Shown piece after piece: positions 1-64,000 of a DNA stretch of 64,000 nucleotides. Where the stretch lies: NCBI RefSeq assembly GCF_007990245.1, contig NZ_BJWG01000008.1, positions 62,001 through 126,000 on the forward strand, in the 5' to 3' direction. Each line of letters starts with the position of its first letter. The stretch's first letter is position 1. The stretch comes from Cellulomonas composti. Its GTDB lineage: Bacteria > Actinomycetota > Actinomycetes > Actinomycetales > Cellulomonadaceae. Made by a program: the position numbers and the translations under genes. The notes beneath the pieces were generated by a model that was not told where the DNA came from, did no database searches, and saw nothing but the letters and a program-made list of their open reading frames with translations.

Positions 1-2
1 TG

Positions 3-308
3 TTCACGCACGAGGACGGCACCGGCTGGCACCCGGACAGCATCGGTCAGGCGTTCCGCCGTCTTGTGCCGAAGGTGACCGTCGACGGTGCTCCCCTTCG
101 GCCCTGCCGCTTCCACGATCTGCGGCACGCTCAGGCGTCCCTCATGCTCGCGGCGGGCGTCCCCCTCACGGTCGTGAGCAAGCGGCTGGGGCACAGCCAG
201 TTGGCCGTCACGTCGGACACGTACAGCCACCTCGTCGGCGGTGTCGGGGTGGCCGCTGCGCAGGCCGCTGCGGACCTCGTCCAGCGCAGTTCGCGCGCCG
301 TTCCCTAG
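3..308 (+). CDS. Tyrosine-type site-specific integrase, C-terminal part
   Basis: The reading frame is open from the window edge, so only about the last 100 residues are seen. They hold the catalytic core of tyrosine recombinases: the box II segment HDLRH with its catalytic Arg and His, then LGHS, and the nucleophile Tyr in DTYSH about 20 residues from the C terminus. Such enzymes integrate and excise phages and genomic islands. The gene points at the tRNA-Thr 3' end about 70 bp away, which fits an integrase sitting beside its own attachment site. An internal GTG at 66 could be read as a start but lies within the conserved domain, so the true start is outside the window. Confidence 0.9.
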   Translation, partial: FTHEDGTGWHPDSIGQAFRRLVPKVTVDGAPLRPCRFHDLRHAQASLMLAAGVPLTVVSKRLGHSQLAVTSDTYSHLVGGVGVAAAQAAADLVQRSSRAVP

Positions 309-320
309 CAGTTCCCTAGC
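300..320. repeat. Tandem direct repeat GTTCCCTAGC at the integrase stop codon
   Basis: GTTCCCTAGC occurs at 300-309 and again at 311-320; the first copy contains the integrase TAG stop. Short direct repeats beside an integrase gene can be arm-type integrase binding sites, but this is only inferred from position. Confidence 0.5.
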
Positions 321-380
321 GTGGGAGCCCAGGAACGACGATGCGGCCCCACCCCGAGAGGTGAAGCCGCAGGTCACATG

Positions 381-456
381 TGGAGCCGCCTAAGGGAATC
401 GAACCCTTGACCTTCTCATTACGAGTGAGACGCTCTGCCGACTGAGCTAAGGCGGC
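381..456 (-). tRNA. tRNA-Thr, anticodon CGU
   Basis: The minus strand folds as a complete cloverleaf: acceptor GCCGCCT pairs with AGGCGGC, the D arm is present, the anticodon loop CTCGTAA gives anticodon CGU (decodes ACG), and the T arm contains GGTTCGATTCC. The CCA end is encoded at 381-383. The 3' end faces the integrase fragment, so this is the likely attachment gene. Confidence 0.96.
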
Positions 457-489
457 GTCGTCGGGCCTGACGGTCCGGCGAGCGCGCCT

Positions 490-519
490 ACTGTACCTGG
501 CACGATGCCGCGGTTCCAA
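490..519 (-). promoter_or_regulatory. Promoter of tRNA-Thr
   Basis: On the minus strand a TTGGAA -35 (514-519) and a TACAGT -10 (490-495) are separated by 18 bp. The -10 lies about 34 bp upstream of the mature tRNA 5' end. Confidence 0.6.
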
Positions 520-545
520 AGCGACCGCGGCGGGGGCCGGAGAGG

Positions 546-2111
546 TCAGCAGACGGTGCCCTCGGCGGGCACGGTGCCCTCGAGCAGGAACGCGTCGACG
601 TTGTCGGTGATGCAGTCGTTCGAACGGCCGTAGGCGGTGTGGCCCTCGCCCTCGAACGTGAGCAGCGTGCCGGAGTCGAGCAGGTCCGCGAGCGCCTGGG
701 CGTTCTTGTAGGGGGTCGCCGGGTCGTTCGTCGTGCCGATGACCAGGATCGGCGGGGCACCCGCGGCGGAGTAGTCGTCGAGCCCACCGATCTCGGGGGC
801 GGGCCACTGCGCGCAGACGACGCCACCGAAGGCGAACGACTCGCCGAGGGTCGGGGCGTCCGCGAGGATGCGCTCGGCCTCGGAGGCCATCGTCGCCGGG
901 TCGGAGCTCGGGCGGCCGTCGAGGCACGAGATCGACCAGAAGGCGGGCAGCGAGTTGCTCGCGTACGTGCCGTCGGTCTGCCGGTCGGTGTAGGCGTCGG
1001 AAAGCATGAGCAGGATCGAACCATCGCCGCCCTGGATGGCCGGGGTCAGGGCGGCGGTCAGGGTCGGCCAGTACTGGTCGTCGTAGAGCGCGACGGCGAC
1101 GCCGTAGAACGCGAGCGCACGCGTGAGCCGGCGATCGGTGCCGGTGGGCAACGGGTCGGCGTAGGCGCGGTCGAGCAGGTCGTGGATCTGCTGCAGCCCG
1201 TGGTCGACCGAGCCCGTCAGCGGGCAGGCCGGGCCGCCCTGGCAGTCCGTGACGTACGCACGCAGCGCGTTCTCGAAGCCGACGGCCTGCTCGTACGCGG
1301 CGTCGTCGGGGTCCACGGTCGGGTCGACCGCGCCGTCCAGGACCAGGCGACCCGCGGTCTGCGGGAACAGCGCCGCGTAGGTGGCGCCGAGCTGCGTTCC
1401 GTAGGAGTAGCCGAGGTAGTGCAGCGTGTCGTCGCCCAGCGCGGCGCGCAGCAGGTCCAGGTCGCGCGCGGCGCTGATCGTGTCGATGGTCGCGAGCTCC
1501 GGCCCGGTCTGCTCGAGGCAGGCCGCGCCGAACGCACGCCACTGCTCGCCCGCCGCCGCGAGGCCCTCGGGCGTCGAGTAGTCGGCGTCGTACGCGACGA
1601 ACGCGTCCATGTCCGCGTCGTCGAGGCACGCGACCGCGGGCACCGAGTGCTGCACGCCGCGGGGGTCGAACGAGACGATGTCGTAGTGCGCCAGGACGTC
1701 CGCGCTGATGCGCGCCGCGATCCCGGTCAGCGAGTCGACGCCGGAACCGCCCGGGCCGCCCGGGTTGACCAGCAGCGAGCCGATGCGGTCGTCGCCGTCC
1801 GCAGGGATGCGCGCCAGCGCGAGCTGGATCGTCGGGCCCGACGGGTCGGCGTAGTCGGCGGGCACCTGCGCGGTCGCACACTCGCCCTCGTCGCAGGTCG
1901 TCCACTCGAGCTGCTGGCCGTAGAGCTCCGCGAGCCCGTCGGGCGCGCTGGACACGTCCGGTGTCGGCAGCGCGTTGCTGGACTGGTGCTTCGGGGCTGC
2001 GCACGCACCGAGCACGACGAGCACGGCGAGGACGACGACAACGGCAGGGCGACGCAGACGCGAGGACGGCACCCGCAAACGGTAGCCGCGCCGAGCGGGT
2101 CTCCCGGTCAC
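546..2111 (-). CDS. Secreted TAP/Slp-family alpha/beta-hydrolase (S33 peptidase lipoprotein)
   Basis: A 521-residue exported serine hydrolase resembling the tripeptidyl aminopeptidases of Streptomyces, which trim N-terminal peptides from proteins outside the membrane. The N terminus has a hydrophobic stretch ending in lipobox LGAC, so it is probably a lipoprotein. The oxyanion-loop motif GGPGGSG, the nucleophile elbow GYSYG, the acid in TNDPATP and the catalytic His in GEGHT follow in order; the last 150 residues match the TAP-like C-terminal domain. The GTG start at 2111 is chosen because AGGGG lies 7 bases upstream and the start is 4 bases past the holB stop, suggesting translational coupling. 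A later GTG at 2072 is possible. The natural substrate is unknown. Confidence 0.88.
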   Translation of the reverse strand: MTGRPARRGYRLRVPSSRLRRPAVVVVLAVLVVLGACAAPKHQSSNALPTPDVSSAPDGLAELYGQQLEWTTCDEGECATAQVPADYADPSGPTIQLALARIPADGDDRIGSLLVNPGGPGGSGVDSLTGIAARISADVLAHYDIVSFDPRGVQHSVPAVACLDDADMDAFVAYDADYSTPEGLAAAGEQWRAFGAACLEQTGPELATIDTISAARDLDLLRAALGDDTLHYLGYSYGTQLGATYAALFPQTAGRLVLDGAVDPTVDPDDAAYEQAVGFENALRAYVTDCQGGPACPLTGSVDHGLQQIHDLLDRAYADPLPTGTDRRLTRALAFYGVAVALYDDQYWPTLTAALTPAIQGGDGSILLMLSDAYTDRQTDGTYASNSLPAFWSISCLDGRPSSDPATMASEAERILADAPTLGESFAFGGVVCAQWPAPEIGGLDDYSAAGAPPILVIGTTNDPATPYKNAQALADLLDSGTLLTFEGEGHTAYGRSNDCITDNVDAFLLEGTVPAEGTVC

Positions 2112-2115
2112 GCAC

Positions 2116-3252
2116 TCACCCCTGTGGACGCAGCGCGACGGCCATCGCCTCGACGGCGAGCAGCGGTGCGACGTTGCCCTCGAGCCGGGTGCGGGCCTGT
2201 CCGACCGCGTCCATCCGGCGCAGCGTCTGCTCGGGCGTCGAACGAGCAGCGAGCGCGCGCACCGTCTCCTCGTGCGCCGCGTTGACCAGCGCGACGTCGG
2301 CGCCGAGCTGGACCACCAGCACGTCGCGGTACAGCGAGAGCAGGTCGACCATCGCGCGGTCCAGCACGTCGCGCTGGGCCCGTGTCGCGCGGCGCTTCTG
2401 GTCCTCCTCGAGCTGGCGCACCTGGGTGCGCAGGGCGGGGGGGATCGTCGCACCCGCGTCCGCACCCATCGCGCGCAGCAGCGCCGCGCGCTCGGTCGCG
2501 TCGCGCTCCTCGGTGGCCGCCTTCGCGTCGGCCTGCGCGGTCGCGACGAGCTCGCCCGCCGCGAGCACGGCGTCGCCGACCCCGCGGATCCCCGCGGCGA
2601 GCTCGAGCACGCGCGAGCGCCGGGCGCGCGCCTCCGGGTCCCGCGCGAGGCGCCGCGCGATGCCGACGTGGCTCTGCGCCGCACGCGCCGCGACCTGCGC
2701 GTCGTCCGGGTCGATGCCGTCCCGTTCGACGAGCAGCCGCACCACCGCATCGACCGGCGGGACGCGCAGCGCGACCGCCCGTGAGCGCGAGCGCAGCGTG
2801 ACCAGGACGTCCTGCGGGCTCGGGGCGCACAGCATCCACACGGTGCGCGGTGCGGGTTCCTCGAGCGCCTTGAGCAGCACGTTCGAGGTCTTCTCGACGA
2901 GCCGGTCCGCGTCCTCGACGAGGATCACGCGCCAGCGCCCCTGCGACGGCGAACGCTGCGCGAGCTCTACGAGCGGACGCACCGCGTCGATGAGGATGTT
3001 GACGCCCTCGGTCGCGACGACCGTCACGTCGGGGTGCGTCCCGCGCAGCGTCGTCGTGCAGTCGTGGCACTCGCCGCAGCCGCCGTGCACGCACTGCAGC
3101 GCCGCCGCGAACGCACGCGCGAGGTTGGAGCGCCCCGACCCCGGCGGACCGGTGAACAGCCACGCGTGCGTCATCGCCGACGGGTCCGTGACCGCGCGTT
3201 GCAGCTCCGCGACCGCAGGCTCCTGCCCGACGAGCTCGTCCCACACGCTCAC
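2116..3252 (-). CDS. holB: DNA polymerase III subunit delta prime
   Basis: A 378-residue clamp-loader subunit. The N-terminal AAA+ domain begins WDELVGQEPAV. The P-loop reads GPPGSGRS with Arg in place of the usual Lys, typical of the non-hydrolysing delta prime subunit. A four-cysteine zinc module (C-HGG-CGEC-HDC) follows at about residue 60, then SRC-like motif positions and a helical C-terminal collar domain. It would act with delta and gamma/tau to load the sliding clamp. The GTG start overlaps the tmk stop by 4 bp (GTGA), so tmk and holB form one translational unit, with the S33 peptidase gene following. Confidence 0.93.
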   Translation of the reverse strand: MSVWDELVGQEPAVAELQRAVTDPSAMTHAWLFTGPPGSGRSNLARAFAAALQCVHGGCGECHDCTTTLRGTHPDVTVVATEGVNILIDAVRPLVELAQRSPSQGRWRVILVEDADRLVEKTSNVLLKALEEPAPRTVWMLCAPSPQDVLVTLRSRSRAVALRVPPVDAVVRLLVERDGIDPDDAQVAARAAQSHVGIARRLARDPEARARRSRVLELAAGIRGVGDAVLAAGELVATAQADAKAATEERDATERAALLRAMGADAGATIPPALRTQVRQLEEDQKRRATRAQRDVLDRAMVDLLSLYRDVLVVQLGADVALVNAAHEETVRALAARSTPEQTLRRMDAVGQARTRLEGNVAPLLAVEAMAVALRPQG

Positions 3253-3938
3253 GGCGTCACCCCGGTCGACATCCCGGGCGGCACCCCGAGGGACACGTCT
3301 GGCGACACCCCGAGCGACACGGCGACGCGTGCCCGCACGGCTGCGGCGAGCTCCTCGGCCGGCCGCGTCGCGTCGAGCACGAGCCAGCGGGCCGGGTCGG
3401 CGGCCGCGCGGCCGAGGAACGCCCGGCGGGTGCGGGTGTGGAAGTCGTCGCCCTCCCGCTCGAGCCGGTCCGGCGCCCCGGTCAGGCGCGTGCGGCCGAG
3501 CGCCGGGTCCAGGTCGAGCAGCACGGTCACGGCGGGCAGCAGCCCGTCGGTCGCCCACAGGTTGAGGCGCTCCACCTCGTCGGCCCCCAGGTCCCGGCCG
3601 GACCCCTGGTACGCGACCGACGAGTCGAGGTAGCGGTCGGTCACGACGACCGCGCCGCGGGCCAGCGCCGGCCGCACGAGCGAGGCGACGTGGTGCGCGC
3701 GGTCGGTCGCGTACAGCAGCGCCTCGGTGCGCGCATCGACGTGCCCGCCGTGCAGCACCGCGTCCCGCAGCGTCCGGCCCAGCTCGGTGCCGCCGGGCTC
3801 GCGCGTGAGCACGACCTCGCGGCCCAGCCCGGTCAGCCACTGCGCCAGCAGGCGTGACTGCGTCGACTTGCCCGCGCCGTCGCCGCCCTCGAACGACACG
3901 AAGAGCCCGCGCGGCTCGGCGGCGGCAGGCGTGGTCAC
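3249..3938 (-). CDS. tmk: Thymidylate kinase
   Basis: A 229-residue dTMP kinase making dTDP for DNA synthesis. It shows the P-loop FEGGDGAGKST near residue 15, the DR motif with DRYLDSSVAYQG, and a lid-region Arg-rich segment. It is slightly longer than usual because of a repetitive C-terminal tail rich in Gly, Val, Ser and Pro (SLGVSPDVSLGVPPG), encoded by short degenerate direct repeats. The GTG start lies 6 bases downstream of a TAACCT hexamer, with no ribosome binding site between, so a leaderless mRNA is likely. Confidence 0.95.
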   Translation of the reverse strand: MTTPAAAEPRGLFVSFEGGDGAGKSTQSRLLAQWLTGLGREVVLTREPGGTELGRTLRDAVLHGGHVDARTEALLYATDRAHHVASLVRPALARGAVVVTDRYLDSSVAYQGSGRDLGADEVERLNLWATDGLLPAVTVLLDLDPALGRTRLTGAPDRLEREGDDFHTRTRRAFLGRAAADPARWLVLDATRPAEELAAAVRARVAVSLGVSPDVSLGVPPGMSTGVTP

Positions 3939-3944
3939 GGCGTC

Positions 3945-3950
3945 AGGTTA
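3945..3950 (-). promoter_or_regulatory. -10 element of tmk (leaderless)
   Basis: TAACCT, 6 bases before the GTG start. Confidence 0.6.
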
Positions 3951-3985
3951 GCCGGACGGACCCACATGCCCGACCGGAGCCGCCG

Positions 3986-4990
3986 TCACTCGCCCGGGTA
4001 GACCACGCCGACGGCGCGGCGCACCTCGTCGAGCGTGCGCATGACGTCGAGCGTGCCCTGCCAGGACATCCGCGGGCTCTCGACCTCACCGGCCGCCACC
4101 CGCCGCGCGACCTCCGCGGCCTCGTACTGCAGCCCCTTGGTCCCGGGCTGGTCGAACGTCCACACCCGGCCGTCCAGGCGTTGCACGCGGAACGACGAAG
4201 GCCCGTAGAAGTTGCCGGCCACCTCGACGTACCCCTCGGTTCCCGAGATGTGCGCGACGGTCGGCGTCTTGGCCCACAGCGTCGTGGAGAGCGACGCCTG
4301 CGCGCGCTCGCCGTACTCGAGGACGATCGAGATCTGCCCGTCGACGCCGGTCGACGTGAGCGCGCCGATCGCGTGCACCCGGTCGGGCACGCCCAGCAGG
4401 TCGTGCGCGAACGAGACGGGGTACACGCCGAGGTCGAGCAGCGCGCCGCCCGCCAGCTCGGGCGCGTACAGCCGCGAGGCCGGGTCGAAGGCCATGGGCT
4501 GCCCGTGGTCCGCGGTGAGGCTGACGATCTCGCCGATCTCGCCGGCGTCGATCACCTGGTGCAGCGCGGCGACGTGCGGCAGGAACCGCGTCCACATCGC
4601 CTCCATGACGAACACGCCCGCCTCGCGCGCGGCCGCGAAGACCTGCTCCGCCTCGCCCGTGTTGCGCGTGAACGCCTTCTCGACGAGCACGTGCTTGCCC
4701 GCGCGGATCGCGAGCAGCGCGTGCTCGAGGTGCTGCGAGTGCGGCGTCGCGACGTACACGACGTCGACGTGCGGGTCCTCGACGAGCCGGTCGTAGCCGA
4801 CGTGCGTCGTCGGGATGCCGTGCGCAGTCGCGAACCGCTGCGCGCGGTCGCGGTGCCGCGACCCGACGGCGACGAGCTGCGCGCGCGTGTGCTGCGCGAC
4901 CGCGTCGGCGAAAGCGGAGGCGATGCGGCCGGGGCCGAGGATGCCCCAGCGGATCGGAGGTGCGGTGCGCGGGTCCTCGGTGCGAGCCAT
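3986..4990 (-). CDS. Gfo/Idh/MocA-family NAD(P)-dependent oxidoreductase
   Basis: A 334-residue enzyme of the glucose-fructose oxidoreductase/inositol dehydrogenase family, which oxidises or reduces sugars and cyclitols in the cytoplasm. The Rossmann motif WGILGPGRIA starts at about residue 14. The family lysine motif appears as VEKAF rather than the common EKP. The C-terminal half is the mixed beta-sheet substrate domain. It is divergent from the GH13 gene, which suggests a shared carbohydrate role; the substrate cannot be told from sequence. The ATG lies 6 bases after a TAGGTT hexamer. Confidence 0.9.
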   Translation of the reverse strand: MARTEDPRTAPPIRWGILGPGRIASAFADAVAQHTRAQLVAVGSRHRDRAQRFATAHGIPTTHVGYDRLVEDPHVDVVYVATPHSQHLEHALLAIRAGKHVLVEKAFTRNTGEAEQVFAAAREAGVFVMEAMWTRFLPHVAALHQVIDAGEIGEIVSLTADHGQPMAFDPASRLYAPELAGGALLDLGVYPVSFAHDLLGVPDRVHAIGALTSTGVDGQISIVLEYGERAQASLSTTLWAKTPTVAHISGTEGYVEVAGNFYGPSSFRVQRLDGRVWTFDQPGTKGLQYEAAEVARRVAAGEVESPRMSWQGTLDVMRTLDEVRRAVGVVYPGE

Positions 4991-4996
4991 GACGCC

Positions 4997-5046
4997 AACC
5001 TAGCGACCCGCGCGCCTACGCGGGTGTCGGACCGCGGCCGTAGGTT
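4997..5046. promoter_or_regulatory. Divergent promoter pair with a central dyad
   Basis: Minus-strand TAGGTT (4997-5002) serves the oxidoreductase and plus-strand TAGGTT (5041-5046) serves the GH13 gene, 6 and 7 bases from the respective start codons. Between them ACCCGCG (5006-5012) and CGCGGGT (5019-5025) form a 7-bp dyad with a 6-bp spacer, a candidate operator shared by both genes. Confidence 0.6.
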
Positions 5047-5053
5047 GGGGCTC

Positions 5054-6334
5054 GTGGACTCCGAGCACGCGATCTGGTGGCAGGTGTACCCGCTCGGCGT
5101 GAGCGGCGCGGTGGGCGCCCGGCCCCCGGACCGGCCGGCTGCCCCGGATGCGCTGCGCCGGCTCGTCGACTGGCTGGACTACGCGCGTGACCTCGGCGCG
5201 TCGGGCCTCGCGCTCGGCCCGGTGTTCGCCTCGAGCACGCACGGCTACGACACGGTCGACCACCTCGCGATCGACCCGCGGCTGGGCACGCGCGCCGACT
5301 TCGACGAGCTCCTCGCGCAGGCGCACGCGCGCGGGCTCGGCATCCTGCTCGACGGCGTGTTCAACCACGTCGGCCGCGAGCACCCGCTCTTCACGGAGGC
5401 GCTCGCGGGCGGACCGGAGCAGCGCCTGTTCCGGCTGCACCGCGACGGCGCCGAGGTCACGTGGGACTGCTTCGAGGGTCACCGCGACCTCGTCACGCTC
5501 AATCACGACGAGCCCGCGGTGGCCGACCTCGTCGCCGACGTGATGACGGCATGGCTCGACGCGGGCGTCGACGGCTGGCGGCTGGACGCGGCGTACGCGG
5601 TGCCGCCGGCGTTCTGGGCTCCGGTGCTCGACCGGGTCCGTGCGCGGCACCCGCACGCCTACGTCGTCGGCGAGGTGATCCACGGCGAGTACGCGGCGTT
5701 CGTCGAGTCGGGCCACCTCGACGCGGTGACGCAGTACGAGCTGTGGAAGGCGATCTGGTCGTCACTGCTCGACACCAACCTCTGGGAGCTCGCGCACGCG
5801 CTGGGACGGCACGACGCGCTCGTCGAGTCGTTCGCACCGTGGACGTTCGTCGGCAACCACGACGTGACGCGGCTCGCGACGACGCTCGACGACGCGCTGA
5901 TCGGCCACGCGCTCGTCGTGCTCCTGACGGTCGCCGGCACCCCGGCCGTGTACTACGGCGACGAGCAGGCGTTCCGCGGCGCCAAGGAGGAGCGCGTGGG
6001 CGGCGACGACGCCGTGCGCCCGCCGTTGCCGGCCACGCCCGCGGGCCTGGATCCCGACGGCTGGTGGTGCTACCACCTGCACCAGGAGCTGATCGGGCTG
6101 CGCAGGCGGCACCCGTGGCTGCACCGCGCCCGCACGCGCGTGCTGGTCACCGAGAACACGCACCTGCTCTACGAGTCGTCGGCCGCCGGCGAGCGGCTGC
6201 TCGTGGCCCTCAACCTCGCCGACGAGCCGTGGCCGCTGCCCGCCGAGGCGGCCGGAGCCGCCGTCGTCGCCGGCCACGCCGATGCGGGTGTCGTGCCCGC
6301 GCGCGGCTGGGCGGTCCTGGCGCCCGCCGACTGA
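5054..6334 (+). CDS. GH13 alpha-amylase-family glycosidase
   Basis: A 426-residue enzyme without a signal peptide, so cytoplasmic, probably acting on malto-oligosaccharides or related alpha-glucosides. The GH13 regions appear in order: DGVFNHVG (region I), GVDGWRLDAAY with the nucleophile Asp near residue 178, VVGEVIHGEY with the acid/base Glu near 206, and FVGNHDVTRL with the third Asp near 268. A short beta-sheet C domain closes the protein. It is on the short side for the family. The GTG start at 5054 follows TAGGTT by 7 bases; longer in-frame upstream starts would run through the divergent promoter. The precise subfamily is not determined. Confidence 0.9.
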   Translation: MDSEHAIWWQVYPLGVSGAVGARPPDRPAAPDALRRLVDWLDYARDLGASGLALGPVFASSTHGYDTVDHLAIDPRLGTRADFDELLAQAHARGLGILLDGVFNHVGREHPLFTEALAGGPEQRLFRLHRDGAEVTWDCFEGHRDLVTLNHDEPAVADLVADVMTAWLDAGVDGWRLDAAYAVPPAFWAPVLDRVRARHPHAYVVGEVIHGEYAAFVESGHLDAVTQYELWKAIWSSLLDTNLWELAHALGRHDALVESFAPWTFVGNHDVTRLATTLDDALIGHALVVLLTVAGTPAVYYGDEQAFRGAKEERVGGDDAVRPPLPATPAGLDPDGWWCYHLHQELIGLRRRHPWLHRARTRVLVTENTHLLYESSAAGERLLVALNLADEPWPLPAEAAGAAVVAGHADAGVVPARGWAVLAPAD

Positions 6335-6350
6335 CGGACGACGTGCGGGG

Positions 6351-9062
6351 TTACTTCGCCTTCGCGCGGCTGCGGGCCGCGGGCTTGCGGGCCGGGGCCT
6401 TCTTCTTGGCCGGCGCGGACGCGCGCTTGTCGGCGAGCAGCTGGACGGCCTGCTCAGGCGTGATCGACTCGGCCGTCACGTCGCGCGGGAGCGTCCGGTT
6501 GGTCTCGCCGTCGGTCACGTACAGCCCGAACCGGCCGTCCTTGACGACGATCGGCTTGCCCGAGGTCGGGTCGTCGCCCAGCTCGCGCAGCGGGGGCGTC
6601 GCGGTCGCGCCGCGCCCGCGCTTGGGCTGCGCGTAGATCGCGAGCGCCTCCTCGAGCGTCGTCGTGAACATCGCCTGCTCGGACGGCAGCGTGCGCGAGT
6701 CCGTGCCCTTCTTCAGGTACGGGCCGTAGCGGCCGTTCTGCGCGGTGATCTCGGCACCCGACTCCGGGTCGACGCCCACCACACGCGGCAGCGAGAGCAG
6801 CAGCAGCGCGTCGTCGAGCGTCACGGTGTCGAGCGACATCGAGCTCAGCAACGAGCCGGTGCGCGGCTTGGGCGCGGCGGCGAGGGCCTTCTTGCGGGCC
6901 GCGGCGGACAGCGACGGGTCGAGCTCCGGCTCGGGGAGCACCTCGGTGACGTACGGCCCGTAGCGGCCCTTCTTCGCGACGATCGTCGTGCCCGTCGCCG
7001 GGTCGGTGCCGAGCACCTTGTCGCCCTCGGGTTCGGTCTCCATGAGCTCGCGCGCCTTCGCGACCGTCAGCTCGTCGGGTGCGAGGTCCTCCGGCACCGA
7101 CGCACGACGCGGGTTGCCCTCGGCGTCGAGCGCGGACGCGTCCTCGAGGTAGGGGCCGTACCGTCCGACGCGCAGCGTCAGGCCGTCGCCGATGTCGATC
7201 GAGTTGACCTCGCGCGCGTCGATCTCGCCCAGGTTCGTGACGAGGTCGCGCAGACCCTCACCCTCGGTGCGGCCGGTGCCGTCACCGAAGTAGAAGCGCG
7301 TCAGCCACGCCACGCGGTCCTTGTCGCCGGCCGCGATCGCGTCGAGGTCCTCCTCCATCTCGGCCGTGAAGTCGTAGTCGACGAGCCACTCGAAGTTCTC
7401 CTCGAGCAGCCGCGTCACCGCGAACGCGAGCCAGGTCGGGACCAGCGCCTGACCGCGGGAGGTCACGTACCCGCGGTCCTGGATCACGCTGATCGTCGCG
7501 GCGTAGGTCGACGGCCGGCCGATACCGCGCTCCTCGAGCGCCTTGACCAGCGACGCCTCGGTGAACCGCGGCGGCGGCGAGGTCCGGTGCCCGTCCGAGG
7601 ACAGGTCGGCGGCCGTCAGAGGGTCGCCCTGCGCCATCCGCGGCAGGCGCGACTCGCCCTTCTCGTCGGATCCGCTCGCGGCGCCGTCCTCGTCGTACCG
7701 CGAGACGTCGCGGCCCTCCTCGTACGCCGCGAGGAAGCCCCGGAACGTGATGACGGTGCCGGACGCGGAGAACACGGCGTCGCGCCCGTCCGCGGCGACC
7801 GCACCGAGCCGCACGGACGCGGTCTGGCCGCGCGCGTCGGCCATCTGCGAGGCGACCGTGCGCTTCCAGATCAGCTCGTAGAGCCGGAACTGGTCCCCCG
7901 ACAGCTCACGCGCGACCTGCGCCGGGGTGCGGAAGTGGTCGCCGGCGGGGCGGATGGCCTCGTGCGCCTCCTGCGCGCCCTTGGCCTTGGACGTGTAGAC
8001 GCGCGGCGCGTCCGGCACGTACTCCGCGCCGTACAGCTCGGCCGCCTGGCGCCGTGCGGCGTCGATCGCCTGCGTGCTCAGCGCGGGCGAGTCGGTGCGC
8101 ATGTAGGTGATGTAGCCGTTCTCGTACAACGACTGCGCGGTGCGCATCGTCTGACGCGAGGCCATCCGCAGCTTGCGGGACGCCTCCTGCTGCAGCGTCG
8201 AGGTCGTGAACGGCGCGGCCGGGCGGCGCGTGTACGGCTTGGTCTCGAGGCTGCGCACCTCGAAGGTCGCGTCCGCGAGCCCGACGACGAGCGAGGTCGC
8301 AGACGCCTCGTCGAGGTGCACCGCGTCACTGGTCAGCACGCCCCGGTCGGAGAAGTCGCGCCCGGTCGCGACCCGACGCCCGTCCAGACCGGACAGGCGC
8401 GCCGGGAAGACCGGCTCGCCCTCGTCGGACACCGCGAACGTCCCGACCACGTCCCAGTACTCGGCGGGGACGAACGCCATCCGCTCGCGCTCACGCTCCA
8501 CGACGAGCCGCGTCGCGACCGACTGCACACGTCCGGCGGACAGGCCCTGGCGGACCTTGCGCCACAGCACCGGGCTGACCTCGTAGCCGTACAGCCGGTC
8601 GAGGATGCGGCGGGTCTCCTGCGCGTCCACGAGCCGAAGGTCGAGGCTGCGGGTGTTCTCGAGAGCGCGGCCGATCGCCTCGCGCGTGATCTCGTGGAAC
8701 ACCATCCGCTTGACCGGGACCTTGGGCTTGAGCTCCTCGAGCAGGTGCCACGCGATGGCCTCGCCCTCGCGGTCCTCGTCCGTGGCGAGATAGAGCTCGT
8801 CGGACTCCTTGAGCAGCTTCTTGAGCTCGCTGACCTTCTTCTTCTTGTCCGCGTCGACGACGTAGTAGGGCGTGAAGCCGTTGTCGACGTCGACCGCGAA
8901 CTTGCCGAACGGACCCTTCTTCATGTCCGCGGGCATCTCGGAGGGCTGCGGGAGGTCACGGATGTGTCCGACGCTCGCCTCCACGTCGTACCCGTCGCCC
9001 AGGTACCCCGCGATGGTGCGCGCCTTCGCGGGCGACTCGACGATGACGAGCTTGCGGGACAT
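6351..9062 (-). CDS. topA: DNA topoisomerase I (type IA)
   Basis: A 903-residue relaxing topoisomerase. The Toprim domain opens with VIVESPAKARTI; the catalytic Tyr is in GYITYMRTDSPALS near residue 317. The C-terminal third has the actinobacterial repeats with GRYGPY motifs (at least four) in place of zinc fingers, then a Lys/Arg-rich tail (APAKKKAPARKPAAR) that in mycobacteria and Streptomyces aids processivity. The ATG has GAGGAAG upstream, and a TAGAGT hexamer lies about 57 bases before the start, so this gene has a conventional leader. It converges with the GH13 gene over 16 bp. Confidence 0.97.
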   Translation of the reverse strand: MSRKLVIVESPAKARTIAGYLGDGYDVEASVGHIRDLPQPSEMPADMKKGPFGKFAVDVDNGFTPYYVVDADKKKKVSELKKLLKESDELYLATDEDREGEAIAWHLLEELKPKVPVKRMVFHEITREAIGRALENTRSLDLRLVDAQETRRILDRLYGYEVSPVLWRKVRQGLSAGRVQSVATRLVVERERERMAFVPAEYWDVVGTFAVSDEGEPVFPARLSGLDGRRVATGRDFSDRGVLTSDAVHLDEASATSLVVGLADATFEVRSLETKPYTRRPAAPFTTSTLQQEASRKLRMASRQTMRTAQSLYENGYITYMRTDSPALSTQAIDAARRQAAELYGAEYVPDAPRVYTSKAKGAQEAHEAIRPAGDHFRTPAQVARELSGDQFRLYELIWKRTVASQMADARGQTASVRLGAVAADGRDAVFSASGTVITFRGFLAAYEEGRDVSRYDEDGAASGSDEKGESRLPRMAQGDPLTAADLSSDGHRTSPPPRFTEASLVKALEERGIGRPSTYAATISVIQDRGYVTSRGQALVPTWLAFAVTRLLEENFEWLVDYDFTAEMEEDLDAIAAGDKDRVAWLTRFYFGDGTGRTEGEGLRDLVTNLGEIDAREVNSIDIGDGLTLRVGRYGPYLEDASALDAEGNPRRASVPEDLAPDELTVAKARELMETEPEGDKVLGTDPATGTTIVAKKGRYGPYVTEVLPEPELDPSLSAAARKKALAAAPKPRTGSLLSSMSLDTVTLDDALLLLSLPRVVGVDPESGAEITAQNGRYGPYLKKGTDSRTLPSEQAMFTTTLEEALAIYAQPKRGRGATATPPLRELGDDPTSGKPIVVKDGRFGLYVTDGETNRTLPRDVTAESITPEQAVQLLADKRASAPAKKKAPARKPAARSRAKAK

Positions 9063-9134
9063 GCGGGCTCTTCCTCACGACGGGGTGGCAGGTGCGCGGA
9101 CACGCACCGCCGTTGCGGACTCTACGACGTGCGG

Positions 9135-10055
9135 TCAAGCGTCGGGCAATCGGCGGGAGGCCGCCTGGCGCAGCAGGAGGATCACGACGAACGCGGCAGA
9201 CGTCACCGCGACGATCCCCGCGACCCCTCCCGCGTAGGCGGCGAGCACCTGGCGACGGGTGTCGAGATCGGGGACCAGCGCGAACGCGCGGGACAGCGCG
9301 ACCGCCGCGACCGCGCCCGCGCCGAACGCGACGACACCGAGCGTCGCCGCGGTCATCCCGAGCGTCGCGGGGGCCGGCGGCGGGCCGTCCTGGCGGTCCT
9401 CGCGGTACGCGAGCGGCCACAGCGCGGTCAGCGCGCACGTCGCCGCGGTCCACGCGAGCACGACGAGAACGGCCGCGACGACGTCCGAGGGGCGGTGCCA
9501 GTGGCCGATGAGCGTCGAGACGCCCGTCGCGCAGGTGTACGCCGCGCCGAGCAGCGCGATCCACGGCCGCGTCCGGGCGGGCACGACGAGCAGGAGCACG
9601 ACGGCGATCGACATCGCGGCGGTGGTGTGACCGCTCGGCAACGAGTTGGCGTGCGGCGAACCCGAGACGCCGAGGTCCGGCCGGGTCAGCACGACGTGCT
9701 TGAGCACCTGCGTCGTCAGGTTGGCGCCGCCCATCACGACCGCGACCTGCACGGCGAGCTCCCAGCGCCGGCGTGCGACGGCGATGATCATCGCGACCGA
9801 CAGCACGGCCGCGAGCGCGACGACCGAGATCACCTCGAGCACCGGTTCGGCCACCTGCCACAGCCGGTTGCGGCCGTACGCCGAACCGGCCATCACCGCC
9901 TGCTCGACGATCTGGCCGTCCGTCGTCGTCACGAACAGCCGCCACAGCGCCCACACGCCGACCGCGCTCGCGAGCGCGACCAGCAGCGACACGACGACGA
10001 CACCCCAGCGCGGGCGCGAGTCCACCCGCGGTGCGGCGGTCAGGGGTGCGGTCAC
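9135..10055 (-). CDS. PAP2-superfamily membrane phosphatase
   Basis: A 306-residue integral membrane protein with about six hydrophobic segments. It has the three phosphatase motifs: K followed by LTRPD, then PSGHT, then STLIGHWHRPSD, in which the final His and Asp are in register although the usual SR is replaced by ST. Such proteins dephosphorylate lipid phosphates such as undecaprenyl pyrophosphate or phosphatidic acid on the outer face of the membrane. The GTG start is 6 bases after TAACGT. Confidence 0.88.
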   Translation of the reverse strand: MTAPLTAAPRVDSRPRWGVVVVSLLVALASAVGVWALWRLFVTTTDGQIVEQAVMAGSAYGRNRLWQVAEPVLEVISVVALAAVLSVAMIIAVARRRWELAVQVAVVMGGANLTTQVLKHVVLTRPDLGVSGSPHANSLPSGHTTAAMSIAVVLLLVVPARTRPWIALLGAAYTCATGVSTLIGHWHRPSDVVAAVLVVLAWTAATCALTALWPLAYREDRQDGPPPAPATLGMTAATLGVVAFGAGAVAAVALSRAFALVPDLDTRRQVLAAYAGGVAGIVAVTSAAFVVILLLRQAASRRLPDA

Positions 10056-10061
10056 GCGGCC

Positions 10062-10067
10062 ACGTTA
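10062..10067 (-). promoter_or_regulatory. -10 element of the PAP2 gene (leaderless)
   Basis: TAACGT, 6 bases before the GTG start. Confidence 0.55.
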
Positions 10068-10084
10068 GGCCACGCGACCCTGAG

Positions 10085-10151
10085 GGCACCGTCCCCGTCC
10101 CCAGCCGCGGGGTCCAGGCGAGGCTGCGGAGAACGGGAGGGGGACGGTGCC
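10085..10151. terminator. Long-stem terminator after the ABC operon
   Basis: GGCACCGTCCCC (10085-10096) and GGGGACGGTGCC (10140-10151) are perfect 12-bp arms about 20 bp beyond the stop codon of the last ABC gene. The 43-base loop is long. Confidence 0.55.
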
Positions 10152-10170
10152 ACCGGGTGGAGTCCTGACG

Positions 10171-11264
<1,094 letters not shown>

Positions 11265-11268
<4 letters not shown>

Positions 11269-12260
11269 GACCGGTCCTCCTTGGCCTCGTAGACCACCGG
11301 CGTGAAGCCGATGCGGGGGCGGATCTTGCGCTTGCGGAGCATCCGGGCGTTGAGGCCGGTGCTGCGCAGGCGCGGGTTGACGAACTCGTCGATGCCGAAG
11401 TTGATCAGCGTCAGGGAGATACCGACCAGCGCGATGCACAGACCCGGGAAGGTGAACCACCACCAGGCGTGCCGCTGCAGCGCGAGCTGGGCCTGCGCCC
11501 AGTACAGGATCGTGCCCCAGTTCCACTCGTCGCTCGGCGTGATGCCGATGAACGACAGGGTGATCTGGGAGAGCACCGCGAACGCGACCGTGCCGACGAA
11601 GCCGGCGGCGATCATTGCGGTCAGGTTGGGCAGGATCTCCGCCAGGACGATCCGCCAGGTCTTCTCGCCGTTGGCCCGCGCGGCCTCGACGAAGTCGCGC
11701 TTGCGCAACGACAGCGTCTGCGCACGCAGCACGCGGGCGCCCCACGCCCAGCCCGTGATCGCGATGACCACCGCGACAGTCAGACCACCGGCCGAGGGCA
11801 GCTGGCCCGCGATGATGATGATGAGCGGGAGCTGCGGGATCACGAGGAACACGTTCGACAGCGCCGAGAGGCTCTCGTCGCCCAGGCCGCCGACGTAGCC
11901 GGCCGTGATGCCGATGACGACGCCGATGAACGTCGCCAGGATGCCCGCGACGAACGCGATGAGCAGCACCGGGCGCGTGCCGAGGATCACCTGCGAGGCG
12001 ATGTCCTGGCCCAGGTGGGTCGTGCCCATCCAGTGCTCCCACGACGGCGGCTGCAGGATCGCGTCCTTGTTGCGCGCGTCCGGGTCGTAGGGCGCGATCC
12101 ACTGCCCGATGATCGCGATCAGCACGAAGAAGCCGAGGATGAACAGGCCCGTCACGGCCTTGGTGTTGCGCGCCCACAGGAACCGGCGCTTCTTGCCGGA
12201 GGGAGCGGTGTCGTCGAGGGCGGTCTGCGGGAGCTCCTCGAGGGTCAGGGACTCTGCCAC
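11265..12260 (-). CDS. ABC importer permease, DppC type
   Basis: A 331-residue inner-membrane permease. It has the N-terminal OppC-like hydrophobic segment after a charged start (KKRRFLWARN), five further membrane segments, and the EAA loop WGARVLRAQ-EAARANGEK that contacts the ATPases. It pairs with the DppB-type permease encoded just upstream (3-bp gap) to form the translocation channel. Confidence 0.93.
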
Positions 12261-12263
12261 GGG

Positions 12264-13241
12264 TCAGCCCTCCTGTCGCGTGCGGGGGTCGAGGACGCCG
12301 TACGCGAAGTCGGCGCAGATGTTGGCCAGCAGCACGGCGACCGTGATCACCAGGAAGCAGCCCTGCATGAGCGGGTAGTCCTTGTTGGACGTCGCCGTCA
12401 GCAGGTGGTAGCCGATGCCCTGGTAGGAGAACACGGTCTCCATGACGAGCGTGCCGCCGACGATGAAGCCGAGCGAGAGCGCGAAGCTCGAGAGCTGCGG
12501 CAGGATCGCGTTGCGCGAGGCGTAGCCGAACATCACCTTGCGCTCCGAGAGGCCCTTGGCCTGCGCGACCGTCACGTAGTCGTCCGACGAGACGGTGACC
12601 ATCATGTTGCGCATCCCGAGGATCCAGCCCGAGATCGACGTGATGATGATCGTCAGCGCTGGAAGTGTGCCGTAGTAGATCACCGACCCGACGAACTCCC
12701 AGGACCAGTTGGGCACCATGCTGCGGTCGTAGCTCCCGTTCGACGGGAACCAGCCGAGGTTCACGGAGAAGATCGAGATGATGATCAGCGCGAGCCAGAA
12801 GTAGGGCACCGACGAGAAGAACGTCGAGATCGGCAGCAGGATGTCCGCGCGGGTACCCCGGCGCCAGCCGATCGCGGTGCCGGCGAGCGTGCCGACCGTG
12901 AAGCTGATGATCGTCGCGATGCCGACCAGGCCGATGGTCCACGGCAGCGAGCGGGCGAGGATGTCGACGACCGGCTCACGGTTGGTGAACGACATGCCCA
13001 GGTTGCCGTGCAGCAGCAGGCTCCAGTACGTCGTGTACTGCTGCCAGAGGCTCATGTTCTCGTCGAGCCCGAACAGTGCCTTGAGCGCCTCGATGGCGTC
13101 GGGGCTGATCTTGCCCTGGTTGCGCGCGAGCATGGCGCTGACCGGGTCTCCGGGCATGATGCGCGGGATGAAGAAGTTGATCGTCATCGCGGCCCAGAAG
13201 GTGATCAGGTAGAAGATGCCGCGGCGGAGGAAGAACCTCAT
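12264..13241 (-). CDS. ABC importer permease, DppB type
   Basis: A 325-residue permease with an N-terminal membrane anchor ([22 protein letters not shown]), the DppB-type periplasmic loop and about five more membrane helices, plus the EAA-like loop in [17 protein letters not shown]. The ATG overlaps the stop of the upstream ATPase gene by 4 bp, so synthesis is probably coupled. Confidence 0.93.
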
Positions 13242-14404
13242 CGCTCGTCCTCCTTGCTGGCAGACCGGTCGGCACTGCGACCGGTGACCTCGATGACCTG
13301 CAGCAGACCGGCGTCGGCCTGCGGGCGCCGGCCGTACGCGTCGAGCACGGAGCCGAGCACGGGACCGTCCTCACGGTTGGCGTAGCCCCAGCACGCGGCC
13401 GTGCGGCCCTCGCCCACGGGGAGCAGGGGCGGGACCTCGCTGCGGCACAGGTCGTTGGCGAACGGGCAGCGCGGGTTGAACCGGCACCCGACGGGCGGGC
13501 GCACGAGGCTGGGAGCCTCGCCGCGCGCACCACGGGCGCGGGCGTCGAGGTCGTCCGGGTCCGGCGCGGACCGCACCAGGAGCTGGGTGTAGGGGTGCTT
13601 GGGGTCCTGCGTCACCGACTCGCTGTCACCGGCCTCGACGACGCGGCCGGCGTACATCACCATCGTGCGGTCCGCGAAGTAGCGGGCCGACGCGATGTCG
13701 TGCGTGATGTAGAGGATCGCGATCTGCAGCCGGTCGCGCAGGTCGCGCAGCAGGTTGAGGATGCCGAGCCGGATCGAGACGTCGAGCATCGAGATCGGCT
13801 CGTCGGCGAGCAGCACCTCGGGCTCGGCGGCCAGGGCGCGGGCGATCGCGACACGCTGACGCTGCCCGCCCGAGAGCTCGTGGGGGAACTTGTCCACGTA
13901 CCGCTCCGGCGGCGTGAGCTGCACGCGGGTGAGCAGCTCGCTCAGCGCGTCCTCGAGCGCCTCGCCACGCAGGTTGCCCCGGTGGATGCGGATGGCGCGC
14001 GTCAGCATGTAACGGACGGTGTGGATGGGGTTCAGCGACCCGAACGGGTCCTGGAAGATCATCTGGACGCGGCGCACGTAGGCACGGAACGCCCGGCGGC
14101 CCTTGACGGTGGCGTCCTCGCCGTTCAGCAGGATCTGGCCGTCCGTGGCGGGCATCAGCTGGGCGAGCAGCCGCGCGATCGTGGACTTGCCGGACCCGGA
14201 CTCGCCGACGAGCGCAACGACCCGCCCGCGGTAGAGCTCGAGGTTCACGTCGTCCACGGCGTGGACGACCTTCTTCGAGCGGAACCCGCCGATCGGGAAG
14301 TGCTTGCGGAGGTTGACTGCCCGCAGGACCGGGGTCTCCGGCTCGGGCGTCGGTGGCTCGGTGCCCATCACGGGCTCGAGCCGCCGGGGTGAATCTGCGC
14401 TCAT
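13238..14404 (-). CDS. ABC importer ATPase, DppF/OppF type
   Basis: A 388-residue second ATPase, with Walker [10 protein letters not shown], signature LSGGQRQR, Walker B VLLADEP and the Cys-rich CRFNPRCPF end. An internal ATG 12 codons downstream is an alternative start. It lies 119 bp downstream of the binding-protein gene, beyond two tandem stem-loops, and overlaps the next permease gene. Confidence 0.93.
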
Positions 14405-14441
14405 CGGATCACCTTGGGGGGATGGAACGGACCGGGGCTGC

Positions 14442-14515
14442 GGGTGGGTCGGACGTCTGGCGAGGCCCGACCCACCCGGTCGGGCCCGTCCGGCCGCTCA
14501 CGCGACCGGACGGGC
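14442..14515 (-). terminator. Two tandem stem-loops between binding-protein and ATPase genes
   Basis: Hairpin 1 pairs GGGTGGGTCGG (14442-14452) with CCGACCCACCC (14467-14477). Hairpin 2 pairs GCCCGTCCGG (14484-14493) with CCGGACGGGC (14506-14515). Neither is followed by a clear U-run, so partial attenuation or protection of the binding-protein mRNA 3' end is more likely than full termination; either would raise binding protein over the membrane subunits. Confidence 0.65.
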
Positions 14516-14523
14516 ACCCGAGG

Positions 14524-16233
14524 TCAGCTGTCGGTCGGGACCAGCTTGGACAGGATGAGCGCGGCCTGCGGGCCCGTGGGCTGCGGGTTCGCGTACGGGT
14601 CCTCGTCGGACGGGAAGCCCGTGTAGTTCGCCGTCGAGTACTGCGCGACGGCCGGGCGCGACCAGATGACCAGGCCCGGGACGTCCTCGACGAAGTGCTT
14701 CTGCACGATGGCCAGCGCCGCCATGCGGTCGGCGTCGGTCGTCCCGGACTTGAACGCGGCGAGCGCGGCGGTGACCTCGTCGTTCTTGTAGCGACCGAAG
14801 TTCCAGTTCGCGGGCTGACCCGGGTCGACGTACGAGGCGCCGTCCATGATGTTCGAGTACAGGTTCCACGGCGTGGAGCCACCGTCGGTCCAGTGCAGCG
14901 AGGCGTCGAAGTCACCCAGGTTGATGATCTGGTTGAACCAGGTGTCCTGGACGACCGCGTTCACCGAGGCGTCGGCACCGAGCGCCTTGGCACCCTCGGC
15001 GATGATGCCGAGCGCGTCGAGGTAGTCGGTCCAGCCCTGCGGGTTGGTCAGCTCGAAGGAGACCTTGTCGCCGTCGGGGTCGACGAGCGCGTCGCCGTCC
15101 CACGTGTAGCCCGCGTCGGTCAGCACCTGCTTGGCGCCGTCGACGTCCACCGAGAGCTCCTGGCCCTTGAACTCCTCCGAGATGAAGTCGTCACCCGAGG
15201 GCTGGGGCAGGCCGGTCACCGACTTGATCTGCGGCCACACGCCGTAGCCGGCGGTCGCCGAGATGTCCGCGCGGTCGACGACCATGTTCAGCGCCTTGCG
15301 GAACGCCACGTCGTTGAACGGCTTCTCGAGGTTGTTCAGGAACAGCACGTCGACGCCGAAGCCGCCGCCCGCCACCTGGTGGAAGTGCTCGGGGTCCTGC
15401 GCGATGAAGGTGTTCTCGAAGTCCGGGATGAACACCCAGCCCCACTGGGCGTCACCCGTGGTGAGCGCCGTGGTCAGGCCCGCGTTGTCCTTGAACGCGT
15501 CGTACCGCAGGCCGCCGACGAGCGGCTTCGGGCCCCAGTAGTCGTCGTTGGGCTCGAGCTGCACCGACTGGGGGGTGAACGACTTGAGCTTGAACGGACC
15601 GGTGCCGATCATGTCGTCCGCGGTGTAGGTGACCGGGTCCTGGCTCTCCCAGATGTGCTTCGGGACGATGAGCAGCTTGTCGAGCTTCGCCGCGTTGACG
15701 AACTGGCCCGTGGTGAAGTTCACCGTGACGGTCGCGCCGTCCGAGGTGATGTCGCCGTACTGGCCCGGGAAGTCGGTGTTGAGCGCCTCGTTGTCCTTGC
15801 GGATCTGGATCGAGTACTGGATGTCCTCGGCCGTGAAGTCGACGCCGTCGCTCCACTTGATGCCGGCGTGCGGCGTGATGACGGCCTGCGTGTAGTCGTC
15901 GTTCCACTCGATGCTGTCGGCCAGCCACGGAGTGGACGGCTCGGTCGGCTTGATCTCGTTGACCTGCATCAGGGACTCGTAGATGGCGTAGGCGTAGCCG
16001 AACGAGGTCGAACCCGAGCCGGGCGCGATCGGGTTCTGGTTGGCCGCCGCCTCGCCGTTGGGCATGCCGACGACGAGGACCTTGTCCGAACGCTCGGGCG
16101 TGTCGCCGCCCGGGTCCTGGGTCGCGGCCGACGTGCCGTCGGTCTTCGGGTCGTCGTCGCCCGAGCACGCGGTGGCGAGCATGGCGATGGCGGCCACGCC
16201 TGCCACTGCGGTAGCGAACTTGCGCATCCTCAC
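14524..16233 (-). CDS. Extracytoplasmic solute-binding lipoprotein, family 5
   Basis: A 569-residue binding protein of the importer. The signal peptide ends in lipobox LATAC, followed by an acidic linker. Family 5 features include the VGMPNGEAAANQNPI start of the mature domain and WSDGVDFTAEDI. The GTG at 16233 is chosen because AAGGAGG lies 7 bases upstream; an ATG two codons on is the alternative. Family 5 proteins carry peptides, nickel or oligosaccharides; the adjacent beta-glucosidase makes beta-glucosides or cello-oligosaccharides the favoured guess. The 120-bp leader contains the hairpin GTCCCG-loop-CGGGAC and a repeated ATCGAAGT. Confidence 0.92.
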   Translation of the reverse strand: MRMRKFATAVAGVAAIAMLATACSGDDDPKTDGTSAATQDPGGDTPERSDKVLVVGMPNGEAAANQNPIAPGSGSTSFGYAYAIYESLMQVNEIKPTEPSTPWLADSIEWNDDYTQAVITPHAGIKWSDGVDFTAEDIQYSIQIRKDNEALNTDFPGQYGDITSDGATVTVNFTTGQFVNAAKLDKLLIVPKHIWESQDPVTYTADDMIGTGPFKLKSFTPQSVQLEPNDDYWGPKPLVGGLRYDAFKDNAGLTTALTTGDAQWGWVFIPDFENTFIAQDPEHFHQVAGGGFGVDVLFLNNLEKPFNDVAFRKALNMVVDRADISATAGYGVWPQIKSVTGLPQPSGDDFISEEFKGQELSVDVDGAKQVLTDAGYTWDGDALVDPDGDKVSFELTNPQGWTDYLDALGIIAEGAKALGADASVNAVVQDTWFNQIINLGDFDASLHWTDGGSTPWNLYSNIMDGASYVDPGQPANWNFGRYKNDEVTAALAAFKSGTTDADRMAALAIVQKHFVEDVPGLVIWSRPAVAQYSTANYTGFPSDEDPYANPQPTGPQAALILSKLVPTDS

Positions 16234-16353
16234 GGGAGTGCCTCCTTGCACTGAAGGGAACTGCACGGTTGTCCCGGCCCGACGGGACTGCGGAGCTCGT
16301 CGGACCGGTGCTGCGGGGTACTTCGATACTTCGATGGTGCTGGTTGACTGGGA

Positions 16354-18912
16354 CTACTGCCCGGGCTCGGGCGGCGCGGCCGGGACGGCCACGTCGACCG
16401 TGTGGCGGAGGTCGCTCGACGAGCGGCCCACGCGCATGCGGTACGTGCCGGCCGGAGTGACCCAGCCCCCACGCACCACGTCCCAGGCCCGGAACGCCGA
16501 GGCGCTCACCCGGACCCGGACTTCTACCTGTTCGCCCGGTGCGGCGGACGCACCGGCGAACCCGCCGAGCCAGCGCACGGGGCGGTCGTTCGACCCCGCC
16601 GGCGGCTCGACGTAGACCTGGACGACCTCGCGGCCCGCGCGAGGTCCGGAGTTGCGGATCGTCGTGACGACGTCGAGCGAACCGTCGCCCGCGTCCTGCA
16701 CCCGTGCGTCGACGTGCTCCCACGTCGTCCAGCCGAGTCCGTGGCCGAACGGCGCCGCGGGCGTGCGGCCGAGCCGCAGCCACGAGCGGTAGCCGACGTG
16801 CACGCCCTCGGCGTAGTCCACGACCCCGTCGACCGGCACGGCGTGCGGCACGGGGACGTCGGCCTCGTCGGCCGGCAGGGTCCACGGCAGCCGGCCAGCG
16901 GGCTCGGTCCGACCGGTCAGCACGTCCGCGAGCGCCTCGGGCCACTCCTGGCCGCCGAGCCACGCCCACACGACGCACGGCGCCTCGTCGAGCCACGGCA
17001 GCACCACGGGCGCGCCCGCGTTGACCACGACGACCGTGCGCGGGTTGGCCGCGAGCACGGCACGGACGAGCTCGTCCTGCGTGCCGGGCAGCGCGAGCGA
17101 CGTGCGGTCGTAGCCCTCGGACTCGATCTCCTCGTTCGTGCCGACGACGACGACCGCGAGGTCGGCCGCGGCGGCCGCCTCCACCGCCTGTGCGAGCAGC
17201 TCCGCGGGCGACGCGGCCGGCGCGCGGTGCACGAGGTCGGCCCGGACGAACGACGCGTACCCGACCGGGTGGACCGCCTGCACGGTGGCGTCGATGTCGA
17301 GCGTCGTCGGCTCGGTCGGCTCGGCGACGAGCATCACCGGGACGGGCTGGTTGACGCTCGAGTCGAGGATCACCTCGGCGCCGACGACGCGGTCCGAGGT
17401 CGACAGCTCCTGGCCGTCGATGACGATGCGGTGCCGCCCGACCGTGCCGACGCCGACCTCGTGGTGGCCGACCTCGTCGAGCGCGACCGTGGTGCGGATG
17501 CGCAGCGCGGCGGCCGCGGACGGCACGTCGCGCAGCCAGCCGGGCCAGTCGGTGACGACACGCGAGGCGAGCACGGTGCCTTCGTCGTCGACCAGCTCGA
17601 GCAGCGCGCCGGGGGCACCGTCGGGAGTCGTGCACCGGCCGGCGAGGTCGAGCGCCGGGGGCAGCAGCCGGGAGACGGCGCCGGGCAGGACCGTGACGTC
17701 GGCGGCGGGGAACGCCTCGCGCACCGCGTCCTGCGGGCTCGAGTGCCGGTCGGGCCGGACGTAGGCCGAGCCGCCGCCCTGCACGAACGGGACGAGAGCG
17801 TTGGGTCCCAGGAGCGCGACGCTGCGCACGTCGTCGGCGGCGAGCGGGAGCAGGCCGGTCTCGTCGCGCAGCACGACCATGGCCTGGGCGGCGAGCCGGC
17901 GCAGCACGCCACGCACGTCCACCTCGCCGAGCCTGTCACGCAACGCGCCCGACGGCTCGAGGTCGGCGAGCGCGCCGACCCGCTGCGCAAGAAGAAGCAG
18001 ACGGTCGACCTTCTCGTCGATCGCGGACTCGGCGACCTCGCCCGAGCGGACCGCGGCGAGCAGGCCGTCGCCCCACACGCCGTCGGGCCCGGGCATCTGC
18101 AGGTCGAGACCGCCGTCGACGGCCGCCGCGACGGACTTGGTGGCGACCCAGTCGCTCACGACGACGCCGTCGAAGCCCCACTCGCCGCGCAGCACGTCGG
18201 TCAGCAGCGGGCGGTGCTCGAGCGCGGGGGCCGCGACCTCGCCCGTGTCGATGCCCGAGTACGCGCCCATGAGGGACCACGCGCCGGCCTCGAGCACGAG
18301 CCGCTCGAACGGCGCGAGGTAGACCTCGCGCAGCGTGCGCTCGTCCACGCGGGCCAGGTAGCTGGTGCGCTGCGTCTCGGAGTCGTTGGCGACGTAGTGC
18401 TTGACGCACATGCCGACGCCGCGTTCCTGCGCGGCACGGACGACCGCGACCGCGACCTGGCTCGTGAGCTCGGGGTCCTCCGAGTAGCACTCGAAGTGCC
18501 GGCCGCCCACGGGCGTGCGCTGCAGGTTGACCTGGGGCGCGAGCACGACGTCGACGCCGTGGCGACGGGCCTCGGCGGCGAACACCGCGCCGACCTCGTC
18601 CGCGAGGCCGAGGTCCCAGGTCGCGGCGAGCGCGCTGGGCGCCGGGAAGGACGCCGCGGTCTCGTCGGGGTCGTCGGACACGCCGCGCACACCCGCGGGA
18701 CCGTCGGAGATGAACAGCGGGCGCAGCCCGATGTGCGGCACCGCGGAGGTCGACCAGAGACCCGCACCCACGACGAGGCCGACCTTCTCCTCGATGGTGA
18801 GCCGGGACCGCAGCTCGACGAGCTGCGTGGCCGGCGCCGCCTCCGGGTGGCCGGTGCCGCCAACGGTGGCGGGCCGGTCAGCCATCGGCTGCTCTGCGGT
18901 GTCCAGGGACAC
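16354..18912 (-). CDS. GH3 beta-glucosidase with PA14-like insertion
   Basis: An 852-residue glycoside hydrolase family 3 enzyme without a signal peptide, so it should hydrolyse imported oligosaccharides in the cytoplasm. The N-terminal barrel has SDGPAGVRG and the nucleophile Asp in VVVSDWVATKS near residue 255. The second domain, with the NEEIESEGYDR loop, is interrupted by a PA14-like segment at roughly residues 420-530, and a fibronectin-III-like domain ends the protein (NSGPRAGREVVQVYV). The GTG has GAGGAG 8 bases upstream; an internal ATG is the alternative start. It precedes the ABC operon on the same strand and is divergent from a TetR gene, so uptake and hydrolysis are probably co-regulated. 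Confidence 0.93.
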   Translation of the reverse strand: MSLDTAEQPMADRPATVGGTGHPEAAPATQLVELRSRLTIEEKVGLVVGAGLWSTSAVPHIGLRPLFISDGPAGVRGVSDDPDETAASFPAPSALAATWDLGLADEVGAVFAAEARRHGVDVVLAPQVNLQRTPVGGRHFECYSEDPELTSQVAVAVVRAAQERGVGMCVKHYVANDSETQRTSYLARVDERTLREVYLAPFERLVLEAGAWSLMGAYSGIDTGEVAAPALEHRPLLTDVLRGEWGFDGVVVSDWVATKSVAAAVDGGLDLQMPGPDGVWGDGLLAAVRSGEVAESAIDEKVDRLLLLAQRVGALADLEPSGALRDRLGEVDVRGVLRRLAAQAMVVLRDETGLLPLAADDVRSVALLGPNALVPFVQGGGSAYVRPDRHSSPQDAVREAFPAADVTVLPGAVSRLLPPALDLAGRCTTPDGAPGALLELVDDEGTVLASRVVTDWPGWLRDVPSAAAALRIRTTVALDEVGHHEVGVGTVGRHRIVIDGQELSTSDRVVGAEVILDSSVNQPVPVMLVAEPTEPTTLDIDATVQAVHPVGYASFVRADLVHRAPAASPAELLAQAVEAAAAADLAVVVVGTNEEIESEGYDRTSLALPGTQDELVRAVLAANPRTVVVVNAGAPVVLPWLDEAPCVVWAWLGGQEWPEALADVLTGRTEPAGRLPWTLPADEADVPVPHAVPVDGVVDYAEGVHVGYRSWLRLGRTPAAPFGHGLGWTTWEHVDARVQDAGDGSLDVVTTIRNSGPRAGREVVQVYVEPPAGSNDRPVRWLGGFAGASAAPGEQVEVRVRVSASAFRAWDVVRGGWVTPAGTYRMRVGRSSSDLRHTVDVAVPAAPPEPGQ

Positions 18913-18967
18913 GGGTGGGTCTCCTCGGTTCGACGTCGTCGTCGGGTGTCGGACTAGTAGAACACAA

Positions 18968-18987
18968 CTTACTGACTTGTCAGTAAG
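18968..18987. promoter_or_regulatory. Perfect 20-bp palindromic operator (TetR)
   Basis: CTTACTGACTTGTCAGTAAG has 9-bp arms around TT. It overlaps the predicted -35 of tetR (TTGTCA, 18977-18982) and the predicted -35 of the GH3 gene (CTGACA on the minus strand, 18 bp from TACTAG), so one bound TetR dimer pair would block both genes. Confidence 0.8.
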
Positions 18988-19001
18988 CCGGTAGGTCACA
19001 G

Positions 19002-19007
19002 TATGGT
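19002..19007 (+). promoter_or_regulatory. -10 element of tetR (leaderless)
   Basis: TATGGT, 6 bases before the ATG start. Confidence 0.6.
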
Positions 19008-19013
19008 TGCGGT

Positions 19014-19745
19014 ATGGACGACGACGTTCCGCCCACGGCCAGCGCCGTGGCTGCATCCGGCGGGGCCCCCGCGCCGGCACCCGAGCCGACCCGCGCGCCG
19101 GCACCCGCGACGACGTCCGGCGCGCCCAAGCGCGCCCGCCGCACTCGCCAGGCGACCGTCGAACGGCGCGCCGAGATCCTGCGCGCGGCCGCGCACACGT
19201 TCGGCACCAAGGGCTACAAGACGGGCTCGTTGGCCGAGGTCGCCGAGCAGGTCGGGATCACGCATGCCGGCGTCCTGCACCACTTCGGGTCCAAGGACCA
19301 GCTCCTCGTCGAGGTGCTCGAGTACCGCGACAAGGAGGACGTGCGCGAGCTCGAGGGCCAGCACATCCCCGGCGGGATCGAGCTGTTCAGGCACCTCGTG
19401 CGCACCGCGGCCGCCAACGAGGACCGGCCCGGCATCGTGCAGAGCTACTCCGTGCTCACGGGTGAGTCCGTCACCGAGAACCACCCTGCCCGGGCCTGGG
19501 TGACGGAGCGTTTCACCGTTCTTCGCGGCGAGATCACGGACGCGGTCGAGACCGTCGTCGGCCCGGGCGTCGAGCACGAGCGCGCCGTGGAGGCCGCCAG
19601 CGCCATCATCGGCGTCATGGACGGTCTGCAGGTGCAGTGGCTCCTGGACGACACCGTGCACCTCGCCCACGCGACCCGCTTCGCGATCGAGGCGATCCTG
19701 CAGGCCGTGTGTCCGCCCGGGGTCACGCTGCCCTCGCTCGACTGA
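19014..19745 (+). CDS. TetR-family transcriptional regulator
   Basis: A 243-residue repressor. After a 40-residue disordered Pro/Ala-rich head comes the helix-turn-helix domain (RRAEILRAAAHTFGTKGYKTGSLAEVAEQVGITHAGVLHHFGSKDQLLVEVL), followed by an all-helical ligand domain. It is divergent from the GH3 beta-glucosidase and from the ABC operon beyond it, and a perfect palindrome fills the intergenic space, so it most likely represses both sugar genes and itself, with a sugar as inducer. The inducer is not known. The ATG is preceded by a -10 hexamer instead of a ribosome binding site. Confidence 0.9.
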   Translation: MDDDVPPTASAVAASGGAPAPAPEPTRAPAPATTSGAPKRARRTRQATVERRAEILRAAAHTFGTKGYKTGSLAEVAEQVGITHAGVLHHFGSKDQLLVEVLEYRDKEDVRELEGQHIPGGIELFRHLVRTAAANEDRPGIVQSYSVLTGESVTENHPARAWVTERFTVLRGEITDAVETVVGPGVEHERAVEAASAIIGVMDGLQVQWLLDDTVHLAHATRFAIEAILQAVCPPGVTLPSLD

Positions 19746-19773
19746 GCCACCTCACCCCCGGCGTACAGGGAAC

Positions 19774-19801
19774 TCCCAGGTACGTCCCAGGGGCATCCCA
19801 G
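19774..19801 (+). repeat. Three TCCCAG direct repeats with 11-bp phasing
   Basis: TCCCAG occurs at 19774, 19785 and 19796, exactly 11 bp apart, 23 bp upstream of the winged-helix gene. Head-to-tail 11-bp spacing is the typical binding pattern of OmpR/PhoB-type domains, so this is probably the binding array of the protein encoded just downstream. Confidence 0.7.
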
Positions 19802-19823
19802 TGCCCTCCGGGATCGTTGAGGC

Positions 19824-20144
19824 ATGACGACAACGACGGAGCACACCACTCTCGTCGTCGGCGACCTCCGCTTCGACGAGACGACCGGCGAGGTCACCCG
19901 CGGCGAGCACCCCATCCACCTGACGCCCACCGAGCAGGCTCTGCTGCGCTACTTCATGAGCAACCCCCGACGGGTGCTCTCCAAGCGCCAGATCCTCGAC
20001 CGGGTGTGGCGCGACGACCGGCGCGGCGAGGCCGGCGTCGTCGAGCTCTACGTCAGCTACCTGCGGCGCAAGATCGACAAGGGTCGCGCGCCGATGCTGC
20101 ACACCCTGCGCGGCATCGGGTACGTCCTGCGCCCGGCGCTCTGA
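19824..20144 (+). CDS. Stand-alone OmpR/PhoB-type winged-helix DNA-binding protein
   Basis: A 106-residue protein consisting only of the DNA-binding half of an OmpR-type response regulator: LTPTEQALLRYFMSNPRRVLSKRQIL, the recognition helix region VVELYVSYLRRKIDKG and the wing LRGIGYVLRP. There is no receiver domain and no room for one upstream, where an intergenic region with phased repeats lies, so the short form appears genuine. It cannot be controlled by ordinary Asp phosphorylation. Its target genes are unknown; autoregulation through the upstream repeats is inferred. No histidine kinase gene is nearby. Confidence 0.88.
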   Translation: MTTTTEHTTLVVGDLRFDETTGEVTRGEHPIHLTPTEQALLRYFMSNPRRVLSKRQILDRVWRDDRRGEAGVVELYVSYLRRKIDKGRAPMLHTLRGIGYVLRPAL

Positions 20145-20151
20145 GCCGACC

Positions 20152-21006
20152 TCAGACCGGGAACGCGCGGTAGAAGTCGAGGACGTCGGCGACCGGGACG
20201 ACGGCACGGAACACCGCCGTGCGGTTGAACCACAGCACGATCCCGGTCCCGTCGCCCTTGTCCACGGCCGTGTACGTGCCGACACGCTTGTCACCCACGC
20301 GCACCGCGCCCGTCTGCGGCAGCTTGTCGCGCGCCGTGTCGCCCTGGGCGGTCACGTCGCCCGACTGCGTCCGGGTCGGCGCGGGCGACGGCTCGCCCTT
20401 GTCACTGCCCTTCTCGTCGGAACCGGCGTTGCCGGAACCCGTCTGCTCGGAGTCCGTGTCCGACGAGGACAGCGCGGCGGCCCCCGGCAGCTCGGCGAGC
20501 TGTGCCTGGTAGAACGCCTTGGCCTCGTCGCCCGTCGCCCACTGCCCGACGAGCATCGTGACCTCGGCGCCCGCGCCGTCGGTGTACGTCTCCTGGTACG
20601 CCTCGAGCGCACCGGCGTCCACCCACTGCGGCGCCGGGTCGCTGCTCGCGAGCGCGTACTGCAGCACCGCGTCGGGCAGCGTCTGCGCGAACGGCGTGGT
20701 CGCCGTGCGGGCGACCGGCTCCACGTCCGGCGTCGGCACGGGCAGGATCGTCGTGATCGCGACGGGTGGTTCTGCGGTCTCGTCGCCCCCGCGGTTCGCG
20801 AGCACGATGCCGACGACCACGCCCGCGACGAGCAGGACCGCGACCACGATCGCCACGGGCAGCAGCCAGGCCGGGCGGCCGGACCCACCCGCGGGCGGCG
20901 GCGTCCCGACGGGACCCGCAGGGGGCGTGGCCGGCGGGGTGCTCCCGCTCGGGCCGGTCTGCGACCACACGGGCCCGTCCTGGCTCGGCTGTCCGCTCTC
21001 GGTCAT
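20152..21006 (-). CDS. Single-pass membrane protein of unknown function
   Basis: A 284-residue protein, not assigned to a family. Residues 1-46 are Pro/Gly/Ser-rich and cytoplasmic, one membrane helix (AWLLPVAIVVAVLLVAGVV) follows, and the rest is an extracytoplasmic domain with an internal Ser/Asp/Gly-rich linker (SSDTDSEQTGSGNAGS). The topology resembles actinobacterial proteins with an extracytoplasmic sensor or substrate domain. The ATG has GAGGGGG upstream. It converges with the winged-helix gene, with 7 bp between them. Confidence 0.75.
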   Translation of the reverse strand: MTESGQPSQDGPVWSQTGPSGSTPPATPPAGPVGTPPPAGGSGRPAWLLPVAIVVAVLLVAGVVVGIVLANRGGDETAEPPVAITTILPVPTPDVEPVARTATTPFAQTLPDAVLQYALASSDPAPQWVDAGALEAYQETYTDGAGAEVTMLVGQWATGDEAKAFYQAQLAELPGAAALSSSDTDSEQTGSGNAGSDEKGSDKGEPSPAPTRTQSGDVTAQGDTARDKLPQTGAVRVGDKRVGTYTAVDKGDGTGIVLWFNRTAVFRAVVPVADVLDFYRAFPV

Positions 21007-21068
21007 CGATTCCCCCTCGTCGTCCGCCGGCCGTCGCGCCGACCCGTGCTCACCGGACCTCGTGCAGC

Positions 21069-21173
21069 CTACCCAGCGCTCGCCAGGTCACGCCGTCGCG
21101 GCCCGGCGAGTCCGACGACGAGCAACGGCGCCGCGACGATCCGGAACCGGTCCGCCCGCAGCGCGAGCCGCAC
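21069..21173 (-). CDS. Possible 34-residue hydrophobic peptide
   Basis: A short frame with a GTG start and GAGGCGACC upstream encodes a peptide with a hydrophobic centre (FRIVAAPLLVVGLAG) flanked by arginines. It occupies the 239-bp gap between the membrane protein and radA. This may be chance in high-GC DNA; nothing else supports it. Confidence 0.2.
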   Translation of the reverse strand: MRLALRADRFRIVAAPLLVVGLAGPRRRDLASAG

Positions 21174-21232
21174 CAGGTCGCCTCGACGGTCGTTCAGCCC
21201 CGGACAGGACCGGAGATGTCGGTGCGGCTCGG

Positions 21233-21238
21233 TAGCGT
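21233..21238 (+). promoter_or_regulatory. -10 element of radA (leaderless)
   Basis: TAGCGT, 7 bases before the GTG start. Confidence 0.6.
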
Positions 21239-21245
21239 GCCGCAC

Positions 21246-22634
21246 GTGAGCGCGACGACGACGAAGCGGGGCGAGCGGCCGGCCTACCGGTGCGCCGAGT
21301 GCGGGTGGACCACCGCGAAGTGGGTCGGTCGCTGCGGCGAGTGCCAGGCCTGGGGCACGGTCGTCGAGGGCCTCGGACCGGGTGGGGGTGCACCGCGCAC
21401 GGCCGCGGTCGCGCCCACGCGTTCCCCCGCACGCTCGATCGTCGAGATCCCGGTCGAGTCCGCGGCTGCCCGGCCCACCGGCGTCGCGGAGCTGGACCGC
21501 GTGCTCGGGGGCGGCATCGTGCCCGGCGCGGTCGTGCTGCTCGCGGGGGAGCCGGGCGTCGGCAAGTCGACGCTGCTGCTCGACGTCGCCGCGCGTGCGG
21601 CCCGCGGCGGGCGGCGGGTGCTCTACGTGACCGGCGAGGAGTCGGCGGCACAGGTGCGGCTGCGGGCGGGGCGCATCCGCGCGCTCGACCCGAACCTGCT
21701 GCTGGCCGACGAGACCGACCTGGCGACCGTCCTCGGCCACGTCGAGCAGGTCTCCCCCGACCTGCTCGTGCTGGACTCGGTGCAGACGATCGCCTCGGCG
21801 CAGGTCGAGGGCACCGCGGGCGGCGTCGCGCAGGTGCGCGAGGTGGCCTCGGCGCTGATCCAGACCGCGAAGGCGCGCGACCTGCCGGTCGTCCTGATCG
21901 GCCACGTCACCAAGGACGGGTCGGTGGCCGGGCCGCGCACGCTCGAGCACCTGGTGGACGTCGTCTGCCAGTTCGAGGGCGAGCGGCACTCGCGGCTGCG
22001 CCTGCTGCGCGCGACGAAGAACCGCTACGGGCCGACGGACGAGGTCGGCTGCTTCGACCTGTCGGACACCGGCATCCTCGGCGTCGAGGACCCCAGCGGC
22101 CTGTTCGTCTCGCAGGCGATCCACGCCGTCCCGGGCACGTGCCTGACGGTCACGCTCGAGGGCCGCCGACCGCTCGCGACCGAGATCCAGGCGCTCGTCG
22201 CGCCGTCCGCCGCGCCCAACCCCCGCCGCACGACGAGCGGCGTCGACTCCTCCCGCCTCGCGATGGTGCTCGCGGTGCTGCAGCGCCGCCTCGGTGTACG
22301 CCTCGCCGACCAGGACGTCTACGTGTCCACGGTCGGCGGCGCCCGCGCGGTGGAGCCCGCCGCGGACCTGGCGCTCGCGCTCGCCGCGGTCTCGTCCCGC
22401 CAGGAGCAGGCGCTGCCACGCGGGCTCGTCGCGATCGGCGAGGTGGGGCTCGCGGGCGAGATCCGCACCGTCACGGGCGTCACGCAACGGCTCGCGGAAG
22501 CGGCCCGGCTCGGCTTCACGCGCGCGATCGTCCCGGCGGGCGCGCTCGACGAGGTCCGCCCGCCCGAGGGGCTCACGACGGTGGCCGCGGCCGACCTGGT
22601 CGAAGCCGTGGCAGAGGTGCTAATGGACGTCTGA
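21246..22634 (+). CDS. radA: DNA repair protein RadA/Sms
   Basis: A 462-residue branch-migration ATPase acting in recombinational repair. It has an N-terminal four-Cys zinc finger (CAEC and CGEC about 11 residues apart), Walker A GEPGVGKST near residue 100, the RadA signature KNRYGPTDEVG near 258 and a C-terminal Lon-protease-like domain without protease function. It is followed by disA in the same orientation; in other bacteria RadA is known to interact with and modulate DisA. The GTG start is set by the domain and by the upstream -10 hexamer. Confidence 0.96.
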   Translation: MSATTTKRGERPAYRCAECGWTTAKWVGRCGECQAWGTVVEGLGPGGGAPRTAAVAPTRSPARSIVEIPVESAAARPTGVAELDRVLGGGIVPGAVVLLAGEPGVGKSTLLLDVAARAARGGRRVLYVTGEESAAQVRLRAGRIRALDPNLLLADETDLATVLGHVEQVSPDLLVLDSVQTIASAQVEGTAGGVAQVREVASALIQTAKARDLPVVLIGHVTKDGSVAGPRTLEHLVDVVCQFEGERHSRLRLLRATKNRYGPTDEVGCFDLSDTGILGVEDPSGLFVSQAIHAVPGTCLTVTLEGRRPLATEIQALVAPSAAPNPRRTTSGVDSSRLAMVLAVLQRRLGVRLADQDVYVSTVGGARAVEPAADLALALAAVSSRQEQALPRGLVAIGEVGLAGEIRTVTGVTQRLAEAARLGFTRAIVPAGALDEVRPPEGLTTVAAADLVEAVAEVLMDV

Positions 22635-22751
22635 GCAAGGCCGGCGGCGCCAGGTCGAGGTCTCGGCGGACCGTCGTCCTGGCCGACCTCGTCGCGGCCG
22701 GCTGACCGACCGGTCGGCGTGCCGTCCGGAGCCCGGTGCGGTGCGGGCGCG

Positions 22752-23063
22752 TCAGCCGCCGGCCCGGTCGATGCCCAGATCGGCGAGGAGGGCCTCGACG
22801 CGGGTCCGGATCTCGTCGCGGATGACGCGCACGGCGTCGAGGCCCTGGTCCGCCGGATCGTCGAGCACCCAGTCCTCGTAGCGCTTGCCGGGGTAGAACG
22901 GGCACGCGTCACCGCAGCCCATCGTGATCACGACGTCGGAGTCGACCACGGCCTGCGACGTCAGCGCCTTGGGCCGCTCGTGCGCGATGTCGATGCCGAC
23001 CTCGGCCATCGCCGCGACCGCGGCCGGGTTGACCTGGTCGGCCGGGAGCGACCCCGCCGAGCG
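22752..23063 (-). pseudogene. Decapitated LMW-phosphatase-type arsenate reductase
   Basis: The minus-strand frame encodes the second half of a thioredoxin-coupled arsenate reductase: [26 protein letters not shown], then the [23 protein letters not shown] segment and the helical end. The first 35-40 residues of the family, with the catalytic CX5R phosphate loop, are missing; upstream sequence is the disA promoter and start. No plausible start codon with a ribosome binding site precedes the homologous part. It therefore looks like a 5'-deleted remnant. The 117-bp gap between it and radA holds no clear feature. Confidence 0.75.
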
Positions 23064-23111
23064 CAGGTTGTCCGCGGTTCGGCGGTCCCGCGCGTCGCGG
23101 CGCGGCGTCAG

Positions 23112-23117
23112 TACGAT
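23112..23117 (+). promoter_or_regulatory. -10 element of disA (leaderless)
   Basis: TACGAT, 6 bases before the GTG start. Confidence 0.6.
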
Positions 23118-23123
23118 GCACCC

Positions 23124-24200
23124 GTGGCCCACCAGCACACCCCCGACGACCTGCTCAGGTCGACGCTCGCCGCCGTCGCGCCGGGCGGTGCGCTGCGCGA
23201 CGGGCTGGAGCGGATCCTGCGCGGGCGCACCGGGGCGCTGATCGTGCTCGGGTTCGACAAGACGGTGGAGAGCATCTGCTCGGGCGGGTTCGTCCTCGAC
23301 GTCGAGTTCTCCGCGACCCGCCTGCGCGAGCTGTGCAAGATGGACGGCGCGGTCGTCGTGGACCGCGACATCAGCCGCATCGTGCGCGCCGCGGTCCAGC
23401 TGCTGCCGGACGTGACGATCGAGACCTCCGAGTCGGGCACGCGGCACCGCACCGCCGAGCGCGTCGCCAAGCAGACCGGCCTGCCCGTGATCTCGGTGTC
23501 CGCGTCGATGCGGATCATCGCGCTCTACGTGGACAACCAGCGCTACGTGCTCGAGGACTCGACGACCATCCTGTCCCGCGCCAACCAGGCGCTCGCGACG
23601 CTCGAGCGCTACAAGGCCCGGCTCGACGAGGTCAGCGGCACGCTGTCCGCGCTCGAGATCGAGGACCTGGTCACGGTCCGCGACGTCTCCGCGGTGGTGC
23701 AGCGCCTCGAGATGGTCCGGCGCATCTCGGAGGAGATCGAGAGCTACGTCGTCGAGCTCGGCACGGACGGCCGCCTGCTCACGCTGCAGCTCGACGAGCT
23801 CGTCGGCGGCATCGGCTCGGACCGCGAGCTCGTGATCCGCGACTACGTCGACCCCTCGCGCCGCGACGACGAGTCGGTGCTCGCCGCGCTCGCCGAGCTC
23901 GACGCGACCCAGCTGCTCGACATCGCACACATCGCGCGCGTGCTCGGCCTGCCGGGCGGCGGGGACGCGCTCGACGCGGCGGTCGGGCCGCGCGGCTACC
24001 GGCTGCTCTCGCGCGTGCCGCGGCTGCCGGGCGCGATCGTCGACCGGCTCGTCACGCACTTCGGCGGCCTGCAGAAGCTGCTGGCCGCGGGGATCGACGA
24101 CCTCATGGCCGTCGACGGCGTGGGCGAGCAGCGCGCCCGCGCGGTGCGCGAGGGTCTGTCGCGGCTCGCCGAGTCGAGCATCCTCGAGCGCTACGTCTGA
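23124..24200 (+). CDS. disA: DNA integrity scanning protein, diadenylate cyclase
   Basis: A 358-residue enzyme that makes cyclic di-AMP from two ATP and lowers its output at branched DNA. The DAC domain motifs are present: DGA in KMDGAVV near residue 74 and RHR in [10 protein letters not shown] near 107. A helical spine follows, and the C-terminal helix-hairpin-helix DNA-binding domain ([16 protein letters not shown]) ends the protein. Length matches other actinobacterial DisA proteins. It follows radA, with only the arsC remnant (opposite strand) between them. Confidence 0.96.
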
Positions 24201-24212
24201 GCCCCGCGGGCA

Positions 24213-24863
24213 TCAGCCCAGGTCGAAGACCGCCGGCGCCGCCGGGACGCCGACCACGACGACCTGTGCCGAGTACGTCCCGCGGCCGGGTGCCTTGAGA
24301 CCGCCCCGGCAGTCCTCCGCCGAGCGCACGCGGGGCCACGTGTAGGTCTCCTTGCTCGTGTCCCCGGGGCCGAGCAGCAGCGGACGGCTCGTCGGGTCGT
24401 CGCCCAGGCAGTCGGTGCTCGACCACACCCGGTCCTTGCCCGACGTGACCAGCACCGTGCGGAACTCGTCGCCCGCGTCGACCAGGCACGCCTCGTCACC
24501 GCGGTTGGTCACGGCGATCGTGAACGTCGGCTTCGTCGAACCCGCGAAGGACCCCGCGGTCGCGGTCGCGTCGACCTGCAGGCTCGCCGCGTCGCACACG
24601 ACGACACCGCTCACTGCGGCCTTGCGCGACAGCTCGTCGAGATCGTCCTGGAGCTGTTCGTCGGCCTTCGTCGGCGCCGTCGTGGCGTCCGGGACCGGCG
24701 CGCCGGACGTCACGCCGGCCTTCGGCGTCGGCGCGGTCTGGGCGGCGGCGTCCGAGCCGCGTCCGGCGAGCACCCACACGACGAGCCCGACGAGCAGCAG
24801 TGGCACGCCGAGCACGACGAGCCGTCGCACCCAGAACACCCGCCGTGGCACCTGCGTCGGCAC
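24213..24863 (-). CDS. Membrane-anchored extracytoplasmic protein, unknown function
   Basis: A 216-residue protein with a short Arg-rich N terminus and one membrane helix (LVVLGVPLLLVGLVVWVLAG), then a Thr/Pro-rich linker and a small beta-rich domain with two Cys pairs (VCDAA, EACLVDAG, STDCLGD, EDCRGG) that could form disulphides outside. The domain resembles those of actinobacterial DUF4232-like secreted proteins, but the assignment is not firm. The GTG has GGAGG 6 bases upstream. It converges on disA. Confidence 0.75.
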   Translation of the reverse strand: MPTQVPRRVFWVRRLVVLGVPLLLVGLVVWVLAGRGSDAAAQTAPTPKAGVTSGAPVPDATTAPTKADEQLQDDLDELSRKAAVSGVVVCDAASLQVDATATAGSFAGSTKPTFTIAVTNRGDEACLVDAGDEFRTVLVTSGKDRVWSSTDCLGDDPTSRPLLLGPGDTSKETYTWPRVRSAEDCRGGLKAPGRGTYSAQVVVVGVPAAPAVFDLG

Positions 24864-24897
24864 GCTCGTCCTCCCGAAGCCGTCCGGTCGACGCGCC

Positions 24898-24937
24898 GCG
24901 CGCCGACCCCTACGAACCGTACGAGGGGTCGGCGCGC
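24898..24937. terminator. Strong bidirectional-type hairpin
   Basis: GCGCGCCGACCCC (24898-24910) pairs with GGGGTCGGCGCGC (24925-24937); the loop contains an inner TACG/CGTA pairing. It sits 51 bp past the surface-protein stop codon and upstream of the neighbouring membrane protein gene. Confidence 0.75.
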
Positions 24938-24987
24938 CAGCCGGGCGTCGTCCGCGGCGCGCCGCGGATCGGCCTGTGACCTACACG

Positions 24988-27900
24988 TCAGTCGAGCGGG
25001 CCGGTGGGGGTCGCTCGACGACGTGCGCTGCGTGCTCCGAGGACGAGGCCGGCACCGAGCAGCAGCACGAGCCCGGCCAGGCCGCCGGCGGCGGCGATGT
25101 CCGCACCTGTCGTGGCGAGGTCGTCACCGGGGGTCGAGGTCGGCGCCGGTGTCGGCGTCGGGCCGTCGGTCGGGTCCGGGTCCGGCGTCGTCAGAGCGGG
25201 GACGGTCGCGTGGTACGGATCGTCGTCGCCCACGCGGTACGGGGTGCCGTCGTCGTGGGTCGCGAGGTCCGGCTCACCGTCGACCAGGCGCGGCTCACCG
25301 GTCGGCACGCCGTCGCCGTCGACCTCGGGCACGACCACGGTCGCCTCGACGGCCACCGTGTCCGCGTGGTCCACCGGGGCATCCGTCGCGGTGAGCACCA
25401 GCGTGCCGCCGCAGAAGAACGACGCGGACGGCGGGAACAGCCCGTGCCACGCGCCCGACGTCTCGAACGAGTAGGCGGTGGAACCGCCGAACGGCGACAG
25501 GTCGCACGAGATGTCGGTGATCGTCGGGCCGACGTGCGTGCGGTCGGCGACGGTGACGTCGGACAGCGTCGTCGTGCCCGTGTTGGTCACGACCCAGCGC
25601 ACCGAACGCGCCACCTCGGACGTCGCCTTCACGGCGTGCGCGGCGTCGTTGGCGTCCTGGTCGGCGCTCACGAGCGGCTTGACCGGCACGCTCCACGCAC
25701 CGTCCGCACGCACCACCGGGTCGTCCTGCTCGCCGTCGTACTTGATGACCTGGATGGCGCCGGTGAACGCGTTGTACGCGTCCTCGTCGGACACGGTGGT
25801 GCCCGACGCGATGCCGACGCCCGAGACGCTCGCGCGGTCCACGTGCGGGGCGTCGGACGCGGTCACGGTCAGCGTCGCGACGCCGGTGATCACGGCGCCG
25901 GGCGCGAAGCTGGCCGAGCCCTGGCCGAACGTGTCGGCCCAGCGCGCGACCCACGCGTCGCCGTCGCGCGTCGCGACGGCCGTCGTGTCGTCGGGGAACG
26001 TCCACGTGATCGCGGTGATGTCGCCGCCCGAGACGGACTCGTCGCGCAGCGTGACCTCGCGCAGGCGCTCGGTGCCCGTGTTCGTCACGACGAGCACGAC
26101 GTCCCGGGTCTCGCCCGGCGCGTACAGCTCGCCGTCGTCCATGGTGTCCGCGTCGTGCGTGATGACGCCCGCGGCGCCGTCGCCCTTCTCGATGTCGATC
26201 CGCGGCGTCACCGCCGTCGGGTTCTCGAGCACGACCTCGATCGTCGAACCGTCGCCGATCGTGATCTCGTCGACCGGCGTGCCGTCGACGAGGAACCGCG
26301 GCGTGCGCCACGACGCGCCGTCGGGCAGGCCGTCCAGCGGCGTCGCCTCGACGAACGTCACGACCGTGCCGGCGGGCAGGTGCCCGTCGAGCTCCCAGCG
26401 CTCACCGTGGTGGACCGTGACGGTCGTCGGGAGGCCGCCCTCGGGCGTGTACGTCACCTGGAAGCCCGGGTCGCCGACGAGCAGGTGCTCGCCCTCCCCC
26501 GTGACGTCCTTGGTGATGGCGAACGAGCCGTACAGCCGCTCGGTCGGGTTCTCCAGGCTCACGGCGACCGGCGACGAGCCGATCGTGAACGTCGCCGAGC
26601 CGTCGTCGTCCGTCGTGACGCCCGCGCCCGACCAGACCGGCGTCTGCCACGCGACGTCCGCGGGTGCACCCGTCGGGGCGACCTCGCGCAGCGTGACGAC
26701 CGTGCCGCGCGGCAGGCCGGAGAACGACGCGCTCGGGTCGGCCTTGGTCAGCGTGATCGGCGTCTGCGGGACGCCGTCGAGGTCGTAGTCGACCTCGAAC
26801 TCGAACGTCGGCGGGACCGACGCGGACGCGCCGCCCGTGACCGACTTCGTGATCGAGAAGCCGTCGACGAGCTGCGTGGTCGGGTTGGTGAGCGTCAGCG
26901 CGGCGGTCGAGCCGGCGGTCACGACGAGCGTCGCGGTGCCGTCGCCGTTGTCGGTGACGCCCGTGCCGGACCACACCGGCGTCTCCCAGGCCAGGTCGGG
27001 GCCGCCGGCGGGCGGCGCGTCCTCCCACAGGGTCACGGTGGTGCCGGCCGGGATCCCGCTCACGCTCGTCGTGTCGTCGACGTCGACCGAGCCCGAGCCC
27101 GTCGTCGCGCCGTAGGAGTACCGGAACGTGTAGCCGGTCGCGGGCGCCGACGCGCTCGCCGCGTCCGTCACGCGCTTGGTCACCGAGAACCCGCCGACGA
27201 GCTGCGTCGTCGGGTTCTCCAGGCCGACCGTGACGGTCGAGGTGCCGATCGTCACGGACGCCGAGCCGTCGCCGTTCGTCGTGACGCCCGTGCCCGACCA
27301 GACCGGGGTGCCCCACTGGACGTCCGCGGGCGCCCCGGTGCGGGCGCGCTCCGCGAGCGTGACGACCGTGCCGTACGGCAGGCCCGCGAGCGAGTCGGTG
27401 GGCGCGGACTTCGTCAGGTCGAGCACGGCGCTGCCCGGCAGGGCTGTCACCGGGTTCGTCCACGTCGCGTCGACCAGGAAGTGGAAGCCGTTCGGGACGG
27501 ACGCCGCGGCGCCGCCCGTGACCGACTTGGTCAGCGAGAGCCCGGCCGTGGTGCGGGTGGTCGGGTTCTCGAGGGCGATCGCGACGGTCGTCGCGTCGCC
27601 GATCGTGATCGAGACCTGGGCCTGCGTGACCGGCTCGGCCGCGCCGATCGTCCAGACGGGCGTGCCCCACACGACGCCGGTGACCGAGGGGCGGGTCGCC
27701 TCCCGGATCAGGACGGTCGTGCCGTACGGCAGGTCGGGCGACGTGGCCGACGAGCCACGGTCCACCGTGAGCGACTGCCAGCTCCCGCCGGCGTCGCTCG
27801 AGTACTCGATCGTGAACGACTGCGACGCCCCGACGAGGGCGGCGCCGCCGCCCGTGACCGTCTTGGCGACCGAGAACCGGCCCGGCGCGCGCAGCGTGTT

Positions 27901-30618
27901 CGTCACCGTGACGAGCTGCGGCGTGGCGGTCGACCCGGTGACGAGGAACTCGCCCGCCGGGGAGACCACGGGCGCCGAGCGCTGGCCCGCGGTGCTCGTC
28001 TCGGTCACGGTCGCGCGCGTCCCGACCGGGACCGTCACGGTGTGGCCGTTGCCCGCCCCGACCGTGACGGCGAACGCGGCGTCGCCCGCCGGCAGCGTCA
28101 GTGCGACGCCACGGAAGTCGCGGGCGGCGACGGCCATCGCGTAGGTCGCACCCGACGCGGACGCACCACCCGACGCGTCGATGCGCTTCTCGACCGTGAA
28201 CGCGACGTCCGCGACCAGGCCCGCGTCGATCGAGTGGTCGTTCACGCCCGGCCCGCCGACGGTGTAGGTCACCGCCCCGGTCGTCGGGTCGACGTCGCTG
28301 TCGAGGTCGTCGTCGCCGGCGTCCTGGTCGGTGAACCTCAGCCAGGACCAGGGGACGGTGCCGAAGGTCGGGTCGCCCGTGAGCCAGTTCCCGCTGGTGG
28401 GCGGGACGACGACGACGTCGTAGGTGCCGAACGGGTCGAACGGGTGGGTCGCGTCGTCGGAGCGGAAGTAGTACTCGCCCGCGGCGTTCGTCGTGGTGGT
28501 CGCGACGAGCGTCGCGCCGTCCCGCAGCTCGACGGTGACCCCGGCGACGCCCGGCTCGTCGGCGTCCTGCAGGCCGTCCTGGTCCGCGTCGAACCACACG
28601 CGGTTGCCGATCTCGACCGGCGCCGTCTCGGCCAGCGCCTCGATCGCGCCCAGGCCGCCGCCCTTCTGGAACGAGGAGGAGTCGCCGGTGTCCCACAGGT
28701 CCAGCGTGTGCTCGTAGCCGCGGGTCGCGGAGCCGTTCGTCGCGCTGAACCAGGTCAGGCCCGCGAGCCGGATGCCGCTGAGCGGGTCGAACGACGACGA
28801 GACGATCGCCTGCGTCGAGCCCGGGAAGGACACCGCGCTGCCGAGCGTGATCTCGCGGTGCGTCGTGCCGGTGTTGAGGTTCTGCTGGTCCGCGAAGAAC
28901 TCGCGGCCGCCGGGGCCCTCGTTGGCGCTGCCCGAGCCGGTCCGCGTCACGGCGGCACCGAGGTGGTTCACCCCCGTGACCGAGCCGTTGTTCTCGAGCG
29001 TGTAGACCGTGCGTGCCGCGTTCGGGCCGGCGATCAGCGTGTCGCCCGACGAGATGCTCTCCCAGGTCCCGGTGACCGAGGTGTCCGCGGCGACGTTGCG
29101 GTTGCCGCCCTGGATCGCGGTGCGGTCCGCGAACGACAGCACCAGGAAGCCGTCCTCGTCGAACGTGAGGTCGGTGAGGACGGCCTGCGGGTAGACGTGC
29201 ACGGGGCCCCAGCTGCTCCCGGCGGCGAACGAGACCGTGCCGGTCGTGCCCCACTTCCAGGTGTTGGTCCACGTGTTCCAGCGGATGATCTGCGGGTAGG
29301 TGCCGCTGTAGTCGGTACCGGACCACGCGGAGATCGGGTTGCCGCGGGTGTAGCCCAGGTCGACGCCGTCCACGCCCGCGCTGCGCACGATGCTCGTCCA
29401 CGTCGCCGTGCCGGCGAGCGCGTCCAGCACCGGGGCGCGCAGCACGTAGGCGCGCAGGCCGGCCGCGGCGGCGGACTGGCCCGCGGTGGTGCCGGTGTCG
29501 ACCGTCCCCACGTAGAGAGAGCCGTCGCGGATCGTCAGCGCCCAGGGCTGGCGGGTGGCCGCCAGGCCCAGGTCGATCCGCGTCGCCTCCGTGATCACCG
29601 GCTGCGTGAGGTCGATCGCGTACAGGTTCCGGTCGCGCAGGTTCACGAAGAGCAGCACCGTGCCGGTCGGGTCGAGCGCCATGCCGCCGATGCCGACGCG
29701 CGCGGCCTGCGCGAACGCGTCGGTGTCGGGGTTGGTCACGCTCGGTGCCCCGAGCGTCCGCGTGGGGACGGTGCCGACGTCGATCGGCTGACCGTCCTGG
29801 TCCACCAGCGTGCGCACGTCGAGCCAGGTCATCGCCGGGCTCGCGTGCACCGCGCCCGAGTCGCTCGTCACGTCGGCGAAGTGGTAGATGCCGCCGATGC
29901 CCGCCGGGCCGAGGTCCGACTCACGCTTGTAGGTGGCGGACACCCACAGCTCGTCGGACCGGCTCGAGTACACGCTCGACCACACGGACCCGACCTGGCC
30001 GTAGGTCGCGATCGTCGTGCGGGCCGAGAACCGCGTGGTGTTGTTGGCGCCGCTGTCGTTGCGCGCGACGTCCCAGGGCGTCGCCGCCACGGCCGCCGTC
30101 CCCGTGGTGGCGGCGTTGCTGCGCGAGCCGGCGGTCTGGATGGTCACGACCACCGGTGGGTTCGTCTGCACGTGGTCCGCGGGGACGTTGACCGCGTAGT
30201 CCACACCCGTCGCACCGTCGTCGACGAACTGCACGCTCGTGCCGTTGTCGGCGCCCGCGGCCGTCGCCGCCATGCCGTCCGGGGTCTCGAACTGCACGCG
30301 CAGCCGGCTCCCCGCCAGGGTCGAGACGTTCGCCGACCACAGCCCGCTCGCACCGGTCGTCGTCGTCACCGACGCACCGGCGCGGTCCGTGACGACCACG
30401 TCGAGGCCCGTCAGGCCCGCGTCGATCGACCGGCCGAGGCCCGTCGTCGTGTCGTAGGCGCCGTTGCCGTTGAAGTCGCGGTACACGCGCCCGGAGACGG
30501 TCGAGCTCGCGGCCGAGGCAGAGGACGCCGCGAGCGCGACGACCGAACCGGTGGCGGCGATCGCGAGCGCCGTGAGGCCGGCGACGAGGCGGGGGGCTGG
30601 GCGGTGACGGGTGCTCAC
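24988..30618 (-). CDS. Giant LAXTG-anchored surface protein with SdrD_B and DUF5979-like repeats
   Basis: A 1,876-residue secreted cell-surface protein. A signal peptide ([22 protein letters not shown]) is followed by an SdrD_B-like domain ([16 protein letters not shown]), a long beta-rich, propeller-like region (about 150-650), a second SdrD_B domain ([17 protein letters not shown], near 670), then six DUF5979-type Ig-like modules at about 800-1460, each opening with a motif like [15 protein letters not shown], and two conserved-repeat (DUF11-like) domains. A Pro/Thr/Asp stalk leads to LATTG, a membrane helix and RSARRR, the LAXTG pattern attributed to class E sortases. No sortase gene is in the window. 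The GTG start has GAAGGGAAG 5 bases upstream. It probably acts in adhesion to substrates or cells. Confidence 0.9.
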
Positions 30619-30716
30619 CGGGACTTCCCTTCGTGGGGGGCGTTGCCGGAGCGCGCACCCGGGACCAACGTCCCGGGCGCAGACGCGCGGTAAGAGAACC
30701 ACAGGTCAGAGGCCAT

Positions 30717-30827
30717 TTCGGACGAGTGTCCGAATTGCCTGGACGCGTGTCCGGGATGCGGGTGGGGAAGCACCCAGGGCGCCACCGGGGTTCACCCGTC
30801 CGAGCGACGTCGCATCGGGTGAACCCC
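30717..30827. promoter_or_regulatory. Three dyads in a divergent intergenic region
   Basis: TTCGGAC-GAGT-GTCCGAA (30717-30734) and GGACGCGTGTCC (30741-30752) share a GGAC-N4-GTCC core, centred 21 bp apart. GGGGTTCACCC (30787-30797) and GGGTGAACCCC (30817-30827) are perfect 11-bp inverted arms 30 bp apart, the second falling near the -35 position of the lipoprotein gene. At least one regulator probably binds between the surface protein and the DyP operon. Confidence 0.55.
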
Positions 30828-30839
30828 GACCTCGCGGCC

Positions 30840-30845
30840 TACGAT
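30840..30845 (+). promoter_or_regulatory. -10 element of the beta-helix lipoprotein gene (leaderless)
   Basis: TACGAT, 6 bases before the GTG start. Confidence 0.6.
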
Positions 30846-30851
30846 CTGCAC

Positions 30852-32180
30852 GTGCCCCGGCCCCGTCCCCTCACCTCGCTGCTCGCGCTCGGGCTCGCGA
30901 TCGGGATGGCGTGCGCGGGGCTGGTCGCCGCCTGCTCGTCGGATCCCGAACCGCTCGCGCTCGTGCGCGTCCCGGGCGACGCGGAGACCGTCACCCAGGC
31001 CGTCGCGCGCGTCAGCCCGGGCGGGACGGTGCTGGTCGGCGCGGGCGTCTACCCCGAGCAGGTGCTCGTCGACAAGACGGACGTGACGATCCGCGGCGAG
31101 GACCGCAACGCCACGATCATCGACGGCGAGGGTCGGCGTCCGTACGGCATCGTCGCGATCTCCGACGGGGTGCGCATCGAGAACCTCACGGTGCGCGCCG
31201 CGACGTTCTACGGCGTGCTCGTCACGGGCCTGCACGACGAGAACGGCCCGTCCGCCCACAACGGCGACGGCTACGACACGCTCGATCCGGAGCAGTTCCC
31301 GCCCGTGCAGCGCTTCTCGGTGGACCACGTCACGGCGCACAACAACGGGCTCTACGGCATCTACGCGTTCGACGCGAACAACGGCGTGATCCGCGACTCG
31401 TACGCCTCCGGGTCGGCGGACTCCGGGTTCTACGTGGGCCAGTGCGAGGACTGCAACATCTTGGTGACGGGCAACGTCGCCGAGCGCAACGCGGTGGGCT
31501 TCGAGAACGCCAACGCGTCCGGGCCGCTGACGATCGCCGGCAACCGGTTCTCCGGCAACCGCGTCGGGATGACGCTCATCTCCAACTACCGCGAGGCGTT
31601 CACGCCGCAGCGCGCCAACACGGTCGTGGGGAACCTCGTGGTCGACAACGTCGAGCCCGACTCGCCCGCGCAGGCCACGGGCGGGTTCGGTATCGGCATC
31701 GGCATCAGCGGTGCGCGCGAGAACGTCCTGGCCCGCAACACCGTCACGGGCAACCCGGTCGCCGGCGTGCTGCTCGCCAACACCGAGGACCTCGCCGCGG
31801 TCGACAACTCGTTCGTCGACACAGGCTGGGCCGGCAACGGCATCGACCTCGCGAACGTCTCCGCGTCGCGCGCGCCCGCATCGGGGAACTGCGTCTCGAC
31901 GACGAACGCCGCGGCGACCCCCGTCACGCTGCTGCCCGCCGCCCTGACCGACCCGTGCCCCGACGGCGAGCAGCCCGCCGCGACGGCGACCGACCTGCCA
32001 CCGGTCGAGGTGCCGCGCGGCGTGAGCTTCCTGAAGGTCGCGGCGCCCGCCCCGCAGCCCGACCTGGGGCCGTGGACCGGCCAGGCCGAGCCGCTGCCGG
32101 CGACCGTCGCGCTGCCGGACCCCGACACGTTCGACCTGCCCGGTCCGGACTTCCTGGCCGAGCTGACGGGCACGGCGTGA
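30852..32180 (+). CDS. Right-handed beta-helix (NosD-like) lipoprotein
   Basis: A 442-residue exported lipoprotein: a signal peptide with lipobox VAAC, then a parallel beta-helix seen as repeated turns (VTIRGEDRNATIIDG, VRIENLTVRAATFYGV, NNGVIRDSYASGS, LARNTVTGNPVAGVLLANTEDL) and a Pro-rich C terminus. Beta-helices of this type are found in polysaccharide lyases and in NosD copper-processing proteins; no lyase active site could be recognised. It is the first gene of a three-gene operon ending in a DyP peroxidase, with 4-bp overlaps, so all three products probably work together outside the membrane. Confidence 0.85.
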   Translation: MPRPRPLTSLLALGLAIGMACAGLVAACSSDPEPLALVRVPGDAETVTQAVARVSPGGTVLVGAGVYPEQVLVDKTDVTIRGEDRNATIIDGEGRRPYGIVAISDGVRIENLTVRAATFYGVLVTGLHDENGPSAHNGDGYDTLDPEQFPPVQRFSVDHVTAHNNGLYGIYAFDANNGVIRDSYASGSADSGFYVGQCEDCNILVTGNVAERNAVGFENANASGPLTIAGNRFSGNRVGMTLISNYREAFTPQRANTVVGNLVVDNVEPDSPAQATGGFGIGIGISGARENVLARNTVTGNPVAGVLLANTEDLAAVDNSFVDTGWAGNGIDLANVSASRAPASGNCVSTTNAAATPVTLLPAALTDPCPDGEQPAATATDLPPVEVPRGVSFLKVAAPAPQPDLGPWTGQAEPLPATVALPDPDTFDLPGPDFLAELTGTA

Positions 32181-32908
32181 GGCCGGCCGGCGGCCGTCGC
32201 CGCGGCGCGTGCGTCGCCCGGCTCGTCGTCGGGCTCGTCGGGCTCGTCGTGCTGGTGCCGTTCGTCGGGCTGCTCGCCGGGTGCGGCGGTCACGACGAGC
32301 CGCGCCCGGTGACGCAGGAGGAGGCGGAGCTGCTCGCGACCGTGCGGTTCCGCAACTACGACGCGGGCGCCCGCGAGGTCTCCACGGTCGTCGAGGGCGA
32401 GACCGACGCCGAGGACGTGCAGCTCGACGGCTGGGTCGACTTCGCCGACCACCGCGGCTACGCGCTGCTCACGCAGGACACCGCCGACCCGTCGCTGATC
32501 GCGTGGGACGGCTCGCAGGCGGTCGTCGGTGCGGCGCCGGACGGCGCGACCAGCGCCCCGCTGCCCGCACCCGTCGACCTCCTGACCGGCGAGCCCACCT
32601 CGATCGACGCCTCGGCGTCGCGCGAGCAGGCGCTCCTGCTCGTGCTGCTCGACCTCGCCGACGACCGCCCCGAGAACCCGCTCCTGCTGCAGCAGGAGGG
32701 GGCGACGTTCGTGCGGTCCGACGAGGTCGGGGGCGTACCCGTGAGCGTGCTGACGGCCACGGCGGACGGCAACGCGCGCTACTGGGTCGACGCCGAAGGT
32801 CTGCTGCGCCGGTTCGAGGTGCTGGTCGGCGGCGAGTGGAGCACGGTCGACCTCGGCGACGCGATCGACCCCGCCAAGCTGGGCCTGGGCACCGGGGGCG
32901 GCTCATGA
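32177..32908 (+). CDS. Lipoprotein of unknown function
   Basis: A 243-residue lipoprotein. The Arg-rich start, hydrophobic helix and lipobox LAGC are clear. The mature part (AEDVQLDGWVDFADHRGYALLTQ, and a C-terminal DAEGLLRRFEVLVGGEWSTVDL) resembles the fold of the LppX/LprG-type or LolA-like lipoproteins of actinobacteria, which bind hydrophobic ligands; this is only a visual resemblance. The GTG overlaps the preceding stop by 4 bp and the next gene's ATG overlaps its own stop. Confidence 0.75.
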   Translation: MRPAGGRRRGACVARLVVGLVGLVVLVPFVGLLAGCGGHDEPRPVTQEEAELLATVRFRNYDAGAREVSTVVEGETDAEDVQLDGWVDFADHRGYALLTQDTADPSLIAWDGSQAVVGAAPDGATSAPLPAPVDLLTGEPTSIDASASREQALLLVLLDLADDRPENPLLLQQEGATFVRSDEVGGVPVSVLTATADGNARYWVDAEGLLRRFEVLVGGEWSTVDLGDAIDPAKLGLGTGGGS

Positions 32909-34095
32909 CCGAGTCGCAGGGTCTGAGCCGGCGCGCGCTGCTGGCCGGCGCGGGCACGCTCGTCGCGGGTGCGGGTATCGCGACGATCGCGACGTCGGCG
33001 GTCACGGTGCGCGACACGACCACCGGGTCCGAGGGCGGCACGGGCCCCGGCGCCTCGCTCGACGGTGCCCGGCGCGAGGTCGAGCCGGCCGGCAGCACTC
33101 AGGCCGGCGTCGCCCGCCCGACCACGCCCGCCGCGCACGCGCTGTTCGCGACGTTCGCGCTGCCCGACCTCACGTCGCTGCGCGCGGACCTCGCCGCGCT
33201 GGGTCGTGCGGTGCTCGCGACGGTACGCGACAGCGGCGACCTGCTGCCCGACGGCCGCGGCGATCTGACCGTGACGATCGGCCTGGGCCCGCGCCCGCTC
33301 GCGTCGGTCGACCCCTCGCTGCCCGGCGCGACGCCGATGCCGGACTTCGTCGGCGACGACGCGATCCCGTCGGAACGCCGCGACCCGGACCTGCTGGTCG
33401 CGGTCGCCGCGAGCGATGCCACGATGCTGCGCGCGCTGCTCGACCGCGTCACCTCGGCGGTCCCGGGCCTCGTCGCGGGCTGGACCCAGCACGGCTTCCG
33501 CGCGCCCGGCACCGGCACGGTCGCGCGCAACCCGCTGGGCTACCTCGACGGCATCATCGTCCCGGACACCACCGCGGAGCTCGCCGAGAACGTCTGGATC
33601 ACGCAGGGAGCGCTCGCCGGCGCCACGGTGTGCGTGCTGCGCCGGTTGCGTCTCGACTCGCGCGCGTTCCTCGCGCTCGAGGTCCCCGCGCGCGACGCGA
33701 CGATCGGTCGCGGCGCCGACGGTGTGCCGTTGTCCGGCGGTTCGCCGACCTCGCAGGTCGACCTCGACGCCAAGACCCCCGAGGGCGAGTACCTCGTGCC
33801 CGCCCGGGCGCACGCGCGCGCCGCGCACCCGTCGTTCACCGGCTCACCGCTCATGCTGCGCCGCGGGTACGCGTTCGACGACGGCGAGGTCGACGGCCCG
33901 GCGGGCCGCATCGCCGACGCCGGGCTCCTGTTCGCCTGCTACCAGCGCACGCTCGACACGTTCGTGCGCACGCAGCAGCGGCTCGACGAGACCGACGACC
34001 TGATGGCGTACGCGACGCCGACCGGCTCCGCGAGCTTCCTCGTCCTGCCCGGGTACGACGACACGCGCCCGTTGGGCGACGCGCTGTTCGCGTGA
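32905..34095 (+). CDS. Tat-exported DyP-type haem peroxidase
   Basis: A 396-residue dye-decolourising peroxidase, which uses hydrogen peroxide to oxidise phenolics, dyes and, in some actinobacteria, lignin units. The N terminus has a twin-arginine signal (LSRRALLAGAGTL). The family GXXDG motif appears as GYLDGI, with the distal Asp; the proximal haem His is probably in ARAHARAAHP; the C-terminal RRGYAFDDG and LLFACYQRTLDTFVRTQQRL match EfeB-like members. The efeU/efeO partners of an iron uptake locus are absent; instead two lipoproteins precede it. The ATG overlaps the upstream stop by 4 bp, and mutY overlaps its end by 4 bp. Confidence 0.92.
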   Translation: MTESQGLSRRALLAGAGTLVAGAGIATIATSAVTVRDTTTGSEGGTGPGASLDGARREVEPAGSTQAGVARPTTPAAHALFATFALPDLTSLRADLAALGRAVLATVRDSGDLLPDGRGDLTVTIGLGPRPLASVDPSLPGATPMPDFVGDDAIPSERRDPDLLVAVAASDATMLRALLDRVTSAVPGLVAGWTQHGFRAPGTGTVARNPLGYLDGIIVPDTTAELAENVWITQGALAGATVCVLRRLRLDSRAFLALEVPARDATIGRGADGVPLSGGSPTSQVDLDAKTPEGEYLVPARAHARAAHPSFTGSPLMLRRGYAFDDGEVDGPAGRIADAGLLFACYQRTLDTFVRTQQRLDETDDLMAYATPTGSASFLVLPGYDDTRPLGDALFA

Positions 34096-35003
34096 ACGAC
34101 GCTCGCACCGACCTCACGTCGGCGGTCGCCGCCTGGTACGACGAGCATGCCCGCGAGCTGCCGTGGCGCGGACCGGACCGCACGCCGTGGGGCGTGCTCG
34201 TCAGCGAGGTGATGCTCCAGCAGACGCCGGTGGTGCGCGTCGAGCCGGCGTGGCAGGCCTGGCTCGCGCGCTGGCCCACGCCGGCCGACCTCGCCGCCGC
34301 GCCGACCGCCGACGTGCTGCGGGCCTGGGACCGGCTCGGCTACCCGCGTCGGGCGCTGCGCCTGCAGGAGTGCGCGCGCACGCTCGTCGAGCGGCACGGG
34401 GGTGAGGTCCCCGACGACGAGGCGGCGCTGCTCGCGCTGCCCGGCATCGGCCCGTACACGGCCGCCGCGGTGCGCGCGTTCGCGTTCGGCCGGCGCGCGG
34501 TGGTGCTCGACACGAACGTGCGCCGCGTCCTGGCCCGCGCGATCGGCGGCGAGGCGTTGCCCGCGCCTGCGCTCACCCGCGCCGAGTCCGACCGGGCGCT
34601 GGCACTGGTCCCCGCGCGGGCCGCCGACGCCGCACGCTGGGCCCAGGCGTCGATGGAGCTCGGTGCACTCGTGTGCACGGCGCGCGCCCCGCGCTGCGAT
34701 CGGTGCCCGCTGGTCTCGTCGTGCGCGTGGGTCGCGGCCGGCCGGCCCGACGACGCGCACGCCCACCGTCGTCGCACCCAGGCGTGGGCCGGCACCGACC
34801 GCCAGGCCCGCGGCCGGCTGCTCGCGGTCCTGCGCGAGAGCACCTCCCCGGTGCCCGAGCACGCCCTCGCGCAGGCCTGGCCGCCGCCCGCGCAGCGCGC
34901 GCGCTGCCTCGCCGGGCTCGTCGCCGACGGCCTCGTCGTCCAGGCGCGTCCCGACGACGAGGCCGGTCCCGACGACGAGCCCGCGTACGCACTGCCGTCC
35001 TAG
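34092..35003 (+). CDS. mutY: A/G-specific adenine glycosylase
   Basis: A 303-residue base-excision enzyme that removes A opposite 8-oxoguanine. It has VMLQQTPV, the helix-hairpin-helix LPGIGPYTAAAV, the catalytic Asp in VVLDTNVRRVLAR and the iron-sulphur pattern C-X6-C-X2-C-X5-C (CTARAPRCDRCPLVSSC). It lacks a full C-terminal 8-oxoG-recognition NUDIX domain and ends in a short winged extension, as in many actinobacteria. Its GTG overlaps the DyP stop by 4 bp. Its TAG stop shares the palindrome CTAG with the stop of the convergent regulator gene. Confidence 0.95.
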   Translation: MNDARTDLTSAVAAWYDEHARELPWRGPDRTPWGVLVSEVMLQQTPVVRVEPAWQAWLARWPTPADLAAAPTADVLRAWDRLGYPRRALRLQECARTLVERHGGEVPDDEAALLALPGIGPYTAAAVRAFAFGRRAVVLDTNVRRVLARAIGGEALPAPALTRAESDRALALVPARAADAARWAQASMELGALVCTARAPRCDRCPLVSSCAWVAAGRPDDAHAHRRRTQAWAGTDRQARGRLLAVLRESTSPVPEHALAQAWPPPAQRARCLAGLVADGLVVQARPDDEAGPDDEPAYALPS

Positions 35004-36031
35004 CGCGCCCCCCACCGCGCCCGGACCGCACCCGAGGCGGCCACGGCCGGGTGACCGCGCGGGCGGCGGGTGCGCGGCTCGGACGCGTCGAGCAGCGCGG
35101 TCGCGGTGATCTCGTCGACGACGAGGTCCGTCACCACACCGGCACGCAGCGCCGCGAGCAGCGGCGCGACCTTGTTGTCCCCGGCCACGACGCACACCCG
35201 GCGCGGCATGCGTTGCAGCTCGACCGGGTTGGGCCCCGTCGCCCGCGCGTTCAGGGGGATGTCGCTCCACGACCCGTCGGCGCGCAGGAACACCGTGCAC
35301 ACGTCGCCCACGACGCCCTCGTCGTGCAGCACGCGCACGTCCGCGTCGTCGAGGTAGCCCGCCGAGTACACGTGCGACGGCACGGCACCCGCGACCGCAC
35401 CCACCGAGAACAGCGCGATGTCCGCCCGGCGCTGCATGTCGAGCACGCGCCGGACCGAACGTTCGCGCCACATCGCGGCCCGCGTGTCCGAGAAGTCGAA
35501 GAACGCCGGGACCGAGAAGTGGTGCACGGCCGCGCTGAACGCCGTGCCGAACGACGAGATCAGGTCGCTCGCGTAGTCCACGCCGGACGTGCGCATGTTC
35601 GCGGCGCCGTTGAGCTGGACCACGGCCGCGCCACGCGTCGGCTTCGGCGTGAGGAACCGCGAGACCGAGGCGAGCGTCGTGCCCCACGCGACGCCGAGCA
35701 CCATGTCCGAGTCGAACCACGAGCCCACGAGCTTGGCCGCGGTCATGCTCACCTGGTCGAGCCGCTCGATGTGCGACGACGAGTCCGGCACCGGCACGAC
35801 GTACGTGTCGATGCCGAACGCCGCGGCGACCGACCGGCCGAGCCCGGGCGCACGTGTGCTCGCCGGCCGCAGCGTGATCTCGACGAGGCCCGTCTCCCGG
35901 GCGCGCTTGATGAGCCGCGAGACCGTCGAGCGCGAGGTCCCGAGATGGCGCGCGATGACCTCCATCTTGAGGTCCTGCAGGTAGTACATCGACGCCGCGC
36001 GGAGCACGTCCTGCTCGCGATCGACCTCCAC
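35000..36031 (-). CDS. SorC/DeoR-type sugar-binding transcriptional regulator
   Basis: A 343-residue regulator with an N-terminal helix-turn-helix (ASMYYLQDLKMEVIARHLGTSRSTVSRLIKRARETGLVEI) and a large C-terminal sugar-phosphate-binding domain. The GTG at 36031 is preferred because GGGGGAGG lies 5 bases upstream; an ATG at 36088 would add 19 residues. It is divergent from glpD and is the likely regulator of the glycerol genes, probably responding to a phosphorylated metabolite such as glycerol-3-phosphate; this is inferred from position. Confidence 0.85.
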   Translation of the reverse strand: MEVDREQDVLRAASMYYLQDLKMEVIARHLGTSRSTVSRLIKRARETGLVEITLRPASTRAPGLGRSVAAAFGIDTYVVPVPDSSSHIERLDQVSMTAAKLVGSWFDSDMVLGVAWGTTLASVSRFLTPKPTRGAAVVQLNGAANMRTSGVDYASDLISSFGTAFSAAVHHFSVPAFFDFSDTRAAMWRERSVRRVLDMQRRADIALFSVGAVAGAVPSHVYSAGYLDDADVRVLHDEGVVGDVCTVFLRADGSWSDIPLNARATGPNPVELQRMPRRVCVVAGDNKVAPLLAALRAGVVTDLVVDEITATALLDASEPRTRRPRGHPAVAASGAVRARWGAR

Positions 36032-36060
36032 GACGACCTCCCCCTCACCGGCCCCGGCGC

Positions 36061-36074
36061 TGCACGTTCGTGCA
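36061..36074. promoter_or_regulatory. Palindrome TGCACGTTCGTGCA upstream of the SorC-type gene
   Basis: A perfect 14-bp dyad (arms TGCACG and CGTGCA) 30 bp upstream of the chosen regulator start. Its location suits autoregulation. Confidence 0.5.
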
Positions 36075-36122
36075 CTGCGGTTGCGCATGTGTTCCGTTGG
36101 TGACGACGATAGCGAGCGTCAC

Positions 36123-36156
36123 GGATCAGGTCGATCCCGGTGGATCAGGACGATCC
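36123..36156. promoter_or_regulatory. Tandem dyads upstream of glpD
   Basis: GGATCAGGTCGATCC (36123-36137) and GGATCAGGACGATCC (36142-36156) differ at one base, lie 19 bp apart, and each is itself an inverted repeat GGATC-N5-GATCC. The second ends 30 bp before the glpD start. This is a strong candidate operator for the glycerol operon. Confidence 0.7.
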
Positions 36157-36186
36157 GGACGCACGACGAACGGGGAGGGGCCCGCC

Positions 36187-37932
36187 ATGAGGACCGCGCC
36201 GCTGACGGCAGACGCACGCCAGGACGCACTGGGGGCCTTGCGCACCAGTGCGGAACGAGGCAGCGAGCTCGACGTCCTCGTCGTCGGGGGTGGCGTCACC
36301 GGGGCCGGCATCGCGGTCGACGCGGTGACCCGTGGGCTCTCGACCGCGATCATCGAGGCCCAGGACTGGGCCAGCGGCACGTCGTCGCGCTCGTCGAAGC
36401 TCGTGCACGGCGGTCTGCGCTACCTGCAGATGCTCGACTTCCACCTCGTGCGCGAGGCGCTGACCGAACGCGACCTGCTGATCAACACGCTCGCACCGCA
36501 CCTCGTGAAGCCCGTCAGCTTCCTGTACCCGCTGGAGAACCGGGTCTGGGAGCGGGCCTACGTCGGCGCGGGCGTCGCGCTGTACGACACGCTCGCGAGC
36601 GTCAACGGCGCCAAGCGCGCGATGCCGATCCACCGGCACCTGACGCGCAAGGGGATGGAGCGCCTGTTCCCCGACCTGCGGCACGACGCCGCCATCGGCG
36701 CGGTGCGCTACTGGGACGCGAGCGTCGACGACGCGCGCCTCGTCTCGACGCTCGTGCGGACCGCGGTCTCCTACGGCGCGCACGCCGCGTCACGCACGCA
36801 GGTGCTCGGGCTGCAGACGACGACCGGGGGTGCCGTGACCGGCGCCGAGGTCGTGGACCTCGAGACCGGTGAGCACATCGACGTGCGCGCCCGGCACGTC
36901 ATCAACGCGACCGGCGTGTGGACCGAGCAGACCGAGTCGCTCGCGGGCAGCGAGGGCGGCCTGCGCGTGCTGGCCAGCAAGGGCATCCACATCGTCGTGC
37001 CGCGTTCGCGCATCGCCGGCGACGTCGGTCTGATCCTGCAGACCGAGAAGTCCGTGCTGTTCATCATCCCGTGGTCGCGGTACTGGGTGATCGGCACGAC
37101 GGACACCCCGTGGGAGCAGGAGCTGGTGCACCCCGTCGCGACGAGCGCGGACATCGACTACGTGATCGACCACGCCAACACCGTGCTGGCCCGGCCCCTC
37201 ACGCGTGAGGACGTCATCGGCACCTGGGCCGGGCTGCGGCCGCTGCTGCAGCCGCAGGTCAAGGCGGGCACGTCGTCGGCCAAGGTGTCCCGCGAGCACA
37301 CCGTCGCCTCCCCGAGCCCGGGCCTGACCGTGATCGCGGGCGGCAAGCTCACCACGTATCGCGTGATGGCCAAGGACGCCGTCGACTTCGCGATCGGGTC
37401 GCGCGCCACGAGCCTGCCGTCGCTCACGCACGAGCTCCCGCTCGTCGGCGCCGAGGGCCTCAACGTCGTGCAGCGCCAGGCGCGGGCGATCGCGCGGCGC
37501 TACGGCTGGGACCGGCCGCGCATGGACCACCTGCTGCACCGCTACGGCTCGCTGGTGCAGGAGCTCACCGACCTGTGCGACGCCCGGCCCGAGCTGGCCG
37601 CGCCGCTGCAGCACGCACCCGCGTACATCGGCGCCGAGATCGTCTACGCGGCGAGCCACGAGGGTGCGCTGCACCTCGACGACGTGCTCATGCACCGCAC
37701 CCGGCTCAACTACGAGCAGGTGGACAAGGGGGTCGGCGCACTCGAGGAGATCGCCGACCTCGTCGCACCGGTGCTCGGCTGGGACGAGCGCACCCGGTCG
37801 AAGGAGATCGAGGCGTACGTCGCCCGCGCCGAGGCCGAGGACGCCGCCGCCCAGGAGCTCGACGACGTCGCCGCCGTGAAGGCCCGGCTGCGCGCGGTCG
37901 ACCTCGCCCCGATGCAGCCCCTGGGCACCTAG
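36187..37932 (+). CDS. glpD: Glycerol-3-phosphate dehydrogenase (FAD)
   Basis: A 581-residue membrane-associated flavoenzyme oxidising glycerol-3-phosphate to dihydroxyacetone phosphate and passing electrons to quinone. The FAD-binding motif VVGGGVTGAGIA is near residue 30, followed by the GlpD signature SSKLVHGGLRYL. The C-terminal all-helical domain (LNYEQVDKG) is complete. The ATG follows GGGGAGGGG. It heads the run glpD, glpF, glpK. Confidence 0.95.
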   Translation: MRTAPLTADARQDALGALRTSAERGSELDVLVVGGGVTGAGIAVDAVTRGLSTAIIEAQDWASGTSSRSSKLVHGGLRYLQMLDFHLVREALTERDLLINTLAPHLVKPVSFLYPLENRVWERAYVGAGVALYDTLASVNGAKRAMPIHRHLTRKGMERLFPDLRHDAAIGAVRYWDASVDDARLVSTLVRTAVSYGAHAASRTQVLGLQTTTGGAVTGAEVVDLETGEHIDVRARHVINATGVWTEQTESLAGSEGGLRVLASKGIHIVVPRSRIAGDVGLILQTEKSVLFIIPWSRYWVIGTTDTPWEQELVHPVATSADIDYVIDHANTVLARPLTREDVIGTWAGLRPLLQPQVKAGTSSAKVSREHTVASPSPGLTVIAGGKLTTYRVMAKDAVDFAIGSRATSLPSLTHELPLVGAEGLNVVQRQARAIARRYGWDRPRMDHLLHRYGSLVQELTDLCDARPELAAPLQHAPAYIGAEIVYAASHEGALHLDDVLMHRTRLNYEQVDKGVGALEEIADLVAPVLGWDERTRSKEIEAYVARAEAEDAAAQELDDVAAVKARLRAVDLAPMQPLGT

Positions 37933-37936
37933 AACT

Positions 37937-37959
37937 CCTCGCGCCCGTCGGGCGCGAGG
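37937..37959 (+). terminator. Intercistronic hairpin between glpD and glpF
   Basis: CCTCGCGCCC-GTC-GGGCGCGAGG, a perfect 10-bp stem with a 3-base loop starting 4 bp past the glpD stop. There is no U-run, so it may set differential expression inside the operon more than terminate fully. Confidence 0.65.
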
Positions 37960-37999
37960 TGCACGTGACAACGACGTCCGTCAAAGAGAGGGGTGGCTC

Positions 38000-38776
38000 G
38001 TGAACGAGCTGATGTCCCAAGCGTTCGTCTCAGAGATCCTCGGTACTGCGACCCTGCTGCTGCTGGGTGCCGGCGTGGTGGCCAACGTCATCCTGCCCAA
38101 GAACAAGGGCTTCAACGGCGGCTGGCTCCTCATCAACTTCGGATGGGGTCTCGCCGTCTTCACCGGTGTGTTCGTCGCGTTCAGGTCGGGTGCGCACCTG
38201 AACCCTGCCGTGACCGTGGGCCTCTGGGTCGCGGACAAGCCGTTCTTCACGGTGACCGGCCCCGACGGCATGGTCACCGCGAGCCTGCTCCCGACAGCGG
38301 GCAACGCCGCCTGGTACTTCCTCGCGGAGTTCATCGGCGCATTCATCGGCGCCGTGCTCGCGTTCCTCGCGTACAAGAAGCACTTCGACGAGGACGCCGA
38401 CCCGGCCACCAAGCTCGCGGTCTTCTCCACCGGCCCGGCGATCCGCAGCTACACCTGGAACTTCATCACCGAGGTTCTGGGCACCTTCGTCCTGGTGATC
38501 TTCGTCCTCGTCTCGGGTGCGACGCCCCACGCGATCGGCCCGCTCGCGGTCGCGCTCGTCGTGCTCGGCATCGGCGCGAGCCTCGGTGGCCCCACGGGGT
38601 ACGCGATCAACCCGGCCCGTGACCTCGGCCCCCGCATCGCGCACGCCATCCTGCCGATCAAGGGCAAGGGCGGCAGCGACTGGGCGTACTCGTGGGTCCC
38701 GGTGTTCGGTCCGATCGTCGGAGCCGTCCTCGCCGGTCTCACCTACCTGGCGCTCAAGAGCTTCTACGGCCTGTGA
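38000..38776 (+). CDS. glpF: Glycerol uptake facilitator (aquaglyceroporin)
   Basis: A 258-residue MIP-family channel with six membrane helices and two half-helices bearing the NPA motifs, HLNPAVTVG and AINPARDLGPR. The Asp after the second NPAR is the residue typical of glycerol-conducting members. The GTG has GAGAGGGG upstream. Glycerol entering here would be phosphorylated by GlpK, encoded 39 bp downstream. Confidence 0.94.
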   Translation: MNELMSQAFVSEILGTATLLLLGAGVVANVILPKNKGFNGGWLLINFGWGLAVFTGVFVAFRSGAHLNPAVTVGLWVADKPFFTVTGPDGMVTASLLPTAGNAAWYFLAEFIGAFIGAVLAFLAYKKHFDEDADPATKLAVFSTGPAIRSYTWNFITEVLGTFVLVIFVLVSGATPHAIGPLAVALVVLGIGASLGGPTGYAINPARDLGPRIAHAILPIKGKGGSDWAYSWVPVFGPIVGAVLAGLTYLALKSFYGL

Positions 38777-38815
38777 CGGCACCCCGCCCGTCGACAACTC
38801 AACGGAGAGATACCC

Positions 38816-40339
38816 ATGGCTGACCCGAAGTACGTCCTTGCCATCGACCAGGGCACGACCAGCACGCGCGCGATCGTCTTCGACCACGGCGGCCAGCTCG
38901 TGGCCACCGGTCAGAAGGAGCACGAGCAGATCTTCCCGAGAGCCGGTTGGGTGGAGCACGACCCGGCAGAGATCTGGGACAACACGCGTGAGGTCGTCGG
39001 TCTCGCGCTCGCCAAGGCCAACGCGACCGCCAAGGACCTGGCCTCGATCGGCATCACCAACCAGCGTGAGACGGCGGTGGTGTGGGACCGCAGGACCGGC
39101 AAGGCGGTCTACAACGCGATCGTCTGGCAGGACACCCGCACGCAGAAGATCGCCGAGGATCTCGGTGCTCTCGGCGGCGGTGCCGACCGGTACAAGGCCA
39201 AGGTCGGCCTCCCGCTGGCCACGTACTTCTCCGGTCCGAAGATCCGCTGGATCCTCGACAACGTCGACGGCGCACGCGAGGCTGCCGAGCGCGGCGACCT
39301 CGCGTTCGGCAACACCGACTCGTGGGTGCTGTGGAACATGACGGGCGGCGTCGACGGCGGTGTGCACGTCACCGACGTGACCAACGCGTCCCGCACGATG
39401 CTCATGAACCTCGACACGCTGTCCTGGAACGAGGACATCGCGGGCGAGATGGGCATCCCGCTGTCGATGCTCCCCGAGATCCGCTCGTCGTCCGAGGTGT
39501 ACGGCAACGACCGCGAGGGCGGCCTGGCCGCCGGCGTCCCGATCGCGGGCATCCTCGGTGACCAGCAGGCCGCGACGTTCGGCCAGGCATGCTTCGAGCC
39601 GGGCCACGCCAAGAACACGTACGGCACGGGCAACTTCATGCTGCTCAACACGGGCACGGAGATCGTCCCGTCCAAGAACGGCCTGCTGACGACGCTCTGC
39701 TACAAGATCGGCGACCAGGACGCGGTCTACGCGCTCGAGGGTTCGATCGCCGTCACCGGATCCCTGATCCAGTGGCTGCGCGACAACCTCGGCATGATCA
39801 CCTCGGCGCCGGAGATCGAGACGCTGGCCCGGACCGTCGACGACAACGGCGGCGCGTACTTCGTGCCGGCGTTCTCGGGCCTGTTCGCGCCGTACTGGCG
39901 CTCCGACGCACGCGGTGCGCTCGTCGGGCTCACCCGGTACGTCAACAAGGGTCACATCGCGCGGGCCGCCCTGGAGGCCACGGCCTTCCAGACCCGCGAG
40001 GTGCTCGACGCGATGAACGCCGACTCGGGCGTCGACCTGACCGAGCTCAAGGTCGACGGCGGCATGGTGCAGGACGAGCTGCTCATGCAGTTCCAGGCCG
40101 ACATCCTCGGCGTGGACGTCGTCCGGCCGAAGGTCGCCGAGACCACCGCGCTCGGCGCCGCGTACGCGGCCGGCATCGCGGTGGGCTTCTGGCAGGGCGA
40201 GCAGGACGTCATCGACAACTGGGCCGAGGACAAGCGCTGGAGCCCCGACATCGCCGACGACGAGCGCGACCGCCAGTACCGCCTCTGGAAGAAGGCCGTC
40301 ACCAAGACCTTCGACTGGGTCGACGACGACGTGAAGTAG
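38816..40339 (+). CDS. glpK: Glycerol kinase
   Basis: A 507-residue FGGY-family kinase. The ATP-binding start [16 protein letters not shown], the glycerol-contacting NQRET segment, and the FGGY signature region [14 protein letters not shown] with [14 protein letters not shown] are all present. It completes the glycerol pathway to glycerol-3-phosphate, the substrate of GlpD. The ATG follows GGAGAG. A terminator begins 17 bp after its stop. Confidence 0.97.
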
Positions 40340-40355
40340 CACCACGCACCACGCG

Positions 40356-40397
40356 ACGGGGGTGGGAGGTGGCCGACCGGCCGCCCCCCACCCCCGT
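40356..40397 (+). terminator. Terminator of the glycerol operon
   Basis: ACGGGGGTGGG (40356-40366) pairs with CCCACCCCCGT (40387-40397), with an inner GGCC/GGCC pairing. Confidence 0.7.
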
Positions 40398-40447
40398 CCC
40401 GCACCCACCCCCCCTCGATGCGACCCGCTCCCTCGATGCGGCCCGCT

Positions 40448-40844
40448 CCCTCGATGCAGCAGTCGATGCAGATCCCGGCGGGTCCACCCGGCGAACCCTG
40501 CACCCATCCCTGCACCCACCAACGCGACCCTCACCGGCAGACGCTCGCCGACCCCCACCCCGGGCGCTCACCCACCCGACCCCACCCCACCCCGCCCGCG
40601 CCCCTTCCCGGCCCTCGATGCAGCAGTCGATGCAGATCCCGGCGGGTCCACCCGGCGAACCCTGCACCCATCCCTGCACCCATCCCGACACCCACCAACG
40701 CGGCCCCACCAGGCGCATGCCCGCCCCCTCCACGCCCGCGCGACCTCTCCTCCCCGCCCACGCCCCTGCCCGGCCCTCGATGCAGCAGTCGATGCAGATC
40801 CCGGCGGGTCCACCCGGCGAACCCTGCACCCATCCCTGCACCCA
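40448..40844. repeat. Three identical 71-bp repeats with variable spacers
   Basis: A 71-bp core starting CCCTCGATGCAGCAGTCGAT and ending CCTGCACCCA is perfectly conserved at 40448-40518, 40612-40682 and 40774-40844. Spacers of 93 and 91 bp are C-rich and diverged. The first copy is preceded by two partial units (CCCTCGATGCG at about 40413 and 40431), and an inverted fragment CGGGATCTGCA lies at 40892-40902. The core contains two TCGATGCAG boxes and two CTGCACCCA boxes. Offsets of 164 and 162 bp break the reading frame between copies, and no ribosome binding site precedes the open frames, so it is not coding. This fills most of the 635-bp gap between glpK and xthA. Confidence 0.9.
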
Positions 40845-40962
40845 CCCCGACACCCATCAGCGCGACCCCACCGCGCATGCCCGTCACCCGGCGGGATCTG
40901 CATTGATCCGTGCAGCCATCACGGTGGGGCCGCTCTGGCGCAGTCGTGGGGGTGGTGGGCAG

Positions 40963-40968
40963 TAGGGT
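40963..40968 (+). promoter_or_regulatory. -10 element of xthA (leaderless)
   Basis: TAGGGT, 6 bases before the GTG start. Confidence 0.6.
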
Positions 40969-40974
40969 CGTCGG

Positions 40975-41769
40975 GTGCTCGTCGCGACGTGGAACATCAA
41001 CTCGATCCGGGCACGCGTGGACCGCGCGACGGCGTTCCTGGAGCGCACGGGTGTCGACGTCCTCGCGCTGCAGGAGACCAAGTGCAAGGACGAGCAGTTC
41101 CCGGCGGCGGCGTTCGAGTCGCTCGGGTACGAGGTCGCGCACGTCGGGCACTCGCAGTGGAACGGGGTCGCGATCGTCTCGCGCGTGGGGATCGCGGACG
41201 TCGAGGTCGGCTTCCCGGACATGCCGACGTGGGGTGACCCGCCGGCGGCGGAGGCCCGTGCGATCGGTGCGACGTGCGGCGGCGTCCGGGTGTGGAGCCT
41301 GTACATCCCGAACGGCCGGGAGATCGGCGACCCGCACTTCACGTACAAGCTCGACTGGCTCGCCCGGCTCCGGGACGCGGCCTCGGGCTGGCTCGCGGCC
41401 GATCCCGCGGCGCAGGTCGCGCTCGTCGGGGACTGGAACGTCGCGCCGCTCGACTCCGACGTGTGGGACCCGGCGTTCTTCGCCGGCCGGACGCACGTCA
41501 CGCCCGCGGAGCGCGAGGCCTTCGCGGGGATCGCGGAGGCCGGGTACACCGAGGTGTCCCGCGTGCACCTGCCCGCCGAGCACACGTACACCTACTGGGA
41601 CTACCAGCAGCTGCGCTTCCCCAAGAACATGGGCATGCGCATCGACCTGACGTACGCCTCGCCCGCTCTGGCGGAGCGCGTCACGGGCGTCACGATCGAG
41701 CGCAACGAGCGCAAGGGCAAGACCCCGTCCGACCACGTCCCGGTGGTGCTCGAGATCGAGGCACGATGA
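40975..41769 (+). CDS. xthA: Exodeoxyribonuclease III
   Basis: A 264-residue AP endonuclease/3'-exonuclease of the ExoIII family. The metal and catalytic motifs are in order: TWNINSIRAR, LQETK, SLYIPNG, VGDWNVAP and SDHVPV at the C terminus. It works with MutY-type glycosylases in base-excision repair. The start is fixed by the conserved N terminus and the upstream hexamer. The next gene's ATG overlaps its TGA by 4 bp. Confidence 0.95.
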   Translation: MLVATWNINSIRARVDRATAFLERTGVDVLALQETKCKDEQFPAAAFESLGYEVAHVGHSQWNGVAIVSRVGIADVEVGFPDMPTWGDPPAAEARAIGATCGGVRVWSLYIPNGREIGDPHFTYKLDWLARLRDAASGWLAADPAAQVALVGDWNVAPLDSDVWDPAFFAGRTHVTPAEREAFAGIAEAGYTEVSRVHLPAEHTYTYWDYQQLRFPKNMGMRIDLTYASPALAERVTGVTIERNERKGKTPSDHVPVVLEIEAR

Positions 41770-42407
41770 CGACGCCCGACGACGCCGCGTTCGACGCCCG
41801 CTACGTCCCCGCCGACCCGTACTACGCGGGCTGGGCTCCCGCGCCGCCGCGCCCACGAACCGACGGCCTCGCGATCGCCGCGCTCGTGACCGCGCTGGTC
41901 GGGCTCGGGCTGGTGGCCGTGGGACTCGGTGTCGCGGCGCTCGTGCGGATCCGCCGGCGGGGCACGGCCGGCCGCGGGCTCGCGATCGCCGGCGTCGTGA
42001 TCGGCGCACTCGAAATGGTCGTCGCGATCGCTCTCGTCGTGACCGTGGTGCTCACGTGGCAGCAGACCCGGCCGCTCGCGGGCGATGTCGACCACGAGCA
42101 GACCGTCCACGCCCGCCAGCTCGTCGCGGGCACGTGCCTGCGTGAGCTGCCGCCCGACGGGACGGTCGACGAGGTCACGGCGGTGCCGTGCGCGCAGGCG
42201 CACGAGGCCGAGGTCGTCAGCGTCTACGACTTCGACGCCGCGGCGGTGTGGCCGGGCCAGGCCCAGGCCGATGCCCGGGTCGCCCGCTCGTGCGAGCTGT
42301 CCGACGACGAGCAGGCCGCCGGCGCCCGCATCGTCACCTGGGCCCCGACGCAGCAGGGTTGGTCGCGGGGTGACCGGTCCGGTCTCTGCCTCGTCGTGAC
42401 CGGCTGA
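41766..42407 (+). CDS. DUF4190/septum-formation-domain membrane protein
   Basis: A 213-residue protein. Two adjacent membrane helices (LAIAALVTALVGLGLVAVGLG and GLAIAGVVIGALEMVVAIAL) with the intervening RIRRRGTAGRG match the DUF4190 pattern. The C-terminal extracytoplasmic part (GTCLRELPPDGTVDEVTAVPCAQAHEAEVVSVY) matches the actinobacterial Septum_form domain, with Cys residues that could form disulphides. Its role is not established. It is translationally coupled to xthA. Confidence 0.8.
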   Translation: MTTPDDAAFDARYVPADPYYAGWAPAPPRPRTDGLAIAALVTALVGLGLVAVGLGVAALVRIRRRGTAGRGLAIAGVVIGALEMVVAIALVVTVVLTWQQTRPLAGDVDHEQTVHARQLVAGTCLRELPPDGTVDEVTAVPCAQAHEAEVVSVYDFDAAAVWPGQAQADARVARSCELSDDEQAAGARIVTWAPTQQGWSRGDRSGLCLVVTG

Positions 42408-42427
42408 CGTTCGCCGGATCCACGTGC

Positions 42428-42455
42428 TGTGAGCGCTCTCTGTGCGGGGTAGCGT
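42428..42455 (+). promoter_or_regulatory. CebR/CelR-like operator and -10 of the second GH3 gene
   Basis: TGTGAGCGCTCTCT (42428-42441) matches 11 of 14 bases of TGGGAGCGCTCCCA, the operator bound by LacI-family CelR/CebR in cellulolytic actinobacteria. It ends 8 bp before a TAGCGT -10 (42450-42455), so binding would block RNA polymerase. The GTGCTC leader then runs about 35 bases to the ATG. Confidence 0.7.
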
Positions 42456-42495
42456 GCGGCGTATCAGCCGCTGACCCGCACGACGAGGTGCTCCC

Positions 42496-44772
42496 ATGAC
42501 GCTGCCGTTCGACATCGACCGCCTGCTCGCGAGCCTGACGCTCGAGGAGAAGGCCGCCCTGACGTCGGGGCTGGACTTCTGGCAGACCAAGCCCGTCTCC
42601 CGGCCCGACGACGGCGTCGAGGTGCCGTCGATCTGGGTCTCCGACGGACCGCACGGGCTGCGCAAGCAGGCGCAGGCAGAGGCGTTCGCGGAGTCCACCC
42701 CGGCGACGTGCTTCCCCACGGCCGCGGCGCTCGGCTCGTCGTGGGACCCGGACCTGCTGCGCCGGGTAGGTGAGGCGCTGGGCCGCGAGACGGGCGCCCA
42801 GAAGGTGCACGTCCTGCTCGGTCCCGGCGTCAACATCAAGCGCACCCCGCTGTGCGGCCGCAACTTCGAGTACGTCTCGGAGGACCCGCACCTGGCCGGC
42901 GAGCTCGGCGCCGCGATCGTCGAGGGCATCCAGGCGCAGGGCGTGGGCACGTCCCTCAAGCACTTCGCCGCCAACAACCAGGAGACGGCCCGCATGACGG
43001 TCTCCTCGGACGTCGACGAGCGGACGCTGCGCGAGATCTACCTGCCGGCGTTCGAGACGGTCGTCAAGCGCGCCCAGCCGTGGACGGTCATGTGCGCGTA
43101 CAACAAGCTGAACGGCACCTACGCGTCCGAGCACCACTGGCTGCTCACCGAGGTGCTGCGCGACGAGTGGGGCTTCGAAGGACTCGTCGTGTCCGACTGG
43201 GGCGCGGTGCACGACCGGGTCACCGCGCTCGCCGCCGGACTCGACCTGCAGATGCCGTCGGGCGGCACACGGCCGGACGACGAGGTCGTCGCCGCGGTCC
43301 GCGACGGCCGGCTCGACGAGGCGGTCCTCGACCAGGCCGCCCGCCGCGTCCTGCGGCTCGTCGCGCAGGGGATCGAGGGCGCCCGGAGCACGGACGAGCA
43401 CAGGGTCGACGACGCGGCCCACCACGCGCTCGCGCGCGAGGCGGCCGCCGCCGGCACGGTGCTGCTCAAGAACGACGAGGTCGACGGGCGCCCGCTGCTC
43501 CCGATGGACCCGGCCGCGGGAGACGTCCTGCTCGTCGGGGAGTTCGCCCGGACGCCGCGCTACCAGGGTGCGGGTTCGTCGCAGGTCAACCCCACCCGGC
43601 TGGACGACGCCCTCGGCGCGCTGCGCGCGGTGCTCGGCGACGTGCCGTTCGAGCCCGGCTTCACGATCGCGGGCGGGCCCGAGGGCGACGACGACGCGCT
43701 GCTGGCCGCCGCGGTCGCCGCCGCCCGGGACGCGGGCACGGTCGTCGCGTTCCTCGGGCTGCCCGGCCCCGACGAGTCCGAGGGCTACGACCGCAAGCAC
43801 CTCGACCTGCCGGACTCGCAGGTCGCCCTGGTGCGGGCGGTCGCGGCGGTGAACCCGCGCGTCGTCGTCGTGCTGGCCAACGGCTCTGCCGTGACCGTCA
43901 GCGCGTGGCACGACCTGGTGCCGGCGGTCGTCGAGACCTGGCTCGGCGGGCAGGCGGGCGGGTCGGCGATCGCCGACGTGCTCACGGGCGCGGTCGCACC
44001 GTCGGGCCGGCTCACCGAGACGATCCCCCACCGGCTCGTGGACACCCCCGCGTTCGGCTCGTTCCCGGGCGAGGCCGGCCACTCGCGATACGGCGAGGGC
44101 GTGCTCGTCGGGTACCGCTGGTACGACACCCGTGAGGTCGACGTCGCCTACCCGTTCGGCCACGGGCTCACGTACACGTCCTTCGACTGGTCGGACCTCG
44201 CGGTCGCCGTCGAGGGCGCGGGCGACTCCGCGCGCGTGTCGGTCGCGCTCACCGTGACGAACGTCGGGCCGCGCGCCGGCGCCGAGGTGGTCCAGGTCTA
44301 CGTCCGCGACCCGGAGTCGACGCTGGTCCGGCCCGTGCGCGAGCTGCGCGCGTTCGCCAAGGTGGCGCTCGAGCCCGACGAGTCGCACCGGGTCGAGCTG
44401 ACCCTCGACGCGCGCGCCCTGTCGTTCTGGCACCCCGCACTGGGGCGCTGGGTCGTCGAGGGCGGCGAGTTCGTGGTCGAGGCCGCGTCGTCGTCGCGCG
44501 ACCTGCGGCTCAGCGCCACCGTCCACGTCGACAGCGAGCCGATCGTGCTGCCGCTCACGCGCTGGTCGACGATCCACGAGTGGGTGTCGCACCCGACGGG
44601 CCACCCGATCCTGCGCGACGCGTTCGCGGCGGCCGGAGCGCCCGCGCTCGACGGCCCGGAGCTCGCGTGGGCCGCGGACGTCCCCCTCAAGGTGCTCTCG
44701 GACTGGAACGGCACCCCACTGACGGCCGACGACCTCGACGCGCTCCTGGCCGCGGTCGCCGCGACCGAGTGA
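42496..44772 (+). CDS. GH3 beta-glucosidase (second)
   Basis: A 758-residue family 3 glycoside hydrolase with no signal peptide. It has SDGPHGLRKQ, the nucleophile Asp in GLVVSDWGAVHDR near residue 234, the second-domain loop GPDESEGYDRKHLDLP carrying the probable acid/base Glu, a fibronectin-III-like domain (NVGPRAGAEVVQVYVRDPEST) and a 70-residue C-terminal extension. It lacks the PA14-like insertion of the other GH3 enzyme in the window. The CebR/CelR-like operator suggests induction by cellobiose. Start chosen by GAGGTG 6 bases upstream. Confidence 0.94.
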   Translation: MTLPFDIDRLLASLTLEEKAALTSGLDFWQTKPVSRPDDGVEVPSIWVSDGPHGLRKQAQAEAFAESTPATCFPTAAALGSSWDPDLLRRVGEALGRETGAQKVHVLLGPGVNIKRTPLCGRNFEYVSEDPHLAGELGAAIVEGIQAQGVGTSLKHFAANNQETARMTVSSDVDERTLREIYLPAFETVVKRAQPWTVMCAYNKLNGTYASEHHWLLTEVLRDEWGFEGLVVSDWGAVHDRVTALAAGLDLQMPSGGTRPDDEVVAAVRDGRLDEAVLDQAARRVLRLVAQGIEGARSTDEHRVDDAAHHALAREAAAAGTVLLKNDEVDGRPLLPMDPAAGDVLLVGEFARTPRYQGAGSSQVNPTRLDDALGALRAVLGDVPFEPGFTIAGGPEGDDDALLAAAVAAARDAGTVVAFLGLPGPDESEGYDRKHLDLPDSQVALVRAVAAVNPRVVVVLANGSAVTVSAWHDLVPAVVETWLGGQAGGSAIADVLTGAVAPSGRLTETIPHRLVDTPAFGSFPGEAGHSRYGEGVLVGYRWYDTREVDVAYPFGHGLTYTSFDWSDLAVAVEGAGDSARVSVALTVTNVGPRAGAEVVQVYVRDPESTLVRPVRELRAFAKVALEPDESHRVELTLDARALSFWHPALGRWVVEGGEFVVEAASSSRDLRLSATVHVDSEPIVLPLTRWSTIHEWVSHPTGHPILRDAFAAAGAPALDGPELAWAADVPLKVLSDWNGTPLTADDLDALLAAVAATE

Positions 44773-44806
44773 TCGCGACGCCGACGACCGGGCACTCGAC
44801 GGACCC

Positions 44807-44890
44807 CTCAACCGTCGACGGACTCCTCGAACGTCTGCGGACGGTGCAACGGAGGGGTCCGTCGACGGTTGAGAGGTCCGCAGACGCTCG
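44807..44890. repeat. Interlocking inverted repeats between convergent genes
   Basis: Arm a (44807-44828, begins CTCAACCGTCGACGG) pairs with a' (44852-44873) over 22 bp with one mismatch. Arm b, CGAACGTCTGCGGAC (44828-44842), lies in the loop of a and pairs with b', GTCCGCAGACGCTCG (44876-44890), with one mismatch. The order a-b-a'-b' is that of an H-type pseudoknot. The a/a' hairpin could also serve as a bidirectional terminator for the convergent GH3 and clpB genes. A 19-bp unit resembling GACGGACCCCTCAACCGTC recurs in tandem in both arms. Confidence 0.8.
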
Positions 44891-44932
44891 ATGGGTCCGT
44901 GGGCGTCGCGGGACGGGGGTGCCGGCCGCGGG

Positions 44933-47530
<2,598 letters not shown>

Positions 47531-47621
47531 GTGTCCTCCATGCGCGGCACCCCGCGCGGGTCGTTGAGCTACGTGCTGCCGTCAGCCTGTCGGACTGACC
47601 TTCCTCTCACAACGCGACGAA

Positions 47622-47642
47622 GTTGAGTCTATTCCGCTCAAG
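47622..47642. promoter_or_regulatory. HAIR operator (HspR) of clpB
   Basis: GTTGAGT, 7 bases, GCTCAAG: one mismatch per arm from the consensus CTTGAGT-N7-ACTCAAG bound by the heat-shock repressor HspR. It overlaps a minus-strand TAGACT hexamer (47626-47631). Confidence 0.8.
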
Positions 47643-47716
47643 TTCACCCGGACGACCAACACCGACTCGTCATCGCACGGACACGTGCGCGTCGTCGTCG
47701 CGACACCGCGGGCCCC

Positions 47717-47722
47717 TAGCGT
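47717..47722 (+). promoter_or_regulatory. -10 element of the histidine phosphatase gene
   Basis: TAGCGT, about 32 bases before the ATG, implying a short conventional leader with a GAAAGGG ribosome binding site. Confidence 0.45.
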
Positions 47723-47754
47723 CGCGAACGACCGACACACACGAAAGGGCAACG

Positions 47755-48402
47755 ATGACCCTCACCATGACGCTCGTCCGGCACGGGCGCACCCACTTCA
47801 ACGCCCGCCGTGTCCTGCAGGGACGCTGCGACTCCCCGCTCACCCGCGCCGGCCGCGAGGGTGTGCGGACCACGGCCCGGCACCTCGCCGACACCCCCTT
47901 CACCGCAGCGTGGAGCTCGCCCTCGGGGCGCGCGGTCGCCACCGCGGTCGAGCTGCTGCGCCACCACCCGGACCTGCGCCTGCGCACCGACCCCGATCTG
48001 CGCGAGTACCACTTCGGCGCGTTCGAGCGTCGCCCCGAGAGCGCGCTGGACGCCGTGGTGTCCTGGCCCGACCTCGTCGCCGACGTCCTCGCGGGCACGC
48101 ACCCGGGGCTGCCCGGAGGTGAGAGCGGGGCCGACTTCATGGGACGCACACGCGACGTGTTCACGCGCCTGGTCGAGCAGCGCGCCGGGACGGACGAGCA
48201 CGTCCTCGTCGTCGGGCACGGCCTGGCGCTCGGCGCGTACCTCGCGACGCTCGAACCGGTCGGGCTCGTCCCGCTGCCCAACGCGTCGGTCTCGAGGGTC
48301 GAGGTGACCGACGACGGGACCCAGATCCTCACCATCGGGCTCGACGTCGCCGACCAGGGCGCGATCGCCGCCCGGCCCGCCGCGCTCGCGACGGTCGCCT
48401 GA
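47755..48402 (+). CDS. Histidine phosphatase (phosphoglycerate-mutase-like)
   Basis: A 215-residue enzyme of the histidine phosphatase superfamily. The phospho-accepting His is in LVRHGRTHFN near residue 9, and the second His in VVGHGLALG near 155. The acid residue is probably in DPDLREYHFGAFERR. Substrates in this family range from phosphoglycerate to small phosphate esters; nothing in the context indicates which. It is divergent from clpB. Confidence 0.88.
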   Translation: MTLTMTLVRHGRTHFNARRVLQGRCDSPLTRAGREGVRTTARHLADTPFTAAWSSPSGRAVATAVELLRHHPDLRLRTDPDLREYHFGAFERRPESALDAVVSWPDLVADVLAGTHPGLPGGESGADFMGRTRDVFTRLVEQRAGTDEHVLVVGHGLALGAYLATLEPVGLVPLPNASVSRVEVTDDGTQILTIGLDVADQGAIAARPAALATVA

Positions 48403-48452
48403 CGCACCGCGCGTCGCACCTCGCACACCCCGCCGCGGGTCGTGTGAGGTGC

Positions 48453-48458
48453 GACGAT
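48453..48458 (+). promoter_or_regulatory. Possible -10 of the alpha/beta-hydrolase gene (leaderless)
   Basis: GACGAT, 6 bases before the ATG at 48465. It is a weaker hexamer than the others but in the same register. Confidence 0.4.
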
Positions 48459-48464
48459 GCGGAC

Positions 48465-49454
48465 ATGAACGACAACTGGGCCGGCGACAGGGCCGACACG
48501 AAGCGCCTCGACGAGCAGCCCGACGTGCTCGGCTCGCCGTGGACCGCGATCACGCTGCACCTGCCCCCGGACGACACGGCCGGGCGCACGGGGGTCGACC
48601 CGGTCGCGACGCTCGTGCACCGGCCACCGCGCCATCGTCGGGCCGTCGTCTACCTGCACGGGTTCGTCGACTACTTCTTCCACCCGCACGTCGCGGACGC
48701 GCTCGACGCGGCCGGTTACGACCTGTACGCGCTGGAACTGCGCGACTACGGCCGCTCGATCCGGCCCGGCCGGCCGCCGAACCACACGCGTGAGCTCGCG
48801 GTGTACGCGCAGGAGCTCGACCGCGCCGTCGGGCTCGCGCGCGCGGAGCACGACGAGGTCGCGCTGCTCGGCCACTCCACGGGCGGCCTCGTCGCCGCGC
48901 TGTGGGCCGACGCCCGGCCGCACGGCGTCGACGCGGTCGTGCTGAACTCCCCGTGGCTCGACCTGCGCGGGAGCTGGTTCGAGCGGTACCCGCTGACGTG
49001 GGCGCTCGGGCCGCTCGGCCGGATCGCGCCCGATCTCGTCGTCGGGCACCTCGCGCCGCACTACGGACGGGCGCTGCACACGGACACCGGCGGCGAGTGG
49101 GACTTCGACCTCGCGTGGAAGCCGCACGAGGGCTTCCCGGTCCGCGCGTCCTTCATCCGGACGATCCGGCGCGGCCACGCGCGCGTCGCGCACGGCCTGC
49201 AGGTCGACGTGCCCGTCCTGGTCCTCACCTCCGACGCGTCCGGTCCCGACGACCGCGAGCACGACGCGCTGGTGACCACCGACTCGGTGCTCGAGGTCGC
49301 GCACATGGCGGCCCGCGCGCCGTTGCTCGGCCCGGACGTCACGCTCGTCGCCGTGCCCGGCGGCGCGCACGACCTCGCACTGTCCCCCGCGCCCGCGCGC
49401 GAGCGCTACCTCGAGGAGGTCGTGCGCTTCCTCGACGCCAGGCTCGCGGGCTGA
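48465..49454 (+). CDS. Alpha/beta-hydrolase (lysophospholipase-like)
   Basis: A 329-residue cytoplasmic hydrolase. The oxyanion-region HGFVDYF, nucleophile elbow LLGHSTGG near residue 130, an acid in LTSDASGPDD and the His in VPGGAHDLALS are visible. The fold and the LELRDYGRS strand-turn resemble monoglyceride lipases and lysophospholipases. An in-frame GTG at 48444 would add seven residues. The next gene begins 2 bp after its stop. Confidence 0.88.
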   Translation: MNDNWAGDRADTKRLDEQPDVLGSPWTAITLHLPPDDTAGRTGVDPVATLVHRPPRHRRAVVYLHGFVDYFFHPHVADALDAAGYDLYALELRDYGRSIRPGRPPNHTRELAVYAQELDRAVGLARAEHDEVALLGHSTGGLVAALWADARPHGVDAVVLNSPWLDLRGSWFERYPLTWALGPLGRIAPDLVVGHLAPHYGRALHTDTGGEWDFDLAWKPHEGFPVRASFIRTIRRGHARVAHGLQVDVPVLVLTSDASGPDDREHDALVTTDSVLEVAHMAARAPLLGPDVTLVAVPGGAHDLALSPAPARERYLEEVVRFLDARLAG

Positions 49455-49456
49455 CG

Positions 49457-50432
49457 ATGACCGACGACGACGCTCCCGACGAGCCGGCCCGCCCGATCAC
49501 GGGCGCTGCCACGCGGGTCGAGTCCGTCCGGGCGTACGGGCTGCGGCGCTGGGAGGGGATCCGCGACACCCCGACGGGCCGGCTGCTGGAGCGGATCGTG
49601 CGCGAGATCCTCGGGATCGAGCTGTTCGACCGCGCCATGACGCTCGCCGCGCAGGCGTTCACCTCGATCGTCCCGCTCATGCTCGTCGCCGCCGCCCTGC
49701 GACCGAACCAGAGCGGCGGCGGGCAGGTGATCGCGGACTCCCTCGGTCTGTCCGACACGACGCGAGCGGCACTCGCCGGCGCCGTCCCCAGCTCGGCGAC
49801 CGTCGCGAGCAGCGTCGGCGTGCTGGGGATCCTCGTCGCGATCGTCTCCGCGACGTCGTTCGCGCGCGCTCGAGCGCATCTACCTGCGCGTCTGGCAGGT
49901 CCGCCGGGCCGGCGTCGGCACCGCGTGGCGCTGGGTCGCGACCGTCGTCGCGGTCGCGCTCGCCGCGACCATCATCGCGTTCACGCGCAGCCTCGTCGCG
50001 GGCCCGTGGCGGGGGCTGACCCAGTTCGTCCTCCAGATCGTGCTGTGGAGCGTGGTCTGGTGGTTCGCGCCGTGGGTGCTCCTGCAGCGGCAGGTCCCGG
50101 GGCGCCTGCTCGCGTTCACGGCGGTGCTCACCGCGGTCGCGCTCGCGGTGCTCGGACGGGTCGGCTCGATCTACCTGCCGATCGTGCTGTCCTCGGGCGC
50201 GCGGCAGTTCGGCGTGCTCGGGATCGTGTTCGCCTATCTCGGCTGGCTGTTCGTCCTGTCCTTCGTCGTCGTGGGCGCGACGACGATCGGGCACGCATGC
50301 GCGTCGGACGACGGGCCCGTCGGGCGCTTCGTGCGCGGTGGGCGGTGGACCGAAGTGACCGACGAGCCCCGCGACCCGTCGGCCGGCCCGTCGGCCGGCC
50401 CGTCGGTCAGCCCGCCGCAAGGCGCGGCGTGA
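49457..50432 (+). pseudogene. YihY/BrkB-family membrane protein, frameshifted
   Basis: The first part (RAYGLRRWEGIRDTPTGRLLERIVREILGIELFDRAMTLAAQAFTSIVPLMLV to ATSFARA) and the second part (LERIYLRVWQVRRAG to the C terminus) form one continuous BrkB-type protein only if the frame changes at 49862-49870. There the sequence reads TTC GCGCGCGCT; restoring one GC pair gives F-A-R-A-L-E-R-I. The lesion therefore lies in a GC dinucleotide run: a slipped-strand mutation, a reversible switch or a sequencing error. Four to six membrane helices are split between frames. The 3' end overlaps the convergent CDF gene by 26 bp and encodes a PSAGPSAGPS repeat. Confidence 0.82.
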
Positions 50433-51408
50433 GCGAAGGCTCCTCCGGCTCCGACAACGACAGCAGCGCGCCCACGACCCCCGGGAGCGCGGCGACGCGC
50501 CGTTCGAGCACCGCGAGCGCGTGCGCGGCAGCCGTCTCGGTCGGCTCGCCCTGCAGGTCCACCGCACCCGTGACGAGCACGCGACGCGCCCCGACGAGCT
50601 CGAGCCGCAGCTCGGTGACGCGCGCGATCTCGGGCTGCGCGAGCAGCGTGGTGAGCGCCGCGTCCCACACCCGGTCGTCGGCGACCTCGCCGACGAGGAA
50701 CCGGCGGTTGCGCTCGATGAGCACCACGGCCACCACCCCGAGCAGCACGCCGACGAGGATCGAACCGATCGCGTCCGGCACGGCCGAGCCGGTGATCTGG
50801 TGGGCCGCGATCCCCGCTGCCGCGATGACGATCCCGACGAGGGCGGCGGCGTCCTCGAAGAAGACGGCCCGCACCGTCGGGTCGGACGTCCGCAGCACGT
50901 GCGGCAGCAGGTCCATGTCGCGACGCTGCGCCGCGGCGCGCGCCTGCCTGTTGGCCTGGAGGAACGAGACGCCCTCGAGCACGAACGCGATCGCGAGCAC
51001 GACGTACGCGACGGCGAAGTCGGTCGCGGGTTCCGGGTTCGCCAGCTCGGTGATGCCGTGCGTCACGGACACGCCCGCGCCGACAGCGAACAGCCCGATC
51101 GCCGCGAACAGCGACCACACGTACACCTCGCGTCCGTACCCGAGCGGATGGCTCTCGTCGGGTTCACGCTCGGCCTTGCGCTGCGCGACGAGCAGGAAGA
51201 CCTCGTTGCCGGTGTCCGCCCACGAGTGCGCGGCCTCCGCGACCATCGACGCGGCGCCCGTGACCACCGCAGCGACCGACTTCGCGATCGCGATCAGCAG
51301 GTTCGCCCCCAGGGCGACGACGACCGTCAGCGTGCTCTCGCCGCCGCCCGCACCCTCGTCGGACGTCGGACCCGTGAGGTCCGGCCCCGGACCGTCCGGC
51401 GCCGTCAC
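50407..51408 (-). CDS. Cation diffusion facilitator transporter
   Basis: A 333-residue metal-ion efflux protein of the CDF family, with six membrane helices and a C-terminal cytoplasmic metal-sensing domain. Metal-site motifs are HSWADTGNE in helix 2 and FFEDAAALVG in helix 5, typical of the subgroup that exports Zn, Fe or Mn. The GTG overlaps the stop of the ClC gene by 4 bp, so the two transport genes are co-expressed. Confidence 0.92.
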   Translation of the reverse strand: MTAPDGPGPDLTGPTSDEGAGGGESTLTVVVALGANLLIAIAKSVAAVVTGAASMVAEAAHSWADTGNEVFLLVAQRKAEREPDESHPLGYGREVYVWSLFAAIGLFAVGAGVSVTHGITELANPEPATDFAVAYVVLAIAFVLEGVSFLQANRQARAAAQRRDMDLLPHVLRTSDPTVRAVFFEDAAALVGIVIAAAGIAAHQITGSAVPDAIGSILVGVLLGVVAVVLIERNRRFLVGEVADDRVWDAALTTLLAQPEIARVTELRLELVGARRVLVTGAVDLQGEPTETAAAHALAVLERRVAALPGVVGALLSLSEPEEPSLTPRLAAG

Positions 51409-52817
51409 GGCTGCTCTGCCTCCTCGTGGTGCGTCACGCCCGGCAGCGCCGAGCCCGCGGGCGCGGTGCTCACCGCGGCCCGGTCGGCGTCGACTCCCCG
51501 CTCGTGCCGCAGCGCCTGGTGGTCCAGCGCGGCCGACGTCAGCCACGCGGTGACCGTTCCGAGCACGGCGACCGTGATCGACGTGACTCCGTCACGTCCC
51601 ACGAGCAGCCCCGCGAACAGCACGGGTGCGACGACCATGCGGGTCATCGCCGTCATCCCCGCCGCCGCCCCGATCGCCACCGCGACCGTGGGCGAGACGT
51701 CGAACGCGATCACCGCGAACGTCGCGAGCGCTGCGCCCAGGAAGATCGCCGGGAAGATCGGCCCGCCGCGGAAGCCGGCGCCGAGACTGATCGTGTAGGC
51801 AAGCGCCTTCGCCACGAGCAGCACGAGGACCGTCCATGCCGAGGTCTGCGTGACCAGCCCGCCGACCGACGCCTGCCCCGAGAACAGGACGTCCTGCGAG
51901 TCCGCGCCGAGCGCGCGCGCACCGAGCGCGAGCCCGCCGACCGCCAGACCACCGAGCACCAGGATCGGCAGGCGGGTCGTCGGCGACTCGCGCTGCGCGA
52001 GCCTCGTGGCGGCGTACCGCACCGACCGGGCGAGCAGCGCCGCGAGGACTCCGACGACCACCGCGACGACGAGGTCCCGCACCAGGACCGTGCGGTACTC
52101 GGGCAACCCGACGATCGCCAGGCCCGCCATCGGCAGCCCGCTCCAGGTGCCGAGGCCCGTGATGAGCACGTAGGCGACGGCCGACGACGCGAGCGCGGGG
52201 ATGAGCATCGGGATGACGAGCGCGCCCGCCCCGACGCCGCCCTCGAGCAGCATGAGGCCCGAGACGAGCGGCCCGCCGAACAGCGTCGACATCGCGGCGC
52301 CGGCGCCGGCGACCCCGACGACCTGCCCCTCGCGCGGTCCCAGACGAGCCCACCCCGTGAGCCACACCGCGACGATCGTGCCGAGCGCGATGAGCGGGGC
52401 CTCCGGGCCCAGCACGATGCCGAACGGCAGCGTCGCGAGCGCGGCGAGCGCGACGCCCCAGACGTCGCGGGGGCGGGCGTTCCCGCCGACTGCGACCCCC
52501 ATGATCGGCGAGTGCCCACCGTCGCCCGGCAGCATGCGCGCGACGTGAACGAGCACGCCGCCGAGCGCGGGGAGCCCGAGCACCAGGTACCACGGCGGCG
52601 TGCTCGTCCCGAGCGCCTCGGGCAGGTCCTCCCAGAGCCACCCCTCGACGTAGTGCACGGACGTGATGAAGCCGAACGCGACGAGCCCGACCGGGATGCC
52701 GATCAGCGCGCCCAGCAGGCTCAGCCGGCGCAGCGACGCCGGCGGGACGAGCTCGCGCGCGGGTGCCGGCGCGGACTCCGTCGCGGGCTCGTGCGGCTCG
52801 CTCGTCGGTTCGGCCAT
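51405..52817 (-). CDS. ClC-family chloride channel/antiporter
   Basis: A 470-residue membrane protein with about 10-12 hydrophobic segments. ClC signatures are present in altered form: GPEAPLIALG where the family usually has GREGP, and FRGGPIFPAIFLG, which matches the GGXFXP motif. The first selectivity motif GSGIP is not obvious; GGHSPIMG lies in its place. The change suggests a divergent subgroup whose ion selectivity is unclear. The ATG follows TACTGT by 6 bases. Confidence 0.88.
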   Translation of the reverse strand: MAEPTSEPHEPATESAPAPARELVPPASLRRLSLLGALIGIPVGLVAFGFITSVHYVEGWLWEDLPEALGTSTPPWYLVLGLPALGGVLVHVARMLPGDGGHSPIMGVAVGGNARPRDVWGVALAALATLPFGIVLGPEAPLIALGTIVAVWLTGWARLGPREGQVVGVAGAGAAMSTLFGGPLVSGLMLLEGGVGAGALVIPMLIPALASSAVAYVLITGLGTWSGLPMAGLAIVGLPEYRTVLVRDLVVAVVVGVLAALLARSVRYAATRLAQRESPTTRLPILVLGGLAVGGLALGARALGADSQDVLFSGQASVGGLVTQTSAWTVLVLLVAKALAYTISLGAGFRGGPIFPAIFLGAALATFAVIAFDVSPTVAVAIGAAAGMTAMTRMVVAPVLFAGLLVGRDGVTSITVAVLGTVTAWLTSAALDHQALRHERGVDADRAAVSTAPAGSALPGVTHHEEAEQP

Positions 52818-52823
52818 AGCCCG

Positions 52824-52866
52824 ACAGTAGCGACGCGACCGACCCACGGCACGACCTCCGTAGGCT
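52824..52866. promoter_or_regulatory. Divergent leaderless promoters of the ClC and trmB genes
   Basis: Minus-strand TACTGT (52824-52829) is 6 bases from the ClC start; plus-strand TAGGCT (52861-52866) is 7 bases from the trmB start. Confidence 0.6.
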
Positions 52867-52873
52867 GGGCGTC

Positions 52874-53599
52874 GTGAGCCTCCCGTCCGACGCGTTCCGG
52901 CACGTCGCGTCGCGCCCGCACGAGCCGTTGCACACGTTCCACCCGCGACGCGCCGTGCTGAGCCCGGTCCGGCAGGACGCGCTGCGTCGCCTGTGGCCGA
53001 CCCTCGGCTTCGACGTTCGCGACGAGTCGGACCGCGTCGAGACCGGCACGCTCGACACCGACGCGTTGTTCGGCCGCACCGCGCCGCTGGTGCTGGAGAT
53101 CGGGCCCGGCATGGGCGGGACGACGGCCACGATGGCGGCCGCGGACGCCGGACGCGACTACCTCGCGGTGGACGTGCACATCGCGGGGCTGGCCGACCTG
53201 CTGCTGCTCGTCGAGTCCGCGGGCCTGACGAACGTGCGCGTCGGGTACGGCGACGCACTGGACCTCGTCCGACGACGCCTCGCACCCGGGTCGCTCGACG
53301 CGGTGCACGCCTTCTTCCCCGACCCGTGGCCCAAGGCGCGCCACCACAAGCGCCGCCTCGTGCAGGCGGAGCACGTAGCGCTGCTGCGCTCGCGCCTGCG
53401 GGTCGGCGGAACGCTGCACGTCGCGACCGACTGGGCTCCCTACGCCGACCAGATGCTCGCGGTGCTCGCGGCGGACCCCGGCCTGCGGACCGCGGGCTTC
53501 GCACAGCGACCCGCGCACCGGCCGGTGACCAAGTTCGAGGCCCGCGGCATCGAGCAGGGCCGTCCGAGCGTCGACCTCGTCGCGGAACGCGTCGCATGA
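52874..53599 (+). CDS. trmB: tRNA (guanine-46-N7)-methyltransferase
   Basis: A 241-residue SAM-dependent enzyme that modifies the tRNA variable loop. The SAM site LEIGPGMGGTT, the diagnostic FFPDPWPKARHHKRR and the C-terminal PVTKFEARG are all present. The next gene overlaps its stop by 4 bp. Confidence 0.95.
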   Translation: MSLPSDAFRHVASRPHEPLHTFHPRRAVLSPVRQDALRRLWPTLGFDVRDESDRVETGTLDTDALFGRTAPLVLEIGPGMGGTTATMAAADAGRDYLAVDVHIAGLADLLLLVESAGLTNVRVGYGDALDLVRRRLAPGSLDAVHAFFPDPWPKARHHKRRLVQAEHVALLRSRLRVGGTLHVATDWAPYADQMLAVLAADPGLRTAGFAQRPAHRPVTKFEARGIEQGRPSVDLVAERVA

Positions 53600-54261
53600 G
53601 CACGTTCCGGCTCGGCCTCGTCCCGGGCGTGAACCCCGACCGCTGGTTGCGGGTGTGGGGCGAGCGCGTCACCGACGTCCCGCTGCTCGTCGTGCCGGTC
53701 GCTGCCGCCCAGGCGGAGGCGGCGCTGCGCGCGGGTGAGCTCGAGGCTGCACTGCTGCGGCTCCCCGTGGACCGCGACGGTCTCGACGCGATCCCGCTCT
53801 ACACCGAGGCGAGCGTCGTCGTCGTGCGCAAGGACCACCTGTTCACCGCGGCCGACGAGGTCGCGCTCGAGGACTTCGCCGACGAGACGCTCGTCGTGCC
53901 CGGCGACGACGTCCTCGGGTGGGCCGACCCGCCGGGCGAGCGCTTCGCGGGACCGGTCCCGACGACGAGCGACGCGGTCGACCTCGTCGCGGCCGGGCAC
54001 GCGGTGCTCGTCCTGCCGCACTCGCTCGCGCGCCTGCACCTGCGCAAGGGTCTGACGACGCAACCCGTCCCGGACGCCCCCGGCTCCACGGTCGCCCTCG
54101 CCTGGCCCACCGACGCCTACGACGAGCTGACCGAGGAGCTGATCGGCATCGTTCGCGGCCGCACCGCGAACTCCTCCCGCGGCAGCCGCGCCCAGCAGCC
54201 CGCCCGGGCCCCCGAGCGCAGGCCCCAGCCGCAGCCGGCGCGCAAGAGGCGCCGGCGCTGA
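53596..54261 (+). CDS. LysR-type effector-binding domain protein lacking a DNA-binding domain
   Basis: A 221-residue protein starting directly at the first beta-strand of a LysR substrate-binding domain (TFRLGLVPGVNPDRWLRVW) and continuing through RKDHLFTAADEVALEDFADETLVVP to VALAWPTDAYDE. No helix-turn-helix precedes it, since trmB overlaps its start by 4 bp. A basic tail rich in Arg, Pro and Gln ends it (PQPQPARKRRRR). It may act as a ligand-binding partner of another protein; the adjoining DUF5997 gene, with no intergenic base between, is a candidate. Confidence 0.82.
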   Translation: MSTFRLGLVPGVNPDRWLRVWGERVTDVPLLVVPVAAAQAEAALRAGELEAALLRLPVDRDGLDAIPLYTEASVVVVRKDHLFTAADEVALEDFADETLVVPGDDVLGWADPPGERFAGPVPTTSDAVDLVAAGHAVLVLPHSLARLHLRKGLTTQPVPDAPGSTVALAWPTDAYDELTEELIGIVRGRTANSSRGSRAQQPARAPERRPQPQPARKRRRR

Positions 54262-54636
54262 TCAGGCCGGCGGGTTCTCGAGCGCCTTGAGGCGGCGCTC
54301 CTCCTCGCGGACCTTCTCGAACGTGCGGCGCTCGGCCAGCAGCCACGGCGGCGGTTCGGCGATCAGCTCGGTGATCTGCTCGGTGGTGAGGGGCTCGGTC
54401 ATCCCGGCGCGGGCCAGCCCGCTCGTCGAGACGCGCAGGCGCGCGGCGACCACCGCGCGAGGGTGCGGGCCGTTGCGGCGCAGGTCGACGAGCCACGCGG
54501 GCGGGTTGCGCTGCAGCTCGGCGAACTCGTCGCGGCTCACCGTGCCCGCCTGGAACTCCTCCGGCGTCGCCGCCAGGTACACCCCGAGCTTGGCGGCCGC
54601 GGTGGACGGCTTCATCTCCTGCGTCTTCTTGGCCAC
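54262..54636 (-). CDS. DUF5997-family protein
   Basis: A 124-residue conserved actinobacterial protein (KKTQEMKPSTAAAKLGVYL, FQAGTVSRDEFAELQRNPPAWL, PEPPPWLLAERRTFEKVREEE-like end). No catalytic motif is visible. It converges exactly on the LysR-domain gene. The GTG follows TAGGCT by 6 bases. Function unknown. Confidence 0.85.
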   Translation of the reverse strand: MAKKTQEMKPSTAAAKLGVYLAATPEEFQAGTVSRDEFAELQRNPPAWLVDLRRNGPHPRAVVAARLRVSTSGLARAGMTEPLTTEQITELIAEPPPWLLAERRTFEKVREEERRLKALENPPA

Positions 54637-54642
54637 GGCGTC

Positions 54643-54648
54643 AGCCTA
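54643..54648 (-). promoter_or_regulatory. -10 element of the DUF5997 gene (leaderless)
   Basis: TAGGCT, 6 bases before the GTG start. Confidence 0.6.
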
Positions 54649-54727
54649 CGCAGGGGAGGACCCTGCGACCGAATGTGACGAACGCCTCTGCCCCTCGGCG
54701 ACCACGGTGCGGTCACGCCCTGTTCAT

Positions 54728-54746
54728 ATAGGACAGGCTGGCCTAA
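54728..54746 (+). promoter_or_regulatory. DtxR/IdeR-type iron box (left)
   Basis: ATAGGACAGGCTGGCCTAA matches 14 of 19 positions of the iron-box consensus TTAGGTTAGGCTAACCTAA. It lies 51 bp before an ATG with a GAGGAG ribosome binding site. Between them are a perfect dyad CTTCATC-T-GATGAAG (54749-54763) and a hairpin CCCTCGC-GCC-GCGAGGG. Confidence 0.65.
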
Positions 54747-54749
54747 CTT

Positions 54750-54989
54750 TCATCTGATGAAGCCCTCGCGCCGCGAGGGACGAGGACGAGGAGTGCTATG
54801 AGTTCCACAGTCTGGCGACGCACGGGCCGCACGGCGGCCGTGGTCGCCGCCGCAGCGCTGGCCGTGTCCGCGCTCCAGCTCCCCGCCGGGCCCGTCGTCG
54901 GACACGTCGTGCGCCGAGGCGTCCGAGCAGGCGGCGAGCAGGAGGCAGAGTGCGGTGCTCGCGACGAGCGAGCGGAGCGAGCGTGGCAC
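54750..54989 (-). pseudogene. Truncated lipoprotein gene, right-hand remnant
   Basis: From a GTG at 54989, with CGAGG 7 bases upstream, the minus strand encodes a lipoprotein start: RSLVASTALCLLLAACSDASAHDVSDDG, with lipobox LAAC. After about 35 residues the sequence becomes the reverse strand of the neighbouring remnant and loses protein-like character. An iron box lies 39 bp upstream of the start. This fits the beginning of a siderophore-binding lipoprotein gene that has lost its body. Confidence 0.45.
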
Positions 54990-55055
54990 GGGACGACCTC
55001 GGGACGACAACGGGATGACAGAAGAAGGAAGGCAAGCCTATCCATCATCCGCTGA
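54798..55055 (+). pseudogene. Truncated exported-protein gene, left-hand remnant
   Basis: The ATG with a GAGGAG ribosome binding site starts a convincing signal peptide, RRTGRTAAVVAAAALAVSAL, but after about residue 28 the frame reads the reverse complement of the other lipoprotein remnant and is low-complexity and charged. The whole frame is 85 residues. A strong iron box precedes it. It appears to be the 5' end of an iron-regulated binding-protein gene fused head to head with the 5' end of another. A real 85-residue secreted peptide is possible but less likely. Confidence 0.45.
55028..55046 (-). promoter_or_regulatory. Iron-box-like element (right)
   Basis: On the minus strand GATGGATAGGCTTGCCTTC matches 11 of 19 iron-box positions, including the full AGGCT core and GCCT. 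It is 39 bp upstream of the minus-strand GTG at 54989. Confidence 0.45.
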
Positions 55056-55085
55056 ATCGGGACGCGAGGTTCGTCACATGGACGC

Positions 55086-55145
55086 ACGACGACGCGAGCG
55101 TGCGACCCGCTCCCGTGGGGGCGGCGCGCACGCTCGCGTCGTCGT
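55086..55145 (-). terminator. Terminator of glgP
   Basis: A perfect 19-bp stem (55086-55104 with 55127-55145; left arm ACGACGACGCGAGCGTGCG) and a 22-base loop, beginning 6 bases past the glgP stop codon. Confidence 0.75.
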
Positions 55146-55151
55146 TGCTCG

Positions 55152-57626
55152 TCAGCTCGGAGAGACCGGCGGGGTGTGCCAGATGCGGTCGATGTAGTCG
55201 CGCATCGAACGGTCGGAGGAGAAGAACCCGCCGCGCGCGACGTTGAGCACCGCGGACCGGGTCCACGCCTCCTGGTCGGCGTAGGCGACGTCCACCTTCG
55301 CCTGCGCGTCGACGTACGCCTGGAAGTCCGCGAGCGCGAGGAACCGGTCCTCGTGCAGCAGGTTCGCGACGACGGGCTCGAACGTGTGCCGGTCGCCGCC
55401 CGAGAACGCGCCGGAGAGGATCAGGTCGAGCGCCCGGCGCAGGTCCGCGTTCGTCTCGTAGTACGCCGACGGCTGGTAGCCGCGCTCGACGATCTCGGCG
55501 ACCTGGGGCTCGTCGAGCCCGAACAGGAAGAAGTTCTCGTCGCCGACGAGCTGGCGGATCTCGACGTTCGCGCCGTCGTCGGTGCCGATCGTGAGCGCAC
55601 CGTTGAGCATGAACTTCATGTTGCCGGTGCCCGACGCCTCCTTGCCGGCGAGCGAGATCTGCTCGGACAGGTCGGCGGCGGGGATCAGCGTCTCGGCGAG
55701 CGTGACGTTGTAGTTCGCGGGGAAGGCGATCCGGAGCCGGCCCTCCAGCGAGGTGTCCTCGTTGAGCGTGCGGCCCACCGCGTTGATGAGCGCGATGATC
55801 TGCTTGGCCATCACGTAGCCCGGCGCGGCCTTCGCGCCGAACGCGAACGTGCGCGGCGTGACGTCCGCGAGCGCGAGCCTGCCCGTGGTGATCTGCTCGT
55901 ACAGCGACACGATGTGCAGCAGCTTGAGCGTCTGCCGCTTGTACTCGTGCAGCCGCTTGACCATGACGTCGAACAGCGTCTCGGGGTCCACGACGATGCC
56001 GTCGCGGCGCTCGAGCACGTCGGCGATGCGCAGCTTGTTGGCGTGCTTGATCTCGCGGAACCGGCGGCGGAACTCCGCGTCGTCGGCGAGCGGCTCGAGG
56101 CCCTTGAGCCGGTCGAGGTCCGTGACCCAGCCGTCGCCGATCGCCTCGGTGATCAGCCCGGACAGGCCCGGGTTGGAGAGCTTGAGGAAGCGGCGCGGCG
56201 TGACGCCGTTGGTGACGTTGGTGAACTTCTCCGGCCAGTGCTGGGCGAAGTCGTCGAGCACCTTGTCCCGCAGGAGCTGGCTGTGCAGCGCCGCGACGCC
56301 GTTCACCTTGGAGCCGGCGACGGTCGCGAGGTACGCCATGCGCACCGCGCGCACCGGGTACTCGGCGATGATCGACATGCGGCGCACGCGCAGCTCGTCG
56401 TCGGGGTAGGCCTCCCGCAGCTCCTCGAGGAACTCCTCGTTGATGCGGTAGATGATCTCGAGGTGCCGCGGCAGCAGGCGGCCGAGCAGCTCGACCGGCC
56501 AGACCTCGAGCGCCTCCGGCAGGAGCGTGTGACAGGTGTACGCGAAGCACTGCTGCGTCGTCGCCCACGCGTCGTCCCAGTCCCAGCCCTTCTCGTCGAC
56601 GAGCACGCGCATGAGCTCGGGGACGGCGATCACCGGGTGGGTGTCGTTGAGCTGGAAGACGATCCGCTCGGGGAGCTTGTGCAGGTCGAAGCCCTGCGGC
56701 AGCACCTGGTCGACGAAGTCCTTGATGGAGCACGCGACGAAGAAGTACTGCTGCTGCAGTCGCAGCTCCTTGCCCTGGGGCGTGGAGTCCTCCGGGTAGA
56801 GCACCTTGGAGATGTTCTCCGCGAAGGTCTGTGCGCGCACGGCCTCGGCGTAGTCGCCCGAGTTGAAGATCTCGAGGTCGAAGGCGCGCGTGGCGCGGGC
56901 GCTCCACAGCCGCAGCGTGTTCACGCGGCCGCTCTCGTAGCCCGGGACCATGTAGTTGTACGGGACGCCCAGCACGGACCAGCCCGGCACCCAGCGCCGC
57001 TTCACCACGCCGTCGTCGTCCTGGTACTGCTCGACCGACCCGCCGAAGTCCACGGTGACCGCGGACTCGGGGTGCGGGAACTCCCACGGCGAACCGAGGC
57101 GCAGCCAGTCGTCGGGCTTCTCGACCTGCTCGCCGTCGACGAACGTCTGCTGGAAGATGCCGTACTCGTACCGGATGCCGTAGCCGATGCACGGCACGTT
57201 CATCGTCGCGAGCGAGTCGATGAAGCACGCGGCGAGCCGTCCGAGGCCGCCGTTGCCCAGGCCCGGCTCGACCTCGGCCTGCCGGAGCTCGTCCAGCTCG
57301 ATGCCGAGGCTCGCGAGGCCCTCGGTCACGATGTCCTCGAGGTCGGCTGCGAGCAGCGCGTTGTCGAGCTGGCGACCGAGCAGGAACTCGGCGGACAGGT
57401 AGGCGACCGACTTCGCCTGGAGCTCCGACTGACGACGCAGCGTGGAGAGCCAGCGCGTCATGAGGTAGTGGCGCACGGTGCGCGCCATCGCCAGGTACTT
57501 GTCGTTCACGGAGGCCCGGGTCAGGTCCACGCCCTGCCCGAAGTTGAGCTCGCGCAGGAACTCCCGCACGAAGGCGTCGACCGTGTGCTCACGGACCGCG
57601 ATGGGGGGGATCGTCTCAGCCGTCAC
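55152..57626 (-). CDS. glgP: Glycogen/alpha-glucan phosphorylase
   Basis: An 824-residue PLP enzyme of family GT35 releasing glucose-1-phosphate from glycogen or maltodextrin. It has the N-terminal YLSAEFLLGRQLDNALL and EPGLGNGGLGRLAACF segments, the HPVIAVPELMR and NGVTPRRFL regions, and the PLP-binding Lys in EASGTGNMKFMLNGALTIGT near residue 670. Length and ends are typical of the E. coli type. The GTG at 57626 follows TACGGT by 6 bases. Together with the GH13 and GH3 enzymes it feeds stored or imported glucans into glycolysis. Confidence 0.96.
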   Translation of the reverse strand: MTAETIPPIAVREHTVDAFVREFLRELNFGQGVDLTRASVNDKYLAMARTVRHYLMTRWLSTLRRQSELQAKSVAYLSAEFLLGRQLDNALLAADLEDIVTEGLASLGIELDELRQAEVEPGLGNGGLGRLAACFIDSLATMNVPCIGYGIRYEYGIFQQTFVDGEQVEKPDDWLRLGSPWEFPHPESAVTVDFGGSVEQYQDDDGVVKRRWVPGWSVLGVPYNYMVPGYESGRVNTLRLWSARATRAFDLEIFNSGDYAEAVRAQTFAENISKVLYPEDSTPQGKELRLQQQYFFVACSIKDFVDQVLPQGFDLHKLPERIVFQLNDTHPVIAVPELMRVLVDEKGWDWDDAWATTQQCFAYTCHTLLPEALEVWPVELLGRLLPRHLEIIYRINEEFLEELREAYPDDELRVRRMSIIAEYPVRAVRMAYLATVAGSKVNGVAALHSQLLRDKVLDDFAQHWPEKFTNVTNGVTPRRFLKLSNPGLSGLITEAIGDGWVTDLDRLKGLEPLADDAEFRRRFREIKHANKLRIADVLERRDGIVVDPETLFDVMVKRLHEYKRQTLKLLHIVSLYEQITTGRLALADVTPRTFAFGAKAAPGYVMAKQIIALINAVGRTLNEDTSLEGRLRIAFPANYNVTLAETLIPAADLSEQISLAGKEASGTGNMKFMLNGALTIGTDDGANVEIRQLVGDENFFLFGLDEPQVAEIVERGYQPSAYYETNADLRRALDLILSGAFSGGDRHTFEPVVANLLHEDRFLALADFQAYVDAQAKVDVAYADQEAWTRSAVLNVARGGFFSSDRSMRDYIDRIWHTPPVSPS

Positions 57627-57632
57627 GCGCCC

Positions 57633-57638
57633 ACCGTA
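57633..57638 (-). promoter_or_regulatory. -10 element of glgP (leaderless)
   Basis: TACGGT, 6 bases before the GTG start. Confidence 0.6.
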
Positions 57639-57685
57639 GCCACGTCGGATGTCCTCGGGGGGCAGCAAACCGTTCCAGTTCTTGC

Positions 57686-57727
57686 GAAATCGCCTCATCT
57701 GGAGGCGAATTTCACCCGTTCGGGTGA
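57686..57727 (-). terminator. Two overlapping hairpins after the left endolysin gene
   Basis: GAAATCGCCTC (57686-57696) pairs with GAGGCGAATTTC (57702-57713), and TCACCCG-TT-CGGGTGA (57712-57727) follows. Read on the minus strand they end in GCGATTTC, a short U-run. Confidence 0.65.
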
Positions 57728-57757
57728 GTCGTGCGCCACGTTCGCGGCCCCTTTGGC

Positions 57758-58480
57758 CTAACCCGGCGGGCTCGCCGGCTTGGCGGCCCGCGGCTTCGTC
57801 GCGCGTGCGCGTGGCTTGGACCTTGCTGCCGCCGGACCCGGGTCGCGGTCGCCCAGCGCCGACTCGACCCCGCGCTCCGCGCCGCGTCGGGCTGCACGCC
57901 GCAACGCGACCATGTCCACCGACTCCCCCGCGGCGAGGCGCTCGATCGCGGTGTCGAGAGCGGCCACCAGCGCGGCCGTCTCCTGGAGCTGGGTGCGCAT
58001 CGCGCTGATGACGTCGTGCATGGAGATGTCCGTGCGGCCGAGCTTCTGGCCCCACACCGCGAGCGAGATCTCGTGCAGGTTGTCGTCGGTGAGCGTCGCC
58101 ATGTCGTCCTCGTCCTCCTCGTCGTCCTGGTTCTCCAAGTACTCCTGGTGCCACGGCTCGCGCGCCACGTGGTCCTTGAGCCAGCCGTGCGGGTCCCCGT
58201 GCGTGCGGACCCACGTGCGAGCCGGCTCGGCCAGATCGAGCGCCCGCCCGGACTCGTGCTTCGACGTGCCGGGGAAGGCGACCGAGGGGGTGTCGAGCTC
58301 CCCGCGCTTCCACGCGTCGTACATCGACCGCTGCTCCTCGTGCGTGCGGCCCGCGTCCGAGACGCAGCCGGCAGGCATGCCGGCGGCCTTCATCCGCTCG
58401 TAGGAGGCGGCCGCATCGGGCAGGAGCCATGCCTGCCGGCCGGTGCGCCGGTTCACGTCACTGATCGGAACCTGTTCCAT
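57758..58480 (-). CDS. Phage-type M15 peptidase endolysin (left copy)
   Basis: A 240-residue VanY/M15-type D-Ala-D-Ala peptidase of the kind used as phage endolysin. The zinc site is seen in SKHESGRALDLAEP (His and Asp) and REPWHQEY (second His), after the helix AAASYERMKAAGMPAG and SDAGRTHEEQ. An acidic hinge (DDEEDEDD) leads to a helical domain and a Lys/Arg/Pro/Ala-rich tail. It has the same architecture as the endolysin at 62882-63565. It lies on the 5' side of tRNA-Arg, outside the obvious prophage, so it is either a remnant of another phage or evidence that the prophage extends to about 57.7 kb. ATG chosen by GGGGGGCG upstream. Confidence 0.85.
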   Translation of the reverse strand: MEQVPISDVNRRTGRQAWLLPDAAASYERMKAAGMPAGCVSDAGRTHEEQRSMYDAWKRGELDTPSVAFPGTSKHESGRALDLAEPARTWVRTHGDPHGWLKDHVAREPWHQEYLENQDDEEDEDDMATLTDDNLHEISLAVWGQKLGRTDISMHDVISAMRTQLQETAALVAALDTAIERLAAGESVDMVALRRAARRGAERGVESALGDRDPGPAAARSKPRARATKPRAAKPASPPG

Positions 58481-58752
58481 GTCGCCCCCCAGGGGCCGGT
58501 CCGTCGCGGGCGGGCGCCACAGCCCGTCACACAGGACGAGCCGGGCGGGGTGCGGCTGATACCGGCCCCGGGGGCGGGATCTCGTCGCGTCTCGTCGCGT
58601 CCCTCGATCACACCACCGTCGGCGCCCGGCCACAATGCCGGACCCCGCGCACCTCGACCGTGGGCTCGTCCACGAAGATCTGCACGCTCACGGACCTCCA
58701 CCGTGCGCGGCACTGACGCAGCGCCGGGTGGCCGGGGTCACCCTCGGCCGGT

Positions 58753-58782
58753 TTGGGCACGCGGGCGGGCGACCTGTATCGT
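58753..58782 (+). promoter_or_regulatory. Promoter of tRNA-Arg
   Basis: TTGGGC (58753-58758) and TATCGT (58777-58782) are 18 bp apart, 22 bp before the tRNA. The rest of the 324-bp gap from 58481 holds no gene; it has only a short tandem TCTCGTCGCG repeat near 58591. Confidence 0.6.
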
Positions 58783-58804
58783 CTACCCCGGCCGTCAAGG
58801 CCAT

Positions 58805-58877
58805 GCGCCCGTAGCTCAATGGATAGAGCATCTGACTACGGATCAGAAGGTTGGGGGTTCGAGTCCCTTCGGGCGCA
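58805..58877 (+). tRNA. tRNA-Arg, anticodon ACG
   Basis: A complete cloverleaf: acceptor GCGCCCG with CGGGCGC and discriminator A; anticodon loop CTACGGA gives ACG, read as ICG for CGU, CGC and CGA; T loop GGTTCGAGTCC. No CCA is encoded. Phage genes begin on its 3' side. Confidence 0.96.
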
Positions 58878-58885
58878 CAGCACGG

Positions 58886-58926
58886 AAACGGCCCGCCACC
58901 TGCACACGAGCAGGGGCGGGCCGTTT
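58886..58926 (+). terminator. Terminator after tRNA-Arg
   Basis: AAACGGCCCGCC (58886-58897) pairs with GGCGGGCCGTTT (58915-58926), with an inner CCTGC/GCAGG pairing, 8 bases past the tRNA. Confidence 0.8.
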
Positions 58927-58997
58927 CATGTCTCGCCGGATCAGAGCGTCGCTGTAGTGATCCCGTCAGTGATCCCGCGTCCGGGCATGACGAAAGC

Positions 58998-59027
58998 CGC
59001 CCCTCCCGCCGTGAGGCAGGAGGGGCG
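58998..59027 (-). terminator. Terminator of the phage late operon
   Basis: CGCCCCTCC and GGAGGGGCG flank an inner GCC/GGC; on the minus strand the stem is followed by GCTTTCG. It lies 18 bp past the last phage gene. Confidence 0.75.
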
Positions 59028-59045
59028 ACGTCTGTCGGGGTGGGG

Positions 59046-60035
59046 TCAGCGCCAGGTCTCGTCGCCCGGGTCCCAGACGAGCGGCCCACCGACGCGACGC
59101 ACGACCGGAGTGCCGCCCGGGCCGATCGTGACGGTGGCAGGGTCGGACGCACCCGACGCGGCGTCCTCGAGCTGCCACGTCAGCACGATGTCGTCGGCGC
59201 GCTCGAGGTCGTCCACGAAGGACCACACCAGCGAGCCCGTGCCACTGACCGCAGCGAGGGTGGCGGTGATGTCGGGGCCGGAGACCTGCGCGACCGACGC
59301 GACCACGGGCAACGTCCCGCCGGCGCCAGCGGCCGAACCGGTGAAGTCCAGGCGGCGCACGATGCCGAGCACGGGCGGGTCCGGGTCGGGGTCGAGCGCG
59401 GGCGCGGCAGGCACCCACGGCCCGTACACGGCGTCCGCCCCGGACTTGTAGCCGAGGTCGTCCCACCAGGTGTCGATAGCCGTGCCGATGGAGCCGTAGC
59501 GAACCTCGGTGATCGCCTGGTTCGTGAGCCCGGTCGCCAGGGCGGACTCGTACAGCGGTGTCGTCGAGTCCCCGAGGTAGACGGCGAAGCGGCCCTCACC
59601 CGCGCCCGCGGCCGAGCCCTTGCACCACGCCTCGAAGCGGTAGGTGGTGTCCGGCGAGACGGCCATGCTCGACGTCGCGCGGTTGGACGAGCCGGGGTCG
59701 CTCATGCGGATCGTCCCGGCGGTCGTCTTGAACAGGCGCAGCGCGTTGCCGGACGCGTGCCGGATCTGGAAGATCGAGATCTCGGTGCCGTTCGCGTCGA
59801 AGTTCGCGTAGCAGCGCACGAAGCACGAGTCACCCGCGTCCTGTGTCCACACCCAGTTCTGGGTGCCGGTCGCGCCGCCGGGGATCTTGCCGCCGACCGT
59901 GCCGTGTGCGGGGCGCTCAGTCGAGTAGACCAGGCCCGAGGACGACACGGAGAACGCGGAGGACGCACCGGCCGCGGAGGTGGGGATCGACGCCCCGTTG
60001 GTGCCACCCTCGAACGTGCACGTGCGGACGCTCAT
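59046..60035 (-). CDS. Phage protein with concanavalin/LamG-like domain
   Basis: A 329-residue virion-type protein. Its first 210 residues look like a jelly-roll lectin-like domain (TYRFEAWCKGSAAGAGEGRFAVYLGD, GSIGTAIDTWWDDLGY). A Pro/Asp linker (LDPDPDPPV) leads to an Ig-like domain (VSGTGSLVWSFVDDL). It probably forms part of the tail tip or a decoration binding host glycans. Its ATG overlaps the preceding stop (ATGA). Confidence 0.75.
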   Translation of the reverse strand: MSVRTCTFEGGTNGASIPTSAAGASSAFSVSSSGLVYSTERPAHGTVGGKIPGGATGTQNWVWTQDAGDSCFVRCYANFDANGTEISIFQIRHASGNALRLFKTTAGTIRMSDPGSSNRATSSMAVSPDTTYRFEAWCKGSAAGAGEGRFAVYLGDSTTPLYESALATGLTNQAITEVRYGSIGTAIDTWWDDLGYKSGADAVYGPWVPAAPALDPDPDPPVLGIVRRLDFTGSAAGAGGTLPVVASVAQVSGPDITATLAAVSGTGSLVWSFVDDLERADDIVLTWQLEDAASGASDPATVTIGPGGTPVVRRVGGPLVWDPGDETWR

Positions 60036-61036
60036 GCGGGGCTCCCGTACTCGTAGAGCTGCACGCTGCCGTTGTAGACGGGCACGACGTCGCTCGGCGT
60101 GCCCGTCTCGTAGACGTTGCGGTCGCTGCCGGTGGCGGTGATGACGGCGGCGGCCAGGTGCGCGGGCGCCAGGATGATCCGCGCCTTGGCCGGCAGGTCG
60201 CGGGTGAACCTGTTGCGGGCGATCGTCAGGCCTGCGATCGGCGTCATCGAGGACTTCACGTTCAGCAGCGAGCCCGGCGAGGTCTGGACCCGCAGCCAGT
60301 TATCCGTGATGACGGGCGCGGTGTCGTACGCGCCACCCGAGTAGTCCCGGGTGATGAGCATGCACGACGTGCGCCCCGAGCGCAGGACGTTGCCGCGGAT
60401 GCTCACCGCCGCGAGGTTCCCCTCGCACTGGATGCAGTCGTTGTGCGTCAGGCCGTCGCTCTGCCCGGCGTCGGGGTGCACCTGCAGGTCCTCAACGAGG
60501 CAGCCCCACACGTGCGCCTCGCCGCGCTTGCTGATCCCCGCCAGCGAGAACCCGTCGACCGTGCCGCGTACGTGGACCCGGTAGGCGGTGAAGCCGGAGC
60601 CCTGGACCCCGTACGCGCGGGTCAGCCCGTAGTCGGCCTCTGCGACGCGGACAGTGGTGTGCTCGATGCGCACCCCCACGGCTGCGGCCGTCCGCACGTA
60701 CACGCCGCGTCCGAGGTGGTCGCCCGAGTGCATGCGGGCCAGGCAGTCCCGGACCGTGACCCACGGTGCGCGCACGTCGATGGAGCCCTCGACGTCGAGC
60801 CCGGACACGACGAGCGGGGCGAGCGCGGTCCCGCCCGTGGAGATCGTGAGGTTCCCCGGCACGGGCGTGAGGGAGCCCTCCGGGATGCGGCAGCCGACGT
60901 TGACGCCGGCGACGGGCTCGGTGGTGCCGACCACGAACCCGTCGTCGATGTCGCCCATGACCAGATCCCGCCAGCCTTGCCCGGACGCCCAGGAGCGTGT
61001 CGCGGGCTGCCACACGAACGTCGCGGCGGGGCTCAC
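60032..61036 (-). CDS. Phage beta-helix tail protein
   Basis: A 334-residue protein made of right-handed beta-helix turns (VTVRDCLARMHSGDHLG, VRIEHTTVRVAEADYG, VSIRGNVLRSGRTS, LTIARNRFTRDL). Such folds are typical of tailspikes that bind or cut surface polysaccharide; no catalytic residues could be assigned. The GTG overlaps the preceding gene by 4 bp. Confidence 0.75.
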   Translation of the reverse strand: MSPAATFVWQPATRSWASGQGWRDLVMGDIDDGFVVGTTEPVAGVNVGCRIPEGSLTPVPGNLTISTGGTALAPLVVSGLDVEGSIDVRAPWVTVRDCLARMHSGDHLGRGVYVRTAAAVGVRIEHTTVRVAEADYGLTRAYGVQGSGFTAYRVHVRGTVDGFSLAGISKRGEAHVWGCLVEDLQVHPDAGQSDGLTHNDCIQCEGNLAAVSIRGNVLRSGRTSCMLITRDYSGGAYDTAPVITDNWLRVQTSPGSLLNVKSSMTPIAGLTIARNRFTRDLPAKARIILAPAHLAAAVITATGSDRNVYETGTPSDVVPVYNGSVQLYEYGSPA

Positions 61037-61971
61037 GTGACCAGCCACGGGGACTCGGGGTGCAGCCACAGCAGGCAGCGGGGGTGCGTCGGGGAGGGCA
61101 GGGTCGCGGCCACCGCCCACTCGGCGTGGAAGTGCAGCACCTGGCCTGCGCCGAGCCCGCCCGGTTCGGCGGGCCATGCGCTGCCGGTCCACTCGAGGTG
61201 CACGTCCCGCTCGTCGGCGACCGTCCGCTTGGTGGCCAGGGCGGCGGTCACCGTGGCGGCGTCGGCCTTGGCTGACAGCGCGGCGGTCAGGCCCGTCACG
61301 TCGCCCTGCGCGTGCGCGTGCGACGTCGCGGCCTTGCCGGCCAGGGCGCTCGCCACGGCCGCGGCGTCCGCCTTGCCTGCGAGCGCCGTGGTCGTCGCGC
61401 CCGCGTCGGCCTTCGCGGCGAGCGCGGTGTGCAGGGCGCCGTCGTCGAGCGAGTCGTCGACCCACTCGGACAGGGCCTCCTCGTCGAGCCCGCCGCCTGG
61501 TCCGGCGACGACCTTCGCCCCGGTCGCGTCGATGACGTCTCCGTCGGCGTCGAGCAGCGCCACACCGCCCGCGGCTCCCAGGATCAGGGAGGCGACCTGT
61601 GCTGGGGACAGTGCGCCGTCCGGGGACACGGTGCGGAGGTTGATCTCCACCCCGCGCACCGGGGCCAGGACGAAGCGCTCGCCCTTCACCCCGGGCTCGT
61701 CGAACGCGACGTCCACGACGACGCGCATGCTGGTCGGCGTCGAGTTGTCCGGGTCGTCCACGACCGGCACCAGCAGGTCCAGCGACGTCGCACCCGTGGT
61801 CGCGAGCCGCCCCGACGCGAACACGCCGGCGGGGACGATCGCGTCCGAGGGGGTGTTCGTCACCCGGTCGGTGAGCGTCACCTTGAACGCGCCGGGGCGC
61901 AGCGCGCCCGTCATCGTGTGCCAGGTGCCGTGGCAGCGGGTCGTGTCCCAGGACGGGGCCGGTGTGCTCAC
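61033..61971 (-). CDS. Phage tail fibre-like protein
   Basis: A 312-residue protein. The N-terminal 110 residues form a beta-rich domain (RPGAFKVTLTDRVTN) and the middle has repeated Ala/Lys/Asp heptads (ALAAKADAGATTTALAGKAD) with TSHAHAQGDVTGL, a motif common in trimeric phage fibres. It probably forms the fibre shaft; the C-terminal segment may bind the host. Confidence 0.75.
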   Translation of the reverse strand: MSTPAPSWDTTRCHGTWHTMTGALRPGAFKVTLTDRVTNTPSDAIVPAGVFASGRLATTGATSLDLLVPVVDDPDNSTPTSMRVVVDVAFDEPGVKGERFVLAPVRGVEINLRTVSPDGALSPAQVASLILGAAGGVALLDADGDVIDATGAKVVAGPGGGLDEEALSEWVDDSLDDGALHTALAAKADAGATTTALAGKADAAAVASALAGKAATSHAHAQGDVTGLTAALSAKADAATVTAALATKRTVADERDVHLEWTGSAWPAEPGGLGAGQVLHFHAEWAVAATLPSPTHPRCLLWLHPESPWLVT

Positions 61972-61983
61972 GTCGCCTCCGTC

Positions 61984-62205
61984 TCAGTCGGTGGTGCCGT
62001 AGTCGAGGTCGGCGCACTCGGCCGCCGCATGCCTGGACGTGTAGACCGCGGCGCACCCGCGGCACACATGCTGCCCCTCGTCGGCCGTGACGAGCCCCAG
62101 GCCCACACGTGCGGCCCGCTCGGTGATCCCCCGCAGGCGGGCGTTCTCCGCCACGAGGTCGGCCACCAGGTCGCACGTGTGCGCGCACCCGGGCAGCACG
62201 CTCAC
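61984..62205 (-). CDS. Small Cys-rich phage protein
   Basis: A 73-residue protein with two Cys/His clusters (CAHTCD; HVCRGC followed later by AAEC) that could bind one zinc, separated by an amphipathic helix. The GTG start overlaps the holin stop by 4 bp. Function unknown. Confidence 0.6.
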   Translation of the reverse strand: MSVLPGCAHTCDLVADLVAENARLRGITERAARVGLGLVTADEGQHVCRGCAAVYTSRHAAAECADLDYGTTD

Positions 62206-62408
62206 GCCTCGCCGTCGTCCAGCTCGGGCAGCCCGGACAGGGACGTCAGCAGCGACACGACGCCCGCCAGGACCGATCCCGAGGCGACCGCCACCCAGTC
62301 GACCTCGAGCAGCCCGAGCGCCGCCGTGCCGATCAGCGCGACCGCGGTCTGCGCCGTCGTGCGCACCGCGCGGCGACCCGCCGCACCCCACCACTTCACC
62401 GTCATCAT
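62202..62408 (-). CDS. Phage holin
   Basis: A 68-residue protein with a basic start (TVKWWGAAGRRAVR), two membrane helices (TAVALIGTAALGLLEV and VASGSVLAGVVSLLTSL) and an acidic end, the pattern of actinophage r1t-type holins. Two adjacent ATGs are possible; the second (62405) has the better spacing from AGGAGG. It is close to the endolysin, as expected. Confidence 0.8.
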   Translation of the reverse strand: MMTVKWWGAAGRRAVRTTAQTAVALIGTAALGLLEVDWVAVASGSVLAGVVSLLTSLSGLPELDDGEA

Positions 62409-62480
62409 GGGCCTCCTGTACAGCACGGGCGCGCACCGGTGTACGCGCTGACGAGTTACAGCCGTGTGGTTGTACGCCGC

Positions 62481-62885
62481 TCAGCCGAGCCAGGCGCGCG
62501 CCGCTGTCGACGCCGTGACCATGAAGGCAGCCGCGCCGAGGGTCCAGGTCGCCGTCCAGCGCCGGTCCGCCTTGCGACGCTCTGCGGCCGCGATCTGCGC
62601 CTCCTCGCGCCTGCGTTCGCCCTCCGCGATCTGCTCGCGGATCTGCTCGTCGGCCGCACGCTGCTCGGCACGCTGCGCGTCGAGACGTCGGTCGGCGGAC
62701 TGCTCGTGCGCGAGCAGCAGATCCCGGGTCGACTGCGCCTCGGCGTCCAGGCGGCGGACCTCGGCGTCGTGCTCACGGCGGGTGACCATCGCGTCCATGC
62801 GCCCGGTCAGGTCCGCGCGCATGTCGCGCAGATCCTGTGCGACACCGTGGACTGCGGCGAGCAGTGGGTTGTCCACCATGGTCAC
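62481..62885 (-). CDS. Coiled-coil protein with C-terminal membrane anchor
   Basis: A 134-residue protein: a long charged helix (about 10-105, with REHDAEVRRLDAEAQSTRD and RAEQRAADEQIREQIAEGE) predicted to form a coiled coil, then one membrane helix near the C terminus (TLGAAAFMVTASTAA). It lies between endolysin and holin genes, so a second holin or spanin-like role in lysis is likely. The GTG overlaps the endolysin stop by 4 bp. Confidence 0.65.
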   Translation of the reverse strand: MTMVDNPLLAAVHGVAQDLRDMRADLTGRMDAMVTRREHDAEVRRLDAEAQSTRDLLLAHEQSADRRLDAQRAEQRAADEQIREQIAEGERRREEAQIAAAERRKADRRWTATWTLGAAAFMVTASTAARAWLG

Positions 62886-63565
62886 GCCTTACCCGTGCCG
62901 CCCGTGAGGACGTCCACGAGGGCAGCCTTCGCGGCCTGGCGCACCTGCGCCTTCGTGATCCCGCCGCCCGTCGCGGGCAGCGCGTCGGCCACCGCGTCCG
63001 CGAGCGCGTCGGCGTCCACGGCGGTGATCGCCCGCAGTGCCGCCGCCGCCTGACGTCCGCGCGTCGTCGACCCCGCCGCCGCCTCCGCGAGCAGCACCGT
63101 CAACCCGTTCGCCGACGCCTCCTTGACCCTCTCGAGGTCGTCCTGTGTGAGCGCCACGTCGTCCTCCTGGTGCTGGTCGTCGCCGGGGTAGTAGGTCATG
63201 TGCCAGGGCTCACCGCGGACCGTGTCGTGCCGCCACCCGTACGCGACCCCGTGGGCGCGCACCCACGCACGCGCGGGCTCCGGCAGGTCCAGGGACACGC
63301 CCGTCTCGTGGGTGGACGTGCCCGGGGGTGCCGCGTAGCCCGTGCCGCCGTCGTTCTTGCGCCACCAGTCCCGGCCGTCCCAGCGCTGGTAGTCGCGGCC
63401 CGTGTTCACCTGTGAGTACAGGCTGGTGAAGATCGCGACCTGCTCCGCGTAGGTGCGGCCCGCCGACGTGATCCCCGCGGGCATGCCCGCGGCACGCATG
63501 CGGGCGTAGGACGCCGCCGCGTCGGCTCGCAGCCAGTGGCCGGGGGTGATGGTCGCGGTGTCCAC
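62882..63565 (-). CDS. Phage-type M15 peptidase endolysin (right copy)
   Basis: A 227-residue M15 peptidase endolysin. Zinc-site segments are TSTHETGVSLDLPEP and GEPWHMTYY; the helix AAASYARMRAAGMPAG and TSAGRTYAEQ precede them. An acidic hinge (DDQHQEDD) leads to a C-terminal helical domain (VRQAAKAALVDVLTGG) that may bind the wall. It would cut peptide crosslinks of the peptidoglycan at lysis. It is clearly related to the copy at 57758-58480. Confidence 0.9.
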   Translation of the reverse strand: MDTATITPGHWLRADAAASYARMRAAGMPAGITSAGRTYAEQVAIFTSLYSQVNTGRDYQRWDGRDWWRKNDGGTGYAAPPGTSTHETGVSLDLPEPARAWVRAHGVAYGWRHDTVRGEPWHMTYYPGDDQHQEDDVALTQDDLERVKEASANGLTVLLAEAAAGSTTRGRQAAAALRAITAVDADALADAVADALPATGGGITKAQVRQAAKAALVDVLTGGTGKA

Positions 63566-63567
63566 GA

Positions 63568-64000
63568 TCAGACCGGGAAGCTGAACGTCATCGCGTACCC
63601 GGGCGAGGTCGTGACCGCCGCACCGACGACCGCCGGGGACACGTGGATGGTGCCGTCCGTGTCGATGACGATCGCCGCTGCCTGCGTGACCGCCGAGACT
63701 GCATCACGCGGCACGAGCCAGCCCATGCGCACCGACGGCCGGTACCCGGTCGGCAGGGTCGCGATCGTCGCACCCGAGGTCGTCACGTTGTACACCTCTC
63801 CACGCAGGTACACGGTGCTGCGGACACGCCGGTACGCGCAGGACGCGCCCGTCGCGCCCGAGACGGTCAGGGAGATCCAGCCCGTGTCGGACTCGAGGGC
63901 GTCGAGCCGGGTGTCGAGAGCGTCGTCCGCGTTGCTGGCGGCGGTCGCGTTCGCGTTGATCGTGGTGGACAGTGCCGCCACAGCGTTCGACGTGGCGACC
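63568..64000 (-). CDS. Phage tail protein, C-terminal part
   Basis: The frame is open to the window edge, so only the last 143 residues are seen. A heptad region (STTINANATAASNADDALDTRLDALE) suggests a trimeric fibre stalk, followed by a beta-rich tip domain (VYLRGEVYNVTTSGATIATLPTGYRP) of the kind found at the ends of phage fibres. Confidence 0.75.
   Translation of the reverse strand, partial: VATSNAVAALSTTINANATAASNADDALDTRLDALESDTGWISLTVSGATGASCAYRRVRSTVYLRGEVYNVTTSGATIATLPTGYRPSVRMGWLVPRDAVSAVTQAAAIVIDTDGTIHVSPAVVGAAVTTSPGYAMTFSFPV

Follow-up and report, generated by a model that had tools for sequence, protein, structure and literature searches.

A dispersed four-box palindrome of Cellulomonas composti with lineage-specific types, a candidate binding site for a chromosomal protein

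The genome of Cellulomonas composti (3.54 Mb, assembled in 34 contigs) carries a family of palindromic elements, with 79 full elements at 28 places and one to eight per place. Each is a dyad of four short boxes, TGCAG-7-TGCAG-26-CTGCA-7-CTGCA. Multi-copy genomes of other species have their own type of box and centre, usually with one centre length, although the rule is not strict (C. uda has centres of 27 and 26 bp). Judging from the letters, we favour with moderate confidence the reading of the element as a symmetric double-stranded DNA site for a putative chromosomal protein, probably a dimer of dimers. An earlier note on a 64-kb stretch of this genome (the window, that is, the whole stretch analysed) had named a dispersed repeat family among its options, and the copies in the genome and in other species bear this out. 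The same note held that copies occurring only in the window and absent or scrambled in relatives would point to neutral local amplification; the copies are genome-wide and recur in other species.

In the window, the three identical 71-bp cores occupy positions 40448-40518, 40612-40682 and 40774-40844, with the offsets of 164 and 162 bp reported earlier. The array is intergenic, between two plus-strand open reading frames at 38816-40339 and 40975-41769, which we take to be the glycerol kinase gene glpK and an exodeoxyribonuclease III-like gene, both names being assigned from the translations. The boxes of copy 1 are at 40455-40459, 40467-40471, 40498-40502 and 40510-40514 around a centre at 40472-40497, and those of copies 2 and 3 lie inside 40619-40678 and 40781-40840 (the repeat features are given without strand). 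The doubled TCGATGCAG and doubled CTGCACCCA noticed earlier in the core correspond to the box pair of each arm, spaced by 12 bp. The accessory parts described are also present, namely two leading partial units at 40412-40447 (CCCTCGATGCG..., seen by eye), which have an 18-bp period and lack the second box, and an inverted fragment at 40885-40918, a decayed half element consisting of one arm and half a centre (CTGCATTGATCCGTGCA). With up to two mismatches, the 17-bp arm pattern matches 11 times in the window, nine of them inside the array, versus 0.42 expected. The spacers had been called diverged, which holds for copies 1 and 2, whose 40 flanking bases are 35% alike, but not for copies 2 and 3 (88% alike); the array spacers in the window are no more alike than shuffles (0.68 versus 0.68). 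Similarly, the remark that the reading frame is not kept applies to the offset of 164 bp but not to that of 162 bp, and the region is intergenic anyway. Directly 3' of glpK lies a separate 24-bp inverted repeat (40352-40401; 88% complementary, two bases between the arms), which is outside the element family. It is a possible hairpin in which no terminator-like T run was found, and is perhaps the true end signal of glpK.

Throughout the C. composti genome, the full dyad pattern with up to three mismatches gave 77 matches and its reversed control 0; the remaining two of the 79 full elements have four mismatches to the fixed pattern. Iterated nhmmer on fetched places together with a box scan yielded 74 full copies and a half element, and a CM search added five. 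The CM search gave at least 150 rows, so the fixed pattern provides the better copy count. Blastn of the window stretch against the same genome gave 70 matches, of which the one on contig C16 yielded no element. The 26-bp centre is exact in 79 of 79 full elements: with the gap left free over 24-28 for 75 copies it was 26 in 74, the remaining one being the half element, and with the gap free over 20-35 for the five later copies it was 26 in all five. Further, a MAFFT alignment of 60 of the 74 copies then known is gap-free. The box of this genome is TSRRTGCAG, two per half in tandem at 12-bp spacing. Among 158 arms it is matched (8 or 9 of 9 letters) in 91% at offset 0 and in 99% at offset 12, and a third box at offset -12 occurs in 4% versus 0.1% in the background. 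Beside some copies there are extra 12-bp box units (CTGCAYCCACCC repeated; L034 about 3100-3140, L018 about 3510), which are local expansions of the arm period.

Copies of one array are spaced at 112-250 bp. According to a rough gene caller the places in this genome are intergenic, with overlaps at L017 (low-scoring frames) and for one copy of L031; five elements at four further places were run through it as well, and overlaps were also seen at L080, L109 and L265. At seven of the 28 places a contig terminus is no more than about 300 bp away (start and end of C2, start of C5, ends of C12, C13, C19 and C21). The arrays thus probably interrupted the assembly, and the true copy number is probably higher.

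Among relatives, the model R1 and the broader R2 each matched 9 of 81 genomes of the genus, C. composti included. Weak variants can be missed in these counts, because the searches used the stricter filters set for more than 40 genomes and scored 59 candidates per genome. In a named genome set, the exact pattern gave 14 stretches in C. gelida, C. uda, C. persica, a MAG labelled Kineosporiaceae and an Actinomycetales MAG; two MAGs outside the family of Cellulomonas carry the element. Across 396 genomes of the order, the exact pattern matched three, C. composti included, a count that is too low because known bearers in the set (G002, G068, G024 and G103) were missed. In the family of MAG G136, one of these outside families, R2 matched four of four genomes, G136 among them, with one weak place each in G028 and G120. 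In a glpK tree covering 70 of the 81 genomes, the nine bearers are clustered, needing 5 changes versus a shuffled mean of 8.6 and 0 of 500 shuffles as low.

Searches of other material were mostly negative. When 0.4 Mb of the non-bearer G020 was scanned de novo for any four-box dyad, there were 9 hits at no more than one mismatch versus 7 in the control, none with TGCA boxes. A TGCA-anchored scan found none; its positive control gave 44 hits in C. composti loci, 7 in G002 loci and 0 in G068 loci, the scan being blind to the G068 type. R1 matched the place C1:594 of G068, which the box scan did not. When the 551-bp stretch was compared with 38 relatives by Blastn, seven had matches (best E 2.3e-8) whose listed query ranges are wholly or nearly in the spacers, and these were not counted. 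By eye, the glpK-xth gap of G024 holds no element, and one 76-bp copy had no match in plasmids and phages. A link to viruses was rejected for the seven viral stretches that had a 39-bp gap. Those with readable neighbouring frames (best in L120 and L124) are coding repeats, presumably of tail-fibre-like proteins, and all seven were taken as false. Tandem coding repeats on the viral contigs L118-L124 (AAISAAATDATTKANAAQ-like where read) mimic the four-box pattern, and the single-arm pattern matched 65 viral stretches.

The types differ from lineage to lineage. The half-site consensus is TGCAGnSATGGRTGCAG with the centre half RWCYSGSCGGGT in C. composti, ...ATGAATGCAG in C. gelida, ...ATGGTTGCAG with CGYGCCC in G002, ...ATCGTYGCAG in G068 and ...ATGGGTGCAG in MAG G136; the three G103 elements read have the common centre GGGGTGATCACCCC, a palindrome of even length. 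Centre lengths were tallied for the 61 relative elements kept, which are those fetched and not all per genome. The centre is 27 bp in C. gelida (10/10), C. persica (7/7), G002 (16/16), G060 (5/5), G068 (7/7) and G096 (3/3), 28 bp in G136 (7/7), 26 bp in G057 (3/3) and 24 bp in the single G024 copy, and of the two C. uda elements read one has 27 and one 26.

Elements stand beside the same end of orthologous genes in at least two species at ten positions, a lower bound since only element-bearing loci of other species were fetched and absences were uncounted. One is the gap upstream of NAD synthase in C. composti, C. gelida and G002; the next gap is another, where C. gelida and G002 have an element next to glutamine synthetase, and C. 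composti and C. gelida have one by the same end of the middle gene. C. composti further shares C6:151 kb with C. gelida (L290) and, by one flank, C12:25 kb with G002 (L263), so that 4 of its 28 places are among the ten. The others are C. gelida L096 with C. persica L102; C. gelida L288 with C. uda L108 and G057 L107 with C. uda L291, each by one flank; C. persica L284 with G002 L265; G060 L274 with G068 L281; and C. gelida L100 with MAG G136 L080, by one flank, where the other neighbour, citrate synthase, is orthologous and lies one gene further in C. gelida. A tRNA-Ser (tga) is found on the same side of the element in L096 (2651-2743) and L102 (3854-3946). C. composti L094 versus G060 L274 and G068 L281 was dropped as a shared position, the helicases being only about 30% identical.

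Within genomes, elements at different loci are 0.76 alike in C. composti (2957 pairs), 0.77 in G002 (118), 0.82 in G136 (19) and 0.82 in G096 (3). The values for G060 (0.67, 9 pairs) and G068 (0.68, 21 pairs) are slightly above the cross value of 0.65, and C. gelida (0.70, 44 pairs) and C. persica (0.68, 21 pairs) are not separated from each other (0.69 between); three score-18 rows are left out of these counts. At the same place, close species are alike (C. gelida-C. uda 0.97, G057-C. uda 0.81, G060-G068 0.76), and C. gelida-C. persica does not stand out (0.71 versus 0.69). For distant species, ten same-place pairs are 0.55-0.66 alike, like random cross-genome pairs (0.56-0.64); the dropped comparison of L094 with L274 and L281 is still listed in this analysis. 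Elements at orthologous positions of distant species thus resemble each other only as much as random cross-genome pairs do, whereas copies within a genome mostly resemble each other more, and the type changes in concert.

Homogenisation also acts on a local scale. The 22 variable core columns are 0.806 alike in array neighbours and flanking columns 0.565; between arrays the values are 0.471 and 0.350. The core is more alike than the flanks in 46 of 51 neighbour pairs and less in five, which suggests that neighbouring copies are homogenised within the element; the flanks were compared ungapped, lowering their value, and even the variable core columns are not completely unconstrained. About 7 of the 12 arrays of at least three copies have spacers that clearly resemble one another more than shuffles do, and many arrays therefore arose by tandem duplication. 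The earlier suggestion that the cores are under selection or homogenised thus fits in both parts, as boxes and spacing recur across species and the variable core positions of neighbours are more alike than their flanks.

A hairpin RNA would predict co-varying arm positions. In 60 of the 79 copies (C. composti only), the arms pair in 74.3% of cells versus 76.4% in shuffles, with 500 of 500 shuffles at or above the observed value, and the covariation score is 0.106 versus 0.128 shuffled (499 of 500 as high). Most column pairs are near or below expectation, with the exception of outer pair position -3 (columns 6-71 of A1), which is C-G in 17 and G-C in 16 of the 60 copies and pairs 39 times versus 30.5 expected in 74 copies. 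With pairing below shuffles, the element is read as a double-stranded protein-binding dyad and not as a small RNA; all in all, the two arms give the impression of separate copies of a single recognition sequence. A structured RNA or an intrinsic terminator at each copy is accordingly very improbable, even though the consensus forms a long palindrome, co-variation is seen in one outer pair and the minus-strand fold of copy 3, at -41.1 kcal/mol, is moderately better than shuffles (z -2.17). The plus-strand z is only -1.38, a terminator scan of window positions 40300-41000 found none, and 10 of 60 elements of relatives lie in divergent gaps. Rfam gave five matches on 40000-41400, all below gathering scores. 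The repeated small RNA of the earlier note is therefore disfavoured, as is a cruciform by covariation, and its protein-binding array is the reading we favour.

Under the favoured reading of a protein site, each half would consist of two tandem boxes spaced by 12 bp and a lineage-specific half of the central palindrome, and one cognate protein would read all elements of a genome. Even-length central palindromes such as GGGGTGATCACCCC would be easier to reconcile with a protein dimer than with an RNA loop. The concerted change of type could come about if sites co-evolve with the protein, convert from one another, or both. In C. composti, single elements would have grown into arrays of up to eight, through local tandem duplication at least in part, the element itself staying more similar between copies than its flanks. 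The role might be chromosome organisation, recombination or regulation. A structural or recombination role seems the likelier one to us, as the elements are found in gaps of all three orientations: of the 60 gaps of relatives in which the rough gene caller called both neighbours, 19 are convergent, 31 tandem and 10 divergent, a count that may include as many as three rows discarded afterwards. Patchy presence (9 of 81 genomes) is odd for an essential organiser. Co-evolution with a protein, conversion and re-insertion at preferred places are all candidates for keeping the sites of a genome in step. It is hard to imagine centre length changing site by site at many loci, and the main force may therefore be copying or conversion.

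An alternative is a selfish population resembling REPINs, in which a non-autonomous dispersed element is mobilised in trans by a non-RAYT enzyme and the lineage type is the type that the enzyme recognises. REPINs, which come with RAYT transposases, consist of two REP sequences in inverted orientation around a variable centre; a genome has tens of them, as singlets and in clusters, and its own sequence type. They are the closest known analogue that we can name. The element likewise has inverted, intergenic half-sites, a less conserved centre, tens of copies, one type per genome and singlets as well as clusters, and arrays of up to eight were found only in C. composti among the genomes read, others being mostly single. 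However, the defining RAYT is absent: PF01797 (Y1, RAYT) occurs in 1 of the 81 genus genomes, the non-bearer G004, and in none of the nine bearers, and RAYT is rejected as mobiliser. The half-site also differs in being a 12-bp tandem double box, positions common to distant species carry each lineage's own type, and no target duplication of the kind expected for a MITE or transposon end was seen by eye at the copies of the one C. composti strain covered. We consider this explanation unlikely. Slightly less likely still is a recombination or nuclease hot spot, where an enzyme would cut or nick the central palindrome and repair from another copy would lead to gene conversion and concerted change. 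The neighbour likeness concentrated in the element (46 of 51 pairs), the three identical cores of the window beside one strongly diverged spacer, and the concerted type at shared positions agree with it, but the enzyme is purely hypothetical here, gene conversion would have to work with very short homology, the islands being 60 bp long and their flanks unrelated, and core constraint may account for part of the neighbour likeness. Neutral local amplification without function would fit the spacer likeness of about 7 of 12 arrays, which resembles tandem duplication, and may still explain array formation; as a full account of the element it is very unlikely, since the same dyad geometry recurs in other species and at the same places.

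Other known systems share single features. BIME/REP and ERIC sequences are dispersed intergenic palindromes too, pictured as hairpins with conserved stems, whereas arm pairing in the element is below shuffles. Nucleoid proteins such as SlmA, Noc and MatP each have tens of palindromic sites, which are short (about 12-16 bp); the element also numbers tens but is 60 bp or more, occurs in 9 of 81 genus genomes and is spread broadly over the chromosome. Integron attC sites have four inverted boxes and a variable centre, like the element, but their motifs are RYYYAAC/GTTRRRY, while its boxes are, by inspection, direct TGCAG repeats, and its array spacing of 112-250 bp is too close for ordinary gene cassettes. 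A literature search short of full texts found nothing resembling the four-box element. Tentatively, and with more doubt than for the protein site itself, the family might represent an actinobacterial system of chromosome organisation or recombination not described before, with one protein (a dimer of dimers) holding tens of dyads of 60 bp, some of which keep conserved places. Drift in its specificity would shift all sites of a genome in step, including their centre length, at positions that predate the species. In the elements one can read a natural record of what is apparently a change of DNA-binding specificity across many sites simultaneously, some of them at conserved positions. In cultured Cellulomonas species, the concerted evolution of such dispersed sites becomes directly testable, and the element is a ready bait for the candidate chromosomal protein.

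The genomic neighbourhood gives no convincing recurrent gene for a candidate binding protein. The 50 immediate or near neighbour proteins scanned are mostly metabolic, with a few regulators and helicases and some without family. The largest cluster is ABC-ATPase-like (10 proteins), followed by aminotransferase-like (4) and MFS-like (4) clusters, all large paralogous families. When 19 of 26 typed C. composti pieces and glpK were placed on G057, the loci were distributed broadly along the chromosome but left the region of 1.75-2.74 Mb empty, around the antipode of dnaA (about 2.61 Mb). Their mean distance from dnaA is 762 kb versus 958 kb expected (calculated by hand), which is not significant, and the weak positional bias may reflect which genes are conserved.
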